64,000 nt of DNA from assembly GCF_029626025.1 (NCBI RefSeq), contig NZ_JARUBF010000001.1:4806001-4870000 (forward strand). Direction: 5' to 3'. The stretch's first letter is position 1. Each line of letters begins with the position of its first letter. The notes beneath the pieces were generated by a model that worked only from the letters and a program-made list of their open reading frames with translations, did not search any database and was not told the DNA's origin. The stretch comes from Solwaraspora sp. WMMD406 (GTDB lineage Bacteria > Actinomycetota > Actinomycetes > Mycobacteriales > Micromonosporaceae). This document shows positions 1 through 64,000 of the stretch, piece after piece. The position numbers were made by a program, and so were the translations under genes.

Positions 1-1031
1 TCGGGCCGGGTGAGCCCGAGTTCAGCATCGTCGTACGGGACCGGCGGGGCGATCGGGCGCTGGCCGCGCTGGACCAGTTCGCGGTCGCCGCCGCGTACCT
101 GCAGGGGTGGCTGGACGTCGAGGGCGACCTGTCGGCGGCGCTGCGGATGCGGGCGTTCTTCACCGACTTCCACCCGGTGGCCCGGTTCTCCGGGCTGGTC
201 ACCGGCATGGTGCGGGGACGCCGGGAGGACGACCGTCGGGCGATCTCGCATCACTACGACGAGGAGTCCGAGTTCTTCCTCACCTTCCTGGACACCCGGC
301 ACCGCTGCTACACCGAAGGGGTGTTCGTCTCCGACGACGAACCGCTCGAAGACGCGATGAGCCGCAAGATGGACCTGGCGTTGGAAGCGATCGGTGTCAA
401 GCCGGGCGACCGGGTGCTGGAGGTCGGCGGCGGCTGGGGGGCCTTCGCCGAGCACGCGGCCCGGCGCGGCGTCGAGGTGACCACGACGACGCTGTCGCGG
501 GAGTCGGAGCGTTACCTGACCGGGCTGTTCGAGCGGGAAGGCCTCGATGTGCGGGTGGTCCGCCAGCATTTGTTCGCCTTTACCGACAACCACCGCTACG
601 ACGCGATCGTCAACATGGGCGTCACCGAGCATCTGCCCGATTACCGGCGGACCCTGCGCAAGTACGCCGAGCTACTCAAGCCGGGCGGGCATGTCTATCT
701 GGACGCGCTCGCGATGCGCCGCAAGCACATGGCGTCGGCGTTCATGAAGCGCTACATCTATCCCGGCCGGTCGGCTCCGTTGCTGTTGCACCAGTATCTG
801 CGGCACGTCGCGCGGTCGCCGTTCGAGCTGCTGAGCATCGCCGACGACCGGCACAACTACTACCTGACCTGCCGGGAGTGGGCGCGGCGGCTGGACGCGT
901 CCCGCGACGACATCGTCGGGCGGTGGGGCGAGCCGATGTACCGGCGGTTCCGGATCTTCCTGTGGGGATCGGCGGCGGGCTTCGACACCGGGCTGGTGCA
1001 GGCGTACCGCTGGGTGTTGCGGCTGTCCTGA
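1..1031 (+). CDS. SAM-dependent methyltransferase, cyclopropane-fatty-acid-synthase type (5' partial)
   Basis: The open frame runs in from the window edge (first full codon at 3), so the N-terminus is missing; the first in-frame ATG at 147 is internal. Around residue 130 of the visible part lies a SAM-binding glycine motif, VLEVGGGWGAFAEHA, followed by the acidic end of strand 2 and NMGVTEHLPDYRRTL. The C-terminal half matches CFA-synthase and mycolic-acid-methyltransferase folds. Family members transfer a methyl or methylene group from SAM to unsaturated acyl chains of membrane lipids. The substrate cannot be read from the sequence. The two-component pair that follows starts 46 bases downstream. 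Confidence 0.85.
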   Translation, partial: GPGEPEFSIVVRDRRGDRALAALDQFAVAAAYLQGWLDVEGDLSAALRMRAFFTDFHPVARFSGLVTGMVRGRREDDRRAISHHYDEESEFFLTFLDTRHRCYTEGVFVSDDEPLEDAMSRKMDLALEAIGVKPGDRVLEVGGGWGAFAEHAARRGVEVTTTTLSRESERYLTGLFEREGLDVRVVRQHLFAFTDNHRYDAIVNMGVTEHLPDYRRTLRKYAELLKPGGHVYLDALAMRRKHMASAFMKRYIYPGRSAPLLLHQYLRHVARSPFELLSIADDRHNYYLTCREWARRLDASRDDIVGRWGEPMYRRFRIFLWGSAAGFDTGLVQAYRWVLRLS

Positions 1032-1077
1032 ACCGGCCGTGGGGCGGCCGACTTGCCAGGGGCAGTACGGTCGTGAG

Positions 1078-1767
1078 GTGGCTACGGTGCTTCTGGTCGA
1101 GGACGACCACGTGGTGCGCGGCGCCATGTTGCGCTCGCTGGCCGATCGCGGGCACGCGGTCCATGCGGTCGGTACCGCCTTGGACGCGCTGCGGCGGGTC
1201 GCCGCGGAAACCCCTGACCTGGTCGTACTCGATCTGGGCCTGCCGGATCTCGACGGAGCGGACGCGCTGCGGATGCTGCGCGGCATCACCGACGTACCGA
1301 TCATCATCGCTACCGCGCGCGACGACGAACAGGCGATCGTCCGGCTGCTGCGCGCCGGGGCGGACGACTACATGGTCAAGCCGTTCACCGGGGCGCACCT
1401 GGACGCGCGGATCACCACCGTGCTGCGCCGGGCCGGCCGGGCCAGCCGCTCGGTGGCTCCGGCGGTGCACGAGGTGGGCGGGCTGCGGGTCGACGTCGGG
1501 GAACGCAGTGCCACCCTGGACGGCGAGTCGCTGGCGCTGACCCGCAAGGAGTTCGACCTGCTGGCCTATCTGGCCGCCCGTCCTGGGCGGGTAGTGTCCC
1601 GCCGGGAGCTGTTGGAGGAGGTATGGCGGCAGCCGTCAGTCGGCGAGGATCAGACCATCGACGTACATCTGTATTGGCTTCGTCGCAAAATGGGCGAGTC
1701 CGCAGCGAAACCGCGCTACCTGCGCACCGTGCGGGGGGTCGGCTTCCGGTTGGTGGTACCGGACTGA
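1078..1767 (+). CDS. OmpR/PhoB-family response regulator
   Basis: 229 residues from the GTG at 1078; a GTG at 1039 would add an implausible leader. The receiver domain (about 1-115) has the acidic pair in LLVEDD, the phospho-acceptor Asp in VVLDLGLPDLDG, the switch Thr in IIATARDD and the Lys in YMVKPF. The C-terminal winged helix (about 130-228) contains LTRKEFDLLAYLAARPGRVVSR and the usual DNA-binding end. It is the transcriptional output partner of the histidine kinase that starts three bases after its stop. The stimulus and target genes are unknown. Confidence 0.93.
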   Translation: MATVLLVEDDHVVRGAMLRSLADRGHAVHAVGTALDALRRVAAETPDLVVLDLGLPDLDGADALRMLRGITDVPIIIATARDDEQAIVRLLRAGADDYMVKPFTGAHLDARITTVLRRAGRASRSVAPAVHEVGGLRVDVGERSATLDGESLALTRKEFDLLAYLAARPGRVVSRRELLEEVWRQPSVGEDQTIDVHLYWLRRKMGESAAKPRYLRTVRGVGFRLVVPD

Positions 1768-1769
1768 GG

Positions 1770-3308
1770 TTGGCCCTGGCCTACCTCGGAGCCGGCATGA
1801 CGTCGATCATCGCCTTGGTCTTCCTCATCCCGCTCGGCCTGCAGCTGCAGCAGGAAACCCGCGAACAGGCCCTGGCCGACGCGGCGCGCCGGGCCGCGGT
1901 GATCAGCGGCGCGCTCGCCATCAGCAACGACCCGGCGACGGTACGGCGAGCGGTCGACAGCCTCGGCGAGGATCCGGCACGTCAACCCGTGGTGCACGGG
2001 CTCGACCTCGGCGGCACCGCACGGGCCACCCCCGAGGACCTCGCCAGCGCCACGGGATCGGACAGCCCGGTGGTGGTGGCCGCCGACGGTGGAGTGCTGC
2101 GACTGGAACCGGTGACCGTCGGCGACACCGTGACCGCGATCGAGGTGTTCGTACCTGACGCCGAACTCAACCGGGGCGCGGCCGGCACCTGGGCGCTGCT
2201 CATCGCGATCGCGGCCGGGCTGGTGGTCATGTCCGTGATCGTCGTGGACCGGATCGCGGCCCGCGCGGTCGCGTCGACCCAAGGGCTGGTCAAAGCGGCG
2301 CTGGCGGTCGGCGACGGCGACCTGGGCGTGCGCATCCAGCCCAGCGGTCCCCGGGAACTCGCCGAGGCCGGATACGCATTCAACCGGATGGCCGACCGGC
2401 TGGTGGTCTCCCGTACCGACGAACGTGAACTCGTCGCGGACCTGTCACACCGGCTGCGGACACCGCTGACCGTCCTGCGTCTCGACGCCGACGCGCTCGA
2501 CTCCGACGACACCAGCGTCGGCTCGTTCAGCGAAGCCGAACTGGACCGTCGGCGCACGATCCGCCGCATCCGGCAGGCGATCGTCACCCTCGAAGGTGAG
2601 ATCGACGTGCTGATCAACACCACCCGCAAGACGGTCATCCAGGAGACCGGTCCGGGCAGCTGCGACGTCAGCGAGGTGGTCCGGGACCGGATGGTCTTCT
2701 GGTCGGCGCTGGCCGGCGACCAGAACCGGCCCTACAACGTGATCGGTGCCCAGCTGCGGACACCCGTCCCGGTCCCCCGCGCGGAGCTGGCGGCCGCCCT
2801 CGACGCCGTCCTCGGCAACGTCTTCCGCTACACCCCACAGGGGACCGCGTTCGAGGTGGCGGTCTCCCGGCGGGACGGGTACGTGGCGATCCGGGTCGAC
2901 GACGCCGGACCGGGCATCGCCAACCCTGACCGGGCGCTGCGCCGGGGCGCCAGCGACCAGGGCTCCACCGGACTCGGACTGGACATCGCCAAACGGGTCG
3001 CGTTGCAGGCCAACGGCTCGGTGAGCCTGGACCGGGCCCGACTCGGCGGTGCCAGCGTCGTGATGCTGCTCGCCGACGCGGAGGCCGCTCCACCCCGGCC
3101 GGTGAGCCGGTTCGGCCTGGTCGGCCGGTTGGCCCGCGAACGCGACAAGGACCGCAACCGGGACCGGGGCCGCGACAAGGACCGGGACCGAGACAAGGAC
3201 CGGGGCCGCGACCGCGCCGGTGGCAGCGGACGGGACCGGGAACCGGCCGACCGCGCGGAACGGGACGCCGACCCGCCGCGCTTCCGGCACCGATCGCCGC
3301 GCGACTGA
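1770..3308 (+). CDS. membrane sensor histidine kinase
   Basis: The likely start is the TTG at 1770, 3 bp after the regulator stop; ATG 1797 is the alternative. Two membrane segments (about 9-28 and 135-157) bracket an extracytoplasmic domain of about 105 residues, then a HAMP linker, an H-box (DLSHRLRTPLTVLRL, phospho-acceptor His), an N-box-like region (LGNVFRYTPQG) and G-boxes (DDAGPGI, GSTGLGLDIAKR). It phosphorylates the preceding regulator. Oddity: the last 60 or so residues form a mixed-charge tail of repeated Arg-Asp/Lys-Asp units (from about 3127), not usual for the family and probably disordered. Confidence 0.92.
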   Translation: MALAYLGAGMTSIIALVFLIPLGLQLQQETREQALADAARRAAVISGALAISNDPATVRRAVDSLGEDPARQPVVHGLDLGGTARATPEDLASATGSDSPVVVAADGGVLRLEPVTVGDTVTAIEVFVPDAELNRGAAGTWALLIAIAAGLVVMSVIVVDRIAARAVASTQGLVKAALAVGDGDLGVRIQPSGPRELAEAGYAFNRMADRLVVSRTDERELVADLSHRLRTPLTVLRLDADALDSDDTSVGSFSEAELDRRRTIRRIRQAIVTLEGEIDVLINTTRKTVIQETGPGSCDVSEVVRDRMVFWSALAGDQNRPYNVIGAQLRTPVPVPRAELAAALDAVLGNVFRYTPQGTAFEVAVSRRDGYVAIRVDDAGPGIANPDRALRRGASDQGSTGLGLDIAKRVALQANGSVSLDRARLGGASVVMLLADAEAAPPRPVSRFGLVGRLARERDKDRNRDRGRDKDRDRDKDRGRDRAGGSGRDREPADRAERDADPPRFRHRSPRD

Positions 3309-3585
3309 GTCGGTGTACCCGTCGAGACTGCCCTCGATCAGGTGAGCCGAACGACGACCCGCACGCCCACCCCAAACGCAAGTCTTCCTTAGGTCTGGAT
3401 TAACGGCGTTCCAGTCGGCGGCCCACGGATGGCACCATCTGCTGCGAACCCAACCTGTTCCTTGGACCATCACCCGCAGTTCCGTCCCGAACCACCGGTC
3501 CAGGGGACGCCCACGCGCGGCGGGGCTCGGTCCCCCAACTCCCTGTCCCGCCGCGCGCCCACCCTCGGCAGTGAGGCAGGTCGAC

Positions 3586-3927
3586 GTGTCAGCGCCGCTA
3601 CGGAACTCCCCGACCGGGACCCGGCGGGGCGGACAAGAGACCGACTCGACACTCACCGACGCCGACGACGCACCGGTGCTGTCCGGCCGCCGGTTGTTGC
3701 GGTGGACGGCGGTCGTCGGCGCGCTGGTGATCGCGGTCCTCGCCTGCTGGCAGGACCCCGGCTACGCGCTCGACGACGGCCGCTGGAGCGAACACCCCGG
3801 TACCGGTCCGGCGTCGGCCGGCACGGCGGGGCTCGTCGCGACGGTGGTCGTCGCGCTGCTGATCGCCCGGGGCACCCGGATCAGCTGGTCGCCGTCGCCG
3901 TCGCCAGGTAACCGTCGATCTCGCTGA
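3586..3927 (+). CDS. small two-helix membrane protein, unknown function
   Basis: 113 residues from GTG 3586 (GTG 3571 is possible; AGGCAGG precedes 3586). Two hydrophobic segments (WTAVVGALVIAVLACW and AGLVATVVVALLIA) flank a short loop, after a polar acidic N-terminus. The last 47 bases overlap the end of the convergent deaminase gene, so the serine/proline-rich tail may be fortuitous. No family recognised. Reading frame, GC3 and helix spacing make it plausible but not certain. The 260 bases before it (3309-3570) hold no gene; the stretch 3380-3410 is slightly AT-richer and may carry the promoter. Confidence 0.5.
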   Translation: MSAPLRNSPTGTRRGGQETDSTLTDADDAPVLSGRRLLRWTAVVGALVIAVLACWQDPGYALDDGRWSEHPGTGPASAGTAGLVATVVVALLIARGTRISWSPSPSPGNRRSR

Positions 3928-4942
3928 GCAGCGCCGCCTGCGCCGGTCGGGGCAGGAACGACGCGGTCACCGCGTTACGCGCCAACTCCGCCAGCACCGG
4001 CGGACCACCGTCGAGCAGGGACGCCGCCACGGCGTACTCCCGGTTGAGGGTGGTGCCGAACATCGGCGGATCGTCGGAGTTGATCGTCACCAGCAGACCG
4101 GCGGCGACCATGTCGGGCAGCGGGTGGGCGGCCAACGTCGGGACGGCACCGGTACGCAGGTTGGACGTCGGGCACACCTCCAGCGGGATCCGCCGCTGCG
4201 CCAACAGCTCGACCAGCTTCGGGTCCCGCAGGCAGGACGTGCCGTGCCCGATCCGCTCGGCGCGCAACTCCCGTACCGCGTCCCAGATCGTCTCCGGACC
4301 GGTGGTCTCGCCCGCGTGCGGCACCGAGTGCAACCCGGCCGCCCGCGCCTGGTCGAAGTACGGCTTGAACTGCGGCCGGGGAACCCCGATCTCCGGGCCA
4401 CCCAGACCGAAGCTGAGCAGACCGTCCGGTGCCTCCTCCAGACAGATCCGCAGGGTCTCCTCGGCCGCCGGCAGACCCGCCTCACCCGGGATGTCGAAGC
4501 ACCAGCGCAGCTCCACCCCGAAGTCGGCCCGGGCCCGCTGGCGGGCGTCCTCGATCGCCGCGCAGAACGCCGGGGCGGCGATCCCCCGACGCACGTGCGA
4601 GTACGGCGTCACCGTGAGCTCGGCGTAGCGGACCTGCTGCCCGGCGAGTTCACGGGCCACCTCGTAGGTGAGCGTCCAGACGTCCTCGTCGTCCCGGATC
4701 ACATCGACCACACTCAGATAGATCTCGATGAAGTGGGCGAAGTCCCGGAAGACGAAGTAGTCGGCCAGGGCGGCGGGATCCGTGGGCACCGGGCTGTGCC
4801 CCTCGTGTCGCTGCGCGAGTTCGGCGACGATCCGGGGCGAGGCCGAACCGACGTGGTGCACGTGCAACTCGACCTTGGGCAGACCGGCGATGAACGCCGA
4901 CAGGTCCGGCGACGGACCCGATGGCACTGGCAACTCGGTCAC
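3881..4942 (-). CDS. adenosine deaminase family (adenosine or aminofutalosine deaminase)
   Basis: 353 residues from GTG 4942, with GAGGAGG about 12 bases upstream. Zinc and catalytic motifs of the amidohydrolase family are present: ELHVHHVGS near residue 25 (HxH), SVPHAGET, ERIGHGTS and TINSDDPPMFGT. The HVHHVGS form, rather than the usual HVHLDGS, resembles Streptomyces proteins shown to deaminate 6-amino-6-deoxyfutalosine in the futalosine menaquinone route. The substrate may therefore be aminofutalosine rather than adenosine; this is recalled family knowledge, not proven here. The gene is monocistronic and divergent from the aldo/keto reductase. Confidence 0.88.
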   Translation of the reverse strand: MTELPVPSGPSPDLSAFIAGLPKVELHVHHVGSASPRIVAELAQRHEGHSPVPTDPAALADYFVFRDFAHFIEIYLSVVDVIRDDEDVWTLTYEVARELAGQQVRYAELTVTPYSHVRRGIAAPAFCAAIEDARQRARADFGVELRWCFDIPGEAGLPAAEETLRICLEEAPDGLLSFGLGGPEIGVPRPQFKPYFDQARAAGLHSVPHAGETTGPETIWDAVRELRAERIGHGTSCLRDPKLVELLAQRRIPLEVCPTSNLRTGAVPTLAAHPLPDMVAAGLLVTINSDDPPMFGTTLNREYAVAASLLDGGPPVLAELARNAVTASFLPRPAQAALLSEIDGYLATATATS

Positions 4943-5044
4943 CTGACTGCTCAGCCTCCTCGCGCGACGGGCAGCGCCGAGCGTACCGTCCGGGCGGTCG
5001 TCCGGGTTCTCCGGCCGGCCGGACGGGCTCGCCGGCCGGTCGTC

Positions 5045-5059
5045 TAGGCTCAGCCGGTG
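5045..5059 (+). promoter_or_regulatory. probable leaderless promoter of the aldo/keto reductase
   Basis: A TAGGCT -10-like hexamer (5045-5050) ends six bases before the GTG at 5057, so transcription should begin at or next to the start codon. No Shine-Dalgarno is visible. Leaderless genes of this type are common in actinobacteria. A similar TAGGCT stands 32 bases before the acetyltransferase start at 10787. Confidence 0.45.
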
Positions 5060-6043
5060 GACAAGCGAACGTTTGTGCGGCTCGGCCGCACCGTGGGAGC
5101 CGTCGGCCTCGGGGCCTGGCAGCTCGGCGCGGACTGGGGAACGGTCAGCGAGGACGACGCGCTGGCCACGCTGACCGCCGCCGTCGAGGCGGGCACCACC
5201 TTCCTGGACACCGCCGACGTGTACGGCGACGGCCGCAGTGAGCGGATCATCGGTCGTTTCCTGCGGAACCGGCCGGCCGGGGCCGACCTGTTCGTGGCCA
5301 CCAAGATGGGCCGCCGGGTCGCCCAGCGGGCCGACGCGTACGTGCTGGACAACTTCCGGGCCTGGACCGACCGGTCGCGTACCAACCTGGGCATGGACAC
5401 CCTGGACCTGGTCCAGCTGCACTGCCCGCCGACCGAGGTCCTGCACACCGACGGGGTCTACGACGCACTGGACACCCTGGTCGCCGAGAAACGGATCGCC
5501 GCGTACGGGGTGAGCGTGGAAACCGTCGACGAGGCGTTGGCGGCGATCGCCCGGCCGACCGTGGCCAGCGTGCAGATCATCCTCAACGCGTTCCGTCTCA
5601 AGCCGCTCGAACGGGTCCTGCCGGCCGCGCGGGCCGCCGGCGTGGGGATCATCGCGCGGGTGCCGCTGGCCAGCGGACTGCTCTCCGGCCGCTACGACGA
5701 ACAGACCCGGTTCGCCGACGACGACCATCGCACGTTCAACCGTGAAGGGACCGCGTTCGACGTCGGCGAAACCTTCTCCGGGGTGGACTTCGCCATCGGG
5801 CTGGCCGCCGTCCGCCGCCTCGCGCCGCTGGTCGGCGAGCAGGTGACCATGGCGCAGTTCGCGCTGCGGTGGCTGCTGGACCAGCCCGGGGTCACCGTGG
5901 CCATTCCCGGTGCGCGCAATCCGCAGCAGGCGCGGGACAACGCGACGGCCGGTGAGCTCGCCCCGTTGGACGAGGAGACCCATCGGGCGGTGGCCGCCGT
6001 CTACGACGAACTGATCCGCCCGCAGGTCCACCACCGCTGGTGA
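5057..6043 (+). CDS. aldo/keto reductase
   Basis: 328 residues. A TIM-barrel NADPH-dependent reductase: catalytic Asp and Tyr in FLDTADVYGDGRSE, the Lys in FVATKMG, and the His in DLVQLHCPP. The C-terminal FALRWLLDQPGVTVAIPGA is typical of the AKR11/AKR13-like group and contacts the cofactor. It reduces carbonyl compounds; the physiological substrate is unknown. The start is GTG 5057, apparently leaderless. It ends 54 bases before a strong terminator that separates it from the convergent cold-shock gene. Confidence 0.92.
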   Translation: MDKRTFVRLGRTVGAVGLGAWQLGADWGTVSEDDALATLTAAVEAGTTFLDTADVYGDGRSERIIGRFLRNRPAGADLFVATKMGRRVAQRADAYVLDNFRAWTDRSRTNLGMDTLDLVQLHCPPTEVLHTDGVYDALDTLVAEKRIAAYGVSVETVDEALAAIARPTVASVQIILNAFRLKPLERVLPAARAAGVGIIARVPLASGLLSGRYDEQTRFADDDHRTFNREGTAFDVGETFSGVDFAIGLAAVRRLAPLVGEQVTMAQFALRWLLDQPGVTVAIPGARNPQQARDNATAGELAPLDEETHRAVAAVYDELIRPQVHHRW

Positions 6044-6064
6044 CCGCCGTCCGGCACGGCCACG

Positions 6065-6098
6065 AGCGTCCGGTACAGCCAAGCGTCCGGTACAGCCA
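6065..6098 (+). repeat. 17-bp tandem duplication after the aldo/keto reductase
   Basis: Two identical 17-base copies (6065-6081 and 6082-6098; unit begins AGCGTCCGG and ends AGCCA). A diverged third copy lies at about 6046-6063, directly after the stop codon. It abuts the terminator stem. Confidence 0.85.
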
Positions 6099-6134
6099 AG
6101 AGCCTCGCATCCCGGCCAGGGTGCGAGGCTCTTG
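6097..6134. terminator. bidirectional terminator between convergent genes
   Basis: Perfect 13-bp inverted repeat (CAAGAGCCTCGCA / TGCGAGGCTCTTG) with a 12-base loop, between the aldo/keto reductase and cspA stops. No long U-tract, as is usual in actinobacteria. Confidence 0.85.
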
Positions 6135-6186
6135 TCACGACCGTTGCGGGTCAGTGCCAGGACCGGCAGGGCGCCGGCCGCTGGGA

Positions 6187-6390
6187 TCAGATGGGGCGGA
6201 CCTGCTCAGCCTGCGGGCCCTTCTGGCCTTGGGCGATCTCGAACTCCACCCGCTGGTTCTCCTCCAGCGTCCGGTAGCCGCTGGTCTGGATGGCCGAGAA
6301 GTGGACGAACACGTCAGCACCCCCGCCGTCGACGGTGATGAAGCCGAAGCCCTTGTCTGCGTTGAACCACTTCACGGTTCCCTGCGCCAT
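6187..6390 (-). CDS. cspA: cold-shock protein, CspA family
   Basis: 67 residues, the full family length. A single OB-fold with RNP1 (KGFGFITV) and RNP2 (DVFVHFSAI) that binds single-stranded RNA/DNA and acts as an RNA chaperone. The start is fixed by AAGGAG seven bases before the ATG. The 5' region (6391-6600) is gene-free, and a long untranslated leader is usual for csp genes. Whether this copy is cold-induced or a constitutive housekeeping copy cannot be told. Confidence 0.96.
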
Positions 6391-6662
6391 GTGTATCTCC
6401 TTCTGAAACTGGCGGCCAAGCACGCCGTGCGGCCGGTTGGCCGTTTTCGAGCAGCGGCGCCTGAGGTGGCCCCCGGTGAAGGAGGACTCTCAACCCACGC
6501 TGTCTCGCAACAGCGTGGACAGCAAACCACGTACGCAAAAACTTCGCACAGCCTACCTGACGAACGTCGCCGACATGTGACCTGAGACGCCCCTCATCCC
6601 CCTCGTGGCGGACTCGAAACCAGGGGTCCTCGGCCGACCGCCGACCGGCACGGCCACCCTGG

Positions 6663-6962
6663 TCAGCTAGGCCAGCGGCCGGTCAACCGGCGTACCCCGG
6701 TGGCACCGCCCCGGTCCACCGCGGCCCGTACGACCGAGAAGATCGCGCCCTGCAGGGCGGCGGCGGCGAGCACCTCGCCCCAGCCTCGTTCCTCGTCGAT
6801 CGGGCTGGGTGCGTCGTCCTCGCCGGCCGCCAACTTCCAGACCTGTCGGAAAACGACGCCCGCCAACGCCCCGGCGGCGAATCCCAGTACCAGCCCCACC
6901 GGACGGTAGGCCAACTTGTTGACCGGCTTGCTCACCGACGCCTTCCTCTCATCATCAGCCAC
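6663..6962 (-). CDS. DUF4235 small membrane protein
   Basis: 99 residues from GTG 6962. The N-terminus VNKLAYRPVGLVLGFAAGALAGVVFRQVWKL carries a glycine-rich membrane hairpin, and the C-terminus LQGAIFSVVRAAVDRGGATG is also DUF4235-like. It overlaps the upstream DUF3618 gene by 31 bases, so the two are translationally linked. Last gene of a minus-strand envelope operon (MscS channel, holin-like, DUF3618, DUF4235). Function unknown. Confidence 0.82.
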   Translation of the reverse strand: MADDERKASVSKPVNKLAYRPVGLVLGFAAGALAGVVFRQVWKLAAGEDDAPSPIDEERGWGEVLAAAALQGAIFSVVRAAVDRGGATGVRRLTGRWPS

Positions 6963-7267
6963 ACCACCACGACCACCGCGACCGTCGCACCGGACACCAC
7001 CAACGCGGGAGTCCGCCGGGCCACCATAGCCGGAACCTGACGGCGCAGGTCCGTCCGGCGGGCCCGCTGGACCGCCCCGGTGGCCTGGTCGCGCAGACGC
7101 TGTCCGGTACGTGCCGCGCCGAGCCGCACCCGGCTCTTGACGTCGGTCTTCGCGGCCAGCGCCTGTACCGTCTGGCCGAGCTCGGCCCGGGTCTGCCGGA
7201 TCTCGGCGCGGAGCAGTTCGAGATCGCCGCTGCCGTTGCCGTTCGTACCGGGAGGGTGCGGGGTCAT
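6932..7267 (-). CDS. DUF3618 membrane-anchored protein
   Basis: 111 residues. The motif LRAEIRQTRAELGQTVQALAAKTDV near residues 20-45 is characteristic of DUF3618 (a helical segment), and one membrane helix (LVVSGATVAVVVVVWLMM) lies near the C-terminus before an Arg-rich end. The ATG overlaps the stop of the upstream holin-like gene (ATGA at 7264-7267). Such proteins usually travel with DUF1469/holin-like and DUF4235 genes, as here. Probably envelope-associated; no enzymatic motif. Confidence 0.85.
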   Translation of the reverse strand: MTPHPPGTNGNGSGDLELLRAEIRQTRAELGQTVQALAAKTDVKSRVRLGAARTGQRLRDQATGAVQRARRTDLRRQVPAMVARRTPALVVSGATVAVVVVVWLMMRGRRR

Positions 7268-7701
7268 GACCGCCTCCCCCGCTTCATCGCGGCGCTCACC
7301 ACGGTCACGTCCGCACGTACGCTGTCGGCGGCCGCCGTCGGCACCGCCGGCGCGGCCTGGCGGACCTGACGTCGGCCGGCGATCGCCAGGCCACCGGCCA
7401 GCGCGAAGAGCAGGACCGCGATGGTCAACGCCGCCACCCAGGGCGGCCACGCCTGGCCCAGCAGCAGCACGGCCGCCGCGATCAGGGTGGCCAGGCCGTA
7501 CAGGGCGAGAACGCCACCGCCGCCGAACAAGCCAATGCCGAAACCGGCATGCTTACCCTTTTCCGTCAATTCGGCTCGGGCCAACGCCAACTCGTCGCGG
7601 ACCAGCCGGGAAATCTGCTCACCGGCCTGCTGGACGAGTTCGGCGGTGGACCGATCGTCGGTGGCCCGGTCGGCGGGCGGCCGGTGCAAGACGTCGGCCA
7701 T
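7264..7701 (-). CDS. holin-like membrane protein (Phage_holin_3_6 / DUF1469 type)
   Basis: 145 residues. An amphipathic N-terminal segment (TAELVQQAGEQISRLVRDELALARAEL) is followed by two membrane helices (residues about 52-75 and 82-107) and a basic tail. The start is fixed by a near-perfect AAAGGAGG seven bases upstream of ATG 7701. Despite the family name, no prophage surrounds it. In actinobacteria these genes sit in small envelope operons with DUF3618 and DUF4235. Confidence 0.85.
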   Translation of the reverse strand: MADVLHRPPADRATDDRSTAELVQQAGEQISRLVRDELALARAELTEKGKHAGFGIGLFGGGGVLALYGLATLIAAAVLLLGQAWPPWVAALTIAVLLFALAGGLAIAGRRQVRQAAPAVPTAAADSVRADVTVVSAAMKRGRRS

Positions 7702-7754
7702 CTGATTGCCTCCTTTCCCGCTGTTCGACGCTGTATGCCCGCGTGGGGCCCGGA

Positions 7755-9203
7755 TCAATCCTGCTGACGACGATCAGGCGCGGGTGTTTCGTGCCGACCG
7801 GCGAAGGCCTTGTCCCGACCGGCGAAGGCTGTGTCGCGACCGGCGAAGGCTGTGTCGCGACCGGCGAGGTCCTCGTCCGGGCCGGCGAACCTGTCATCCC
7901 TGTGGTCGCCCGGCCCGTCCGGGTCGTCGGCCCCCTTGTCGGGGTCGTCGACTACCCGGTCCGGGCCGACCACGTCGTCCGGGCCGACGAACACCGAGGC
8001 GCGGGCATCGCCCTCGGCGCCGCCGCCGAACAGCCTGGCGTCGTCGGGCAGTTCGCCGTCCGACGCGGGGCCGTCGTGGTCCAACGACCGGGCGTCGTCC
8101 GGTACCCGGCCGGCGAGCACCCGGTCGGCGGCTTCCGTCCGCCGGGAATCCAGCCAGTCCAGCATCCCGTCGCCGTCGCCCACCTCGGCACGCCACCGGG
8201 GCAACGCGATCGGCGACTGCTCCCGGACCCACCGGACCAAGTGCTCACGGACCAGGCACCGCAGGTCCCACAGGGTCGGCGAGTCGGCGGCGCTGACCAG
8301 GGCCCGAAGCCGGACCGTACCGCCGGTCGCCTCGGTGACCTGCAGGACGCAGACCCGTCCGTCCCACAGCTGCGACCCCTCCACCGCGCGGCGCAGTTCC
8401 TCCCGCATCGGCTGCACCGGCACCGACCAGTCGAGGTCGAACTCCGCCGTGCCGAGCACCGCTGCTCTGGTCCGGGTCCAGTTCTGGAACGGCTTGGTGG
8501 TGAAGTACGAGGTCGGCAGGATCAGCCGGCGGTCGTCCCAGATGTGCACCACCACGTAGCTAAGGGTGAGTTCCTCGATCCGGCCCCACTCGCCTTCGAC
8601 CACCACGACGTCGTCGATGCGCACCGCGTCGCTGAACGCGAGCTGCAGCCCGGCGAAGACGTTGCCGAGGACGCTCTGCGCCGCCAACGCGGCGACCACA
8701 CCGATCACCCCGGCGGACGCGAGCAGACTGGCACCGACGCCCCGTACGGCCGGGAACGTCATCAGCATCACCCCTGCGGTGAGCACGACGATCACCGCGA
8801 TGGTGACCCGACGCAACATCACCACCTGGGTGTGCAACCGGCGGGCGTGCCGGTTGTCCGGCACGTCGGTCCGGAAGCGGGCCAGCGTGGTGTCCTCGAA
8901 CGCCAGCAGCAACGCGGCGACCAGCCACGAGCAGGACGCGATCGTCGCGAGCACCAGCACGTGCAGCAGTCCCGCGCGCCATGGCTCGCCGGCGGCGAAC
9001 CCGGTCGTGAAGCGGACGGCGAACTGGACCGCCGCCGCGGTGGCCGCCACCAGCAGCGCGCGGTGCGCGTGCGCGGACAGCTCGGCCAGCAGCAGCGAAC
9101 GGCGGCCGAGTCGACGGATCACCCGGTGGACCGCCACCACGAAGACCACCGCGAACACCGCCGCGCCCCCGGTGACGATCGCCGTCCAGACAGCGGGATG
9201 CAC
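7755..9203 (-). CDS. MscS-type mechanosensitive ion channel
   Basis: 482 residues from GTG 9203, which has GGAGGGAGAG upstream; upstream ATGs lack a good site. Four predicted membrane segments are followed by the MscS pore and beta domain: AAQSVLGNVFAGLQL, IDDVVVVEGEWGRIEEL, RRLILPTSYFTTKPFQNW. It should open on membrane tension during hypo-osmotic shock. The C-terminal 130 residues are an acidic, repetitive tail. Near the end an 18-bp unit encoding AGRDTAF/AGRDKAF repeats (about 7797-7880). Confidence 0.92.
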   Translation of the reverse strand: MHPAVWTAIVTGGAAVFAVVFVVAVHRVIRRLGRRSLLLAELSAHAHRALLVAATAAAVQFAVRFTTGFAAGEPWRAGLLHVLVLATIASCSWLVAALLLAFEDTTLARFRTDVPDNRHARRLHTQVVMLRRVTIAVIVVLTAGVMLMTFPAVRGVGASLLASAGVIGVVAALAAQSVLGNVFAGLQLAFSDAVRIDDVVVVEGEWGRIEELTLSYVVVHIWDDRRLILPTSYFTTKPFQNWTRTRAAVLGTAEFDLDWSVPVQPMREELRRAVEGSQLWDGRVCVLQVTEATGGTVRLRALVSAADSPTLWDLRCLVREHLVRWVREQSPIALPRWRAEVGDGDGMLDWLDSRRTEAADRVLAGRVPDDARSLDHDGPASDGELPDDARLFGGGAEGDARASVFVGPDDVVGPDRVVDDPDKGADDPDGPGDHRDDRFAGPDEDLAGRDTAFAGRDTAFAGRDKAFAGRHETPAPDRRQQD

Positions 9204-9313
9204 GATTGCCTCTCCCTCCACAGTACGAATCATCGGTGACAAACCGCCAACAATGCCGCAAGTGGAGTAGCCCTGTCACGCGTGCCACTCCGCTAGTGAT
9301 CCGGCACACGCTA

Positions 9314-9343
9314 AGTCCGGCCCGGCGTGTGCCGGGCCGGACT
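9314..9343. terminator. terminator after the DUF1206 gene
   Basis: 13-bp perfect stem (AGTCCGGCCCGGC / GCCGGGCCGGACT) with a GTGT loop, 26 bases past the stop of the minus-strand DUF1206 gene and upstream of the MscS promoter region. Confidence 0.75.
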
Positions 9344-9369
9344 CAGCCCCTCGACGCTCCGGCCGGGGA

Positions 9370-10191
9370 TCACACCTTGCGGTAGCGCGACTGGGCGAAG
9401 CAGTAGATGCCGAACGCCGCGAAGCCGGCGGCGACCAACGTGAGCAGGATCGTGCCGTAGGCCTGCTCGCGCAGGGCGCGCAGGGCCGCGTCCAGACCAC
9501 GGGCCCGCTCCGGGTCGTACTGCACCGCCGCGACGACGACGAGCACGCCGGCGGTGCCGTACGCGATGCCCTTCGCCACGTATCCGACCATGCCGAGCCG
9601 GCAGGTGACCTGGCGGACCCGCGCGCTCATCGCGCCCGTCTTCAGCTGCTTCTCGAACCGGCGGGTGGCTCCGTTGAAAATCATGCCCGCACCGATCCCG
9701 ACCAGCACCAGTCCCGCCACCCCGACCAGCCACCGTCCACCGGGGGCGGACATCACCCGCTCGCTCAGCGCCTGCTGCTGGTCGGCCGTGTCGGAGCCGG
9801 CGTTGCGGAAGACCTGGACCGCCGTCCAGGCGAACGAGAGGTAGACGGCGGTGCGACCGGCCGAGATGACCCGTTCGAGGACCCGGTCCCGACCCTGCTC
9901 GGCCCGGTGCCCGACGGCGGCTTCGATCGCCTGCCAGATCGCCATCGCGGTGAGTCCCACCGCGATCGCGATCAGCAGTACACCGCCCAACGGCTGAGCG
10001 GCCAACGTACGCATGGCACCGGACTGGTCGCCATCGGCGGCGGAGCGACCGAACGCGATCTGCAACGCAAGCCAGGCGACCAGCAGGTGAACGATTCCGT
10101 ATCCGATGAAACCGACCCGGGCGAGCAGTTCGAGCCAGCGGCTGTCACCGACCTGATTGGCGGTCCGACGGGCATCTTGGGTGTTCGGCAT
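9370..10191 (-). CDS. DUF1206 membrane protein
   Basis: 273 residues. Three repeats, each with a pair of membrane helices, of the DUF1206 type: ARVGFIGYGIVHLLVAWLAL, ISAGRTAVYLSFAWTAVQVF and CRLGMVGYVAKGIAYGTAGVL. ATG 10191 starts MPNTQDARR. The family is widespread in actinobacteria and cyanobacteria and has no known function. Single gene with its own terminator. Confidence 0.88.
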   Translation of the reverse strand: MPNTQDARRTANQVGDSRWLELLARVGFIGYGIVHLLVAWLALQIAFGRSAADGDQSGAMRTLAAQPLGGVLLIAIAVGLTAMAIWQAIEAAVGHRAEQGRDRVLERVISAGRTAVYLSFAWTAVQVFRNAGSDTADQQQALSERVMSAPGGRWLVGVAGLVLVGIGAGMIFNGATRRFEKQLKTGAMSARVRQVTCRLGMVGYVAKGIAYGTAGVLVVVAAVQYDPERARGLDAALRALREQAYGTILLTLVAAGFAAFGIYCFAQSRYRKV

Positions 10192-10245
10192 GGCCGCATC
10201 ATTGACCGTTGCCGAACATCGCCAAACCTCCCGCCGGCGGTCGGG

Positions 10246-10632
10246 TCACTGCCGGGCGATCCGCACCACCACCTGGGACTCGGTGACCTGCTGCAGGCTG
10301 ACCGCCAACCCGGCCACCTCGGTCGCCTGCTCGCCGACGGTGAGCGTGAGCTGTTCACCGGCGATCTCGACGGTGACCCGGTCGGCCTCGGAACCGATGA
10401 GCTTCGCTTCCACGCCGAGGATGTTGGCGCTGGCCTGTACGCCACGGTCGAAGGTGACGGTGCAGGCGTCCAGCCCACACTCGGTGCTGGCCCCCTCGGA
10501 GCTGCAGCCGGTCAGCAGGGCGACACCGAGGATCAGCGCCGCCGCCAGGCCGGCCAGCCGGGACACGTCGCGTCGGGCCGACCGGGCGAGCCGCAGCGGC
10601 GAGATCGAAGACAGGAAGGGGAGAATCGTCAC
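10246..10632 (-). CDS. small secreted lipoprotein
   Basis: 128 residues from GTG 10632. A basic stretch precedes a hydrophobic segment ending in the lipobox LLTGC (Cys about residue 43). The mature domain of about 85 residues has an internal CGLDAC pair and alternates short strands. The N-region before the hydrophobic core is long (about 25 residues), so the true start may lie further in. No family recognised. Divergent from the acetyltransferase, with 154 bases between the two starts. Confidence 0.68.
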   Translation of the reverse strand: MTILPFLSSISPLRLARSARRDVSRLAGLAAALILGVALLTGCSSEGASTECGLDACTVTFDRGVQASANILGVEAKLIGSEADRVTVEIAGEQLTLTVGEQATEVAGLAVSLQQVTESQVVVRIARQ

Positions 10633-10786
10633 GGGGTCAAGCGTACCGACGCCCCACCAGCACCGGTCGGCCTCGACGGTACGGACCGGTCCTGCCTGCT
10701 CCGTGGCCGCGCCTTGCTCGGTGGCCATGCCTGAGCTCGGGCGCCCCGGTCGGCTAGGCTCGGCGCAGTCGAGGAGGTGCCCTGCG

Positions 10787-11077
10787 GTGACGATTCTGGT
10801 GACAGACAATCCGGCCCGAAGCCGGTTCGAGATCCTGATCGACGACGGGCTGGCCGGGTTCGCAAGCTACCGGGTCCGCCCCGGTGCCGTCGTCGTGACG
10901 CACACCGAGATCGATCCGTCCTACCGGGGACAGGGCGCGGGTGACGCTCTCGCCCGGGGCCTGCTCGAACAGATCCGCGACCGGGGCGAGCAGGTAGTGC
11001 CACAATGCCCCTTCATCGCCGCCTTCATCGAGCGTCACCCCGAATTCGCCGCCATGGTGTCCGGCACCGGTGACTGA
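10787..11077 (+). CDS. YjdJ-type small GNAT acetyltransferase
   Basis: 96 residues from GTG 10787, GAGGAGG nine bases upstream. Motifs of the N-acetyltransferase_14 (YjdJ) group are clear: LAGFASYRV, VVVTHTEIDPSYRGQGAGDALARGLLE (acetyl-CoA loop) and CPFIAAFIERHPEF at the end. It overlaps the downstream sugar dehydrogenase by eight bases. The substrate of this subfamily is unknown. Confidence 0.9.
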   Translation: MTILVTDNPARSRFEILIDDGLAGFASYRVRPGAVVVTHTEIDPSYRGQGAGDALARGLLEQIRDRGEQVVPQCPFIAAFIERHPEFAAMVSGTGD

Positions 11078-12179
11078 TCGGCGCCCGGCCGATCGGCGCC
11101 CGGGCAGAGTGGTCCGTACGGTCGTCGCGCTCGCCGTCGTGGTCGCGGTCGTGGCCGCGACGGTCACCGCCGGTAGCTGGCTGGGCTGGTTCAGCGACCC
11201 GACCGTCTCCGACACACCCGAGGCCGAGACCGAGGTACGGGTCGTCACCACCGGCCTGGCGGCCCCCTGGGATATGGCGTTCCTGCCCGACGGCACCGCC
11301 CTGGTGACCGAACGGGACAGCGCGCGGCTGTTGGCCGTCGACCCCACGGGTGCCACCCGCCAGCTCACCCGGGTGCCCGGCGTCGCCAGTGGCGGCGAGG
11401 GCGGCCTGTTGGGGGTCGCGGTCTCCCCCGACTACGCCAGCGACGGCTGGGTCTACCTGTACTACACGACAGCCGACGACAACCGGATCGCCCGGCTGCG
11501 CCTGTCCGACGCCTCGACCGTGGACACGCCGGAACCGGTGCTGACCGGAATCCCCCGGGCCCGTACCCACAACGGCGGGCGGATCGCGTTCGGCCCGGAC
11601 GGGATGCTCTACGCCGGCACCGGCGACGCCGGCCAGCGCGACGCCGCCCAGGACCGGTCCACCCTCGCCGGGAAGATCCTGCGGTTGACCCCGGAGGGCG
11701 AGACACCGCCGGACAACCCGTTCCCCGGCTCCCCGATCTACAGCCTGGGGCACCGCAACGTCCAGGGCTTGGCCTGGGGACCGGACGGTGTGCTGTTCGC
11801 CAGCGAGTTCGGCCAGAACCAGCACGACGAGCTGAACCGGATCGAGGCCGGTGGCAACTACGGCTGGCCGATCGCCGAAGGGGTGGCCGAACTCGCCGAG
11901 TTCGTCGATCCGGTGGCGACCTGGGCGACCCGGGACGCCTCGCCCAGCGGCATCGCTTTTCACCAGGGCAGGATCTGGTTGGCCTGCCTGCGCGGCGAAC
12001 GGCTGTATCGGATCGGACCCGGCGGCGAGCAGCCAGAGTCCCTACTGAGCGGGGATCACGGACGGCTGCGGCACGTCGCGGTGGCACCGGACGGATCGCT
12101 GTGGGTGCTGACCTCCAACCGCGATGGTCGCGGATCACCTGCCGATGACGACGACCGGATCCTACGCATCGCCGGCTGA
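11070..12179 (+). CDS. membrane-anchored PQQ-type glucose/sorbosone dehydrogenase
   Basis: 369 residues. One N-terminal membrane helix (about 15-38) precedes a six-bladed beta-propeller of the GSDH family: LAAPWDMAFLPDGTALVTER, GGEGGLLGVAVSPDY, RTHNGGRIAFGPDGMLYAGTGD, YSLGHRNVQGLAWGPDG, NYGWP. The family oxidises aldose sugars outside the membrane using PQQ and calcium. No PQQ synthesis genes are in the window. The last 18 bases overlap the convergent NagZ gene. Confidence 0.9.
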   Translation: MTDRRPADRRPGRVVRTVVALAVVVAVVAATVTAGSWLGWFSDPTVSDTPEAETEVRVVTTGLAAPWDMAFLPDGTALVTERDSARLLAVDPTGATRQLTRVPGVASGGEGGLLGVAVSPDYASDGWVYLYYTTADDNRIARLRLSDASTVDTPEPVLTGIPRARTHNGGRIAFGPDGMLYAGTGDAGQRDAAQDRSTLAGKILRLTPEGETPPDNPFPGSPIYSLGHRNVQGLAWGPDGVLFASEFGQNQHDELNRIEAGGNYGWPIAEGVAELAEFVDPVATWATRDASPSGIAFHQGRIWLACLRGERLYRIGPGGEQPESLLSGDHGRLRHVAVAPDGSLWVLTSNRDGRGSPADDDDRILRIAG

Positions 12180-13865
12180 CCGGTGGAACGCGGCGACCGG
12201 TTCAGGATCCACCGGACCGGCGGGATCGACCGGACCTGGACCTAGTCCCGGCTCCGGATCCGGCTCCGTGCGGTCGGTCGACCGGTGCCCGGCGAGCAAC
12301 TCGGCCGCCGCCCGAGCGTTGGCGCGGCTCGCCCCGTACGTCGCCAGGTAGCCACCACCGGTCACCAGAACCGGGACACCGAGCTCCACCACGATGGCGT
12401 CCGGACGGTCGACCAGGGCCTGGTCGACCGCTGCCGACATCCACGGGTGCCGGTGCAGATCCCGCACGACCAGCACCAGCGGGCGGTCGGCGGCCGGGGC
12501 GGTCTCCGGGCGGCGGGCCGTCGAGGCCGGGTCGAGGTGGTCGGGCGGCGCGGCGACCCGCGGTGGGTCGTCGGCGGTGACCCGGGCGAGGGTGGTGCCC
12601 GGAAGCAGTTCGGTCAGCGACGCGGCCAGGCCCCACGGGGTCTCGGCGCCGATCGCGATGTTGTGGGCCGGGGCGAACTCCACGACGTGCGGCGCTCGAC
12701 GCAGTGGCAGGTCGGTGCCGGGCCGCACCCGGACGGCTCGGCGAGCCGCGACCAGCCCGATCGCCGAGTGCCCCGGCCGGGCCGTCGCCAGGGCCGGCCG
12801 TACCTCGATGGTGGACCTCGCGGGACCGGCGGCCGGTGGCGACGGGGAGTGCGCGGCCCGATGCCGCAGGGTCCATCCGGCCAGCCGGCCCACCCGGTCG
12901 GCGGCCTGCGCCAGCCGCCGCTCGGGCAACCGCCCGGCGACCACGGCGTCGACGATCGCGTCCCGCAGCAGCCGTACGGTCTGCTCGTCGGCGTGCCCGC
13001 CACCGACGCAGACCGCGTCGACGCCGGCGGCGATCGCCCGTACGGTGGCCCCGGCCAGACCGAACCGCCGGGTGACCGCCCGCATCTCGATCCCGTCGGT
13101 GATCACCGCTCCGTCGAAGCCGAGTTCCTCACGGAGCAGGTCGGTCAGTACCCGGTGGCTCAGGGTCGCCGGCCAGGTCGGGTCGATCGCCGGCACCAGG
13201 AGATGACCGGTCATGACCGCCTTGGTGCCGGCGGCGATCGCGGCGCGGAACGGCAGGAGTTCCACGGTGTCCAGTCGGGTCCGGTCGCCGGTGATCCGGG
13301 GCACGTCGACGTGCGAGTCGACGCTGGTGTCGCCGTGTCCGGGGAAGTGCTTGGCGCAGGCGGCGACTCCCGCGTGCTGCAGGCCACGGGTCCAGGCGGC
13401 GGTGTGGCGGGCGACCAGGTCCGGGTCCGCGCCGAAGGCCCGTACCCCGATCACCGGGTTGTCCGGGTCGACGTTGACGTCGGCCACCGGCGCGTAGTCG
13501 AGGGAGATTCCGAGGTACGCCAGTTCGTGACCGAGGTCGCGGGCGACGTGTTCGGTCAACCCGACGTCGTCGACGGCCCCCAGCGCCAGGCTGCCCGGTC
13601 GTGAGCTGCCCGAGCCGGACTCGATGCGGGTGACGTCGCCGGCCTCCTCGTCAATGGCGATCAGGACGTCGGGGCGTTCGGCCCGCAGTTGGGCGGTGAG
13701 CGCCGCGACCTGCTCGGGGTCGCGGACGTTGCGGGCGAAGAGCACGACGGCGCCCAGCCCGTCGGCGGTCCACCGGCGTACCCAGGCCGGTGCGACGGTT
13801 CCCTCGAACCCGGGCTGCAGCACGCTGGCCGCCATCCGGCGCAGGGTGGGACTGCGATCCGCCAT
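12162..13865 (-). CDS. nagZ: GH3 beta-N-acetylhexosaminidase, NagZ-like
   Basis: 567 residues. The GH3 barrel carries the NagZ signature KHFPGHGDTSVDSH (the His/Asp acid-base loop near residue 170) and the nucleophile loop VITDGIEMRAV. Upstream motifs LIAIDEEAGDVTRIE and LGISLDYAPVADVNVDPDNPVIGVRAFG are also typical. The enzyme should remove terminal N-acetylglucosamine from muropeptides or chitin fragments. A C-terminal region of about 240 residues (GH3_C-like) follows. There is no signal peptide, so it should act in the cytoplasm. The start has GGAGG ten bases upstream. Confidence 0.9.
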   Translation of the reverse strand: MADRSPTLRRMAASVLQPGFEGTVAPAWVRRWTADGLGAVVLFARNVRDPEQVAALTAQLRAERPDVLIAIDEEAGDVTRIESGSGSSRPGSLALGAVDDVGLTEHVARDLGHELAYLGISLDYAPVADVNVDPDNPVIGVRAFGADPDLVARHTAAWTRGLQHAGVAACAKHFPGHGDTSVDSHVDVPRITGDRTRLDTVELLPFRAAIAAGTKAVMTGHLLVPAIDPTWPATLSHRVLTDLLREELGFDGAVITDGIEMRAVTRRFGLAGATVRAIAAGVDAVCVGGGHADEQTVRLLRDAIVDAVVAGRLPERRLAQAADRVGRLAGWTLRHRAAHSPSPPAAGPARSTIEVRPALATARPGHSAIGLVAARRAVRVRPGTDLPLRRAPHVVEFAPAHNIAIGAETPWGLAASLTELLPGTTLARVTADDPPRVAAPPDHLDPASTARRPETAPAADRPLVLVVRDLHRHPWMSAAVDQALVDRPDAIVVELGVPVLVTGGGYLATYGASRANARAAAELLAGHRSTDRTEPDPEPGLGPGPVDPAGPVDPEPVAAFHRSAGDA

Positions 13866-13945
13866 CCGGCGCGCACCTCCGGTCGTGCCACGACAATCGA
13901 ACGTTCGACCGACCGCCGGTCGCAGCCCATGGTCACACCGCCCGG

Positions 13946-13975
13946 ATTATTAGTCAATAAACCTTCCTATTAAAC
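13946..13975 (-). promoter_or_regulatory. AT-rich promoter/operator candidate upstream of nagZ
   Basis: A 30-base AT-rich island in 70% GC DNA. Read on the minus strand it contains TAGGAAGGTTTATTGACTAA, an imperfect inverted repeat with a TAGGAA half like operators often seen ahead of actinobacterial amino-sugar and glycoside hydrolase genes (ROK-type regulators). It lies 81-110 bases before the nagZ start. Assignment to a regulator is inference. Confidence 0.4.
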
Positions 13976-14026
13976 GAGATCAGGCCGACCCTGTCGCCTC
14001 AGTGACCGCTGTGGCACAGTGCGTGG

Positions 14027-14182
14027 ATGGCACCGTTCGTCCTTCGCGCCGCCGACGACATCCGGTGGGTCGCCCAGGAAACCAGCTGGCAGGACATCCC
14101 GGGCGTCCAGGTCGTCGGCGCCGTGCTGGGCATCCTGTTGCTCCTCGCCGCGTTGCGCGCGATGTTCGGCAAGCGCCGCTGA
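14027..14182 (+). CDS. 51-residue single-helix membrane protein
   Basis: Too short for most gene finders. ATG 14027 opens a 51-residue frame: a polar N-half (VLRAADDIRWVAQETSWQDI), one membrane helix (VVGAVLGILLLLAALRAMF) and a basic KRR end, the layout of a real small membrane protein with positive-inside topology. Third codon positions are mostly G or C. A possible TATA-like AT-rich region lies upstream at 13946-13975. No family recognised. Its stop codon lies in a tandem repeat. Confidence 0.55.
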   Translation: MAPFVLRAADDIRWVAQETSWQDIPGVQVVGAVLGILLLLAALRAMFGKRR

Positions 14183-14213
14183 ACCGGCGGTGTTCGGCAA
14201 GCGCCGCTGAACC
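14163..14213 (+). repeat. 28-bp-period tandem duplication over a stop codon
   Basis: A 23-base unit beginning TGTTCGGCAAGCGCCGCTGA occurs at 14163-14185 and 14191-14213. The first copy encodes the last residues and stop of the 51-residue protein; the second repeats the stop downstream. Confidence 0.9.
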
Positions 14214-14258
14214 CGACGCCGTTTGGCCACCGCGCGCACCGGGTAACCACGGCCTCCG

Positions 14259-15896
14259 ATGAAGCTGCCGTTGCACTCACCCCGCCTGCGCCGCGTCGCC
14301 CGCCAACGATTCGGCTGGTCCGCGCTGCGTCCCGGCCAACTCGGCGCCATGCGCGCACTACTCAAAGGCCGGGACACCCTGGTCGTCCTGCCGACCGGCG
14401 CGGGCAAGTCGGCCGTCTACCAGATCCCGGCGGTGCTACTGCCCGGACCGACCGTGGTCATCTCACCGCTACTGGCGCTGCAACAGGACCAGATCACCGC
14501 GCTCAACGATCGTGACCAGCCGGACCTGCGGGCCGTACGGATCAGCTCGGCCGAATCACCGGCGCAACGGCAGGCCGCGCTGGACGACGTCCGACACGGC
14601 CGGGCACGGTTCCTGTTCACCACCCCCGAACAGCTCTGCGACCCACACCGGCTCGCCGAGGTCCGGGCACTTCGGCCGGCCATGATCGCCGTCGACGAGG
14701 CGCACTGCGTCTCCGCCTGGGGGCACGACTTCCGGCCCGACTACCTGTCCATCGGTCATCTCGTCCGTGAACTCGGCCGCCCGCCGGTGGTGGCGCTGAC
14801 CGCCACCGCCTCGCCGCCGGTCCGCGACGACATCGTGGCGCGGCTCGGCCTGACCGACCCGCACCTGGTCGTCGCCGGCCTGGACCGGCCGAACCTCTTC
14901 CTCGAAGTGGCGCACTGCCCGACCGAGGACTATCGCTGGCGACGGCTGCTCGGCCTGCTCGACGTCGAACGACCGCCGGGGATCGTCTACGTGCCGACCC
15001 GACGCGCGGCCGAGGAACTCGCCGAGCGGCTCACCGGCGACGGATATCCGGCGCACTGCTACCACGGCGGAATGCCCGCAGCCGCGCGGGACAGCCTGCA
15101 CCAGGACTTCATCGACGGCGCCGTACCGGTGATGGTGGCCACCTCGGCGTTCGGGATGGGCATCGACAAACCCGACATCCGGTGGGTCGTCCACACGGCA
15201 CTGCCCGACTCGCCGGACAGCTACCTGCAGGAGATCGGCCGTGGCGGCCGCGACGGGGAACCCGCCCGGGCCCTGCTGCTGTGGCGGGCCGAAGACGTCG
15301 GACTCCAGCGCTACTTCACCACCAGCCCACCCGACGCCGACGAGGTCCGGGACCTGGCCGCGCTGCTGCGGGCCGCGCCGGTCACCCGCGCCGCGCTGCG
15401 GGAGCGGACCGGGCTGGGCGCCCGCAAACTCGGCCGCCTGCTCGCCCTGCTGGAAGAGGTCGGTGCCGCCCGTACCGTCGGGGCCAACCGGGTGACGCGA
15501 CCACCGTACGCCCCGTCACCCGCCGACGCCGCCACCGAGGTGCTGGCCGCCGCCGCCCGACGCCAGACGCTGCAACGATCCCGGACCGACATGATGCGCG
15601 CCTTCGCGCAGGCCCAGGGCTGCCGCAGCCAGACGCTGCTCGCCTACTTCGGCGAGCACATGGCCGAGGTGTGCGGCCACTGCGACAGTTGCCACGCCGG
15701 CAACAGCACCCCGGACGACGGCGCCGCCGGGCCCTTCCCCGTGCACAGTATGGTGCGACACGGCGAATGGGGCGCCGGCATGGTCCTCGGCTACGAAGAA
15801 GACCGGATGACCGTCCTGTTCGACGACATCGGATACAAGACATTGTCGGTGCCGGTGGTCAGCGAACAGGGACTCCTGACCGCCGAGCCGCGCTGA
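14259..15896 (+). CDS. recQ: ATP-dependent DNA helicase RecQ
   Basis: 545 residues. Superfamily 2 motifs in order: Q-motif region FGWSALRPGQLGAM, Walker A LPTGAGKSAVYQ, DEAH box (VDEAHCVSAWGHDFRPDY, the RecQ aromatic-rich loop), LTATASP, YHGGM, ATSAFGMGIDKPDIR and QEIGRGGRDG. The RecQ-Ct zinc-binding cysteines include CGHCDSC near 475. The HRDC domain is absent, as in many actinobacterial short RecQs; the last 50 residues form a small beta domain (MVRHGEWGAGMVLGYEEDRM). Unwinds 3'-tailed DNA in recombination and repair. Confidence 0.95.
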   Translation: MKLPLHSPRLRRVARQRFGWSALRPGQLGAMRALLKGRDTLVVLPTGAGKSAVYQIPAVLLPGPTVVISPLLALQQDQITALNDRDQPDLRAVRISSAESPAQRQAALDDVRHGRARFLFTTPEQLCDPHRLAEVRALRPAMIAVDEAHCVSAWGHDFRPDYLSIGHLVRELGRPPVVALTATASPPVRDDIVARLGLTDPHLVVAGLDRPNLFLEVAHCPTEDYRWRRLLGLLDVERPPGIVYVPTRRAAEELAERLTGDGYPAHCYHGGMPAAARDSLHQDFIDGAVPVMVATSAFGMGIDKPDIRWVVHTALPDSPDSYLQEIGRGGRDGEPARALLLWRAEDVGLQRYFTTSPPDADEVRDLAALLRAAPVTRAALRERTGLGARKLGRLLALLEEVGAARTVGANRVTRPPYAPSPADAATEVLAAAARRQTLQRSRTDMMRAFAQAQGCRSQTLLAYFGEHMAEVCGHCDSCHAGNSTPDDGAAGPFPVHSMVRHGEWGAGMVLGYEEDRMTVLFDDIGYKTLSVPVVSEQGLLTAEPR

Positions 15897-15947
15897 TGAA
15901 TCACCCGGCGGGCACTAGCCTGGGCGGGATCACTGGTGGAGAGGGGC

Positions 15948-16457
15948 ATGAGCGTGACGGACGTGCCGGTGTACACCGCACTCGGGTTCTCCGACGCGGA
16001 ATGGGGACTGCTGGTCGGGCTGCCGCACGCGGTGCTGACCGCGGCGAGCGCCGCCGAGTCCGACGGCGGGCGGCGGACCCGGGCCGAGAACGCCGCCGGT
16101 CTGGATGCGATCGGCGCCGGCCGGGAGTCGGCCAGTCCGCTGGTCGCGGCGGTCGCCGGCGAGCTGGTGAGTCGGGTCGGCGATCCGGAGGCCGGCGAGG
16201 AGCTGCCGGTGCTGGAGCCGACGGATCCGCAGGCCCTGATCGCCGACGTGCTGGCCCGGGCGACCGAGGCGGCCCGGCTGCTCGCCCAACGGGTCGACGA
16301 CGGCGAGGCCGGAGCGTACAAGCACTGGCTGGTCGGCATCGCCGAACAGGTGGTCAGCGCCGCGTCGACCGGCGGCCTGCTGGGCATCGGCGGCGAGACG
16401 GTCAGCGAGTCGGAGCGACGGTTCCGCGACCAGCTCGCGCACGTGCTCAACGACTGA
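15948..16457 (+). CDS. alanine-rich protein of unknown function
   Basis: 169 residues from ATG 15948 (GGAGAGG upstream). Soluble, acidic and helical: FSDAEWGLLVGLPHAVLTAASAAES near the start, LARATEAARLLAQRVDDGEAGAYKHW in the middle and a SESERRFRDQLAHVL end. No membrane segment, signal or catalytic motif. It appears to be a conserved actinobacterial type seen near unrelated genes; I do not recognise a named family. Its own -10-like element TAGCCT lies at 15917-15922. Confidence 0.72.
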   Translation: MSVTDVPVYTALGFSDAEWGLLVGLPHAVLTAASAAESDGGRRTRAENAAGLDAIGAGRESASPLVAAVAGELVSRVGDPEAGEELPVLEPTDPQALIADVLARATEAARLLAQRVDDGEAGAYKHWLVGIAEQVVSAASTGGLLGIGGETVSESERRFRDQLAHVLND

Positions 16458-16507
16458 GCCAGGGTCATCCCGGCCGGGGCGGGTTTGACGCCGACCAGTA
16501 CGGTCTC

Positions 16508-16534
16508 CTACCGCGAGCCGTGGCGGCTCGGTAG
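16508..16534 (+). other. leader hairpin upstream of the TerC gene
   Basis: Imperfect stem CTACC-GC-GAGCC / GGCTC-GGTAG with a GTGGC loop, 26 bases before the ATG. It could be a leader structure or a terminator of the preceding gene (51 bases after its stop). It does not match the yybP-ykoY riboswitch consensus that I know. Confidence 0.4.
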
Positions 16535-16559
16535 GCACACCCCTTGACCTGGGAGCGTC

Positions 16560-17390
16560 ATGGAGCTTCTCACCAGCCCCGAGCTGTGGATCGCGTTCGC
16601 GACCCTGCTGCTGCTCGAAATCGTGCTGGGCATCGACAACATCGTGTTCATCTCGATTCTCGCCGGCCGGCTTCCCGAGCATCAGCAGGCCCGCGCCCGG
16701 ACCATCGGCCTGTCACTGGCGCTGATCACCCGGCTGTTGCTGCTGGCCTCGCTGTCCTGGGTGATCGGGCTGACCGCGCCGCTGTTCACGGTGTTCGGCC
16801 AGGAGATCTCCGGCCGGGATCTGATCCTGCTGCTCGGTGGTCTGTTCCTGCTGGTCAAAGCGACCTACGAGATCCACGAACATCTCGAAGGCGCCGATCA
16901 CGGGACCAGCCGCAAGACCGCGTCCTTCGCGTCGGTCATCGCGCAGATCCTCGTCCTGGACGTGGTGTTCTCCCTCGACTCGGTGATCACCGCGGTCGGC
17001 ATGGTCGAGCAACTGTTCATCATGGTCGCCGCGGTCGTGGTGGCGATGGTCATCATGCTGGTCTCCGCCGGTACGGTGAGCGCGTTCGTCAACCGCCATC
17101 CCACGGTGAAGATGTTGGCGTTGTCGTTCCTGCTGCTGATCGGCGGCAGCCTGATCGCCGAAGGGCTCGGGCAGCACATCGCCAAGGGCTACGTGTACGG
17201 GCCGATCGCCTTCTCGGTCTTCGTCGAGTTCCTCAACCTGCGGCTACGCTCGCGTCAGCGGCGCGAGGAGGCCCAGCCGGTCAACCTGCACCCGACGTAC
17301 GTCAAAGCCGGGGCCGGCGGCGCGGCGGACACCAAGGGCACGGCGGACGCCAAGGGCACGGCGGACGCCGATGGCGGAGCGACCACGTAG
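16560..17390 (+). CDS. TerC-family membrane protein (metal export)
   Basis: 276 residues, seven membrane helices. The TerC/Alx acidic motifs are present: LEIVLGIDNIVFISILAGRLP in helix 1 and LDVVFSLDSVITAVGM in helix 4, whose Asp/Asn residues are needed for metal handling. Family members export manganese or load exported metalloenzymes; some confer tellurite resistance. The C-terminus ends in tandem TKGTADAKGTADA repeats. Single gene with its own leader. Confidence 0.93.
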   Translation: MELLTSPELWIAFATLLLLEIVLGIDNIVFISILAGRLPEHQQARARTIGLSLALITRLLLLASLSWVIGLTAPLFTVFGQEISGRDLILLLGGLFLLVKATYEIHEHLEGADHGTSRKTASFASVIAQILVLDVVFSLDSVITAVGMVEQLFIMVAAVVVAMVIMLVSAGTVSAFVNRHPTVKMLALSFLLLIGGSLIAEGLGQHIAKGYVYGPIAFSVFVEFLNLRLRSRQRREEAQPVNLHPTYVKAGAGGAADTKGTADAKGTADADGGATT

Positions 17391-17416
17391 CGGTGACGGC
17401 GAGACGCCATGCCGCA

Positions 17417-17740
17417 ATGGCGGCGAGACGCGACCCGACCCGCTTGGAACAGATCATGCGGGACGTGTGCGCCGACTTCGAGGCCGAACTGGTCGAGTTC
17501 AACGGCGGCCACAACCACCACCTGCTGGTCAACCACCCACCCAAAGTCGCCGTTTCCCGCCTGGTCAACTCACTCAAGGGCGTCTCGTCGCGCCGCCTGC
17601 GGCAGGAATTCCCCGACCTCGCACGCCACTTCTACCGGGCCGACAAGCTCTGGTCAGGCTCGTACTTCGCCGGCTCCGTCGCCGGCGCGCCACCGAGCGC
17701 CGTGAAGCGGTACATCGAGCAGCAGAACCAGCCAGGTTAG
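17417..17740 (+). pseudogene. tnpA: IS200/IS605-family TnpA transposase, truncated and mutated
   Basis: 107 residues in frame from ATG 17417. They match the middle and end of actinobacterial Y1 transposases: EQIMRDVCADFEAELVEFNG, HPPKVAVSRLVNSLKGVSSR, SYFAGSVAGAP and AVKRYIEQQ (catalytic Tyr region). The first 40-45 residues of the family (usual length about 130-140) are missing. The metal-binding HUH motif, expected as HVHLLV, reads NHHLLV here, so the first His is lost. The protein cannot be an active transposase. Confidence 0.82.
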
Positions 17741-17825
17741 AACACTGCTCGGGCCCTGGCGGCCCTCCCAGCGCGGGCCTTCACCCCCGGCCTGAAGGCC
17801 GGAGCACTGGCCCGCATTCCGGTAG
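17417..17825 (+). mobile_element. remnant of an IS200/IS605 element with right-end hairpin
   Basis: Beyond the transposase stub the sequence carries a subterminal hairpin typical of IS200/IS605 right ends: CCGGCC-TGAA-GGCCGG at 17787-17802. No left end is recognisable; TerC coding sequence runs up to 17390. The right end now forms the 3' end of the convergent topoisomerase gene. Confidence 0.65.
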
Positions 17826-18824
17826 CGGCAGGAGGCGGCGGACCGCGTCCTCGGCGGCGGCCGAGGGCGGTCCGCCGCCGTCGTCGGGCACGGCGGCACG
17901 GCCGAGCCGGACCACGTGACCTCGGTGGAACAGCTCGACCACCCGTGGGTCGACGTAGGAGGCGCGCGCCACGGTCGGCGTGTTGCCCAGCAGGTCGGCG
18001 ACGTCACGCATGGCCGCCGCCACCGCCCGCCGCCGGGCGGCGGTCGAGCGGGGCACCCCACCCCGGGCGAGCGTCGTGGCGGCCCGAACCGTGGCGTGCC
18101 AGGTACGAAAATCCTTCGCGGTCATGTCGGTGCCACTCGCCGCACGCAGGTACGAGTTGATCTCGTCGCTGTGCACCTCGCGCCACTGTCGCCCGTCCCA
18201 GTAGCAGAACAGCCGCTGCTCGCCGGTGCGACGCCGACGCAGATCACGCAACACCGCGCACACCTGCGGGTCGGTGATCCGGCGCACCTGCGGGATCCCA
18301 CCCTTGGCGGGGAAGTCGAGGACGACGCAGCCCCGACCGACCCGGGTGTGTGTCGACCGCAGCGTGGCGACGCCGAAGGTCGGATCGTCGCCGTCGGCGT
18401 ACTGGTCGCTGCCGATCCGGAACATGCCCAGGTCGAGTAGGCGGACCACGGTGGCCAGCACCCGCTCCCGGCGCAGGCCCCCGCCGCGCAGATCGGCCGC
18501 CACCCGCCGACGCAGTCGGGGCAGCCGCTCGGCGACCCGCCGGACGTGCTCGAACTTCGCGGTGTCCCGGCGGGCCCGCCACTGCGGATGGTAGAGGTAC
18601 TGCCGACGACCGGCGGCGTCGGTCCCGACCGCCTGGATGTGGCCGGCCGGGTGGGGGCTGATCCACACGTCCCGCCACGCGGGCGGGATCACCAGTTCCC
18701 GCAGCCGGGCGAGTTCGGCGTGGTCGGTGAGCGGACGCCCGTCGGTGTCCAGGAACGTGACGCCGCGACCTCGGCGGCGTCGCCGGTAGCCCGGTCGGGC
18801 CAGGTCACTGCGTCGCAGCCGCAC
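17781..18824 (-). CDS. DNA topoisomerase IB
   Basis: 347 residues from GTG 18824 (GAGG nine bases upstream). A bacterial/poxvirus-type topoisomerase IB: GRGVTFLDTDGRPL at the N-terminus, LVIPPAWRDVWI, then the catalytic domain with RIGSDQYADGDDPTFGVATL, the Lys/Arg pair in FPAKGGIPQVR, TAKDFRTWHATVRAA (catalytic Arg/His) and the active-site Tyr in ARASYVDPRVVELF. It relaxes supercoils through a 3'-phosphotyrosine intermediate. The last 13 or so codons read through an IS200/IS605 right end, so the natural C-terminus has been replaced. Last gene of the heptose operon. Confidence 0.92.
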   Translation of the reverse strand: MRLRRSDLARPGYRRRRRGRGVTFLDTDGRPLTDHAELARLRELVIPPAWRDVWISPHPAGHIQAVGTDAAGRRQYLYHPQWRARRDTAKFEHVRRVAERLPRLRRRVAADLRGGGLRRERVLATVVRLLDLGMFRIGSDQYADGDDPTFGVATLRSTHTRVGRGCVVLDFPAKGGIPQVRRITDPQVCAVLRDLRRRRTGEQRLFCYWDGRQWREVHSDEINSYLRAASGTDMTAKDFRTWHATVRAATTLARGGVPRSTAARRRAVAAAMRDVADLLGNTPTVARASYVDPRVVELFHRGHVVRLGRAAVPDDGGGPPSAAAEDAVRRLLPLPECGPVLRPSGRG

Positions 18825-19779
18825 CGCGTTGCACCTCACCGATCGCGGCGAGCACCTCGTCGACACAGATCGCCGCCAGCGCCGGATGCGGTACGGCGTC
18901 AGCCGGCTCCGCGTACCCGTCGGCGTCAGCCGGCTCCTCGGTGCCCTCGGACAGCGCCGGATACTGCAGGACCTGGTGGATCTCCCGGTCGATCAGCGGA
19001 CCCCACCGGGCCGGCGACGTCGGCCCGAACAGCAGCACCGACGGTACTCCGAACGCGGTGGCCAGGTGCCCGGCTCCGGTGTCCCCGCTCACCAGCAACC
19101 GGGCGTGGGACAGCAGGGCGCTGAACCGGAACAGGTCCATCCGGCCGGCGTACACGGCGGTGCCGGGCAGGTCGGCGACGGCCGCCACCGCCTCGGCGAG
19201 GGTCCGCTCCCCCGGCGATCCGGTGATCACCACCCGGTGGCCGGCGTCGGTGAGCCGGCGGGCCAGCACCCCGAACCGGTCCGCCGGCCAGCGCCGCCGC
19301 GCCGAGGCGGCTCCCGGGTGCAGCACGGTCACCCCCACCGGAACCCGGTCCGGTGGGGGTCGGGGCAGCGTCAGATCGGTCGGGTCGCACTCCACGCCGT
19401 ACCAGGTCAGAAGCCGGCACCAGCGCAGCACCTCGTGCTCGTCGTCGCGCCAGGTCGGCCCGTCGTCGTGGTCGGCCGCCGGGCAGGCGTAAGCCCACAG
19501 CCGCCCCGGCCGGGTCGCCCGTAGCACCTGGTGCGACTGCGGGCCGCGACCGTGCAGGTTCACCGCCCAGTCCGGCGGGGCGTCCAGCCAGCGCACCGGC
19601 TCCAACCCGACGGTCGGCACCAGCCGGTCCACCACGCCGATCAGGTCGATCAGCGCGGCCAGTCCGGCCGGCGCGGCCAGGGTGAGGGTCATCGCCGGGT
19701 ACGCGGCGCGCAGCCCCCGCAGCGCCGGAACGGCGGTGACCAGGTCACCGATGCCGAGCGCCCGCAGCACCAGGATCAC
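18805..19779 (-). CDS. GT9-family glycosyltransferase (heptosyltransferase-like)
   Basis: 324 residues; GTG 19779 overlaps the SDR stop (GTGA). Motifs of the ADP-heptose:LPS heptosyltransferase family: VLRALGIGDLVTAVPALRGLRAAYP at the N-terminus, VTVLHPGAASARRRWPADRFG in the donor half and VSGDTGAGHLATAFGVPSVLLFGPTSPARWGP (the D-x-G-x-x-H nucleotide-sugar site). With the heptose genes upstream, an ADP-heptose donor is the natural guess. The acceptor is unknown, since this organism has no LPS. Confidence 0.9.
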   Translation of the reverse strand: MILVLRALGIGDLVTAVPALRGLRAAYPAMTLTLAAPAGLAALIDLIGVVDRLVPTVGLEPVRWLDAPPDWAVNLHGRGPQSHQVLRATRPGRLWAYACPAADHDDGPTWRDDEHEVLRWCRLLTWYGVECDPTDLTLPRPPPDRVPVGVTVLHPGAASARRRWPADRFGVLARRLTDAGHRVVITGSPGERTLAEAVAAVADLPGTAVYAGRMDLFRFSALLSHARLLVSGDTGAGHLATAFGVPSVLLFGPTSPARWGPLIDREIHQVLQYPALSEGTEEPADADGYAEPADAVPHPALAAICVDEVLAAIGEVQRGAAATQ

Positions 19780-20471
19780 GGGTACGACGACTCACGGTCG
19801 GCGCAGACCACCAGCTCGCGTACGGCACAGCCGGCGGGTTGCTGCAGCGCGAACAACACCGCCGCGGCGACGCTGCCAGGATCGTTGAGCGCCGCGTCCG
19901 CGCCGGGACGGTACTGGACGTCACGGTCGTCGAAGAAGGCGGTCCGCATCCCGCCCGGGATCAGCAGGGTCACCCCGACGGAGCCGGCGAGCTCGGCGGC
20001 GAGGGCACGGGTGAACCCGACCACGCCGAACTTGGCCGCGCAGTAGGCGGTGGCGTCGCTGACCGCCTTGACACCCAACGTGGACGCCACGGTGACGACG
20101 TGACCGTTGGCCCGGGCCAGCCAGGGCAGCGCGGCCCGGATCACGGCGGCGGTGGCCAGCAGGTCCACCGTCACGATCCGCTCCCAGGTCTCGCCGGGCA
20201 GTTCGGCGAGCCGGCCGGGAACGTCCATGCCGGCGGCGGTCACCACAGCGGACAGTCCGCCTGCCTGGTCGGCGATCCGCCGGGTGGCGGATTCGGCGGC
20301 GCGGGTTTCGGCCAGGTCGCATTCGACCCACGGCACTCCGTCAGCGGGGGCCTGCCGGTCGATCACGTACGGCCGGTGGCCGGACTTCGCCAGCAGGCTG
20401 ACGACCGCCGCGCCGAGGCCGCTGGCGCCGCCGGTGACGAGCACCGCCGGCTCGAGGGCATGGTTCGTCAT
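19776..20471 (-). CDS. classical short-chain dehydrogenase/reductase
   Basis: 231 residues. Rossmann motif VTGGASGLGAAV, catalytic Ser in VASTLGVKA and YxxxK in AYCAAKFGVVGFTRAL. At 231 residues it is a classical SDR, not the extended (about 310 residue) HldD epimerase that Gram-negative bacteria use on ADP-heptose. It starts 13 bases after hldE and overlaps the GT9 gene, so it should act on the same sugar or its acceptor. The reaction is unknown. Confidence 0.9.
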   Translation of the reverse strand: MTNHALEPAVLVTGGASGLGAAVVSLLAKSGHRPYVIDRQAPADGVPWVECDLAETRAAESATRRIADQAGGLSAVVTAAGMDVPGRLAELPGETWERIVTVDLLATAAVIRAALPWLARANGHVVTVASTLGVKAVSDATAYCAAKFGVVGFTRALAAELAGSVGVTLLIPGGMRTAFFDDRDVQYRPGADAALNDPGSVAAAVLFALQQPAGCAVRELVVCADRESSYP

Positions 20472-20484
20472 CGGATTCCTTCCG

Positions 20485-22020
20485 TCACACGAACGATGTG
20501 GTCGACCGACGGGTGCCGGCGCGCGCGGCGGCGATCATGCTGCTGGTGGAGTGTCCGTCGAGGTACGGGACGATGGCGGTCTGGCCGCCCCAGCGTCGGA
20601 CCAGATCGGCCTCGGGCAGGTCGGGTCGATCGGCTCCGCCGCCGGCGTAGTCGCCGCCCTTGACCCAGACGTCGGGACGCAGCCAGGCGAGCACCGCCTC
20701 CGGAGTGTCCTCGTCGAAGATCGCCACCGCGTCGACGCAGCCCAGCGCGGCCAGCAGCCGGGCCCGATCCCGCTCACCGACGAGTGGACGCTCGGGGCCT
20801 TTGATCCGGGCCACGCTCGCGTCCGAGTTCAGGCAGACGATCAGGCAGTCGCCCATCCGGCGGGCGGCCTGCAGGGCCGACACGTGCCCGGCGTGCAGCA
20901 GGTCGAAGCAGCCGCCGGTGGCGATCACCGTCCCGCCGGCCGCGCGGACCCGGGCGGCGAGCGCACCGACGGCGTCGAGTCCGATCCGGTCGGCCACCGG
21001 AGCCGACGCACCGGCCGGTTCCGGTGCCGGCCCGTCAGCGGACGGCGCGAGCGACCACGACACCCCGGCGCCGATGCCGCCGCCACCGATGCCAGTGGCG
21101 ACCCCGGTGGCGGCGGCGGTGGACAGTCGCGGCACGGCGGCGACACCACCATCTGCGACGTACCGCGTGGCCTGCCGTACCGCCGTCTGGACCGCCTCGG
21201 AGACCAGCGCCCCGTCGGCCAGCGCGATCGCCGCCGCGGCGGCGAACCGGTCACCGGCTCCGCAGGTGTCGCCGTCGGCACTGGTCGGTGCCGCGACCAT
21301 CAGCGGTGTCGCGCCCGCGTGACACAGCAGCGCGCCGTCGGCGCCCATGGTGACCGCGACCGCGCCGACCCGCCACCGCCGGCGCAGCTCGGCCGCGCTG
21401 CGGGCGGCGGCGGCCATCCGGGTCTCGCCACCCGCCGGGTCACCGGTGAGCTGGCGGACCTCGACCTCGTTCGGAGTGACCAGCCGCACCCCGGCCACCG
21501 CCGCCGGGCCCCGAGGGTGCGGATCCCAGACCACCGGGGCGGCGGTGGCCGCCAACGCGGCCCGCAGCGCCGGCAGCCGGGCCAGCCCACGCCCGTAGTC
21601 ACTGACCACCACCGCCGTCGCGCGGGCAAGTAGTTCCTCGGTCGGTTCGGGTAGCGTCCCGATCGCGCTTCCCGTCCCGCCCCGGTCGAGGCGTAGCAGC
21701 ACCTGGCCCCGGGTCCGCAGGCGGATTTTCTCGGCGGTGGTCCCGGACGACGGCAACGGGTGCAGTTCGACCCCGGCGGCGGTGAGCAGACCGGCGAGCC
21801 GGGCACCGGCGGCGTCGTCGGCGAGCGCGGTGACCAACGCCACCGGATGTCCGTGACCGATGGCGAGCAGGGCCGCGAGTCCGGCGCCCCCGGGCCGGTC
21901 GGTGACCTGCCGCTCGTCGAGCACCGGTGCCGGGGCGTCCGGGCAGACCCGGGTGACGGCACCGTCGACGTCACGATCGAGCAGGGTGTCGCCGACGACA
22001 ACGATCCGGCCGGCGGTCAC
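20485..22020 (-). CDS. hldE: bifunctional D-glycero-beta-D-manno-heptose-7-phosphate kinase / 1-phosphate adenylyltransferase
   Basis: 511 residues from GTG 22020, overlapping gmhA (GTGA). The N-terminal ribokinase-fold domain (1-320) has RIVVVGDTLLDRDVDG, LVTPNEVEVRQLTG and the catalytic DTCGAGDRFAAAAA. The C-terminal nucleotidyltransferase (about 370-500) has GGCFDLLHAGHVSALQAA (HxGH) and LNSDASV. Together they phosphorylate heptose-7-phosphate at C1 and, after GmhB removes the 7-phosphate, make ADP-heptose. A Gly/Ala/Pro linker of about 45 residues joins the domains. Confidence 0.93.
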   Translation of the reverse strand: MTAGRIVVVGDTLLDRDVDGAVTRVCPDAPAPVLDERQVTDRPGGAGLAALLAIGHGHPVALVTALADDAAGARLAGLLTAAGVELHPLPSSGTTAEKIRLRTRGQVLLRLDRGGTGSAIGTLPEPTEELLARATAVVVSDYGRGLARLPALRAALAATAAPVVWDPHPRGPAAVAGVRLVTPNEVEVRQLTGDPAGGETRMAAAARSAAELRRRWRVGAVAVTMGADGALLCHAGATPLMVAAPTSADGDTCGAGDRFAAAAAIALADGALVSEAVQTAVRQATRYVADGGVAAVPRLSTAAATGVATGIGGGGIGAGVSWSLAPSADGPAPEPAGASAPVADRIGLDAVGALAARVRAAGGTVIATGGCFDLLHAGHVSALQAARRMGDCLIVCLNSDASVARIKGPERPLVGERDRARLLAALGCVDAVAIFDEDTPEAVLAWLRPDVWVKGGDYAGGGADRPDLPEADLVRRWGGQTAIVPYLDGHSTSSMIAAARAGTRRSTTSFV

Positions 22021-22733
22021 GGCCGGTGTCCGCTCGCGTCGACGACGGGCAGGCCGGAGACGGTGGCCGCGCCAGCGGCGGTGGGGGCGCCAGCCACGGT
22101 GGGGGCGCCAGCGGCCGCCAGCCCGGTCAACGAGTCGACGGCACCCGCCAAGCCGAGCACGCTCGGCAACATCTGGTCGACGTACTCGCAGATCAGGTGC
22201 GCGGTGACCAGATGCAGCTCCTGCACGACCTGCGGATCCTTCGCCGGCACCGCGAGGACCTCGGCGCACAGTTCGGCCAGCGGGTTGGGTGCCGGCCCCG
22301 TACAGGCCCAGCAGCGCAACCCCACGTCGCGCCCGGCGCGGGCGGCGGCGAGCAGGTTGCCGCTGCGGCCGCTGGTGGAAAAGAGCAGCAGGATGTCGCC
22401 GGGCCGGCCATGGGCGCGGACCTGCCGGGCGAACACCTCCTCGAAGCCGAAGTCGTTGCTGATCGCCGTCAGCGAGGAGGTCTCCGCGGTCAGCGCGATC
22501 GCCGACAGCGGGGTCCGGTCGTCGCGCAACTTCCCGACCAGCTCCGCCGCCAGGTGCTGGGCTTCGGCCGCGCTGCCGCCGTTGCCGGCGACCAGCAGCC
22601 GTCCACCGTGGCCGAGGGTCCAGGCCAGGTCACTGCCCCAGCGTCCCAGCCGGCTCGCCACCCGCCGGTACGGCAACATCGCCTCGGCCAGACCGGCGAG
22701 GTGCTCGTCGAGCACCGTGTTGGCGTCGGCCAT
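22017..22733 (-). CDS. gmhA: sedoheptulose-7-phosphate isomerase (phosphoheptose isomerase)
   Basis: 238 residues. SIS-domain isomerase with the GmhA signatures LLVAGNGGSAAEAQHLAAELVGK, LTAISNDFGFEEVFARQV, FSTSGRSGNLLAAARAG and the metal-site QELHLVTAHLICEYVD. It converts sedoheptulose 7-phosphate to D-glycero-D-manno-heptose 7-phosphate, the first step of the pathway. The last 35 or so residues are an Ala/Gly/Pro repeat tail (PTVAGAPTAAGAATV) beyond the usual length of about 195. Two bases after the GT4 gene. Confidence 0.94.
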   Translation of the reverse strand: MADANTVLDEHLAGLAEAMLPYRRVASRLGRWGSDLAWTLGHGGRLLVAGNGGSAAEAQHLAAELVGKLRDDRTPLSAIALTAETSSLTAISNDFGFEEVFARQVRAHGRPGDILLLFSTSGRSGNLLAAARAGRDVGLRCWACTGPAPNPLAELCAEVLAVPAKDPQVVQELHLVTAHLICEYVDQMLPSVLGLAGAVDSLTGLAAAGAPTVAGAPTAAGAATVSGLPVVDASGHRP

Positions 22734-22734
22734 C

Positions 22735-23952
22735 TCAAGCCACCACCCGGCTCGGTTGGCGCACCCCGCTGACCGTCGCGTAGACGGCGACGAGCTGCTC
22801 GGCCGCCCGCCGCCACGAGTAGCACTGGCGGGCGCGGTCCAGCGCGGCGGTCGCGTACGCGAACCGGCGCACCCGGTCGCTGAGCAGCCGACGCATCGCC
22901 ATCCCGAGAGCGCGCGGATCCCTGGGCGCGACCAGGTCGCCGGTCAGCCCGTCGACGACGGTGTCGGTCAGTCCGCCGACCGCGGTGCCGATCACCGGTA
23001 CGCCGCAGGCCATCGCCTCCAGCGGAGTGAGCCCGAACGGCTCGTACCAGGGCGCAGCGACCAGCACGTCGGCGGAGCGGTACCAGCGGGGCATTTCCTC
23101 CCGGGGCACCGCGCCCACCAGCCGGACCCGGTCGCCGACCCCGCAGTCCTCGGCGAGTCGGCGCAGCTGACAGGCCTGCGGATCGGCGTCGAGGTCGCTG
23201 CCCGGCGGCCCGCCGACGATGACGCACTCGGCGTCCGGCACCAACTGCATGGCCCGGACGACGTCCTGGAAGCCTTTGCGCGCGACCAGCCGACCCACGG
23301 TCAGCACCCGGGGCCGGCCCGGGATCCGGTCGGCGACCGGGCCGTCCGGCGCGAAGGTCTGTTCGTTGACGCCGGACGGCACCACCGACAGCCGGGCCCG
23401 GGGTACCCCCATCCGGATCAACTCGGCCACCTCGTCCTGGGATTGCGCGATGACCCGGTCGACGCTGCGCCCCAGTGCCCGTTCGTAGCCGATGCGTCGG
23501 GGCGGAGAGGTGTCCATGGCACCCTGGTGGCGTCGTTTGACCGTGCCCAGCGCGTGATAGGTCTGCACCACCGGCACCTCGGTGAGCCGGCCGGCGGTGA
23601 CCGCCGCCAGGCCGCTCATCCAGAAATGGGCGTGGGCGACGGCCGGTGTCCACTCGCCGCTGCCCCACTGCCGGACCAGCCAGTGGCTGAACTCCGCCAT
23701 GTGCGGCAGCAGATCGTCCTTGCCGATGTGTTCGGCCGGCCCGGCCGGCACGTGCACCACCGACACCCCGTTGTCCAGTTCTGCGAGTTCCGGCAGGTCG
23801 GGGGCGTCCCGTCGGGTGTAGACCCGCACCTCGTGGCCCTCCGCCGCCAACGCGGTGGACAGCTCGGCGACGTGCGTGTTCTGCCCACCGGCGTCCACTC
23901 CGCCGAGCGCGGCGAGCGGGCTGGCATGCTCCGAGATCATCGCGATGCGCAT
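22735..23952 (-). CDS. GT4-family glycosyltransferase
   Basis: 405 residues. GT-B fold: MRIAMISEHASPLAALGGVDAGGQNTHV (the MshA/sucrose-synthase-like start), HAHFWMSG, VVQTYHALG, VVPSGVNEQTFAPDG, VGRLVARKGFQDV, and the retaining-enzyme EX7E motif in APWYEPFGLTPLEAMACGVPVIGT. It resembles actinobacterial D-inositol-3-phosphate transferases, but its place between heptose genes suggests a role in the same glycan. It overlaps the preceding gene by 16 bases. Confidence 0.92.
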   Translation of the reverse strand: MRIAMISEHASPLAALGGVDAGGQNTHVAELSTALAAEGHEVRVYTRRDAPDLPELAELDNGVSVVHVPAGPAEHIGKDDLLPHMAEFSHWLVRQWGSGEWTPAVAHAHFWMSGLAAVTAGRLTEVPVVQTYHALGTVKRRHQGAMDTSPPRRIGYERALGRSVDRVIAQSQDEVAELIRMGVPRARLSVVPSGVNEQTFAPDGPVADRIPGRPRVLTVGRLVARKGFQDVVRAMQLVPDAECVIVGGPPGSDLDADPQACQLRRLAEDCGVGDRVRLVGAVPREEMPRWYRSADVLVAAPWYEPFGLTPLEAMACGVPVIGTAVGGLTDTVVDGLTGDLVAPRDPRALGMAMRRLLSDRVRRFAYATAALDRARQCYSWRRAAEQLVAVYATVSGVRQPSRVVA

Positions 23953-24911
23953 TGCGCCTCCTCCAGCAGCTCGTCCCAGTCCGCGAGGAAGCGGTCCAGT
24001 CCGTAACGGGTCCGCGCGGCACGCCGCGCCTCGTCGCCCAGCTGGCGTGCGGCAGCGGGCTCCTCGATCAGCCAGACGGCGGCGTCGACCAGGGTCTGCA
24101 CCCGGGTGTCGAGCACCCCGGCCGACGCGGGTACGGCGGCGACCGCCTCAGTGGTGGCGAGCGCGATCACCGGCATCCCCATCGCCATCGCCTCGATCAG
24201 GCTCAGGCCCAGCGACGTCCACCGGCACAGATGCAGGTACGCCCGGCGTCGGGCGACCTCGGTGTGCATCGCCGCCTGGGGCGGGTCGTCGTAGGCGGTG
24301 ACCCGCTGGCCCGGCGGACCGAGCGCTTCGGGGAGGCCGGCCACACCCATGCCGTACACGTCGAGGGGGGCGACCGGGGTGAATCGAGGGATCAGGTCGG
24401 TGCCGGTGATCCGTTGACGCCGCACCGGTTCGTTGGTGACCACGGCCAGCCGGTCGAGCTGCCCGGTGTAGCGGGCCGTCGGCGCGACGATGCCGTGTTC
24501 GATCACCCGGGTACGGGTGGCGCCGGTGTCCCAGAACAGTTCGTTGAAGTGGGTCACGTGCGCCAGGATCACGTCGTCGCGGTCGGCCATCGGGTGGCGG
24601 GTGTTCGGCACGTCTCCCTTGGGCGTGTTGTGCTCGACGTAGACGACGGGCAGGTCCCGGCCGACCGCCCGGCCGAGCCAGCTCGTGGCGAGCTCCCACT
24701 CCTCGGGTCGCTGCAGGACGACGAGGTCGATCTCGGCCGTGGCGAGCTGACCGGGCCGGATCTCCACGACCGAGTCCGGCCAGGGGTAGGTGCGCGCCCG
24801 GCCAAGCCCGTACGGCCCCCGGTCCGGGGTGACCGGCACCAGGTAGCGGTGTTTGCCGTGCACGAAGGCGCTGGTCCAGGAGCCGTGCACGTGCCAGAGC
24901 AGGATGTTCAT
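23937..24911 (-). CDS. GT4-like glycosyltransferase
   Basis: 324 residues; ATG 24911 overlaps the stop of the GmhB-GT9 gene. The N-terminal half is short and atypical (MNILLWHVHGSWTSAFVHGKHRYLVP). DLVVLQRPEEWELA and PVVYVEHNTPKG resemble bacterial GT1/GT4 acceptor domains, and the C-terminal LSLIEAMAMGMPVIALATTEA carries the EX7E-like nucleotide-sugar site. The same protein type is known from other actinomycete heptose loci. Donor and acceptor unknown. Confidence 0.85.
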   Translation of the reverse strand: MNILLWHVHGSWTSAFVHGKHRYLVPVTPDRGPYGLGRARTYPWPDSVVEIRPGQLATAEIDLVVLQRPEEWELATSWLGRAVGRDLPVVYVEHNTPKGDVPNTRHPMADRDDVILAHVTHFNELFWDTGATRTRVIEHGIVAPTARYTGQLDRLAVVTNEPVRRQRITGTDLIPRFTPVAPLDVYGMGVAGLPEALGPPGQRVTAYDDPPQAAMHTEVARRRAYLHLCRWTSLGLSLIEAMAMGMPVIALATTEAVAAVPASAGVLDTRVQTLVDAAVWLIEEPAAARQLGDEARRAARTRYGLDRFLADWDELLEEAQCASR

Positions 24912-26641
24912 GCGGCCGTCCCGCAGATCAGCTCGACCGCCTCGACGACGCTTTGCGGCCGTACCGAGGTGAGGCAGGGGTGACCGGGTACGGGGCAGCG
25001 GGCGGCCCGGGTGTTGCCGCAGGCCGCCATCGGGTCGCCCAGTCGTACCCAGGGCACCCGGTACGGGCCCCACTGTCCGAATGGAACGGTTGGTGCGAAG
25101 AGACTGACCACCGGGGTGCCGACGGCGGCGGCCAGGTGCGCCGGGCCGGTGTTGCCGACCACCAGGGCACTGGCCGACGCGATGATCGCGGCCAGCCTGC
25201 CCAGGGACGTCTGGCCGCCCAGATCGGTGCCGTCCCGGCCGGCGACCATGGCGCTGAGCGCCCGTTCGTGCGGTCCGCCGGTCACCACCACCCGGTGTCC
25301 GGCGGCGCGCAGCGCGGTGACGTACTCGGCGCAGCGCTCCGGCGGGCAGGCCCGCGACTGCACCGACGATCCGGGGTGCACCACCACGTAGCCCGGTCGC
25401 ACCGGGCCGGGTGAGCCGCCGGGTAAGGCACCGGGGGGTGCACCGCCGGGTGACTCCGTGGCGGCCGGCGATTGCCGCGGACCCACCGGTACGGCCGCCG
25501 GGAAACCGGTCGAGGTGGCCGGCCGTAGACAACCGGGACGCAGCCGCAGCACCGGCTCGTCGGTGTCGGGCAGCGGGAAACCCGCCGCCGCCGCGAGCGA
25601 CAGGGCCCGTTCGGCCTCCGGGACGCCCGCCGGGACCCGGTGCCGGACGTCGAGCAACGAGCCCGGATAGTCGTCGCTGATCGCGGCGATCCGGACCACT
25701 CCCGCCATCCGCAGCAGCACGGCCAGCGGCAGCGGCGACTGGTGGAACGAGGTGAAGATGATCGCTTCGTCGACGTCGATGGTGGCGAGCCGGTCGGTCA
25801 GCCGGGACAGTTCGGCCGGCTCGACCGGTGCCGGCTCGGGATCGATCCAGGGCAACGGCCATTCGATCAGCTCGGCGACCCCGGGGAGCAGTTCGGCCGC
25901 CGCCCGGCCGCGTGGCCCGCACAGCATGACCACCTCGTCTGCGCCGGCCGCGACGGCCCGGATCGCCGGCCCGGTGACGAGCACGTCGCCGACCGAGTCG
26001 GAGCGGACCACCAGCACCCGGCGTCGGCGCTCGACCGCCGGGCGGGAGTGGAGCATCCGGTGCCGGCGAAGGATGAGATCGACGGCGCTGGTCAGGTCTC
26101 CGGCCACCGCCGGAGCGGCGGCGATCTCCGCCGGCCAGGTCGCCTCGGTCGGCACCATGATGGCGGTGGCGCCTGCCGCGCCGGCGGCTGCCATGTCCCG
26201 CCCGATGTCACCGACCACGACGCACCGGGCCGCCACGGTGCGCAGGGCGGACGCGGCGGCGTGGATCATCCCCGGGGCCGGCTTGCGGCACCGGCAGCGC
26301 TCGCCCTCGTCGTGTGGGCAGACCTGCCAGGTGTCGAACGGGCCAAGCAGTTCCTCGATCCGGTCGTGTACCCGGGCCAGTTCGTCGGCGGTGAAGTGGC
26401 CGCGCGCCAGTCCGGACTGGTTGGTGACCACCCCGATCCGCAGCCCGGCCGCCCGCAGCCGGTCCAGCGCCGCCCGGGCACCCGGCATCACCCGGACCTG
26501 TCGTGGGTCGCCGTTGTAGGGAACGTCGTGCACCAGCGTGCCGTCACGGTCGAACAGCACCGCGTCGAACAACCCGCGGCTTCGACTGATCTGTTCGCTT
26601 CGCACCTGGTACCGGTTCCCGGGGGTCCGACGAGTAAACAT
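24908..26641 (-). CDS. fusion: heptose-1,7-bisphosphate phosphatase (GmhB) and GT9 glycosyltransferase
   Basis: 577 residues in one frame. Residues about 24-195 are a HAD phosphatase of GmhB type: LFDRDGTLVHDVPYNGDP (nucleophile Asp), VVTNQSGLARGHF, the zinc loop CPHDEGERCRCRKPAPGM and VVGDIGRDMAAAGAAG. Residues about 205-575 are a GT9 domain: RVLVVRSDSVGDVLVTGPAIRA, VVHPGSSVQSRACPPE and VVGNTGPAHLAAAVGTPVVSLFAPTVPFGQWGP. The two domains catalyse non-adjacent steps (7-dephosphorylation and transfer), coupling synthesis to use. First gene of the operon; AAGGTGAG precedes ATG 26641. A Pro/Gly-rich insert lies at about residues 375-410. Confidence 0.9.
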   Translation of the reverse strand: MFTRRTPGNRYQVRSEQISRSRGLFDAVLFDRDGTLVHDVPYNGDPRQVRVMPGARAALDRLRAAGLRIGVVTNQSGLARGHFTADELARVHDRIEELLGPFDTWQVCPHDEGERCRCRKPAPGMIHAAASALRTVAARCVVVGDIGRDMAAAGAAGATAIMVPTEATWPAEIAAAPAVAGDLTSAVDLILRRHRMLHSRPAVERRRRVLVVRSDSVGDVLVTGPAIRAVAAGADEVVMLCGPRGRAAAELLPGVAELIEWPLPWIDPEPAPVEPAELSRLTDRLATIDVDEAIIFTSFHQSPLPLAVLLRMAGVVRIAAISDDYPGSLLDVRHRVPAGVPEAERALSLAAAAGFPLPDTDEPVLRLRPGCLRPATSTGFPAAVPVGPRQSPAATESPGGAPPGALPGGSPGPVRPGYVVVHPGSSVQSRACPPERCAEYVTALRAAGHRVVVTGGPHERALSAMVAGRDGTDLGGQTSLGRLAAIIASASALVVGNTGPAHLAAAVGTPVVSLFAPTVPFGQWGPYRVPWVRLGDPMAACGNTRAARCPVPGHPCLTSVRPQSVVEAVELICGTAA

Positions 26642-26717
26642 CGCTCACCTTCGTCCGGTCCGCACGGTTTGCGCAGGCTGCGTGATTAGTCGGCCCTGGC
26701 AGGGGTACGGGCCAATC

Positions 26718-27233
26718 GTGGCTGTCGTACAGCGGGTCATCCCGACCTCGCCGGACCGGGTCTTCGCGGTACTCGGCGACGGGTGGACCTACAGCGACTG
26801 GGTGGTCGGCACGGTGCACGTCCGGGACGTGGACGATCACTGGCCGCGACCCGGTGCCCGGTTGCTGCACAACGCCGGGCCGTGGCCGTTGTCGCTGGCG
26901 GACAGCTCGACCGTCGTTTCCTGCGATCCGCCCCACGAGCTGATCCTGCGCGCCGGTCTCTGGCCACTCGGTGCGGCGACCGTGACGTTCCGGCTGGCCC
27001 CCACCGAGGCCAACGGCACCCGGGTGAGCATCGACGAAACCTTCACCGGAGGTCCGCTGGGTTGGCTGACGGGCAGGCCGCCGGGCTGGATGACGGGCGG
27101 ACCGCTGTGCCGGGTGCCCGGCTGTCCGCTGCGACGGGCCTGGACCACGATCGACGATCTCGTACTGCAGCACCGCAACCGGGAGACACTTCGCCGGTTG
27201 TCCGACATCGCGACCAGGCAGGTGAACGTGTGA
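26718..27233 (+). CDS. SRPBCC-family protein
   Basis: 171 residues from GTG 26718. START/polyketide-cyclase-like fold: QRVIPTSPDRVFAVLGDGWTYSDWVVG at the N-terminus, alternating strands, RVSIDETFTGGPLG, and a C-terminal helix. The insert PLGWLTGRPPGWMTGGPL is repetitive. Such proteins bind hydrophobic ligands. It overlaps the downstream SDR by one base and starts 76 bases from the divergent heptose operon; the shared intergenic region is AT-poor with no clear operator. Confidence 0.85.
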   Translation: MAVVQRVIPTSPDRVFAVLGDGWTYSDWVVGTVHVRDVDDHWPRPGARLLHNAGPWPLSLADSSTVVSCDPPHELILRAGLWPLGAATVTFRLAPTEANGTRVSIDETFTGGPLGWLTGRPPGWMTGGPLCRVPGCPLRRAWTTIDDLVLQHRNRETLRRLSDIATRQVNV

Positions 27234-28291
27234 TGAGCCAAACCGTCATGATCACCGGGGCGAGCGCCGGGATCGGCCGGGCCACCGCAGAACGGTTCGC
27301 CCGTCAGGGTGCCCGACTCGGGCTGATCGCCCGGGGTTCCGCCGGACTCGCCGCCGCTGGTGCCCGGTGTCGGGAACTGGGGGCCGAGGCGGTGGCGACT
27401 TATCAGGTCGACGTCGCCGATCCCACGGCGGTCGACCAGGCCGGCGACGACCTGGTCCGACGCCACGGCGTCCTCGACGTCTGGATCAACAACGCCATGG
27501 TGTCGGTCTTCGCTCCGACGTGGGAGATCAGCGCCGACGAGTTCCGGCGGGTCACCGAGGTCAACTATCTGGGTACCGTCCACGGCACTCTCGCCGCCCT
27601 GCGGCACATGCGCTCGGCGGGGATCGGCACCATCGTGCAGGTCGGCTCGGCGTTGGCTTACCGGGGGATCCCGTTGCAGTCGGCCTACTGCGCCAGCAAG
27701 CACGCCATCCAGGGTTTCAACGACTCGCTCCGGGCCGAGCTACTGCAGGCCAGCCCCAAGATCAAACTCTCGATGGTGCAGCTGCCGGCCGTCAACACCC
27801 CGCAGTTCTCCTGGGTTCGCACCCATCTGCCCCGGCATCCGCAACCCGTACCGCCGATATTCCAGCCCGAGGTCGCGGCGCGGGCGATCTGCTGGGCGGC
27901 ACAGAAGGGTCCCCGCGAGGTCAACGTCGGCGGGCCCACGCTACGGGCCCGGCTGGCTGACATTCTGGCACCTGGCCTGCTCGACCGCTACCTCTCGGTG
28001 CGCGCGGTCGGATTCGAGTCACAGCAGACCGCAGAGGTGATCGACCGCTCCAGCTGGCGGGACAACGTCGACACGCCCGCCGACGAAGAGGTCGACCACG
28101 GCGCGCACGGGGTCTTCGATCACCGGGCGCACCCACGGTCGCTGGCGCTGTGGGCGGTGACCCACAAGCAGGCCGCGACGGCGATGCTGCTGGCCGGCCT
28201 CGGCGCGGCACGGGCGCTGGCGGCGGCCGGCTCGGACCGGCTGCGCCTGTCCGTGCCGACGGCCGGTCGCGGGGGCAGCGTGGCCGGCTGA
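27233..28291 (+). CDS. long-form short-chain dehydrogenase
   Basis: 352 residues; ATG 27233 (AGGTGA upstream) shares its A with the SRPBCC stop codon. Cofactor motif MITGASAGIGRATAERFARQG, NNAMV (usual NNAG), catalytic Ser in VQVGSALAYRGIP and YCASKHAIQGFNDSL. The C-terminal 100 residues add a region ending in a hydrophobic segment (AATAMLLAGLGAARALA) that could attach to the membrane. This layout is common in actinobacterial SDRs of unknown substrate. Its 3' end lies in a 33-bp tandem repeat. Confidence 0.9.
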   Translation: MSQTVMITGASAGIGRATAERFARQGARLGLIARGSAGLAAAGARCRELGAEAVATYQVDVADPTAVDQAGDDLVRRHGVLDVWINNAMVSVFAPTWEISADEFRRVTEVNYLGTVHGTLAALRHMRSAGIGTIVQVGSALAYRGIPLQSAYCASKHAIQGFNDSLRAELLQASPKIKLSMVQLPAVNTPQFSWVRTHLPRHPQPVPPIFQPEVAARAICWAAQKGPREVNVGGPTLRARLADILAPGLLDRYLSVRAVGFESQQTAEVIDRSSWRDNVDTPADEEVDHGAHGVFDHRAHPRSLALWAVTHKQAATAMLLAGLGAARALAAAGSDRLRLSVPTAGRGGSVAG

Positions 28292-28394
28292 CCGACCGGT
28301 CGCGCGGACGATGTGGCCGGCTGACCGACCGGTCGCGCGGACGATGTGGCCGGCTGACCGACCGGTCGCGCGGACGATGTGGCCGGCTGACCGA
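28280..28394 (+). repeat. 33-bp tandem repeat, 3.5 copies, over a stop codon
   Basis: The unit, starting GTGGCCGGCTGACCGACCGG, is repeated at 28280-28312, 28313-28345 and 28346-28378, with a partial copy to 28394. Full copies are identical, head to tail, without spacers. The first copy contains the last codons and the TGA of the SDR gene. Since 33 is a multiple of 3, frames stay open, but no gene was convincing here. The rest of 28395-28572 shows no feature. Confidence 0.95.
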
Positions 28395-28572
28395 TCCGAC
28401 GCCGCGTTCGTCCGACCCAGACCTCCGACAAACCGCGACCTCGCTGATCTCGACCCGTCTACTGTGGCACAGATGGGGGATACAGGCGGCTCACCGCCGG
28501 ATGCATCATCGACCGTAGCTGACGATCATGGGATGCCGACGAGGTCGCGTCCCCGACACGAGGTGGCGGTCA

Positions 28573-29079
28573 ATGACAACCGATTCCAGCTGGGGCGACT
28601 ACTTGTCCGACGACACGAGCGTGGCGGACGTGGCGGCCAGCGCCGCCGAGCTACCCGAGCCGGTCGCGGCTGCCGTGGAAACCGACCTGGGCCAAGCGGT
28701 AGCCGACCAGGAGTGGTCCGACTGGCACGGCGGGATCAGCGATTCGTGGACCGATTCCGCCGACAGCTATCTGCAGCACGGCCTCGACAGCGCCGCCGCC
28801 GGCTTCGACGGCGCGGCGGCCGCGTCGTTCGAAGCCGCCGAACGGCAGTACGAGCTGGCCGCTGACGAAGCCAGCACAGCCGGTGACTACGCGGCGGCGG
28901 CCGAGTACAACGTCGCTTCGGCCGCGGCCGAGGTCAACGCGTACGACAGCGCCAGCGGCTCGTACGACACCTCCAGCGCGTACGACGCTGGTACGGCGTA
29001 CGACACCTCCAGCGCGTACGACACCTCCAGCACCTTCGACGCTGGTAGCACGTACGACAGCGGGCTCGGCGTCGAGTGA
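28573..29079 (+). CDS. acidic protein with YDTSSAYDAG-type C-terminal repeats
   Basis: 168 residues from ATG 28573. An acidic helical region (SWGDYLSDDTSVADVAASAAELPEPV, DQEWSDWHGGISDSWTDSADSYLQHGL) is followed by Ala-rich helices, then a low-complexity tail built on Tyr-Asp-Ser/Thr repeats (YDTSSAYD, FDAGSTYD). Net charge is strongly negative, with no Lys and few Arg. No family recognised. Its stop overlaps the start of the following gene (GTGA), so the two products are probably made together. Confidence 0.7.
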   Translation: MTTDSSWGDYLSDDTSVADVAASAAELPEPVAAAVETDLGQAVADQEWSDWHGGISDSWTDSADSYLQHGLDSAAAGFDGAAAASFEAAERQYELAADEASTAGDYAAAAEYNVASAAAEVNAYDSASGSYDTSSAYDAGTAYDTSSAYDTSSTFDAGSTYDSGLGVE

Positions 29080-30644
29080 CGACCTGGGCCGACGGTAACG
29101 GCGCGCCACCCGCCGCAGCTCCGGGTGTCGACCGGCGGCAGCCTGGTCAGCTCGCCGCCGGCTCGGAACGGGCCATCCGCGTACCACTGACCGTCGTACG
29201 GCAGCACCTGCACGCCGCGCTCCGACACCTGGGGTTCCAGTTCACCACCGAGCAGCTCACCGTTTTGGCGGCGGAGCGCGGCTCCAAGCTCGGCGCGCTC
29301 ACCCTGCAGCCGGCGCGGGTGCCGGTGGGCGTGCAGGTGGGACTGGAGTCGACCCCACAGGGGTGCCGGGTGACCGTACGGCTCGCCGACGGGTGGCCGG
29401 CGAAGGTGGGCCGCAACTGGGGTGCCACCGCCGTCTATCTGGACGTGTTCGGATCGGTACTGACCGCCGTCGACGACGCCCTCGGCCGGCTCGACCCGGC
29501 CGCCGTGTCCGGCTTCGCGCCGTGGTGGCGCGACACCGGTACGGGCGACGTCGCCGCGATGCAGAACGCCGCCGGCTGGGCCGCGCAGGCCGGCTCGATC
29601 CTGTCCCGCCAGACCGGCCGGCTGCTCGACGGATCGGGCCCGAAACGCGGTGCACCGGTGAGCCGTACCGGGGCGGAGACGTTCACCTTCGTCGCACCGG
29701 ACACGGTCGCCGAGATCCCGACCGCGCTCGCGGACGGGATGCTCACCGTCGGTACGCTGATCACCAGCAGGCCAGGCCCGATGCCGGGCAACCTGGTCGG
29801 CCAGATCCAGGGACTGGTCTACCGGGTGGAGGAGTACATCGCCGCGTCAGCCGGCCCGTCGGGTGCCGCTACGCCGTTCCGGTTCACCGTGAACGCCGAC
29901 GACGTACCGGTGGTGACGTTTCTCCATCAGCAGGCACAGCTGCGGGAGATGCTGCCGGTACGCACCTTGCTGATCTGCACCACCTGCAAGCTCGAAAAGA
30001 TCGTCAACCCCGAGTTGGAACGGTTGCAGGAGCGGAACCGTCGTACCCGCGACCTGGCGACCACGGTGAGCGCGGTGATCAGCCCGTTCGTCCTGGCCGG
30101 ACGGCTGGCGCAGACCAAGGGGCCGGCCTTCGCCTGTCCCCGCTGCCAGGGTCTGTCCGCCGACGAGTCGGTCGTGACCTTCTGCAAGCAGTGCGGGGAA
30201 CGACGGTCGGAGACGGCGTTGCGCACCTGCGGAAAGTGCGCGTTCGACTTCCGCTCGCTGCTTTCAAAAGAGCCACTGTGGACGAAGCCGGCCGGACCGA
30301 CGACTGCGATCACGGACGTGGCCGCCACGCCGGAAACCACGACCGGACCCGCCGGGCCGGTCAACGAGGTCGCATCAGGCCCGCCGCCGCCAGCTCCAGC
30401 GCCGATGCCGCCGGCACCACCATCGCAACCAACACCAGCACCAGCGGCAGCGCGACCAGCACCAGCGGCAGCGCGACCAGCACCGCCGGCACCGCAACCC
30501 ACCGCGCCGGTACCGACGCCACGACCAGCACCGATGGCGCCGCCGGCCGCGCGCACGCCGCCGGCCGCACCGCCAGCGGCGGCGACCACGCCGACGCCGG
30601 ACGAGCAGGCGTGGCCGAAGCCGCCGGGCACCTCAGGGCCATGA
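29076..30644 (+). CDS. zinc-ribbon protein with Pro/Ala-rich tail, unknown function
   Basis: 522 residues from GTG 29076, overlapping the previous stop. Residues 25-280 are an unfamiliar alpha/beta region (ALRHLGFQFTTEQLTVLAAERGSK, VGRNWGATAVYLDVFG). Residues about 300-400 hold several zinc-binding pairs (CTTCKLEKI, CPRCQG, CKQCGERR, CGKCAFDF), that is, tandem zinc ribbons around a short hydrophobic helix (LATTVSAVISPFVLAGRL). The last 110 residues are Pro/Ala/Thr repeats. No enzyme motif. Coupling to the repeat protein suggests they form one system. Confidence 0.75.
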   Translation: MTTWADGNGAPPAAAPGVDRRQPGQLAAGSERAIRVPLTVVRQHLHAALRHLGFQFTTEQLTVLAAERGSKLGALTLQPARVPVGVQVGLESTPQGCRVTVRLADGWPAKVGRNWGATAVYLDVFGSVLTAVDDALGRLDPAAVSGFAPWWRDTGTGDVAAMQNAAGWAAQAGSILSRQTGRLLDGSGPKRGAPVSRTGAETFTFVAPDTVAEIPTALADGMLTVGTLITSRPGPMPGNLVGQIQGLVYRVEEYIAASAGPSGAATPFRFTVNADDVPVVTFLHQQAQLREMLPVRTLLICTTCKLEKIVNPELERLQERNRRTRDLATTVSAVISPFVLAGRLAQTKGPAFACPRCQGLSADESVVTFCKQCGERRSETALRTCGKCAFDFRSLLSKEPLWTKPAGPTTAITDVAATPETTTGPAGPVNEVASGPPPPAPAPMPPAPPSQPTPAPAAARPAPAAARPAPPAPQPTAPVPTPRPAPMAPPAARTPPAAPPAAATTPTPDEQAWPKPPGTSGP

Positions 30645-30720
30645 TCGATCACGCCGCGCCGAGAAGACCGTCGAGCTGCGGAGATCCGACATTCCTCCAC
30701 CGGGCATGACCCGACATCCG

Positions 30721-30763
30721 GAAGCCACCATCTAATGACAATCAGTAATTGGATGGTGGCTTC
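30721..30763 (+). terminator. terminator hairpin after the zinc-ribbon gene
   Basis: Perfect 12-bp stem GAAGCCACCATC / GATGGTGGCTTC around a 19-base AT-rich loop. Confidence 0.7.
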
Positions 30764-30787
30764 GTCGGTACTGCGAACGGGGAGAAA

Positions 30788-30925
30788 ATGGCGTACTACC
30801 TGGCGCCGTCGTTACAGCGGCTGCGCAACGAGATCGACGCCCGCTGGCCCGACCGTGACCGGGCCTCGGACGGATGGATCGGCGCCGCCGCGCACGCGGC
30901 GTCCACCGCCGGCCACGCATGGTGA
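30788..30925 (+). pseudogene. 45-residue stub of an actinophage-type endolysin/M15 peptidase N-terminus
   Basis: ATG 30788 (GGGGAG upstream) opens 45 codons: MAYYLAPSLQRLRNEIDARW, then DRDRASDGWIGAAAHAA. This matches the start of the widespread actinobacterial/phage family that continues ARxSDHNP with zinc-binding His/Asp residues and runs 150-250 residues. Here the frame stops right after AGHAW, so the catalytic part is gone. Likely a decayed remnant, though expression of the stub is possible. Confidence 0.6.
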
Positions 30926-30971
30926 TCGACTTGGTCACGCGCCGCAGTGCGGCGGGTCGGCGTCGCCGCGA

Positions 30972-32576
30972 TCAGCGGTAGACAGCCCGCTGGGTCGCGG
31001 AGACCACCGCGCCGTACAGGCCGCCGAGCACGGCCCGGTCCCGGGCCAACGCCGCGCGGGCCGCGTTGGCGCCGGGGGCACCATGGACACCGCCGCCGGG
31101 ATGCGCCGAGGACGACGCCAGGTAGAGCCGATCCACCGGCGTGTCGGCACGGCCCAGACCGGGCACCGGGCGGAAGAACAGCTGCTGGTACGCGGCGGCG
31201 GTGCCGCCACCGACCGCGCCCCCGACCAGGCTCGGGTTGCCGTTCTGCAGATCAGCCGGACCAGCGACGTGCCGGGCCCGCACCAGTGCGGAGAAGCCGG
31301 GGGCGTGCCGTCCCAGCACCGCCTCCATCCGATCCACCTGTTCGGCGACCTCCTCGGCCCGCCACCGGGCACGGTGTGGCAGATGGGTGTACGCCCACAC
31401 CGACTCGGTGCCCGCCGGCGATCGCGTCGGGTCGGCCGTGGTCAGCTGGCCGAGCAGCAGAAACGGGTCCCCGGGAAGTTCGTCGCAGGCCAACGCGGCG
31501 GCGTAGCGGGTCAGGCCGTCGAGGTCCGCGCCGAGGTGCACCGTGCCGGCGCCAGCGACCGCCGGGTTGCTCCAGGGCACCGGCGCGGACAGTGCCCAGT
31601 CGACCTTGACCGTGGCCCCGTCCCAGCGAAACCGGCGCACGTCGTCCAGCATCCTGGTGGGCAGCCAGGTCCCACCGACCAGGTCGAGGAAGAGCGCCGG
31701 CGCGGGAACGTCGGCGACGACCGCCCGGCGGGCCCGCCAGTGCCGCCCGTCGACGGTACGCACTCCGACCGCTCGGCTACGCGCGATCAACACCCGCTGC
31801 GCCGCCGCCCTGGTGACGAGCACCCCGCCCCGGCTACGGAGCCGGTCGACCAGGGCGTCGGTGATCCGCTGCGCGCCGCCGACCGGCACCGGCCAGCCGA
31901 CTTCCTGACCGAGCATGGTCAGCAGCCACCCGTAGATCCCGGAGGCCGCGTCGTCTGGTCCCAGGTCGGTGTGCAGCGCGCAACCGGCGAGCAGCGCCGG
32001 GCCGCCGGAACCGGCGAACAGTTCCCGGCCGAGTTGGCGGGCCGGTAGCAGCATTCGTCGGGCGAGCCGCAGCGCGCCGGCGGTCCGCAGCCGCCGGAGC
32101 ACCGTCGCCGCCGACCGGACCGGCGGGAACGGGCTGAGCACCGCGTCGAGCAGCGGCGCCGAGACCGCCCGCCACTCGTCGTACGCGGCCAGCCACCGCT
32201 CGCCGTCGCCGGTGGCGAAGGCCTCCAGCGACACGGCGGTACGGCGCGGATCCAGGTTGACCACCGCCGCCCGGTCGTCGGCAAGCAGGTGGGCGAACAC
32301 GTCGGGAGCATGCCGCCAGCGCAGTCCGAACTCGGCCAGCCGCAGGTCGCGCAGCACCGGTGAGGCGAACCCGAGCGGATAGAACGAGCTGTAGAGGTCG
32401 CTGAGATACCCGGGTGCGGTCACCTCCGCCGAGCGCACCGCACCGCCGGGCACCCCGGTCGCCTCCAGCACGACCACGTCCCAGCCGGCGTCGGCCAGCA
32501 GGTTCGCGGCGACCAGCCCGTTGTGTCCGGCACCGACGACGACCGCGTCGGCGACCTGTCCACCCGGGGTTGTCAT
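30972..32576 (-). CDS. FAD-dependent oxidoreductase, phytoene-desaturase-like
   Basis: 534 residues from ATG 32576. N-terminal dinucleotide fold AVVVGAGHNGLVAANLLADAGW with the acidic end of strand 2 (VVVLEAT), and the amine-oxidase/CrtI layout: GWPVPVGGAQRITDALVDRLRSRGG (FAD contact) and a C-terminal LYLASSSAHPGGGVHGAPG. In actinobacteria such proteins are annotated NAD(P)/FAD-dependent oxidoreductases with unknown substrates. No carotenoid genes lie nearby. Divergent from the aldehyde dehydrogenase with 69 bases between starts, suggesting shared control. Confidence 0.9.
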   Translation of the reverse strand: MTTPGGQVADAVVVGAGHNGLVAANLLADAGWDVVVLEATGVPGGAVRSAEVTAPGYLSDLYSSFYPLGFASPVLRDLRLAEFGLRWRHAPDVFAHLLADDRAAVVNLDPRRTAVSLEAFATGDGERWLAAYDEWRAVSAPLLDAVLSPFPPVRSAATVLRRLRTAGALRLARRMLLPARQLGRELFAGSGGPALLAGCALHTDLGPDDAASGIYGWLLTMLGQEVGWPVPVGGAQRITDALVDRLRSRGGVLVTRAAAQRVLIARSRAVGVRTVDGRHWRARRAVVADVPAPALFLDLVGGTWLPTRMLDDVRRFRWDGATVKVDWALSAPVPWSNPAVAGAGTVHLGADLDGLTRYAAALACDELPGDPFLLLGQLTTADPTRSPAGTESVWAYTHLPHRARWRAEEVAEQVDRMEAVLGRHAPGFSALVRARHVAGPADLQNGNPSLVGGAVGGGTAAAYQQLFFRPVPGLGRADTPVDRLYLASSSAHPGGGVHGAPGANAARAALARDRAVLGGLYGAVVSATQRAVYR

Positions 32577-32645
32577 CCCGGGGCGGCTACCCCACCCGGC
32601 CGGAACCAAACGTTTGCGACACCGGACATCGGGAACGTCGACCGG

Positions 32646-34088
32646 ATGTACGACGTGGAGCAGTTCATCGACGGTGTCTGGGGCCGGTTCGGCGACGACG
32701 CCGAACTGGTGGTCGACGACCCGTCCGATGGTGGACCGGTCAGCCGGAGCCCGATCGCCACCCAGGCTGACGTGGACGCGGCGGTCAAGTCGGCCCGCGA
32801 GGCCGCACCCGGGTGGGCCGCCACCCCGGCGGCCCGCCGGGCGGCGGTCCTGCACCGGGTGGCAGACGCGCTGGCGGCGGCGACCGACCGGGTCGCCGAG
32901 GTGCAGAGCGCGGAGATGGGCAAGCCGTTGACCGGGGCACGGGACGGTGTCGCCGCCGGCATCGGCACCCTGCGCCAGTACGCCGAGTTGGGGCCGGTGC
33001 ACCGGGGCCGGGCCCTGGCCGGCGATCCGGCGGCGATGGATGTGATGACCCACGTGCCGCGCGGGGTGGTCGCCGTGTTGACTCCGTGGAACGATCCGGT
33101 CGCGGTCGCCTGCGGGTTGCTCGGCGCCGCCCTGGTCACCGGCAACACGGTGGTGCACAAACCGAGCGAACGTAGTCCGGCGACCGGTGCCCTGCTGGCC
33201 CGGATGTTCGCCGACGAGGTGCCAGACGGGGTGTTCGCCCTGCTCACCGGGGACGGCAAGGTGGGTGCCCGGATCGCCGGTGCGGACGGCGTCGACCTCG
33301 TGGCGCACGTCGGTTCGACCACCGCCGGCCGGGCCGTCGCCGCCGCTTGCGCGGCGACCGGGGCGAAGGTGCTCCGGGAGAACGGTGGCAGCGATGCCCT
33401 GATCGTCGACGACGGCGTCGATCCTCGGTGGGCGGCCGAGCAGGCCACGCTCGGTGCGCTGGCCAACTCGGGTCAGCTCTGTGTCGGTGTGGAACGGATC
33501 TACGTGCACAGCGCGGTGGCCGTACCGTTCCTGGACGAGGTGACCCGGCGCTGCGCCGGGCTCCGGCTCGGCCCGGCCCGGGACCCGTACACCGAGCTGG
33601 GCCCGCTGGTCGACCGCCGGCACCGGGAGCAGGTGCACGCACAGGTCGCGGCGGCGGTCGCGGACGGGGCGACGGCCCGGTGCGGCGGGCAGATCCCCGA
33701 CGGCCCAGGCGCCTACTATCCGCCGACCGTCCTGGCGGACTGCACCGACTCGATGTCGGTGATGCGGGAGGAGACCTTCGGCCCGGTCGCGCCGGTCATG
33801 GTGGTGGGCTCGTTCGACGAGGCGCTGTCCCGGGCCGCCGACTCGCCGTACGGGCTGTCGGCGACCGTGTTGACCCGCTCGATGACGCACGCCCAGCGGG
33901 CCTGGCGGGAGCTACCGGTGGGCACCGTCAAGATCAATTCAGTGTTCGGTGGGGCGCCGGGAGGCGCGGCGCATCCGCGCCGGGGCAGCGGCGAGGGCTT
34001 CGGATACGGTCCTGAGCTGCTGGACGAGATGACACTGACGAAAGTGCTGCACCTGTCTCCGCCGGGCGGCCCGGACGACCGTTGGTGA
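32646..34088 (+). CDS. aldehyde dehydrogenase family protein
   Basis: 480 residues from ATG 32646. NAD(P)-binding VLTPWNDPVAVACGLLGAALVTGNTVVHKPSE, VAHVGSTTAGRAV, the general-base Glu in VLRENGGSDALIV (ENGG instead of the usual ELGG) and the catalytic Cys in NSGQLCVGVERIYV. Substrate class unclear; the closest recalled group is the succinate-semialdehyde/betaine-aldehyde-like dehydrogenases. Pairs divergently with the FAD oxidoreductase, so the two may oxidise one substrate in sequence. Confidence 0.92.
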   Translation: MYDVEQFIDGVWGRFGDDAELVVDDPSDGGPVSRSPIATQADVDAAVKSAREAAPGWAATPAARRAAVLHRVADALAAATDRVAEVQSAEMGKPLTGARDGVAAGIGTLRQYAELGPVHRGRALAGDPAAMDVMTHVPRGVVAVLTPWNDPVAVACGLLGAALVTGNTVVHKPSERSPATGALLARMFADEVPDGVFALLTGDGKVGARIAGADGVDLVAHVGSTTAGRAVAAACAATGAKVLRENGGSDALIVDDGVDPRWAAEQATLGALANSGQLCVGVERIYVHSAVAVPFLDEVTRRCAGLRLGPARDPYTELGPLVDRRHREQVHAQVAAAVADGATARCGGQIPDGPGAYYPPTVLADCTDSMSVMREETFGPVAPVMVVGSFDEALSRAADSPYGLSATVLTRSMTHAQRAWRELPVGTVKINSVFGGAPGGAAHPRRGSGEGFGYGPELLDEMTLTKVLHLSPPGGPDDRW

Positions 34089-34157
34089 CCGGGGGTAGAT
34101 CGTCTGGTGACGACGGTGACCCGGTGCCGGCCCTGCGGTGGGGTGCTCGCGCCAAAG

Positions 34158-34562
34158 TCACGTGTCTCCCCGGGCCTTGGCGGTCTGCCGGCGGTTGGCC
34201 CGACCGATCGCGGTGACCAACTGGTCCTTGGTCATCGAGGACCGGCCCTTGATGTCGAGCTTGCGCGCCACCCCCATCAGGTGTTCCTTGGAGGCGTTGG
34301 CGTCGACCCCGCCGGCGCTGCTGGTCAGCGGATCACCGTAGCCCCGGGCGGCCTGCGGATCGCTGGGCCCCTTCTTCTCCTTCGGCTCCCAATGGTCGCC
34401 GACCTTCTCGAACGAGTGCTTCAGCGACGCGAACGCCGTACGGTGCGCCCGTTCCCCTTCGCCGTACGTCTCCACCGCGCTGTCGTGGGTCTTCGACCAG
34501 GTGTCCTGCGCCTTCTCCGGTGATCGGCGCAGCGTGCTTGGTAGTTCCTCCCGAGCCGGCAT
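34158..34562 (-). CDS. ChaB-family protein
   Basis: 134 residues; start fixed by GGAGG five bases before ATG 34562. The ChaB domain occupies residues 1-60 (LPSTLRRSPEKAQDTWSKTH, YGEGERAHRTAFASLKHSFEKVGDHWEPK). A C-terminal SAP/Rho-N-like helix-loop-helix follows (LMGVARKLDIKGRSSMTKDQLVTAI), the fusion usual in actinobacteria. ChaB was named for a putative cation-transport link; its real role is unknown and it behaves as a stress protein. A GTTT-N15-GGGCAC promoter candidate precedes it. Confidence 0.9.
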   Translation of the reverse strand: MPAREELPSTLRRSPEKAQDTWSKTHDSAVETYGEGERAHRTAFASLKHSFEKVGDHWEPKEKKGPSDPQAARGYGDPLTSSAGGVDANASKEHLMGVARKLDIKGRSSMTKDQLVTAIGRANRRQTAKARGDT

Positions 34563-34608
34563 GATCGCCTCCACATCGTCGGTACTGACAGACTCACCTG
34601 ATCGACAT

Positions 34609-34633
34609 GTGCCCGAGCGGGTGGCCGGCAAAC
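34609..34633 (-). promoter_or_regulatory. candidate SigB/SigF-type promoter of the chaB gene
   Basis: On the minus strand GTTT (34633-34630), 15 bases, then GGGCAC (34614-34609), 47 bases before the start. The -35 and spacing match the motif of the three plus-strand promoters nearby; the -10 is weaker. Confidence 0.4.
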
Positions 34634-34644
34634 CCGCCAGCCAG

Positions 34645-34669
34645 GTTTACTCGGGCCGCCCTGGGGTAG
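34645..34669 (+). promoter_or_regulatory. SigB/SigF-type promoter of the brkB-like gene
   Basis: GTTT (34645-34648), 15-base spacer, GGGTAG (34664-34669), ending 12 bases before the ATG. This matches the general-stress consensus GTTT-N14-17-GGGTA. Confidence 0.65.
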
Positions 34670-34681
34670 CGGGAGCGGGAC

Positions 34682-35683
34682 ATGGGGTCGTCCGAGACTG
34701 AAGGTCCAGCCGCCGGTGGACGCTCCGCCGCCGACGTCAACGAGACCGAGCCACAGCGGTCGCTGCGGCTGCGCGACCTGCGACCGGCGACCTGGCGGTA
34801 CGTGGTGGTCAACAGCGGCCGGGAGTTCGTACGGGACAACTGTGTCGACTGGGCGGCCGCGTTGACGTACTACGGCGTCCTCGCGCTGTTCCCGTCGATG
34901 ATCGTCATCGTCGCCTTGGTCGGCCTGGTGTCCGACGGCGAACGGACCGTGGAAACGATCGTCGATCTGGCCGACGACGTCGGCGCCGGCGGAGTGGTCG
35001 GCAACGACGCGTTCATCGATGTCGTCAACGAGGTGGTGAACCAGCGGAGTTCGGCCGGCGTGCTGCTCAGTTTCGGCCTGCTCGCCGCGCTCTGGTCGGC
35101 GTCGGGGTACGTCCGGGCCTTCACTCGGGCCGCCAACGCGATCTACGGAGTCACCGAGGGACGTCCTTTCTACAAGCTGCAGCCCCAACAGCTCGGACTG
35201 ACCTCGGCCGGGCTCGTCCTGCTCGCCCTGGTCGCCACCATGCTGATCGTCAGTGGTCCGGTGGCCGACGCCGTGGGTGACCTGCTCGGGCTCGGGCAGG
35301 CCCCTCGCACCGCATGGGACCTGCTCAAGTGGCCGGTGCTGGTCGCCATCATGACGCTGCTGCTGACGCTGCTGTTCTGGCTCGCGCCGAACGTGCGGCA
35401 ACCCCGGATCCGGTGGTTGGCCGTCGGCGGCGCGGTCACCTTGTTCCTGTGGGCGGCCTCGTCGGTCGGATTCGGCGTCTACGTGGCGCACTTTGGCTCC
35501 TACGACGTCACGTACGGCAGTCTCGGGGCGGTGATCGCGTTCCTGGTCTGGCTCTATCTGGCCAATCTGGCCGTCATGCTCGGCGTCGAGATCAACGCCG
35601 AGGTGCAACGCGGCCGGGCCATGCAGGCCGGCGAGCCCGACCCGAGCGACCCGGTGCTCCCGCCGCGTACGCCGGCCCGATGA
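34682..35683 (+). CDS. YihY/BrkB-family inner-membrane protein
   Basis: 333 residues with six membrane helices. Family motifs: DNCVDWAAALTYYGVLALFPSMIVIVALVG, SASGYVRAFTRAANAIYGV, FWLAPNVRQPRIRWLAVGGAV and YGSLGAVIAFLVWLYLANLAVMLGVEINAE. The role is uncertain: misnamed as RNase BN, and linked to serum resistance in Bordetella. In actinobacteria it is often stress-induced, consistent with the SigB-type promoter directly upstream. The stop lies in a 17-bp-period tandem duplication. Confidence 0.93.
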   Translation: MGSSETEGPAAGGRSAADVNETEPQRSLRLRDLRPATWRYVVVNSGREFVRDNCVDWAAALTYYGVLALFPSMIVIVALVGLVSDGERTVETIVDLADDVGAGGVVGNDAFIDVVNEVVNQRSSAGVLLSFGLLAALWSASGYVRAFTRAANAIYGVTEGRPFYKLQPQQLGLTSAGLVLLALVATMLIVSGPVADAVGDLLGLGQAPRTAWDLLKWPVLVAIMTLLLTLLFWLAPNVRQPRIRWLAVGGAVTLFLWAASSVGFGVYVAHFGSYDVTYGSLGAVIAFLVWLYLANLAVMLGVEINAEVQRGRAMQAGEPDPSDPVLPPRTPAR

Positions 35684-35710
35684 CGGCTCGTACTCGATGA
35701 CGGCTCGTAC
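35678..35710 (+). repeat. 17-bp-period tandem duplication over the brkB stop codon
   Basis: CGATGACGGCTCGTAC at 35678-35693 and 35695-35710. The first copy contains the TGA. Confidence 0.9.
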
Positions 35711-35779
35711 CCGGTGACCGGCGCGCGGGCCGGCCGGGTCGCCCTGACGGCTGACACCAGTGGCCCGTCGGCCTTGTCG

Positions 35780-35804
35780 GTTTAGCCCGCCGACCGCCGG
35801 GTAG
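35780..35804 (+). promoter_or_regulatory. SigB/SigF-type promoter of the DUF2795 gene
   Basis: GTTT (35780-35783), 15-base spacer, GGGTAG (35799-35804), ending 10 bases before the ATG at 35815, so the transcript has almost no leader. Confidence 0.65.
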
Positions 35805-35814
35805 TTCGACAGCT

Positions 35815-36225
35815 ATGGAACGCGGCAACAGCAAACACGGCCCCCGGGTGGACGAGAGCATGGCCCACGAGGTACGTGGGACCACGCAGGGAACCGCGGG
35901 CGGTCGGGCCGAGGAGTGGCACGAAGCCGAGCCACCGGGCGAGGACCAGCCGGAACCGACCACGGTGCCGGCGGGCGACAACCGTTCGGGAGCACCGCAG
36001 GGCATGACCAACGAGGAAGTGGAGCAGCGTAGCCGTCTCGGCCGCTACATCAACCTCTCCGCTCTGCCCGGCGACCGCACCATGCTGCGCGACAGCGCGC
36101 GGGAGAACGAGGCACCGGCCGACGTGCTCGCGGAGATCGACCAGCTGCCGGCTGGCCGCACGTTCCGGACGGTGTCGGAAGTGTGGGCCGCCCTCGGCCA
36201 CGCCAACGAAACGACACGCTGGTGA
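35815..36225 (+). CDS. DUF2795 protein
   Basis: 136 residues. The C-terminal half is the DUF2795 winged-helix-like domain: RYINLSALPGDRTMLRDSARENEAPADVLAEIDQLP and RTFRTVSEVWAALG. The N-terminal half is polar and probably disordered. It sits in a run of stress-type genes behind a SigB-like promoter. Function unknown; the fold resembles small DNA-binding or protein-interaction modules. Confidence 0.88.
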   Translation: MERGNSKHGPRVDESMAHEVRGTTQGTAGGRAEEWHEAEPPGEDQPEPTTVPAGDNRSGAPQGMTNEEVEQRSRLGRYINLSALPGDRTMLRDSARENEAPADVLAEIDQLPAGRTFRTVSEVWAALGHANETTRW

Positions 36226-36248
36226 CCGCGCCGCCTCGCGGTCACGTC

Positions 36249-36290
36249 AGCTGAGGAGGAATGGACACAAGCTGAGGAGGAATGGACACA
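36249..36290 (+). repeat. 21-bp tandem duplication carrying a Shine-Dalgarno
   Basis: AGCTGAGGAGGAATGGACAC plus one A occurs at 36249-36269 and 36270-36290. Each copy holds AGGAGG and an ATG that opens a micro-frame (four and three codons). The second micro-frame ends in the TGA that overlaps the true ATG at 36290. Confidence 0.9.
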
Positions 36291-36754
36291 TGAGTGCAGT
36301 TACCGAGTACGTCGATGTCGCGGTGCCGGTCCGGGCCGCGTACAACCAGTGGACCCAGTTCGAGGAGTTCCCCCAGTTCATGGAGGGAGTCTCCGAGGTG
36401 GTTCAGGTGTCGGACACGATGACGCGCTGGAAGACCGAGATCGCCGGGGTCGACCGGGAGTTCGACGCCAAGATCACCGAGCAGATTCCGGACGAGCGGG
36501 TGGCCTGGACCGCGACCGGCGGTGTGAAGCAGGCCGGCGTGATCACGTTCCACCGTCTCGACGATCACCACACCCGGGTGACCGCACAGATGGAATTCGA
36601 CCCTGAGGGCGTGGTGGAACAGGCCGGCGACAAGCTTGGCATCGTCGACCGACGGGTCAAGGGCGACATGAAGCGGTTCAAGGAATTCATCGAAGGCCGC
36701 CACGGCATGGAGACCGGCGCCTGGCGCGGTGAGGTGCCCCGGCCGCAGCCGTGA
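36290..36754 (+). CDS. SRPBCC-family protein (polyketide-cyclase/dehydrase-like)
   Basis: 154 residues. The family layout is clear: YVDVAVPVRAAYNQWTQFEEFPQFMEGV, a GVDREFDAKITEQIPDERVAWT strand pair and a C-terminal helix GDMKRFKEFIEGR. Members in actinobacteria are stress-associated (often with DUF2795 or YflT genes) and bind hydrophobic molecules. AGGAGG lies nine bases from the ATG, in a duplicated leader. Transcription ends at a strong terminator 30 bases downstream. Confidence 0.92.
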   Translation: MSAVTEYVDVAVPVRAAYNQWTQFEEFPQFMEGVSEVVQVSDTMTRWKTEIAGVDREFDAKITEQIPDERVAWTATGGVKQAGVITFHRLDDHHTRVTAQMEFDPEGVVEQAGDKLGIVDRRVKGDMKRFKEFIEGRHGMETGAWRGEVPRPQP

Positions 36755-36784
36755 CGAATCCGAGTTCACTCGGCACGAACATCC

Positions 36785-36835
36785 GACGCGGGTGTGGCGC
36801 GGACCCAGGTCCTGGGTCCGCGCCACACCCGCGTC
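36785..36835 (+). terminator. strong terminator, 25-bp perfect inverted repeat
   Basis: GACGCGGGTGTGGCGCGGAC and five further bases pair perfectly with the mirror arm; the repeat centre is a single T, so the real loop is small. 30 bases after the SRPBCC stop. Confidence 0.85.
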
Positions 36836-36845
36836 ACACCTGTGC

Positions 36846-36870
36846 GTTTGCCGCTGACCGGACCGGGTAA
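36846..36870 (+). promoter_or_regulatory. SigB/SigF-type promoter of the small acidic gene
   Basis: GTTT (36846-36849), 15-base spacer, GGGTAA (36865-36870), ending 10 bases before ATG 36881. Spacing and distance are the same as at 35780. Confidence 0.65.
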
Positions 36871-36880
36871 TCGATCCGGT

Positions 36881-37123
36881 ATGACGGAATCCGAGGACGG
36901 CGTCTGGCGCGACGAGCAGCGGTTGCCCCTACGCGATCTGGAACGCGCGGTCGCCGCGTCGGCGCAAGACGGCGAGGTCGACGACGTCACCGGCAACGAC
37001 TCCGGCGCCGAAGAGGAGTTCGGCCACGGCGCCGAGGCCGCTGATCACGCACGAACCCGGGGGCAGACGGATCCGCACCGTTCCTACCGGCCCTCGACCA
37101 CCGGCCGGACCGGGCCGCACTGA
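36881..37123 (+). CDS. small acidic hydrophilic protein
   Basis: 80 residues from ATG 36881: GVWRDEQRLPLRDLERAVAASAQDGEVDDV, then an acidic and His/Arg-rich tail. No hydrophobic core, so probably disordered. It is supported by a well-formed stress-type promoter at the correct distance rather than by family membership. The 218 bases after it (37124-37341) hold no convincing gene or structure. Confidence 0.55.
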   Translation: MTESEDGVWRDEQRLPLRDLERAVAASAQDGEVDDVTGNDSGAEEEFGHGAEAADHARTRGQTDPHRSYRPSTTGRTGPH

Positions 37124-37341
37124 CTGACGACGACGCGGACGATCTCTGCCCGGAACGATCCCCGCCCGGAGGAACAAATCCCCGCCCGGGGGCGATCTCT
37201 GGCGAGGGGGGCGCTCTCAGCGCGGTAGGGGTCGCCCGCGACTCGATCGCCTCGGCAAGCGGCTGGTCATCGTCAGTTCGGTCAACCATCCTCGTCCGAT
37301 CGGCTGACGGCGGGACGCCTGGGTCGAGCAACACTTTTCGG

Positions 37342-37557
37342 ATGCGTCCCGCCTCTGGATTCCTCACTGTGCGCCAGCGACGTTGGGCCTGGCTCGGGTT
37401 CATCCTGGCCGCGCTACAGGCCCCGGTCTCGGCATATCTGCTCCCGGACGGCTCCTGGTTGTTCAGCGTCTGCGTAGCGCTGATGGTGGCGACCGTGATC
37501 ATCGCGGACGACGCGGCCCGCCGTCGCCCGGCTCAAGCCGATCATGGCGTCGAGTGA
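37342..37557 (+). CDS. small two-helix membrane protein
   Basis: 71 residues: RQRRWAWLGFILAALQAPVSAYLLP and LFSVCVALMVATVIIADDAARRR. Basic residues flank the helices, and it overlaps the next gene by 14 bases. No family recognised. Confidence 0.6.
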   Translation: MRPASGFLTVRQRRWAWLGFILAALQAPVSAYLLPDGSWLFSVCVALMVATVIIADDAARRRPAQADHGVE

Positions 37558-37933
37558 AGACCCCCGCGACTCCGTGATGAGCCCGTTGCGTACGTCCCCC
37601 CGTGGCCTGTTCGCCGCGCCGGCAGCCGTCCGGTCGGCGCGCGACACGCTGGTCGGGCTGCAGGCCCTGATCGGCGAGCCCGGGGTGGCTGCCGCCGCCG
37701 CACAGCCGGGGCTGCTGGCCGAAATCGATCAGCACTCGGCGGCCATTCGGGACCGGCTGCTGGGCGATTTCCGGCCGCTGAGCCAGGTCACCCTGGCCCG
37801 CTACGCCGAGGGGGTCCGCGACGCCGCGATCGAGGTCGGCTGGCAGGTGCCGACAGAGCCGATGGACGACTGGTCGCGGACCGACTGGGTCAGCGTACGG
37901 TTGCTGGCGGTCTGCCACCTCGCCACCCGCTGA
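37544..37933 (+). CDS. DUF6401-like small protein
   Basis: 129 residues. Helical, with LAEIDQHSAAIRDRLLGDFRPLSQVTLARYAEGVRDAA and a C-terminal DWSRTDWVSVRLLAVCHLA, which recall DUF6401 (an actinobacterial family named from natural-product loci). The match is from memory and tentative. Start GTG/ATG ambiguity: 37544 is used, overlapping the previous gene. Confidence 0.6.
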   Translation: MASSEDPRDSVMSPLRTSPRGLFAAPAAVRSARDTLVGLQALIGEPGVAAAAAQPGLLAEIDQHSAAIRDRLLGDFRPLSQVTLARYAEGVRDAAIEVGWQVPTEPMDDWSRTDWVSVRLLAVCHLATR

Positions 37934-38031
37934 CGGCGGAAGGATCTCGGGCCGGCCGACCAGTAACCACTGATCAACCGGCCCGAGTGGCAGGACGCCT
38001 GCCTCACCGCGTCTGGCCGCCGCCCAGGCGC

Positions 38032-38982
38032 CTAGCCTCGCGGCGTCTGACCGCCGCCCATCTGCCGGCCGCCGCCCATCTGCCGGCCGCCGGCCGTACC
38101 ACCGATGGTCGGACCGCCGCCGGCCATCCCGCCCGGCTGGTTGGCTCCCGGGCCGGCCATTCCACGGCCGCTGGCCGCTTCCGGCCCACCGGACATCGCC
38201 GGAGCCTGCTGGGTCTGCGGGATGACCTGGGTCGGCTCGTTCATCCGCCGGCCCACGTCGTCACGGCCCGCCTGATAGGACTGGGCGCTGTCGCGGATCG
38301 CCTGCGACTCCTCCGCCATCCGGGTCAGCCAGCCTTCCCACCGCTGCTGCATCGGCCGCACCAGGCCCCCGCCGACGCCGATGATCAGAATTCCGGCGAC
38401 CGTGGCGAGGAAGGCGATCAGCACCGGAGTGGTGACCGTCGTGGCGATTCCGACCTGGTTGAGCGCGGCGATGATGCCGAGCGCGAGAATGAAAATCGAC
38501 GCGGCGGTGGCCAGTACGCGACCGTAGGACAACCCGCCGAGCGCACCGGATACCAGGTCGCGTACCGCCGTCGCGATGGCGGCGGCGACGACCACGATCA
38601 CGATCGCGACGAAGGCCCGCGGCAGCCAGGCGACCACGGCGCTGATCAGGTCACTGATCGGGTTCGGTCCCCACACTCCGAACGCGAACTGCAGGGTGAA
38701 CAGCAGGACGGCGTAGTACGCCAGCCGCGCGAGGATGTCGCTGGCGTCGTACCTCGTCCGTTCGAGCGCCCGGCCGACCCCTCCGCGCTCCACCGCCCGG
38801 TCGAATCCGACCCGCTCAAGAGCTTTGTCCACCCCTTTGAGCACCGCCCGCGCGATCAGCCATCCGACCACGAGGATCGCGATGAACGCGATGGCCCGGG
38901 GCACGAAAAGCACAACGGACCGCCACATGTCAGTCAGCGCCTCACCAATGTCGACCTGCGCCGACGCGTACGTCGAGGACAT
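38032..38982 (-). CDS. small-conductance mechanosensitive-channel-like membrane protein (TM-helix repeats)
   Basis: 316 residues; ATG 38982 has AAGGGGGG upstream. Five hydrophobic segments, two of which are conserved TM-helix repeats (PRAIAFIAILVVGWLIARAVLKGVDKALERVGF and PRAFVAIVIVVVAAAIATAVRDLVSG). It lacks a full MscS beta domain. The C-terminus is Gly/Gln/Met-rich with tandem GGRQMGG repeats. Probably an osmotic-stress channel. Its stop is flanked by an 18-base direct repeat (38009 and 38043). Confidence 0.87.
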   Translation of the reverse strand: MSSTYASAQVDIGEALTDMWRSVVLFVPRAIAFIAILVVGWLIARAVLKGVDKALERVGFDRAVERGGVGRALERTRYDASDILARLAYYAVLLFTLQFAFGVWGPNPISDLISAVVAWLPRAFVAIVIVVVAAAIATAVRDLVSGALGGLSYGRVLATAASIFILALGIIAALNQVGIATTVTTPVLIAFLATVAGILIIGVGGGLVRPMQQRWEGWLTRMAEESQAIRDSAQSYQAGRDDVGRRMNEPTQVIPQTQQAPAMSGGPEAASGRGMAGPGANQPGGMAGGGPTIGGTAGGRQMGGGRQMGGGQTPRG

Positions 38983-39123
38983 CCGGTCCCCCCTTCCGCC
39001 TCGTTTGTCGATGCGTCGCCTCGCTGTCGTACGGACGCGCAGCATCGCCTACCGCCGGCCCGCATACCCACCTTGCGGCGGTCCACGCACCGGGGTGACG
39101 ACCATCCGGATAGGCTGCGTGTC

Positions 39124-41304
39124 ATGGCAGGTACCGCCGGACAGACCCGGGACAGCCCATCGGGGGTACCGGCGGCGCGTTCCGGGGTGACTCCGGGCAT
39201 GGCCTCGCCTGCCGACGCCCCGTCCGACACCGCGCCGGCGCCATCGGTCGCTACCGCGCTGGCGGACCGGACGGTGTGGCGGGAAACGTCGTTGGGGATG
39301 CCTGATTCCTGGGATCCCGCGCTGCGGGCGGTCGTCGAACTGATCCTGGACTCGCCGGTACCGATGGCCCTGGCGCACGGCGACGACTTCGTGATGATCT
39401 ACAACGACGCGTACGCCGACCTGCTCGGTGCCAAACACCCGGCCGCCTTCGGCCAGCCCGCCGCCCTGGTGTTCGCCGACGTATGGGATCAACCTGGCGT
39501 GGGCGACGTGGTCGAGCGGGTGTACCGCACGGGTGAGCCGTTCCTCGAGTCGGAGAGCGTCGCGCCGTTCGCCGGCGACCTGGACCTGCTCGGACGCACC
39601 GCGTTCACCCGTGGCTACTCGGCGGTCCGCGACAGCCACGGCACGATCATCGGCATGCTCTCGGTCGCCACCGAGACCAGCAGCATCACCCACCGACTGC
39701 AGACGCTCAGCGAGCTGACCGCCGCGCTGGCGGGCACCCTCACTCTCGACGACGTCGCCCGCGTCTCGTTGCGGTACGGCCTGGCCTCACTCGACGTGGA
39801 CCAGGTGGCGCTCGGCATCGACGACGGTGGCGGGTGGCGGGTGGTCCGGCGGGTCCGTGGCGAGCTGATGGACGAGGCCGACGAACGACTGCCTCCGGTC
39901 TGGCGTCGCTACCCGCGAGACACCACCACCCCACTGGTCACGGTCGGCGGCACCGGGGTGCCCCGGTTCATCGCTCAGGGTCAACCGCTGGCCCGCTACG
40001 CCGTCGACCGGCACGACGAACGGGTCGAGTCGCTGGCCGCGCTGCCGCTGCGCACGGCGTCGCTACGGGGTGCCATCACGTTCGGCTGCCGGGAGCCGCA
40101 TCAGTGGACTCCCGCCGAGCGGGCGCTGCTGAGCGCGGTGGCCGAGCTGATCACGCAGGCGGCCGAGCGGGCCCGTCGGTTCGAGACCCAGCACGGTACG
40201 GCGCAGCTGCTGCAGCGGAGCATGTTGCCGGAGCAACTCCCGGACCTGCCGCTGTTCCGCCTCGCCGCACGGTACGACCCCGGCGTGGACGGCAACTCTG
40301 CCGGCGGCGACTTCTACGACGCGTTCCGGCTGCCCGGCGACCGGCTCGCGGTGGTGCTCGGTGACGTCGCCGGTCACGACGTGCGGGCCGCGGCGTTGAT
40401 GGGTCAGGTGCGGGCCGCGTTGCGGGGGTTGGCCCTGGCGGAGCCGGAGCCGGCCGCCGTACTGCACGGTCTGGACCGGCTGGTGCAGAGCCTCGGGGCG
40501 GAGAGCCGCAACGAGGAGCTGTTCGTCACCGTCCTGTACGGGGTCCTCGAACCGGCCACCGGTCAGCTCGACATCGCCAGCGCCGGGCATCCGGCACCGT
40601 TGGTCCGCCGCTGGTCGGCCGAGTGCCCGCAGGCGCACTTCGTCGAGTTGGCGCCGGGTGTGCCGCTCGGGTTGACCGGCGACCGCCGGCCGATCCGGGT
40701 CGAGCTGCGTCCGGGTGACACGTTGCTGCTGTTCAGTGATGGCGTGGTGGAACGGCGGGGCCAGGATCTCGGCGTGGGTCTGGCCAGCCTGGCCGCCGCG
40801 ATCGCCGCGACGGCCACGAGTGATCCGCGCAATCTCTGCGCGGTGGCCAGCGCGGCGGTCGCCGGTACGACCGACGACGACGTGGCGGTGTTGGCGGTCG
40901 AACATGCCACGGCACCGAGCCGGTCCGCCGGGTTGCTGGTGCCGGCGGAGCCGATCGCGCCGAGTCGGGTGCGGCACTGGCTTGCCGAGCAGTTGGCCCA
41001 ATGGCGGGTACCGGAGTCGGTGATCGGCCCGGCGGTGCTGTGCGCCAGTGAGTTGACCACCAACGCGTTGCTGCACGCGGGCACCGAGGCGCGGGTGGAG
41101 ATCGACCTCAGCCAGGAGCGGCTGCTGGTCTCCGTCGCGGACAGTGGTACCCGGGGCACGGTGAGCCGGGCGCGTACCGATACGCTCAGCAGTCGCGGAC
41201 GCGGCCTGGGCCTGATCGAGCAACTCAGCGACGCGTGGGGCACCGACCCGTCGGTACGCGGTTCCACCGTGTGGTTCGAGATCATGTTGCCTACGGAAGC
41301 GTAG
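39124..41304 (+). CDS. PAS-GAF-PP2C(SpoIIE)-HATPase regulator: phosphatase and anti-sigma-type kinase in one chain
   Basis: 726 residues. In order: a PAS-like sensor (about 75-190, SPVPMALAHGDDFVMIYNDAYADLLG), a GAF domain (about 200-355), a SpoIIE-type PP2C phosphatase (about 370-585: NSAGGDFYDAFRLPGDRLAVVLGDVAGHD, ASAGHPAP, LLFSDGVVERR) and an RsbW-type ATPase (about 600-725: ASELTTNALLHAG, VADSGTRG, GRGLGLI). The type is the input of partner-switching: it dephosphorylates an anti-sigma antagonist and can bind or phosphorylate it. Likely linked to the SigB/SigF-family sigma factor 5 kb downstream. Confidence 0.93.
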   Translation: MAGTAGQTRDSPSGVPAARSGVTPGMASPADAPSDTAPAPSVATALADRTVWRETSLGMPDSWDPALRAVVELILDSPVPMALAHGDDFVMIYNDAYADLLGAKHPAAFGQPAALVFADVWDQPGVGDVVERVYRTGEPFLESESVAPFAGDLDLLGRTAFTRGYSAVRDSHGTIIGMLSVATETSSITHRLQTLSELTAALAGTLTLDDVARVSLRYGLASLDVDQVALGIDDGGGWRVVRRVRGELMDEADERLPPVWRRYPRDTTTPLVTVGGTGVPRFIAQGQPLARYAVDRHDERVESLAALPLRTASLRGAITFGCREPHQWTPAERALLSAVAELITQAAERARRFETQHGTAQLLQRSMLPEQLPDLPLFRLAARYDPGVDGNSAGGDFYDAFRLPGDRLAVVLGDVAGHDVRAAALMGQVRAALRGLALAEPEPAAVLHGLDRLVQSLGAESRNEELFVTVLYGVLEPATGQLDIASAGHPAPLVRRWSAECPQAHFVELAPGVPLGLTGDRRPIRVELRPGDTLLLFSDGVVERRGQDLGVGLASLAAAIAATATSDPRNLCAVASAAVAGTTDDDVAVLAVEHATAPSRSAGLLVPAEPIAPSRVRHWLAEQLAQWRVPESVIGPAVLCASELTTNALLHAGTEARVEIDLSQERLLVSVADSGTRGTVSRARTDTLSSRGRGLGLIEQLSDAWGTDPSVRGSTVWFEIMLPTEA

Positions 41305-41424
41305 CCGCCGTCGTCACTGCGAGTGAGCATAATTCGGCCTTTCAGCCGACCTGCCCGGGAGCGGTTGCAGCGTAACGTAACTAATCCCCAGGACCAGGGC
41401 GAACCACTCGGAGAGGTACGGCAG

Positions 41425-42207
41425 GTGCGAATCAGAGGTTACGCTCCAGGGACCCCATGTTGGTCCGAGTTGCGCAGCGCCGACCCGGACCGCTCCGTGG
41501 AGTTCTACGGCGAGCTGTTCGACTGGAAACCCGTCCATCTCGGGGCGGAGGGGGACCTCGACTTCCATTTGCGCAGTGCGGCGGTCGCGGGTCTCGCGCC
41601 GACGGTCGCGCCGCACCAGCCGTCCGCATGGTTGACCTACCTGTCCAGCGCCGATCTGGCCGGCACCGTCGCGTCCGCGACCCAGGCCGGGGGGCGCACG
41701 TTGCAGCCGCCGACGGACCGCGCCGGCCGCGGCGTCGCGGCTCTGCTGGCCGACCCGCAAGGCGCGGCGTTCGGGTTGTGGCAGCGGGGCACGTTCGCCG
41801 GCGCCCAGGTGGCGAGCGAGCCGGGGGCGAGCTGCTGGAACGAGCTCGCCTGCCGCGACGTGGCGCAGGCGACCGGCTTCTACGGCGCCGTCTTCGGCTG
41901 GATCACCCGGGCGAGTATCTACAGCGACAACGAAGGTTACCGTGAGTGGTTGCACGACAGCCGCGAGGTGGCCGGTCTGATCGAGATGGGCGCGCTCTAC
42001 CCACCTGAGGTGCCCGCCCATTGGCGGACTACCTTCGAGGTCGACGACTGCGAGCAGACCGTGTCGCGGTGCGTCGAACACGGCGGCCAGGTGGCCTTCG
42101 GCCCGTTCGACGCCGGGCCCGGGGTGTACGCGCAGCTGGTCGACCCGCTCGGAGCAGCGTTCGGGGTCATCGCCCTGATTCCGGAGTTCCGGTCGCCGTT
42201 GGCCTGA
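41425..42207 (+). CDS. VOC-superfamily protein with two glyoxalase-like domains
   Basis: 260 residues from GTG 41425 (GGAGAGG eight bases upstream; upstream in-frame starts lack a site). Two tandem beta-alpha-beta-beta-beta modules: GTPCWSELRSADPDRSVEFYGELFDW ... DPQGAAFGLWQ, and GASCWNELACRDVAQATGFYGAVFGW ... DPLGAAFGVIAL. This layout is common in actinobacteria (often annotated as 27 kDa antigen Cfp30B homologues). Metal-ligand positions are not complete, so enzymatic function is uncertain. Confidence 0.92.
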   Translation: MRIRGYAPGTPCWSELRSADPDRSVEFYGELFDWKPVHLGAEGDLDFHLRSAAVAGLAPTVAPHQPSAWLTYLSSADLAGTVASATQAGGRTLQPPTDRAGRGVAALLADPQGAAFGLWQRGTFAGAQVASEPGASCWNELACRDVAQATGFYGAVFGWITRASIYSDNEGYREWLHDSREVAGLIEMGALYPPEVPAHWRTTFEVDDCEQTVSRCVEHGGQVAFGPFDAGPGVYAQLVDPLGAAFGVIALIPEFRSPLA

Positions 42208-42398
42208 CGGGCCGCCGGCCCCGCCTGGCGGCCGCCGCCGGCCCGGCTCATCACCACCGCCCGCCTCCCTTCATCCTGCTCCTGGTCCTATCCTCTGTCC
42301 GGCGATGCCGGCCGCTGACCCGGAGTAATGACGCATGTCTAATACGAGCCCTTCTGACGGCATTTCGGACGTTTTGCGCGGTCAGTCGTCATAGCCTC

Positions 42399-42427
42399 TT
42401 CACATATCGGCAACACACCCGTACGGT
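42399..42427 (+). promoter_or_regulatory. promoter candidate of the GH6 cellulase
   Basis: TTCACA (42399-42404), 17-base spacer, TACGGT (42422-42427). The CebR-type box begins 13 bases downstream, about where transcription would start. Confidence 0.45.
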
Positions 42428-42439
42428 AGTCGATATCCA

Positions 42440-42453
42440 TGGGAGCGCTTCCA
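42440..42453. promoter_or_regulatory. CebR-type operator upstream of the GH6 cellulase
   Basis: TGGGAGCGCTTCCA, one mismatch from the CebR consensus TGGGAGCGCTCCCA. CebR (LacI family) represses cellulase genes until cellobiose or cellotriose is present. A second 12-bp palindrome, TGAGAGCTCTCA, follows at 42455-42466. Confidence 0.85.
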
Positions 42454-42494
42454 CTGAGAGCTCTCAATATATCGTCCCTACCCGGAGGGAGTAA

Positions 42495-43940
<1,446 letters not shown>

Positions 43941-44006
43941 CGGGGCTGATCCCGACAAGCGGGGCTAACGGTCGATAGGCGTCCGAACCTCACCAGACGT
44001 CCCGCG

Positions 44007-44041
44007 CGAGCCCCCCTCTCGAACGTTCGAGAGGGGGCTCG
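44007..44041 (+). terminator. terminator after the GH6 cellulase
   Basis: Inverted repeat CGAGCCCCCCTCTCGAA / TTCGAGAGGGGGCTCG with one bulged C, 66 bases past the stop. Confidence 0.8.
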
Positions 44042-44133
44042 GTCCTGTCCGCCCACCGCTGACCGCGATCCGACCGCCCAGGTCGGTTACCGACTGGACG
44101 GACGGGGCACTCCTCAACGAAAGGAGGCCGAAC

Positions 44134-44724
44134 ATGACCAGATCCACGATCCGCACCGACGCCGCGTCGCCGGGCACACTGGGCGACACGGCCAACTTTC
44201 CCGCCGGCCCCGCCGGCTATCCAGCCACGCCCGGTGGCCCCCAGACCGGGACCGACCAGGGCCGGGCGACGGTGAGCGTCGCCGTCTTCTCAAACTATGC
44301 CTCGGCGCAGCGGGCGGTCGACTATCTGTCGGACAACCGGTTCCCGGTCGAGCGGACCACGATCGTCGGTACCGATCTGCGGTTGGTCGAAGACGTGACG
44401 GGCCGGCTGACCACCGGTCGCGCGGCCCTGCTCGGCGCGGGGACCGGAGCCTGGTTCGGTCTGTTCATCGGGTTGCTCGTCGGCATCTTCGCAGTGGTGA
44501 ACTGGCTGGGAATCATCGCGGCCGCAGTGATCATCGGGGCGGTCTGGGGTGCCGTTTTCGGCGCGGTCGCGCACGCGATGACCGGCGGCCGACGCGACTT
44601 CTCGTCCCGCAGCATGCTCCAAGCCAGCCGGTACGGCGTCGCGGTGGACGCGGAACTCGCAGATCAGGCACGCCAGGTCCTGGATCGGATGCGTCCCGGT
44701 GCCGGCACCGCCGCCGTCCGCTGA
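44134..44724 (+). CDS. general stress protein, YflT-type domain with membrane hairpin
   Basis: 196 residues; start fixed by AAAGGAGG before ATG 44134. After a Pro/Gly-rich N-terminus, the stress domain reads VSVAVFSNYASAQRAVDYLSDNRFPVERTTIVGTDLR, then a glycine-rich membrane hairpin (LLGAGTGAWFGLFIGLLVGIF and GIIAAAVIIGAVWGAVFGAVAHAM), then a C-terminal ARQVLDRM segment. The family is induced by general stress in actinobacteria. No clear GTTT-N15-GGGTA motif lies upstream. Confidence 0.88.
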   Translation: MTRSTIRTDAASPGTLGDTANFPAGPAGYPATPGGPQTGTDQGRATVSVAVFSNYASAQRAVDYLSDNRFPVERTTIVGTDLRLVEDVTGRLTTGRAALLGAGTGAWFGLFIGLLVGIFAVVNWLGIIAAAVIIGAVWGAVFGAVAHAMTGGRRDFSSRSMLQASRYGVAVDAELADQARQVLDRMRPGAGTAAVR

Positions 44725-44865
44725 GCGCACCGCTACCCGCTTGTCCACGGACCCCGGCCGGTCGATCGAGACCCGGCCGGGGTCCACCTACGTGACGACG
44801 ACGAACTACCGGCACCTGGCCCATCCAGCGACGATCGGCATTGGTTGATTTTTTCAACACGAGCC

Positions 44866-45231
44866 AGTCTCGTCTTCGATCACCAGGACTCGCACGGCGG
44901 CGGTGGCACCATCACCAACGGTGACACCCAATGGATGACCGCCGGGTCCGGCCTGCTGCACATCGAGGCTCCGCCCGAGCAAATCTGGTACTCAGCGGCG
45001 GCCTGTTCCATGGTCTGCTGCTCTGGGTCAACACTTTTGCGCGCGAAGGAGTTCGCGCCGCTGCGCTACCAGGACATCCGCCGCCGCGCTACCAGGACAT
45101 CCTAGGGTCCGTTCGTGATGAACATCCGCGACGAACTCGTCGCGGCGTTCGAGGACTATCAGGCCGGCCGACTCGGCGTCGTCCCGGCCGCCCGCGTTCC
45201 GCTCACCGACGGCCGGCGACTGCCACGCTGA
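44866..45231 (+). pseudogene. pirin-family gene, truncated, frameshifted and internally deleted
   Basis: Pirin sequence is readable in pieces: FDHQDSHGGGGTITNGDTQW and AGSGLLHIEAPPEQ in one frame, then NLVLSGGLFHGLLLWVNTF in another (from about 44981), back to RAKEFAPLRYQDI in the first (from about 45030), and finally FVMNIRDELVAAFEDYQAGR, the pirin C-terminus, ending at 45231. The first 80 or so residues and about 120 central residues are missing. The RYQDI segment is duplicated (45062 and 45085). A dead copy of an iron-binding cupin protein. Confidence 0.8.
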
Positions 45232-45252
45232 CGTCTCTGGAGTTCGGTGGCG

Positions 45253-45387
45253 TCAGGAGACCAGGAACATCCCGAGCACGCCGAGGACGACCATCACCAG
45301 CACGGCCAGCAGGAGGCCCTGCTCGCTCTGGACCTGCTGGCCGGAGTACGTCTGCTGGGGATCCGGGGTGACGATTTCGGTGCTCAT
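45253..45387 (-). CDS. 44-residue single-helix membrane protein
   Basis: ATG 45387 with GAGGAGG about four bases upstream, a strong ribosome site for so short a frame. Polar N-half (MSTEIVTPDPQQTYSG), then one helix, LLLAVLVMVVLGVLGMFLVS, running to the C-terminus. The tail-anchored layout and the Shine-Dalgarno argue that it is real. No family recognised. Confidence 0.65.
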   Translation of the reverse strand: MSTEIVTPDPQQTYSGQQVQSEQGLLLAVLVMVVLGVLGMFLVS

Positions 45388-45603
45388 CGTGCCTCCTCAG
45401 CGGGCTGTCCTGCTTGCCAATGACGGTAGGTGGCCGGCCTCGTCGGCGAATCCCGAACCTGTGCCACCCGATCGATGTCCTCGCGCCCCCTCGTGTACCC
45501 GCCACCACGGGGCCAAACACCGGTCGACCGGAACGGAGGTGTGGCGGCGGGCACGTCGTTCGCGACGGGTGGGAACGATGCGGCGACTGGGTATCAATGA
45601 GGG

Positions 45604-46434
45604 ATGGGTGATCAGGGGTCAGGGACGGCTGTGGGCGCGGTGGGTTGTGACCTCACCTACGAGGTGGCGGAGCCGGCGAGGCTGGTGGTCCAGGTGTGCG
45701 CGTACCGGGAGCTGCCGGACATGAGGTTCATCGTCACCACCGACGACGGCGATCTGCCGGCCGAGGAGGTCAGCGGCTCGTGGGCCGACGGCGGGCGGCA
45801 GCATCTGCTGCTCCTGCCGCCCGGTAGGGCTCGGGTCAGCTACCAGGCGACCGTGCCGAACGGCCCGCCGGCGACACCGGTGCCGCTCACCGCGCTGGAT
45901 CGGATCGTCGCGGTACGGCCGAGTCGATACTGCCCGTCCGATCGGCTGGGTGGGTTCGCGGCCGCGCGCATCGACCGAAGCCGGGCCGACGCCGACGTCG
46001 TGCGGGCGGTCTGCGACTACGTTCACGGCCACACCGTCTACGCCGCCGGGGCCAGCGGGCCGAGTACGGACGCCGCCGACACACTGCTCGCCGGACAGGG
46101 GGTCTGCCGAGACTTCGCGCACCTCACCGTCGCCCTGTGCCGGGCGTTGGACATCCCGGCCAGGGTGGTCGCCGTGTACGCGCCGGGTTTGACGCCGATG
46201 GATTTCCATCTGGTGGCCGAGGTCGCGGTCGACGGCCACTGGTACGTCTGGGACAGCACCCGCCTGGCGCCCCGGCAGAGTCTGGTCCGGATCGCGACCG
46301 GCCGGGACGCGGCCGATGTCGCCTTCGGGACGATGCTGGATGGTCAGGTCGAGATGTCGGAGATGATCGTCTCGGCGGTCGCGCCCGGGATCCTGCCGAT
46401 CGACGATCACGAGGGCTTGGTGGCGCTTCACTGA
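45604..46434 (+). CDS. transglutaminase-like cysteine protease-fold protein
   Basis: 276 residues. N-terminal beta-sandwich (about 1-90), then a transglutaminase core with the triad Cys in LAGQGVCRDFAHL, His in TPMDFHLVAEVAVD and Asp in WYVWDSTRLA. Bacterial members are often proteases or amidases of unknown target. GGGTAT lies 10 bases before the start, but no GTTT at the right spacing was found. Confidence 0.92.
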   Translation: MGDQGSGTAVGAVGCDLTYEVAEPARLVVQVCAYRELPDMRFIVTTDDGDLPAEEVSGSWADGGRQHLLLLPPGRARVSYQATVPNGPPATPVPLTALDRIVAVRPSRYCPSDRLGGFAAARIDRSRADADVVRAVCDYVHGHTVYAAGASGPSTDAADTLLAGQGVCRDFAHLTVALCRALDIPARVVAVYAPGLTPMDFHLVAEVAVDGHWYVWDSTRLAPRQSLVRIATGRDAADVAFGTMLDGQVEMSEMIVSAVAPGILPIDDHEGLVALH

Positions 46435-46640
46435 CCGTCTGCGGGGCACTCCGACGGTGGCCGCGCCAGAATTATCGCGGAAAAATGTCCGTCTTGATCC
46501 TCTATGAGCGATAAGTACATCATACTTTCGGCTAGCTTTATCCAGGCCGATCAGGCTAGGGTAAGAACCGAAAGACCCTAGCTCGCTCAACCACACGCAC
46601 CACCTTCCATATCCGCGGACGAGGTGCAGGGAGGACCACC

Positions 46641-47486
46641 ATGACCGCGACATTGACCGGACACCGCGCGGTGCACGAGCCCGCGACAGTGGACCAGGCC
46701 ATGACCACCACTGTGGACGCCCCGGCGGCCGCCACCACGGACAGCGCGACCGACGTACTCAACGCCATGGCCGCGCTGCCCGCCGGCCACCCGTCCCGCG
46801 AGGCCCTGCGGGCCCGCGCGATCGAGGCCTGGCTGCCGCTGGCCCAACACCTCGCCCAGCGCTACAGCGGGCGCGGCGAGCCGACCGACGATCTGGCGCA
46901 GACCGCTGCGGTCGGCCTGATCAAGGCGATCGACAAGTTCGACCCGAGTCGCGGCGTGGACTTCGCCGGGTACGCCATCCCGACCATCATCGGCGAGCTC
47001 AAGCGGCACTTCCGCGACCGTACGTGGGACATCCGGGTTCCGCGCCGACTGCAGGAGCTGCGGCTGAGCATCTCCGAGGCGAACAGCACCCTCCTGCAGA
47101 CTCTCGGCCGCTCGCCGACAGTGGCCGACATCGCGGCCCACCTGCGGATCACCGAGGAAGAGGTGCTGGAGGGCCTGGAGGGTGCCCGCGCGTACAACGC
47201 GGTGTCGCTGTCCACGCCGACCGGGGACGGCGAACGCGCCACCGAGCTGGCCGACATGCTCGGCGCCGAGGACCGGGAGTACGAGCTGGCCGAGATGCGG
47301 GTCGCCCTCGGTCCCGCGCTGGCCACCCTCGACGAGCGGGAGCAGCGCATTCTCACGCTGCGGTTCTACGGCAATCTCACTCAGTCGCAGATCGCCGACC
47401 AGATCGGCGTCTCCCAGATGCACGTGTCCCGGCTGCTGGCTCGCGCCCTGACCAAGCTCCGGGGGCAGCTGCAGTCCGCATACTGA
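46641..47486 (+). CDS. RNA polymerase sigma factor, SigB/SigF/SigG subfamily
   Basis: 281 residues; GGGAGGACC upstream of ATG 46641. After 50 poorly conserved residues come region 2 (EPTDDLAQTAAVGLIKAIDKFDPSRGVDFAGYAIPTIIGELKRHFRD), region 3 (VPRRLQELRLSISEANSTLLQTLGRSPTVADIA) and region 4 (LDEREQRILTLRFYGNLTQSQIADQIGVSQMHVSRLLARAL). This subfamily is controlled by anti-sigma and antagonist proteins and reads GTTT-N14-17-GGGTA promoters. No anti-sigma gene is adjacent. The upstream 200 bases are AT-rich and contain GGGTAA at 46559. Confidence 0.95.
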   Translation: MTATLTGHRAVHEPATVDQAMTTTVDAPAAATTDSATDVLNAMAALPAGHPSREALRARAIEAWLPLAQHLAQRYSGRGEPTDDLAQTAAVGLIKAIDKFDPSRGVDFAGYAIPTIIGELKRHFRDRTWDIRVPRRLQELRLSISEANSTLLQTLGRSPTVADIAAHLRITEEEVLEGLEGARAYNAVSLSTPTGDGERATELADMLGAEDREYELAEMRVALGPALATLDEREQRILTLRFYGNLTQSQIADQIGVSQMHVSRLLARALTKLRGQLQSAY

Positions 47487-47494
47487 GCTGACCG

Positions 47495-47547
47495 GTGGCT
47501 TCCACCGGTTGCACCGTCTCGGAGACGGTGCAACCGGTGGAAGCCAC
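47495..47547 (+). terminator. terminator of the sigma-factor gene, 26-bp perfect inverted repeat
   Basis: GTGGCTTCCACCGGTTGCAC and six more bases pair perfectly with the mirror arm; centre is one G. Eight bases after the stop. Confidence 0.85.
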
Positions 47548-47564
47548 ACCATGATCGACGACGA

Positions 47565-47605
47565 GAAGCAGCGGTCACCCGCCTCGGGCGGGTGACCGCT
47601 GCTTC
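47565..47605. terminator. second terminator, shared by convergent genes
   Basis: 19-bp perfect stem GAAGCAGCGGTCACCCGCC / GGCGGGTGACCGCTGCTTC with a TCG loop, 46 bases from the PP2C stop on the other strand. Confidence 0.85.
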
Positions 47606-47654
47606 GTCGTCCGGTGGCTGGTCAGCTGCGTTTCGTCGCCCGGTGGCTGGTCAG
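47603..47654 (-). repeat. 29-bp-period tandem duplication over the PP2C stop codon
   Basis: A 23-base unit, TTCGTCGYCCGGTGGCTGGT plus CAG, at 47603-47625 and 47632-47654. The second copy contains the stop (TCA on the plus strand at 47651). Confidence 0.9.
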
Positions 47655-48382
47655 TCGGTGACCTCGGTGATGTCACCGATGACCACGGTGATGTTGTCCG
47701 GACCACCGGCCCGGATGGCGAGATCGACCAGCCGCTGCGCCCCGGCCTGCGGGTCGGCGTAGGTGGCCAGCACCTCCGAGATGCTCTCCGCTCGCACCAC
47801 GTTCGACAACCCGTCGCTGCAGATCAACCACCGGTCGCCGGTCTGCGGCTCGAGAACGGCGTAGGTGGGATTCACGTTCTCCCCCTGCAGTGCCTGGGTG
47901 ACGACGGCACGCCGGGGATGCACGGCTGCCTGATCCGGCGTGATCACACCCTCGTCGACCAGCATCTGGACGAACGTGTCGTCCCTGGTGACCTGCTGCA
48001 GGGTCCCACCGCGCAGCAGATAGGCGCGTGAGTCGCCGACGTGCGCCAGGGCGATGGCCGCACCGGAGGCGGCAAAGAGCAAGGCGGTCAACGTGGTGCC
48101 CATGCCCTCACGGGTCGGATCGTCGACGATCGCCTCGCGGATGCGCGAGCTGGCGGTCTCGACCGCCTCCTGCAGGAGGGGCACCAACCGCTCGTCGGAG
48201 ACCGCGACGTCGAGCGGAGCGATCGCGTCGATCGCGATCTTGCTAGCCAGATCCCCAGCCGCCATCCCCCCCATGCCGTCAGCGACGGCGATCAGCCAAT
48301 GGCCGGCGTGGACGGAGTCCTGGTTCCCGCTCCGGATCAGGCCGCGGTCGGTCACCGCCGCGGAACGCAGCTTCAGGGTCAT
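47651..48382 (-). CDS. PP2C-family serine/threonine phosphatase
   Basis: 243 residues. Metal-binding Asp and Gly motifs: SAAVTDRGLIRSGNQDSV, LIAVADGMGGMAAGDLAS, ALAHVGDSRAYLLR, WLICSDGLSN and AGGPDNITVVI. A soluble PstP/PrpC-type phosphatase without the membrane helix and extracellular part of PstP. It reverses serine/threonine kinase signalling. Convergent with the sigma gene. Confidence 0.94.
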   Translation of the reverse strand: MTLKLRSAAVTDRGLIRSGNQDSVHAGHWLIAVADGMGGMAAGDLASKIAIDAIAPLDVAVSDERLVPLLQEAVETASSRIREAIVDDPTREGMGTTLTALLFAASGAAIALAHVGDSRAYLLRGGTLQQVTRDDTFVQMLVDEGVITPDQAAVHPRRAVVTQALQGENVNPTYAVLEPQTGDRWLICSDGLSNVVRAESISEVLATYADPQAGAQRLVDLAIRAGGPDNITVVIGDITEVTD

Positions 48383-48541
48383 GGCTGGCAGCCTGCCAGG
48401 AAGAAGGCTGAAATGTCTCTAGTAGATCCGCATGCAGATGGCAAAGATCGTGGAGTTTCTCGACCGGAAATTACACAAAAGCCTATAGAAGCGACATGCC
48501 GCCGCCGGACCCACCCACCAGCTGGCGAGACCGTCACGCGA

Positions 48542-48570
48542 TTGACACAACGGTAATGCCCTGGCAACAT
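48542..48570 (+). promoter_or_regulatory. promoter candidate of the GH9 cellulase
   Basis: TTGACA (48542-48547), 17-base spacer, CAACAT (48565-48570). The operator starts 14 bases further on, the same geometry as at the GH6 gene. Confidence 0.5.
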
Positions 48571-48583
48571 CGTTCCAGATCAA

Positions 48584-48597
48584 TGGGAGCGCTCCCA
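48584..48597. promoter_or_regulatory. CebR-type operator upstream of the GH9 cellulase
   Basis: Perfect 14-bp palindrome TGGGAGCGCTCCCA, the CebR consensus, 66 bases before the start codon. Confidence 0.92.
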
Positions 48598-48662
48598 CTC
48601 ATCGCTCCTGTTCATCGAGTGCTTTTCTCCTCAGCCGGAACCCCCGCACCGGAAGGATCCCC

Positions 48663-51600
48663 GTGACCCGATCCAGACCCCGACGGCCGGCACCCCGCCG
48701 GGCCGTCGCGCTGCTGGCTGGCGCGACCGTCACCGCTCTCGCGCTGACCGCGGTGACCGTGACGACCGCGTACGCGGAAGAACGCGAACACATCGTCAAC
48801 GGCAGCTTCGACGACGGAACCGATCCCTGGTGGGCCACGGAAAACGTCGCCCTGACCGCCGACGACGGCCGGCTGTGCGCTGCGGTACCCGGTGGCACCG
48901 CGAACCCCTGGGACGCCAGCATCGGACACAACGGCATCCCGCTGATCGACGGCGCCGCCTACCGTCTCGCGTTCTCCGTCAGCAGCGACGTACCCACCAG
49001 CGTGCGCGCCAACGTCCAGCTCAACGCCGCTCCGTACACCACGGTGCTCAGCCGTGAACTCACGCCGACGGCGGAGAGCGAATCGGTCAGCTACCAGTTC
49101 ACCGCCAACCTCGACTCCCCTGACGGCACCTTCACCTTCCAGCTGGGCGGCAGCGCCGAGCCGTACACCCTCTGCCTCGACGACGTCTCGCTGATCAGCG
49201 ACGACGCGGCCGGCCCACCACCAGGCGGCCCGGAGCAGATCACCAACGGAGACTTCAGCAACGGCACCACCGGCTGGACCACCTACGGCACCACCAACAC
49301 CGGGGTGACCGACGAACGGCTCTGCGCCGCCGTACCCGCCGGCCTGGCCAACCCGTGGGACGCGGGCATTCTGCAGGACGGCGTACCGCTGATCGCCGGC
49401 GAGCCGTACGTCATCTCGTTCGAGGCCTCGGCCGACCCGGGTGCCAACGTACGGGCGGTGGTGCAACTCGGCGCCGATCCCTACACCGGGTACTTCGGTC
49501 GGGACCTGGTGCTCACCGCCGAACCGCAACGCGTCGAGCAGACCTTCGTCGCCAGCGATGACACCACCCGCGCCCAGGTGGCCTTCCAGGTCGGTGGCAA
49601 CGCCGACGGATTCACCTTCTGCCTGGACGACGTCTCCCTGCGTGGCGGCGAGGAAGAGCCGCCGTACCAGCCGGACACCGGCCCCCGGGTCCGGGTCAAC
49701 CAGGTGGGTTACCTGCCCGGCGGCCCCAAGAACGCCACCATCGTCACCGACGCCGACGAACCGGTGACCTGGGAACTGCACGACGCGGCGGGCGACACCG
49801 TGGCCAGCGGTCAGAGCACCCCGCGGGGTCTCGACACCGCCTCCAGGCAACAGGCCCACAGCGTCGACTTCTCGGCCTACCGGGGCACCGGCGACGACTA
49901 CACGCTGGTCGCCGACGGCGAGACCAGCTACCCCTTCGCCATCTCCGGCGACATCTACCAGCAGCTCCGCTCCGACGCACTGCAGTTCTTCTACATCCAG
50001 CGCAGCGGGATCGCCATCGACGGAGACCTGGTCGGCGAGGAGTACGCCCGCCCCGCCGGCCACCTCGGCGTCGCCCCCAACCAGGGCGACACCGACGTGC
50101 CGTGCCAGCCCGGGGTCTGCGACTACCGGCTCGACGTACGCGGCGGCTGGTACGACGCCGGCGACCACGGCAAGTACGTGGTCAACGGCGGCATCGCCAC
50201 CTACCAGCTGCTCAGCACCTTCGAACGGACCAAGACCGCGCCCAGCGCCAACGGCGGCGCCGCCCTGGCCGACAGCACGCTGCGGGTGCCCGAGCGGGAC
50301 AACGGTGTGCCGGACATCCTCGACGAGGCCCGCTGGGAACTGGAGTTCCTGATGCGGATGCAGGTGCCGGCCGGCGAGCCGCTGGCCGGGATGGCCCACC
50401 ACAAGATGCACGACCGGAACTGGACCGGGATGCCGATGCAGCCCGAGGACGACCCGGAACTGCGCGAGCTGCACCCACCGTCGACCGCCGCGACACTCAA
50501 CCTGGCGGCCGTCGCGGCCCAGTGCGCCCGGTTGTTCGCCCCGTACGACGCCGATTTCGCCGGCCAGTGCCGCACCTCGGCACGCGCCGCGTACGCGGCG
50601 GCCAAGGCCAACCCCGACCTGCTGGCCGACCCGAACGACGGCAACGGTGGCGGCGCCTACAGCGACCCCAACGTCAGCGACGAGTTCTACTGGGCGGCGG
50701 CGCAGCTCTACCTGACCACCGGTGAGCAGACCTACCTGTCGGACCTGAGCGCCTCACCGCACCACAGCGCGGACGTGTTCGATCCGACCGGGTTCGGCTG
50801 GGGCAGCACCGCCGCGCTCGGCCGGCTCGACCTGGCCACGGTGCCCAACGGCCTGGCCCCGCAGGAGCGGGAACGAATCCAGGCCTCGGTGGTGGCCGCC
50901 GCCGACGAATACCTGGCCGCGCTCGACAGCCAGGCGTACGGGCTGCCGATGCCCGGCCACCGGGGTGCCTACTTCTGGGGTGCCAACAGCAACATCATCA
51001 ACAACGCGGTGGTGCTCGCGACCTCGTACGACCTGACCGGGGACGTCGAGTACCGCGACGGTGCCGTGCAGGCGATGGACTACATCTTCGGCCGCAACGC
51101 GCTGAACCACTCGTACGTCACCGGTTGGGGCACCGTCTACCCCCGCAACCAGCACAGCCGGATCTTCGGCAACCAACTCGACCCGAGTCTGCCGAACCCG
51201 CCGGCCGGGTCGATCGCCGGCGGCGCGAACGCCAGTCTCGACGATCCGTTCGTCCGGGAGCTGCTGGACGGCTGCGCACCGATGTTCTGCTACGTCGACC
51301 ACATCGACTCGTACTCGACCAACGAGGTGGCGATCAACTGGAACTCGGCGCTGAGCTGGATCGCGTCCTTCCTCGACGATCAGGGTGACGCCGTACCGGC
51401 ACCCGCGCCACTGGCCTGCCGGGCCGAGTACGTCAACTACGGCACCTGGGCCGGCGGCGGCGGCTTCACTGGTCAGGTCAACATCACCAACACCGGCACC
51501 ACGGCGATCGACGGCTGGACGGCCCGCTTCGCCTTCACCGGTGACCAGCGGGTCCGCGAGGCGTGGTTGGCCGGCGTCACCCAGGCCGGTGCCACGGTGA

Positions 51601-51734
51601 CCGCGCGCAACGACACCTACAACCGCCGGATCGGTCCCGGAGCGAACGCGATGTTCGGCTTCAACGCGGTGACCGACGGCGGCGCCAACCCGGCACCGGA
51701 GCTGATCACCGTCAACGGGGTGGCCTGCTCCTGA
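48663..51734 (+). CDS. secreted multidomain GH9 endoglucanase (CBM4/9 x2, Ig-like, GH9, CBM2)
   Basis: 1023 residues from GTG 48663 (GGAAGGA upstream). Signal peptide (about 1-39), two CBM4_9 modules (about 42-178 and 190-328), a CelD N-terminal Ig-like domain (about 338-425), the GH9 (alpha/alpha)6 barrel (about 430-915) with catalytic Asp in [18 protein letters not shown], the HSRIFG region and the acid Glu in [14 protein letters not shown], then a CBM2 (about 920-1023). A processive endoglucanase layout known from Cellulomonas and Thermobifida. Induced together with GH6 by relief of CebR. Confidence 0.96.
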
Positions 51735-52153
51735 CCCGGCCGTGGTGGCCGGCCCGTCGACGAACGGTGCGGCGACGGGCCGGCCACCACCCGGTCAGCG
51801 GCTCGACCAGTGGGTCTGCCGATCGGTCGGTCCCCTCGCGGGCCGCCGCGCCCCGGCCCCGGCCGTGCCGACCCCCGTCGCGCCGACACCCCGGGTTGCC
51901 GGTAGCCGCGGCTGGCCATCGGCCGATGACGGGTCAGCTCCTGCATCGCCTGCTGCAGCAACTCCTCCAACGCCACGCCGAGCGCCCGGCAGATCGACGC
52001 CAGCATCTCGGACGAGGCTTCCTTGCGGCCACGCTCCACCTCCGACAGGTAGGCCGTCGACAGGCCTGCGGTCCGGGCCACGTCATGCAGGGTGCGGCCC
52101 TGATCCTGCCGGAGCCGGCGCAGCACCCGGCCGATCACCTGTCGCAGCAGCAT
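51617..52153 (-). CDS. XRE-family regulator, PopR/ClgR-like, with unusual C-terminal extension
   Basis: 178 residues from ATG 52153 (GGAG eight bases upstream; GTG 52156 possible). The HTH domain at residues 1-75 ([56 protein letters not shown]) is that of ClgR and PopR, activators of clpP operons. The remaining 100 residues are basic, Pro/Ser/Arg-rich and low in complexity. They run 118 bases into the 3' end of the convergent GH9 gene, across its terminator. The tail may result from loss of an original stop near 51930. 26 bases after clpP. Confidence 0.82.
51742..51790. terminator. terminator of the GH9 gene
   Basis: 18-bp perfect stem GTGGTGGCCGGCCCGTCG / CGACGGGCCGGCCACCAC with a 13-base loop, eight bases past the stop. 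It lies inside the 3' end of the convergent regulator frame. Confidence 0.85.
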
Positions 52154-52179
52154 CACGCGTCTCCGTCCGCGATCGTCGG

Positions 52180-52794
52180 TCAGGTGGTGACGCCAGCGGC
52201 GGACAGTTGCGCGGTCGTGGCGATCACATGGTCGATGATGCCGTACTCGCGAGCCTGCTCGGCGGTGAACCAGCGGTCCCGGTCGGAGTCGCGCTCGATC
52301 TCCGCGTAGGTGTGCCCGGTGTGGAACGCGATCCGCTCGATCGTCGTCCGCTTGATGTGCAGCATGTTCTCGGCCTGGATGGCGATGTCCGCAGCCGTGC
52401 CGCCCATCCCGCCGGACAGCTGGTGCATCATGATCCGGGTGTGCGGCAGGGCGTACCGCTTGCCGGGTGCACCGGCGCACAGCAGGAACTGCCCCATGGA
52501 CCCGGCGAGCCCGAGCCCGACGGTCGCCACGTCGTTGGTGATGTAGTGCATCGTGTCGTAGACGGCCATGCCGGCGCTGATCACGCCGCCCGGTGAGTTG
52601 ACGTAGAGGAAGATGTCGCGCTCGCTGTCCTCGGCCGCCAGCAGGAGCATCTGAGCGCAGATCGTGTTGGCCGAGGTGTCGTCGACCTGGGTGCCGAGGA
52701 AGATCACCCGTTCCTTGAGCAGCTGCTGATAGACCTGGTCGCCGAAGCCGGTCGCCGCGTTGGTCGCGGCCATCGCGGAACTGGTGTGCCGCAT
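52180..52794 (-). CDS. clpP: ATP-dependent Clp protease proteolytic subunit
   Basis: 204 residues from ATG 52794. Catalytic Ser in GLGLAGSMGQFLLCAG (about 99), His in RIMMHQLSGG (about 124) and Asp in IERDSDRDRWFTAEQAREYGIID (about 169). Oligomer motif YVNSPGGVISAGMAVYDTM is intact. Full family length. Single copy here beside a PopR/ClgR-like regulator, so it resembles the inducible clpP3-type copy rather than the housekeeping clpP1P2-clpX operon. Upstream inverted repeat is a candidate operator. Confidence 0.94.
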   Translation of the reverse strand: MRHTSSAMAATNAATGFGDQVYQQLLKERVIFLGTQVDDTSANTICAQMLLLAAEDSERDIFLYVNSPGGVISAGMAVYDTMHYITNDVATVGLGLAGSMGQFLLCAGAPGKRYALPHTRIMMHQLSGGMGGTAADIAIQAENMLHIKRTTIERIAFHTGHTYAEIERDSDRDRWFTAEQAREYGIIDHVIATTAQLSAAGVTT

Positions 52795-52865
52795 GGATGA
52801 CGCCCTCTCGATCACGGTGGATACGCCTATCAGCATCAACCGTCGTCGAGCCGGTTCGCTGCCTT

Positions 52866-52897
52866 TTCTGCTGACAGGAGATCAGCTGTCGGCAGAA
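52866..52897 (-). promoter_or_regulatory. inverted-repeat operator candidate upstream of clpP
   Basis: TTCTGCTGACAG (52866-52877), eight bases, CTGTCGGCAGAA (52886-52897): 12-base arms with one mismatch, 72-103 bases before the clpP start. The half-sites match TTCTGCC / GGCAGAA, recalled as the PopR half-site in Streptomyces, though there the spacer is three bases. Confidence 0.6.
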
Positions 52898-53038
52898 GGC
52901 AACCAGCGTCGTCCACTCTGGCCCATCGAACACCTACCACGACCGACGTAGCCGGCACCGATCCGCTGTCGACACTCCCCCGTGCCCACCGGTCGGCCGG
53001 GTGCGGCCCGCCGTCGAAGACGGGCCGCACCCGCAACC

Positions 53039-54226
53039 TCAGTCGAGCAGCTCAGTCACGGTACCGGCGGCCACCGTACGGCCGCCCTCCCGGACCGCGA
53101 AGCCGAGCCCGACGTCCATCGCGACCGGCCTACCGAGCTCCACCGTCAGGTCGATGGTGTCGCCGGGCATCGCCATCGTCCGGTCGCCCAGGTCCACCGA
53201 CCCGACCACATCCGTGGTACGGAAGTAGAACTGCGGCCGGTAGTTGGCGAAGAACGGCGTGTGCCGCCCACCCTCGGCGGTGGTCAGCACGTACAGCCGG
53301 GCGGCGAACCGCTGATGCGGCGTGACACTGCCCGGCAGCGCCACCACCTGGCCCCGCTGCACCTGGTCACGCTTGACCCCGCGCAGCAGGACGGCGGCGT
53401 TGTCGCCGGCCTCGGCCGTGTCCAGCGACTTGCCGAACGTCTCCAACCCGGTCGCCACGGTCGACAGGGTCGGACCCAGTCCGACCACCTCCACCTGGTC
53501 ACCCAGCCGCAACGTGCCGCGCTCGACCGCGCCGGTCACCACCGTCCCCCGGCCGGAGATGGTCAGCACGTTCTCGATCGGCATCAGGAACGGCTCGCCG
53601 AGCTCGCGCGGCGGCACCGGAACGTACCGGTCGACGGCGTCGAGCAGCTCCACGATGGACCCGACCCAGCGCGGGTCACCCTCGAGCGCCCGCAGCGCCG
53701 ACACCCGGACGACCGGAAGCTCGTCGCCGGGGAACCCGTACTCGGTGACCAGCTCACGGACCTCCAACTCGACCAGGTCGAGCAGGTCCGGGTCGTCGAC
53801 CGCGTCCGCCTTGTTCATCGCCACCACCAGGTACGGCACCCCGACCCGCTTGGCGAGCAGCACGTGCTCGCGGGTCTGCGGCATCGCGCCGTCGAGCGCC
53901 GACACCACCAGGATCGCCCCGTCGACCTGGGCCGCACCGGTGATCATGTTCTTGACGAAGTCGGCGTGACCGGGCATGTCCACGTGGGCGTAGTGCCGGG
54001 TCGCGGTCTCGTACTCGACGTGCGAGATGTTGATGGTGATGCCCCGCGCCACCTCCTCCGGTGCCCGGTCGATCCCGTCGAAGGAGACGAACCGGTTGAC
54101 GGCGGGGTCGCGGTCGGCGAGGACCTTGGTGATCGCGGCGGTCAGGGTCGTCTTGCCGTGGTCGACGTGACCCATCGTGCCGATGTTGAGGTGCGGCTTC
54201 GCCCGCACGAACTGACTCTTGGCCAT
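53039..54226 (-). CDS. tuf: elongation factor Tu, second (tuf3-like) copy without cysteine
   Basis: 395 residues from ATG 54226. All GTPase motifs are intact: GHVDHGKT (19-26), RGITINI, the G3 motif as DMPGHAD (usual DCPGHAD), the G4 motif as MNKAD (usual NKCD) and SALRAL. Domains 2 and 3 are complete ([30 protein letters not shown]). The whole chain has no cysteine. It stands alone, not in the str operon with fusA and rpsL, like the divergent tuf3 of streptomycetes. Delivers aminoacyl-tRNA; possibly used under stress or antibiotic exposure. Confidence 0.95.
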
Positions 54227-54351
54227 GATGCTGACGCTCCAGATCGGAGACGAACTGGCGGACGACGAACGCGGGCGGGTGCCATACCGCCGCGTCAGAA
54301 CCACTCTTGACGGCGCGCCTGTGGAACGGGCAGCGCCGGAGAGACCGGGCC

Positions 54352-54388
54352 ACCCTCCTCCGTGGTTCTGCCGCAGCTAGAGGAGGGT
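54352..54388 (-). other. hairpin in the tuf leader
   Basis: 9-bp stem (ACCCTCCTC / GAGGAGGGT on the plus strand) with a 19-base loop, 126-162 bases before the tuf start. On the tuf transcript one arm contains GAGGAGGG, so it could mask a Shine-Dalgarno or act as an attenuator; a 29-codon frame precedes it (about 54482 down to 54393). Speculative. Confidence 0.35.
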
Positions 54389-54516
54389 CAGCCTCGGGTA
54401 TCAGCCAGCCATGCGCACCCGACGGCGGCACCCGGCAGGTGGAAGCCTGCGGGCCGCACAACGCCGACGGTGCCGAACATGGTGGTCACGCTAGCCCGCA
54501 ACGTCCGGCGGGGCGA

Positions 54517-54563
54517 CCGAATTCCCGCGCGGTCAGGCCGGCCGAATTCCCGCGAGGTCAGGC
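54517..54563 (-). repeat. 25-bp-period tandem duplication over the LLM gene stop codon
   Basis: A 22-base unit, CCGAATTCCCGCGNGGTCAG plus GC, at 54517-54538 and 54542-54563, one mismatch. The second copy contains the stop (54558-54560). Confidence 0.9.
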
Positions 54564-55520
54564 GGTACGCAGCTTCGGCAGCACCTCCGCGCCGAAGACA
54601 TCGACGAACTCGTCCAGCTCCTGGCCGACGTGATGCAGGTAGATCTCGTCGAAGCCGAGCGAGACGTAGGCGGCGAGCTGGTCGACGTGGCGGGACAGAT
54701 CCGACGACACGTTCACCGTACGGCGTACCTGGTCGATGGTGACGTCGCGGGCCACCACGTCGAAATGCTCCGGGGTGGCCAGGTCCCACGCCACCGGCGG
54801 GGCGAAGATGTTGGTCCGCCACTGGTCGTGCGCGATCGCCTCGGCCTCGGCCTCGTCCGGTGCCCAGCTCAGGTGCACCTGCAACACCAGCCGGCCGCGA
54901 CCACCCGCACCCCGGTACGCGTCGACCACCTGGCGCAGGTGCTCGACCGGCGCGTTGACGGTGATCAGGCCGTCGGCCCAGTCCGCGCACCAGCGGGCGG
55001 TCGCCACGGTGACCGCCGCGCCGACCAGCGGGGCCGGCTCCGGCGGACGGGTCCACACCCGGGCGCGGTCCACGGTGACCAGACCGTCGTGGCTGACCTC
55101 CTCGCCGGCCAGCAGCGCCCGGATCACGTCGACACACTCGCGCAACCGGGCAGACCGCACCTCCTTGCGCGGCCAGACGTCACCGGTGACGTGCTCGTTG
55201 GCGTTCTCGCCGGTGCCGAGCGCCGCCCAGAAGCGCCCCGGGTACATCGCCGACAGGGTGCCGATCGCCTGCGCGACGATCGCCGGGTGGTAACGCTGGC
55301 CAGGGGCGTTGACCACCCCGAACGGCAGGCTGGTGGACTGCATGGCGGCCCCGAGCCAGGACCACACGTACCCGGAATGGCCCTGCCGCTCGCTCCACGG
55401 CGCGAAATGGTCCGACGCCATCGCCGCGTCGAACCCGGCCCGTTCCGCTCGGATCACGGCGTCGAGCAGCCGGCTGGGGTGGATCTGTTCGTGGGAGCAG
55501 TGCAGGCCCAAGACCGTCAT
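54558..55520 (-). CDS. LLM-class F420-dependent oxidoreductase
   Basis: 320 residues. Bacterial luciferase-like TIM barrel: LGLHCSHEQIHPSRLLDAVIRAERAGFDAAMASDHFAPW, GHSGYVWSWLGAAMQ, PGRFWAALGTGENANEHVTGD and C-terminal GFDEIYLHHVG. These fit the actinobacterial F420-dependent glucose-6-phosphate-dehydrogenase-like subgroup (TIGR03885 type). It should move hydride between F420 and an unknown substrate. Single gene. Confidence 0.9.
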   Translation of the reverse strand: MTVLGLHCSHEQIHPSRLLDAVIRAERAGFDAAMASDHFAPWSERQGHSGYVWSWLGAAMQSTSLPFGVVNAPGQRYHPAIVAQAIGTLSAMYPGRFWAALGTGENANEHVTGDVWPRKEVRSARLRECVDVIRALLAGEEVSHDGLVTVDRARVWTRPPEPAPLVGAAVTVATARWCADWADGLITVNAPVEHLRQVVDAYRGAGGRGRLVLQVHLSWAPDEAEAEAIAHDQWRTNIFAPPVAWDLATPEHFDVVARDVTIDQVRRTVNVSSDLSRHVDQLAAYVSLGFDEIYLHHVGQELDEFVDVFGAEVLPKLRTA

Positions 55521-55581
55521 GGCCGGTCATCTACCCAATGGCCGATTCCGTCAATCGCCTCGGACGACTCCGTCGACCTGT

Positions 55582-55623
55582 CAGGCAGCCGCGCCGCTCA
55601 CCCGCAGGCAGCCGCGCGGCTCA
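55582..55623 (-). repeat. 23-bp-period tandem duplication over a stop codon
   Basis: CAGGCAGCCGCGCSGCTCA at 55582-55600 and 55605-55623, one mismatch. The second copy contains the stop of the small membrane protein gene (55621-55623). Confidence 0.9.
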
Positions 55624-55887
55624 TTCGAACAGCGAATGCCGTACGCCCGGCTCCTCCCGCCTGCGGGCCCGACGACGCCGCTGGATGACGACCAGGTCGA
55701 CCACCGCGATCGCCGCGAGAACCCACAGGATCACCGCACCGGCCACCAGATCGGCCCGCCAGGCCAGGAACCCGATCACGACGCAGAAGACGAACCCGAA
55801 GCCGGCCATCGCGAGCCGCAGGTTCAACGCGCTGTAGGCATGGCCGACGGTCCCTCTCGCCCGCTTGGGCTGCGATTTCGTAGCCAT
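55621..55887 (-). CDS. small membrane protein, DUF6343-like
   Basis: 88 residues from ATG 55887. A basic N-terminus (KSQPKRARGTVGHAYSALNLRLAMAGFG) leads into two membrane helices (FVFCVVIGFLAWRA and AGAVILWVLAAIAVVDLVVI), then RRRRARRR. The SALNLRL motif before helix 1 recalls DUF6343; tentative. 163 bases from the divergent KAS III-like gene. Confidence 0.75.
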   Translation of the reverse strand: MATKSQPKRARGTVGHAYSALNLRLAMAGFGFVFCVVIGFLAWRADLVAGAVILWVLAAIAVVDLVVIQRRRRARRREEPGVRHSLFE

Positions 55888-56050
55888 CTCGCCGGTGTAC
55901 CCGACGTTCGCCGACCCGTAACGTCGCACCGGTATCCGATCCGGCACCGTCCGGCACGGGCCTGGCGGCAGGATCTGAGCTTCGGCACCGGGATCGGATT
56001 GAGCACCCCTACTCATCCGGGCCACCCCAGTCCGGCGGAAAGCTGAGCAC

Positions 56051-57079
56051 ATGAACGTCGCGTCGCCACCGGGACCGCCCACCCCAAGGATCGGAATCAC
56101 CGGAATCGGTGCCAGCCTGCCCGACCGGGTCCTCGACACCAGCGAACTGCAGGACCGGATCGCCCGCACCAGCGCGATCACGCTACCCGGCGGACTGTTC
56201 GCGAGAATGACCGGAATCAGCCACCGCAGGGTCGCGCGCGACGACGAGTACGCCTCGACCCTGGCGGTCCGGGCGGCCCGGCAGGCGCTGACCGCCGCCG
56301 ACCGGCGACCCGACGAGGTCGACCTGCTGCTGTTCGCCTCCGCCAGCCGCGACCTGGTGGAACCCGCCACCGCGCACATCGTGCAGGCCGAACTCGGCGG
56401 CCGGGCCCACGCCCTCGACGTCACGAACGCCTGCAACAGCTTCCTCAACGGCATCGACCTGGCCCGCTCGGCGATCCTCGCCGGCCGCGCCACCCGGGCG
56501 CTGGTGGTCACCGGAGAGACCCCGACCAGGGTGATGCGGCCCACGCTGACCGGTCTGGCCCAGGCCCGCACCGCCTTCGCCGGCTACACGTTCGGCGACG
56601 GCGGGGCGGCGGTCCTGGTCGAGCCGGTCGACCGGGGCGGGATCGTCGACGTCGACACCGAGACCCGTTCCGAACACTGGTCGGTGGGCGGCATCTTCGG
56701 CGGCGGTTCCCGGCACCCGCGCGGGGACGAACACACCTACTTCCACGGCGACGGACACTCCCTGCGCTCGGTGTTCGAGCAGGTCGGCACCGCCATCCTG
56801 GACCGGGTACGGCACCGGACCGGCTGGGACTGGGCCGACTACGAGCGGGTGCTGGTGCACCAGGTCAGCCTTCCTTATCTGGAACGGTTCATCGAGATCA
56901 CCGGGGTACCGAAGGACAAGCTGGAGGTCACCGTCGACGAGTTGGGCAACCTGGCCAGCGCCACGCTCGGTGTGCAGCTGGCCCGGGTCGACGCCGGGCT
57001 GCGCACCGGGGACCGGGTCCTGGCGATCGGCCTCGGCGGCGGGATCAGTGTGATGACGATGGTGTGGGAGAAGTCGTGA
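56051..57079 (+). CDS. 3-oxoacyl-ACP synthase III / OleA-like condensing enzyme
   Basis: 342 residues. Thiolase-fold condensing enzyme with the full triad: Cys about 128 in LDVTNACNSFLNGI, His in RVLVHQVSLPYLERF and Asn in DELGNLASATLGVQL. ETPTRVMRP and FGDGGAAVLVEP are also typical. The group includes KAS III enzymes outside fatty-acid operons and the OleA type, which joins two acyl-CoAs. First gene of a five-gene run in which every junction overlaps. No fatty-acid synthesis genes lie nearby, so a specialised role is likely. Confidence 0.9.
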   Translation: MNVASPPGPPTPRIGITGIGASLPDRVLDTSELQDRIARTSAITLPGGLFARMTGISHRRVARDDEYASTLAVRAARQALTAADRRPDEVDLLLFASASRDLVEPATAHIVQAELGGRAHALDVTNACNSFLNGIDLARSAILAGRATRALVVTGETPTRVMRPTLTGLAQARTAFAGYTFGDGGAAVLVEPVDRGGIVDVDTETRSEHWSVGGIFGGGSRHPRGDEHTYFHGDGHSLRSVFEQVGTAILDRVRHRTGWDWADYERVLVHQVSLPYLERFIEITGVPKDKLEVTVDELGNLASATLGVQLARVDAGLRTGDRVLAIGLGGGISVMTMVWEKS

Positions 57080-57888
57080 CCCGGGCCTTCGAGCAGGACC
57101 GTACGGTGGCCCCGGCCCCGGCCCCGGCCCCGGCCCCGACGCCGGACCCGGGCGGGCCGCTGTGGGTCGTGGTGCCGGCCTACCAGGAGCAGGCCCGCGT
57201 CGGCGCGACCCTGGCCGCTCTCGCCGCCCAGGACGATCGGGACTTCACCCTGGTCGTGGTCGACAACGGATCCACCGACGACACCGCCGGCGTCGTGAAG
57301 CGTTTCGCCGCCGGAGCGCCGTTCCCCGTCGTGCTGCTGCGCGAACCGCAGAAGGGCGTCGGAGCGGCGGTCGACACCGGCTTCCGGTACGCCATCGCGC
57401 ACGGGGCGCGGCTGCTGGCCCGCACCGACGCCGACTGCCTGCCCCGGCCGGGGTGGGTGGCAGCCGCGCGATCGGGGCTGACCGCCGGTTCCGGCATGGT
57501 CTGCGGGGCGATCCGCGCCCGCCGCGACGAACTCGGCCCGGCCGGCCGGGCCGGGTTCCGGCTCCTGGTGGCGCTCGCCGCCGCGTTCGGACGCCTACGG
57601 CCGGCCCACCGCGACCGGGGCTACCTGGCGCCGTACCGGATGCACGCCGGCAACAACATGGCGATCACCGCCGAGCTTTACCAGGCCTGCGGCGGCATGC
57701 CCCGCATACCGTCGCCGACCGACCGGACGTTTCTCAACCGGGTACGCCGTACCAGCCCGGCGATCTCCCACCGGCGGGACATGGTGGTGGAGAACTCGCT
57801 CCGCCGGCTGCGGGCGTACGGCGTGCTGCGGACGGCGTCCTGGTATCTGGGTCGCGGCAGCGGCCCGATGAGCCCGGATCCCCGCTGA
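57076..57888 (+). CDS. GT2-family glycosyltransferase
   Basis: 270 residues; GTG 57076 overlaps the previous stop (GTGA). After an Ala-Pro repeat leader (about 14-25) comes a GT-A fold: LWVVVPAYQEQARVGATLAALAAQD, VVDNGSTDDTAGVVK and the DxD-like RTDADCLPRPGW. No C-terminal membrane helix. It may transfer a sugar to the lipid made by its neighbours, or belong to the polyprenyl-phosphate type; the acceptor is unknown. The next gene starts inside its stop (TGATG). Confidence 0.87.
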   Translation: MTRAFEQDRTVAPAPAPAPAPTPDPGGPLWVVVPAYQEQARVGATLAALAAQDDRDFTLVVVDNGSTDDTAGVVKRFAAGAPFPVVLLREPQKGVGAAVDTGFRYAIAHGARLLARTDADCLPRPGWVAAARSGLTAGSGMVCGAIRARRDELGPAGRAGFRLLVALAAAFGRLRPAHRDRGYLAPYRMHAGNNMAITAELYQACGGMPRIPSPTDRTFLNRVRRTSPAISHRRDMVVENSLRRLRAYGVLRTASWYLGRGSGPMSPDPR

Positions 57889-59549
57889 TGCTCGATCGAC
57901 TCGATGCCACGCTGCGCGCCCACCGGCACCGGCCGGCGGTGCTGACCGCCGCCCCGCTCACCGGCCGCCCCCGGGTCCGGGCCACCGCCGGCGACCTCGC
58001 CGACCTCACCGACGGCTACGCCGCCGCGTTGCACCGGCAGGGGCTGGCCGCCGGGGACACCCTGGGCGTGGCCGTGCGGCCCGGACCTCGGTCGCTGGCG
58101 GTGCTGCTGGCCGCGTACCGCCTGGGAATCCGGGTCACGGTGCTGGATCCGACCGCCGGCCCGGACGTGCTCACGGCCCGGTTGGCCCTGGCCCGGCCGG
58201 CGCTGGTGCTGGCCGACGCGGCGGCCCAGGCGGTCGCCGGTTGGGCGGGCCGGCTGGCCCGCCGCGCGCACCTGGCGCTACCGGAGCTGACCCGGATCGG
58301 GCCGGTGTTGACGGTCGGTCGGCGGGTTCCGGGATGTGCGCCGAGCCTACCGGCGGGGCGTGGCCCGCTCCCGGTGGCTTTCGACGGTGACGGCGACGCG
58401 GTGATCATCTTCACCTCGGGTACCACCAACCAGCCCCGGGCGGTGGTCCACACTCGGGCCGGCCTGGCCGCCGGGTTGCGGGCCGTCACCGAGCTGGTCG
58501 GGCCCCGTCCGCAGGTGCCGGTGCTCGGCGGGATGTTCTTCGTGCTGGTGCCGGCGCTGGCCAGTGGTGCCCCGGTCGCGCTGCCGGCACGGTCGTCCCC
58601 GACGCTGGCCCGGCAGATCGCCCGGCTGCGCCCACAGGCCAGTTATCTGACCCCACCCCAGTTGCGGTCGCTGCTGGCCTGCTCCCCCCGGCTGCACGGG
58701 CGGTTCTTCAGCGGTTCGGCACCGGTCAGCGCCGGGTTGTTGACGCGGGTCAAACGGGCCGGCGCGGACCGCGCCTACGGGGTGTACGCGCTCACCGAAC
58801 TGTTCCCGGCGGCGGCGGTGGAGGAAGCGGAGAAGGCTGCCTTCGCTGGTCCCGGTGACCTGGTCGGGTCCCCGCTGCCCGGCGTACAGGTCAGGATCGA
58901 CCACGACCGTGACCACGACCCCGGAAACGACCACGACCGTGACCACGACGGCGGCCCCGGAAACGGCGACCCCGGCGACAACGGTCATGTCCTGTTGGCC
59001 GGGCCGGGACAGGCCGACCGCTACCTCGGCGAGCGGCCGCACGACTGGGTCGCGACCGGCGACGTGGGCCGGCTCGACGGTGGACGGCTGGTGCTCGCCG
59101 GCCGCAGCAAGGACATGGTGCTGCGGGGCGCGGAGAACATCTACCCCGGACTGTACGAACCCACGCTGCACGTGCCGGGGGTGGCGCTGGCGGTCCTGGT
59201 CGGGGTGCCGGCCGGCGACGGCGACGAGCGGCTGGTGGCCCTGGTCGAAACCGAACCCGGGGCGGATCGGGCCCACGTCCGGGCAGCGCTGCGCCCGGCC
59301 CTGGAGCGGATGGGATCGGCGCGCCCCGACCGGGTGCTGTTCACCAGCGTTCCGCTGGCCGGCCGGTCACGCAAACCGGACCGCGTCGCCGCGGCCGCCG
59401 CCGCAGCGGCCGTCACGACGACCAACGGCGACAGTGCGGACCGTACGGGCGGCACGGACGGCACGGACCCGGGCGGCACGGACCCGGGCGGCACGGACCG
59501 TACGGGCGGTCCTGGCAGACGGGAGCGGCGTCGTGTCGAGCGTGGTTGA
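57888..59549 (+). CDS. acyl-AMP ligase (ANL superfamily; OleC-like position)
   Basis: 553 residues. Adenylation motifs: IIFTSGTTNQPRAVVHT (P-loop), YGVYALTELFP, ATGDVGRLDGGRLVLAGRSKDM and the catalytic Lys in AGRSRKPDR. The N-terminal part is shorter than in acyl-CoA synthetases. A His/Asp/Gly-rich insert (DHDRDHDPGNDHDRD) lies near 340-365, and the C-terminus ends in GGTDPGGTD repeats. In Ole/Nlt pathways the enzyme at this place turns a beta-hydroxy acid into a beta-lactone; here it could also make an acyl-CoA or acyl-adenylate. Confidence 0.85.
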   Translation: MLDRLDATLRAHRHRPAVLTAAPLTGRPRVRATAGDLADLTDGYAAALHRQGLAAGDTLGVAVRPGPRSLAVLLAAYRLGIRVTVLDPTAGPDVLTARLALARPALVLADAAAQAVAGWAGRLARRAHLALPELTRIGPVLTVGRRVPGCAPSLPAGRGPLPVAFDGDGDAVIIFTSGTTNQPRAVVHTRAGLAAGLRAVTELVGPRPQVPVLGGMFFVLVPALASGAPVALPARSSPTLARQIARLRPQASYLTPPQLRSLLACSPRLHGRFFSGSAPVSAGLLTRVKRAGADRAYGVYALTELFPAAAVEEAEKAAFAGPGDLVGSPLPGVQVRIDHDRDHDPGNDHDRDHDGGPGNGDPGDNGHVLLAGPGQADRYLGERPHDWVATGDVGRLDGGRLVLAGRSKDMVLRGAENIYPGLYEPTLHVPGVALAVLVGVPAGDGDERLVALVETEPGADRAHVRAALRPALERMGSARPDRVLFTSVPLAGRSRKPDRVAAAAAAAAVTTTNGDSADRTGGTDGTDPGGTDPGGTDRTGGPGRRERRRVERG

Positions 59550-60660
59550 CCGCTGGCGACGCGGCCGGGGCCGCCGCCGGGACCGGCAGGTCTACCTGGC
59601 CACCCATCCGGTGTTGTTCGCGGCGATGGCGATGACCAGGCGGGCACCGGTACTCCGGATCGGCCGGACGGTCGTGGTACACGGTGCCGAGGCCTACACC
59701 GACGCGCTGCGGCGGGTGCCGTTGGACCGGCTGGCCGACGGCACCACCGCCGGCGCGGCCCATCGGGCCATCAGCGGCGACGCGGAAGGCTTCTTCTTCG
59801 ACCAGGACGGCCGTGGCCACCGGCAGGATCGTCGAACAGCGGCCACCGTGTTCAGCAGCGACGGAGTGGCCCGACTTCGCCCGGTGTGGCAGGAAGTCCT
59901 CCGCCGGCGGCTGGTGCCGCTGTCCGACGGAGGCGAGGTGGACATCGTCGATGTGGTCGCCGAGCTGACCGGTGCCAGCACCGTCGCGCTGCTCGGCGTA
60001 CCGGCCGACCCACGGGCGCTGGCCGACGCCGCGCGATCGGCCGCCGCCGCCGCGACGCGGGGACATCTACCCGGGCTGCGGTGGCCGAGCCGGACCCGAC
60101 GCGACCACGCGGCGACAGCCGTCGCGGCGGCGCGGCTGGCCACGCTGCTCGGCCTGCCACCGGAGCGGAGCGCCCGCGCGAGCATGCTGGCGGTGGCGTC
60201 GGTGAACACCACGTTGGCCGCGATCCCCCGGGCGGTGGCCTGGTGCGCCGACGACGGGCTGTGGAGCGTGGCCGACGATCCCCGGCGACGCCCGGCTCTG
60301 GTCACCGAACTGTTGCGGGTGACCGCCCCCAGCCCGGTGCTGCCCAGGTTCGCGGCGGCGGCCGGCCAGGTGGGGCACGTCGCGGTCCAGCCCGGTGACC
60401 GGTTGCTGCTGGTCGCCCGGCATGCCAGCCGAGCCGGGCGGCCCGACCCCGATCCGGCGGCACCGGTGGCGGCCGGGATCGCCCAGCTGGTCTTCGGCAC
60501 CGGCCCGCACGCCTGTCCCGGGGCGCGGATGGCCCGGGCGCAACTCGACGACGTGCTCGCGGCACTCGCCCCGTACCGGCCGGTGGTGACCGGAGCCCGG
60601 GTCGATCGCCGTGCGGCCCTGCCCGGCTGGGCGCGGCTGCGGATCCGGGCCGGTCGGTGA
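59533..60660 (+). CDS. cytochrome P450
   Basis: 375 residues from GTG 59533 (GGGAG upstream), overlapping the ligase by 17 bases. The heme ligand loop FGTGPHACPGARMARAQL and the ExxR motif (TELLR) are intact. The I-helix reads ASVNTTLAAIPR, keeping the Thr but without the usual acidic neighbour, so the proton relay may differ. At 375 residues it is short, missing part of the N-terminal helices. It probably hydroxylates or desaturates the product of this operon. Confidence 0.9.
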   Translation: MSSVVDRWRRGRGRRRDRQVYLATHPVLFAAMAMTRRAPVLRIGRTVVVHGAEAYTDALRRVPLDRLADGTTAGAAHRAISGDAEGFFFDQDGRGHRQDRRTAATVFSSDGVARLRPVWQEVLRRRLVPLSDGGEVDIVDVVAELTGASTVALLGVPADPRALADAARSAAAAATRGHLPGLRWPSRTRRDHAATAVAAARLATLLGLPPERSARASMLAVASVNTTLAAIPRAVAWCADDGLWSVADDPRRRPALVTELLRVTAPSPVLPRFAAAAGQVGHVAVQPGDRLLLVARHASRAGRPDPDPAAPVAAGIAQLVFGTGPHACPGARMARAQLDDVLAALAPYRPVVTGARVDRRAALPGWARLRIRAGR

Positions 60661-61622
60661 CGATGCCGGACCTGTCCGGCCTGCGGGTCGCGGTGACCGG
60701 TGCCAGCGGGTTCTGCGGTGGTGTGGTGGCCCGGGCCGCGATCGCCGCCGGGGCCGACGTGACCTGCCTCGGCCGCCGCCCGGGACCGGCGGGACGCCAG
60801 GTGTACTGGGACGCGACCCGGCAGCAACCGGATCTGACCGGCGTCGACGTGGTCGTCCACCTCGCGGCGGCGGTCGGCGATCCTCGGCCGGGCGCCGCCG
60901 CCGAGGCCGCGTATCACGCGGTCAACACGGCCGGTACGGCGCGACTTCTGCACGCTGCGGCCGATCGGCGGGTGGTCTGGGTGAGCAGCGCCAGCGTCTA
61001 CCGACCGGACGGGACCGGCCAGCCGCTGCGCGAGGACCATCCGGTGGACGGTCAGCGAACGGCGTACGGGCGCAGCAAGGCCGCCGGTGAGCGACTGGCG
61101 CTGGCCGCCGGCGCGGTCGTGCTCAGGCCACGTGCCGTGTACGGCGCGGGTGACCCGCATCTGCTGCCGCGCCTGACGGCGGCGGTACGCGGACGGTGGA
61201 TACCCCTGCCCGGTGGCGACGTCACGCTGAGCATGACCGCCGTGGAGAACCTGGCGGACGCCTGCCTCGCCGCGCTGCGGTGGCCGGCGGGCCCGTACAA
61301 CGTGACGGACGCGACCGCGTACTCCCGCGACGAGGTGGTCGCCCGGGTGCTCGCCGCTGTCGGCCGGCCGGCTCGGCCGCTGCGGATACCGGTGCCGGTG
61401 GCGCTCGGGGCGGCCGGGGTGGCTACCGCAGTGGCCCGGCTGCGGCCGGCCGGCACGCCACGGCTGACCCGGTACGCCGTGGAACAACTGGTGTTCGGCA
61501 CGGTGCTCGACATCGGACGGGCGACCGGCCAGGGCTGGCGGCCGCGGCGCGGGTTGTCGGACTTCCTGGCCGAGCTGAGCGGACAATCGTCGACCGCACC
61601 GGTGACAGCACCGCCCATCTGA
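60657..61622 (+). CDS. NAD-dependent epimerase / 3-beta-HSD-like reductase (OleD/NltD-like position)
   Basis: 321 residues; GTG 60657 overlaps the P450 stop (ATG 60663 possible). Extended-SDR motifs: LRVAVTGASGFCGGVVARAA, VVVHLAAAVGD, catalytic Ser/Tyr/Lys in VSSASVYRPD and AYGRSKAAGERLAL, then RPRAVYGAGD. The C-terminus VEQLVFGTVLDIGRATGQGWRPR is that of 3-beta-hydroxysteroid dehydrogenase/OleD relatives, which reduce a beta-keto acid to the beta-hydroxy acid. Closes the operon. Confidence 0.9.
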   Translation: MTMPDLSGLRVAVTGASGFCGGVVARAAIAAGADVTCLGRRPGPAGRQVYWDATRQQPDLTGVDVVVHLAAAVGDPRPGAAAEAAYHAVNTAGTARLLHAAADRRVVWVSSASVYRPDGTGQPLREDHPVDGQRTAYGRSKAAGERLALAAGAVVLRPRAVYGAGDPHLLPRLTAAVRGRWIPLPGGDVTLSMTAVENLADACLAALRWPAGPYNVTDATAYSRDEVVARVLAAVGRPARPLRIPVPVALGAAGVATAVARLRPAGTPRLTRYAVEQLVFGTVLDIGRATGQGWRPRRGLSDFLAELSGQSSTAPVTAPPI

Positions 61623-61625
61623 CGC

Positions 61626-61650
61626 ATATAGTGACGACAATGTCGCTATG
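61626..61650 (+). promoter_or_regulatory. inverted repeat before the GDSL esterase
   Basis: ATAGTGAC-GACAAT-GTCGCTAT, 8-base arms with one mismatch, in an AT-richer gap four bases after the five-gene operon. Candidate operator or weak hairpin. Confidence 0.4.
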
Positions 61651-61667
61651 AGCAAGATGGAGGCGTG

Positions 61668-62519
61668 GTGAGCCGACGATGGGTGGCCGCTGCGGCGGCG
61701 GTCGCGGCATTGGTCGCGTTGGCCTGCGAGGCCGAGCCGGAGCCGGGCCAGCCGGTGTCGCCGACACCGCCCAGCGGCGACCTGCCGTCGTCGATGGCGG
61801 CGCTGGGCGACTCGATCACGGCTGGCTACGGCTCCTGCGTGGTGTTGACCTCGTGCCGCCGCAACTCGTGGTCGACCGGCGACGGGTTCCGGGTCGACAG
61901 TCACTACGAACGGATCCGCCAAGCGAATCCGGCCATGCGCGGTCAGGCCCACAACTTCGCCGTACCGGGTGCCCGCGCCGCCGCCCTGGCCGACCAGGCC
62001 GCGTCGGCGGTCGACGTCGGCGCCCAGTACGTGACGATTCTCGTCGGCGCCAACGACGTCTGCCGTCCAGACGTGCGCGAGATGACCTCGGTGACGGCGT
62101 TTCGCGCCGAGATCGATCGGACCCTCGACGTCCTGCGGGCCGGGTTGCCGCAGGCAGAGGTCCTGGTGGTGAGCATCCCGGATCTGTATCACCTCTGGCA
62201 GATCGGTCACGGCGAGGAGCGGGTGGTACGTGCCTGGAACCGGGGCGTCTGCCCGTCCATGTTGGCCGATCCGACCTCGACCGACGAGTCCGACGTCCAG
62301 CGACGCGCCCTGGTACGGGACCGGGTGGAAGCATTCAACACGCAACTGGCCGAAGCGTGCCGCGCGTACGGCGACCGGTGCCGATTCGACGGCGGCGCGG
62401 TCCACCGGGTCGAGTTCGCTCTCGACACGCTGAACCAGATCGACTATTTCCATCCGGACGCCGATGGTCAGGACATCCTGGCCGACGTGACGTACGCCGC
62501 CAGCGGCCTGGCCAACTGA
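61668..62519 (+). CDS. secreted SGNH/GDSL esterase-lipase
   Basis: 283 residues from the second of two adjacent GTG codons (61665 or 61668; GGAGG at 61659). N-terminal signal region ending VALVALACEAEP, a possible but imperfect lipobox. SGNH blocks: MAALGDSITAGYG (nucleophile Ser), NFAVPGARA, TILVGANDVC and DYFHPDADGQ (catalytic Asp/His). Extra cysteines fit an exported, disulphide-bonded enzyme. 45 bases after the five-gene operon, so it may or may not belong to it. Confidence 0.92.
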   Translation: MSRRWVAAAAAVAALVALACEAEPEPGQPVSPTPPSGDLPSSMAALGDSITAGYGSCVVLTSCRRNSWSTGDGFRVDSHYERIRQANPAMRGQAHNFAVPGARAAALADQAASAVDVGAQYVTILVGANDVCRPDVREMTSVTAFRAEIDRTLDVLRAGLPQAEVLVVSIPDLYHLWQIGHGEERVVRAWNRGVCPSMLADPTSTDESDVQRRALVRDRVEAFNTQLAEACRAYGDRCRFDGGAVHRVEFALDTLNQIDYFHPDADGQDILADVTYAASGLAN

Positions 62520-62589
62520 TGCGCCGACCGCCGCGTGGTCCGGCCGGCGGCCCGGTCGACCGGCCGCCGGCCGCTGTTGATCGATCCGG

Positions 62590-63606
62590 TCAGCGAGTGG
62601 CGAGGATCGCGGTGACGACGGCCTCCGCCGGCGCCTCGTGCTTGGCGTAGTGCTCCGGGAAGGCCGACACCTGCACCGCCTGAGCGGCTTCGGTGAGCCG
62701 CAGCAGTTGCCAGCCGGCGACCCGTTGCAGTGCGAGGTAGAACTGGGTGGCCGCGTACTTCGGGTCCATCAGGTCGGCGACGGCGCCCCAGCCGGTGCTG
62801 GTCCGCTGCTGGAACAGGCCGACCGAGTCATGGTCCCAGCCGGTGCCCTGGTGCGGATAGTTCTTCGATTCCGGCAGTACCTCGCTGGCCCGGTTGAGCA
62901 GCGTGCTCTCCTGCATGGCGGTGGCGACGGCGATCACCAGGGCCCGGCGTGGCATCTGCAGGTCGAGGCCGGCGTCGACGATCGCGGTCGCGTTGTCCAT
63001 CTGGATCTGGGAGAGTCCGGCGACCGGCGTCACGCTGGTCGGGGCGGGTTCGGCGGCCGGCGACTCGGCCGCCGCGTCGGCGGACGGCTCGGCGGATGGC
63101 TCGGCGGATGGCTCGGCGGGCTGTGGCTCACCGCTCGGCTCGGCAGCGGCCAGGTCCGGATCGGCGGCGGTCGCGCCATCGGTGGTGCCGGCCGACGGCT
63201 GCGTGGCGGTGGCGGCACCACTGTCGGTCCGCTCGGACCGGGACGCGCCGTCGAGCGCTTCGGCCCGCCGGAGCAGGTCGGACTCCGCGACGACGGTTCC
63301 GCTGTCGGTACGGGTCTGCGGATCGGCCGTCGACTCGACCGCAGCGACGACGCCGAGGGCGCCGATCACCACCGCCGCGACAGCGCGGCGGGCTCCCGGG
63401 CGGTGACGCAGGGTGGCGCCGGCCGCGACGAGGGCGCGCCGGACCGGAGTCGGGTACGGCGACGGAAGCAACCGGTCCCCAAGCCGAAGCCACCCGGCGA
63501 TGAGCTGGGTCGCACCCGTGGTCTGGACGCCGGACTGGGCATCGTCCGAACGGCTATCGCGACTCAGGGTGTTCTCGTCGTTCCTTGTGGTGTGGTCATC
63601 AGGCAT
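62590..63606 (-). CDS. secreted or membrane-anchored protein with a lysozyme-like C-terminal domain
   Basis: 338 residues. One membrane segment (about 75-92, RRAVAAVVIGALGVVAAVE) after a long polar N-terminus, then a disordered Ser/Ala/Pro/Glu region with EPSAEPSAEPSA repeats (about 155-185), then a C-terminal domain (about 195-338) with NATAIVDAGLDLQMPRRALVIAVATAMQESTLLN and DHDSVGLFQQRTSTGWGAVADLMDP. That domain recurs in actinobacterial cell-wall proteins and looks like a transglycosylase relative (the Glu in MQEST). Confidence 0.85.
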   Translation of the reverse strand: MPDDHTTRNDENTLSRDSRSDDAQSGVQTTGATQLIAGWLRLGDRLLPSPYPTPVRRALVAAGATLRHRPGARRAVAAVVIGALGVVAAVESTADPQTRTDSGTVVAESDLLRRAEALDGASRSERTDSGAATATQPSAGTTDGATAADPDLAAAEPSGEPQPAEPSAEPSAEPSADAAAESPAAEPAPTSVTPVAGLSQIQMDNATAIVDAGLDLQMPRRALVIAVATAMQESTLLNRASEVLPESKNYPHQGTGWDHDSVGLFQQRTSTGWGAVADLMDPKYAATQFYLALQRVAGWQLLRLTEAAQAVQVSAFPEHYAKHEAPAEAVVTAILATR

Positions 63607-64000
63607 TCGACGAGGCTAGGCAGCATCACCCTCGATTACCTAGAGTGATTTTGTGATCGAGGACACATTTCCATCCTGACTAACCAGTCAACGCGCCTCA
63701 CGCGATCACCCGGCCGACAATACCTCCGAAAATTCCGATGTCGGTAATACCGCTTTTGGCTGTTTAAGACGGCATTTATCGAGTGAGCAGCTTCCACCAC
63801 ATCGCCGACGGGACCGAATCCACCGTTCGACGGACCAGCTCCCCGAACTTCCGAGCCACGATCGGCCACCCGGCCAGCGCCCACCCCACCACATCCGCCG
63901 ACCACCCTGACGAAGAGTAACGATAAATTAACTATTAGTAGTCACAGCTGAGTCGTCTCGGATCCGTGTCCGGAACCTGGAATGCACCGGGATGGCACTA
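63607..64000. other. AT-richer intergenic region at the window end
   Basis: About 390 bases without a confident gene, and less GC-rich than the rest. 63607-63780 and 63905-63960 hold AT-rich runs (such as TAATAGTTAATTTATC on the minus strand) that look like promoter DNA. One short high-GC3 frame lies within. Nothing else recognised. Confidence 0.6.
63776..63892 (-). CDS. possible 38-residue basic aromatic peptide
   Basis: From tandem GTG codons (63892/63889): VVGWALAGWPIVARKFGELV, then RRTVDSVPSAMWWKLLTR. About 85% G/C at third positions in an AT-rich region, four Trp, and an amphipathic look; these favour coding. No Shine-Dalgarno of note and no known family. It could be a small peptide or the remnant of a larger gene. 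Confidence 0.3.
   Translation of the reverse strand: MVGWALAGWPIVARKFGELVRRTVDSVPSAMWWKLLTR

Follow-up and report, generated by a model that had tools for sequence, protein, structure and literature searches.

Is the run of five overlapping genes found in Solwaraspora sp. WMMD406 an undescribed lipid or beta-lactone pathway, and what might it make? The genes occupy positions 56051 to 61622, all on the + strand, of the 64,000-nucleotide stretch of DNA analyzed here (the window). Pfam and NCBIfam assignment of the five proteins, for which the ligase and the P450 were queried with their in-frame upstream extensions, bore out the families and the end-to-end overlaps that had been read from the sequence alone. 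A KAS III/OleA-like condensing enzyme (P0001, 56051..57079, 342 amino acids, with Cys128, His270, Asn300, and Glu104) is followed by a GT2 glycosyltransferase with an RTDAD motif (P0002, 57076..57888, alternative start 57064), an ANL adenylating enzyme from a clade beside OleC (P0006, 57888..59549, 553 amino acids), a short cytochrome P450 with ELLR, FGxGxHxCPG, and an I-helix AxVNTT (P0007, 59542..60660, alternative start 59533), and an extended SDR from a clade beside OleD (P0005, 60657..61622, 321 amino acids). The overlaps measure 4 or 16 bp between KAS and glycosyltransferase (GTG at 57076 or 57064), 1 bp between glycosyltransferase and ligase (ATG at 57888), 8 or 17 bp between ligase and P450 (GTG at 59542 or 59533), and 4 bp between P450 and SDR (GTG at 60657). 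Since the open reading frame ends at two loci of the same genus (L045 and L046) give 4 bp for the first junction and 8 bp for the third, and L045 also gives 4 bp for the last, starts 57076 and 59542 are favored. Short tandem repeats lie within the ligase gene at 58898-58949 and 59455-59499; the former falls in a His/Asp-rich stretch (ligase residues ~340-363) that is unaligned in 12 matched orthologues.

The first half of the question has a clear answer. An OleA-glycosyltransferase-OleC-P450-OleD cluster from Actinoplanes atraurantiacus, with a glycosylated, hydroxylated beta-lactone as its predicted product, has been in print since 2020 (mBio 2020, PMC7064751). The operon is thus not undescribed, and the suggestion of a hydroxylated, glycosylated lipid or lactone, although reasonable, had been anticipated. 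The counterpart locus in P. atraurantiacus CGMCC 4.6857 (L110) has the gene order of the window operon, with protein identities of 70% (KAS), 73% (glycosyltransferase), 63% (ligase), 47% (P450), and 60% (SDR). Its KAS is the sole match above 100 bits to the OleA model in that genome (161.9, the next being 87.6), in a search whose E-value was loose enough to give matches in 10 of 14 control genomes as well and in which all scores stayed below the cut-off. Judged by order and identity, the two clusters are orthologous, and the window operon is a further example of a published, uncharacterized cluster type. It differs in genomic setting: A. atraurantiacus was reported to lack oleB (PMC7064751), whereas the Solwaraspora host carries oleBC elsewhere. 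The operon is nonetheless not identical to a characterized cluster: in the open-access literature we found the gene set in that paper alone, and no reported product for either locus or for any other operon of this type.

Eight KAS relatives served as queries for a genome scan that gave 398 relatives, and the best 80 of these were examined as loci, gene order being counted over + strand matches from the KAS onward. All five genes stand in order at 72 of these 80 loci, and the remaining 8 run into a contig end. The complete loci comprise 32 with one glycosyltransferase and 40 with a second GT2 gene between ligase and P450, and the best 80 of the 398 include Actinoplanes, Paractinoplanes, Micromonospora, Virgisporangium, Streptomyces, and Kitasatospora. 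Because the five genes were also found together in all seven genomes of the genus searched, window included, we regard the operon as no chance assembly. At E<=1e-40, 56 of the 200 Micromonosporaceae genomes searched carry the P450, and at E<=1e-60 the KAS is present in 21 of 394 genomes from the class, the host being counted in both; the operon extends to Streptomyces and other families; this breadth, together with the lack of a reported product among the literature found, is what makes the operon matter. Variants of the arrangement exist. In genome G012, KAS and ligase directly overlap and no glycosyltransferase was found in the 15 kb examined, while a divergent lineage (L044, L168, L189-L193, and L195) has the order KAS-glycosyltransferase-P450-ligase-SDR. 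Loci L187 and L188 hold KAS, glycosyltransferase, and ligase only, and L194 holds KAS and P450, with an OleD-like SDR at greater distance. A scan of viral contigs for operon relatives gave five pattern matches and no relative.

The most informative variant is a natural swap in two Micromonosporaceae genomes (G166 and G252). Here a KAS (68% identical to that of the window) and a P450 (60-62%) are followed by an OleC-type ligase, an OleD-type SDR, and an NRPS-like protein of 1003-1022 amino acids with AMP-binding and PP-binding domains (L169 7067-15013 and L174 66-7956). In G252 the ligase scores 480.6 bits against the OleC model NF045786 and the OleD-type SDR 206.2 bits; between the two genomes, the ligases are 87%, the SDRs 85%, and the NRPS-like proteins 79% identical. 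No glycosyltransferase was found in the 15-16 kb examined. Nor was an operon-type ligase found in either genome (best match 27 bits), in a search that could miss distant copies, given that the genomes' own OleC genes (79 and 84 bits by tblastn, 28-29% identity) went unlisted, but not a close orthologue. These loci, an apparently new gene combination, suggest a shared hydroxylated core that is capped by either a sugar or an amino acid. From these two related genomes we infer that the operon ligase and SDR may be functionally equivalent to OleC and OleD, and glycosylation to amino-acid capping. The exchange of ligase, SDR, and glycosyltransferase for OleC, OleD, and NRPS types offers a direct route to testing the shared chemistry. 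The two loci may also be viewed as a possible lipstatin-like cluster; the lipstatin locus, too, has an NRPS-like gene. At a more distant locus (L171), a KAS 36% identical to that of the window lies beside OleC (637.6 bits) and OleD (414.6 bits). About 3 kb before this KAS-OleC-OleD set, on its upstream side, is an alpha/beta hydrolase (L171 4035-4985) that shares 38% identity with the OleB domain of the host, so the product of the locus may instead be an olefin.

Is the operon's condensing enzyme an OleA? The Cys/His/Asn triad and the Glu-Pro pair (RD-xx-EPATA) are present in 89 of 89 rows, window included, and Glu104 aligns with Glu117 of Xanthomonas campestris OleA, which is reported to be essential in that enzyme (PMC7064751). 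The Actinoplanes OleA is reported to turn over p-nitrophenyl hexanoate (PMC7064751), which also speaks for the Ole-type plan. Against PRK09258 (NF006720, cut-off 285 bits), however, the window KAS scores 175.6, compared with 458.7 for the host OleA; among matches to this model in 298 genomes of the order (E<=1e-40), those over the cut-off all reach at least 409 bits and the rest at most 180. In a tree of 49 rows, canonical OleA forms one clade (100/100), the operon KAS together with the two swapped relatives another (96/98), and three FabH rows stand apart (100/99), with a long-branch warning for L171 and the FabH rows; support is weak (81/53) for the branch that places the operon type with OleA rather than with two other KAS. 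Two rows labeled as operon KAS (L172 and L173) fell outside the operon clade, and their loci hold no other operon gene. The KAS thus forms a clade of its own beside OleA and distinct from FabH; of the expected kinship with OleA, the separation from FabH and the conserved Glu-Pro held, and the tie to OleA itself came out weak.

Alternatively, the KAS could be decarboxylative, using malonyl or a non-fatty starter in the manner of PqsD or FabH, so that the product would not be an Ole-type head-to-head lipid. Its best PDB match is PqsD by both sequence and fold, and the Actinoplanes OleA gave no Claisen product from C8-C16 acyl-CoAs, in a preparation that was scarce and precipitated (PMC7064751). 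We consider this reading quite unlikely: the alignment shows Asp-Pro in PqsD where all 89 operon-type rows have Glu-Pro, the three FabH rows are set apart in the tree, and the fold does not discriminate, because FabH, PqsD, and OleA score alike in Foldseek against the predicted structure (pLDDT 90).

The ligase raises a similar problem of placement. A first tree, constraining operon ligases and OleC as one clade, was rejected by the AU test (p 3e-8), because two ligases labeled as "other" (L019 and L025) nest with the operon ligases; both lie within the operon-ligase clade, with no other operon gene nearby. For a second tree (31 rows), these two were moved to the ligase group, some rows were dropped, and five Escherichia coli ANL enzymes were added. 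Operon ligases and OleC then grouped against 13 other ANL enzymes (98/94), a grouping chosen after the result of the first tree, with the operon ligases beside OleC and not inside it. Among 83 of 89 rows recovered, an odd P-loop, TSGTTxxPRA, is kept in 82/82, KDM in 83/83, and the A10 lysine in 82/82. At A8 and A10 the ligase has KDM..ENIYP and GRSRKPDR in place of the letters shared by six OleC rows (RHNSK-like at A10), which is the strongest sequence argument against naming it OleC. Its best NCBIfam model is PRK06187, and on the OleC model NF045786 (cut-off 900) it reaches 59.3 bits, the host OleBC, at 260.3, also falling below. The predicted relationship to OleC was therefore recovered against the ANL enzymes sampled but does not extend to the A8 and A10 motifs.

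These features leave room for an early-acting enzyme. If the ligase were an acyl-CoA or acyl-AMP ligase feeding the KAS, condensation, reduction, hydroxylation, and glycosylation would proceed as in the Ole-type scheme but no lactone would form, and the product would be an alpha-alkyl beta-hydroxy acid or ester bearing a sugar, to which mycolate-like logic provides a parallel. The A8 motif KDM...ENIYP is that of CoA ligases and is absent from the six OleC rows, and PRK06187 rather than OleC being the best model points the same way. Nevertheless, the ligase groups with OleC rather than with the 13 other ANL enzymes sampled, and in G166 and G252 an OleC-type enzyme takes its place, so that we hold this possibility to be doubtful, if by no means negligible.

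The remaining enzymes are less ambiguous in their motifs. The Tyr and Lys of YxxxK are kept in 81/81 SDR rows recovered out of 89. The best NCBIfam model of the SDR is that of OleD (NF042422, cut-off 580), with 86.8 bits, the host OleD (335.3) also lying below the cut-off, and in a tree of 21 rows OleD (94/93) and the operon SDR (98/94) form separate clades on a weak joint branch (88/73). The glycosyltransferase motif RTDAD is found in 88/88 rows out of 89, the absent row being a locus without the gene (L039). The P450, flagged as unusual and short, is indeed short (~372-375 amino acids), yet it is not unusual in its catalytic residues: ExxR and the heme Cys, as expected of a cytochrome P450, are kept in 82/82 rows recovered out of 89. 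Its top NCBIfam model is P450_rel_GT_act, at 38.8 bits and far under the cut-off of 343, which brings to mind non-catalytic P450-like partners of glycosyltransferases of the DesVIII/EryCII type. Such a role is most improbable here, not only given the conserved heme Cys and ExxR but also since the P450 persists in G012, G166, and G252, where the 15-16 kb examined yielded no glycosyltransferase.

How does the operon relate to known Ole systems? The host has a canonical oleA, an oleBC fusion, and oleD at another locus (L035 7619-12218; G000:C1:4575618-4580217), and on the three Ole models its OleA, OleC, and OleD score 458.7/260.3/335.3 bits versus 175.6/59.3/86.8 for the operon KAS, ligase, and SDR. 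The host is the only one of the seven genus genomes with an OleC match (E<=1e-40). Thus, the absence of OleB that had been noted applies to the operon and not to the genome. With canonical oleABCD or oleA-oleBC-oleD, the operon shares OleA-, OleC-, and OleD-like steps, the catalytic triad, and the equivalent of Glu117; it differs in having no OleB and an extra GT2 and P450, and in that each enzyme belongs to a separate clade. The lipstatin (Lst) and nocardiolactone (Nlt) loci are likewise OleACD-like without OleB, but they have two KAS III genes and the operon one, the genome's other KAS matches lying far away, and the operon has the glycosyltransferase and P450.

Taken together, gene content, orthology, motifs, tree positions, and natural swaps lead us, on balance, to favor a self-contained, widespread actinobacterial pathway built on the OleA/OleC/OleD plan from neighboring enzyme lineages, with a beta-lactone as the likeliest product predicted from the gene set. 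By homology, the KAS would carry out a non-decarboxylative condensation of two acyl thioesters with its own Cys and the Glu of the partner subunit, and the SDR would reduce the resulting 2-alkyl-3-keto acid. The P450 would hydroxylate an acyl chain, and the GT2 enzyme (one, often two, none in G012) would glycosylate the hydroxyl so made. The ligase would adenylate the 3-hydroxy acid, most likely closing the beta-lactone, and because the unit has no OleB, the ring would not be decarboxylated within the operon. The beta-lactone ring, present in lipstatin and salinosporamide, is a reactive group (PMC7064751). It is tempting to speculate further, although we rate this as somewhat less than an even prospect, that a second Ole-like trio runs parallel to, and apart from, the olefin-forming OleACD and leads to a family of hydroxylated products, either head-to-head lipids or beta-lactones. 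Modular capping of the hydroxyl would then use one or two sugars at most of the loci seen and, in G166 and G252, where ligase and SDR are of the OleC and OleD types, an amino acid added by the NRPS-like protein, while in G012 the hydroxyl would stay free.

Among the 40 largest families flanking 89 loci, no neighbor is common to all. Several are antisense open reading frames of the operon itself, and the widest others occur in at most 19 loci; one of these, a generic ABC-transporter ATPase, flanks the operon in 14 loci from both Streptomycetaceae and Micromonosporaceae. Directly downstream of the operon, a GDSL-like lipase/acylhydrolase (61665-62519, +) is present, as it also is at genus loci and at L043/L068. 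A second EF-Tu gene (53039-54304, -), 64% identical to the genome's other copy, lies near the operon at all seven genus loci.
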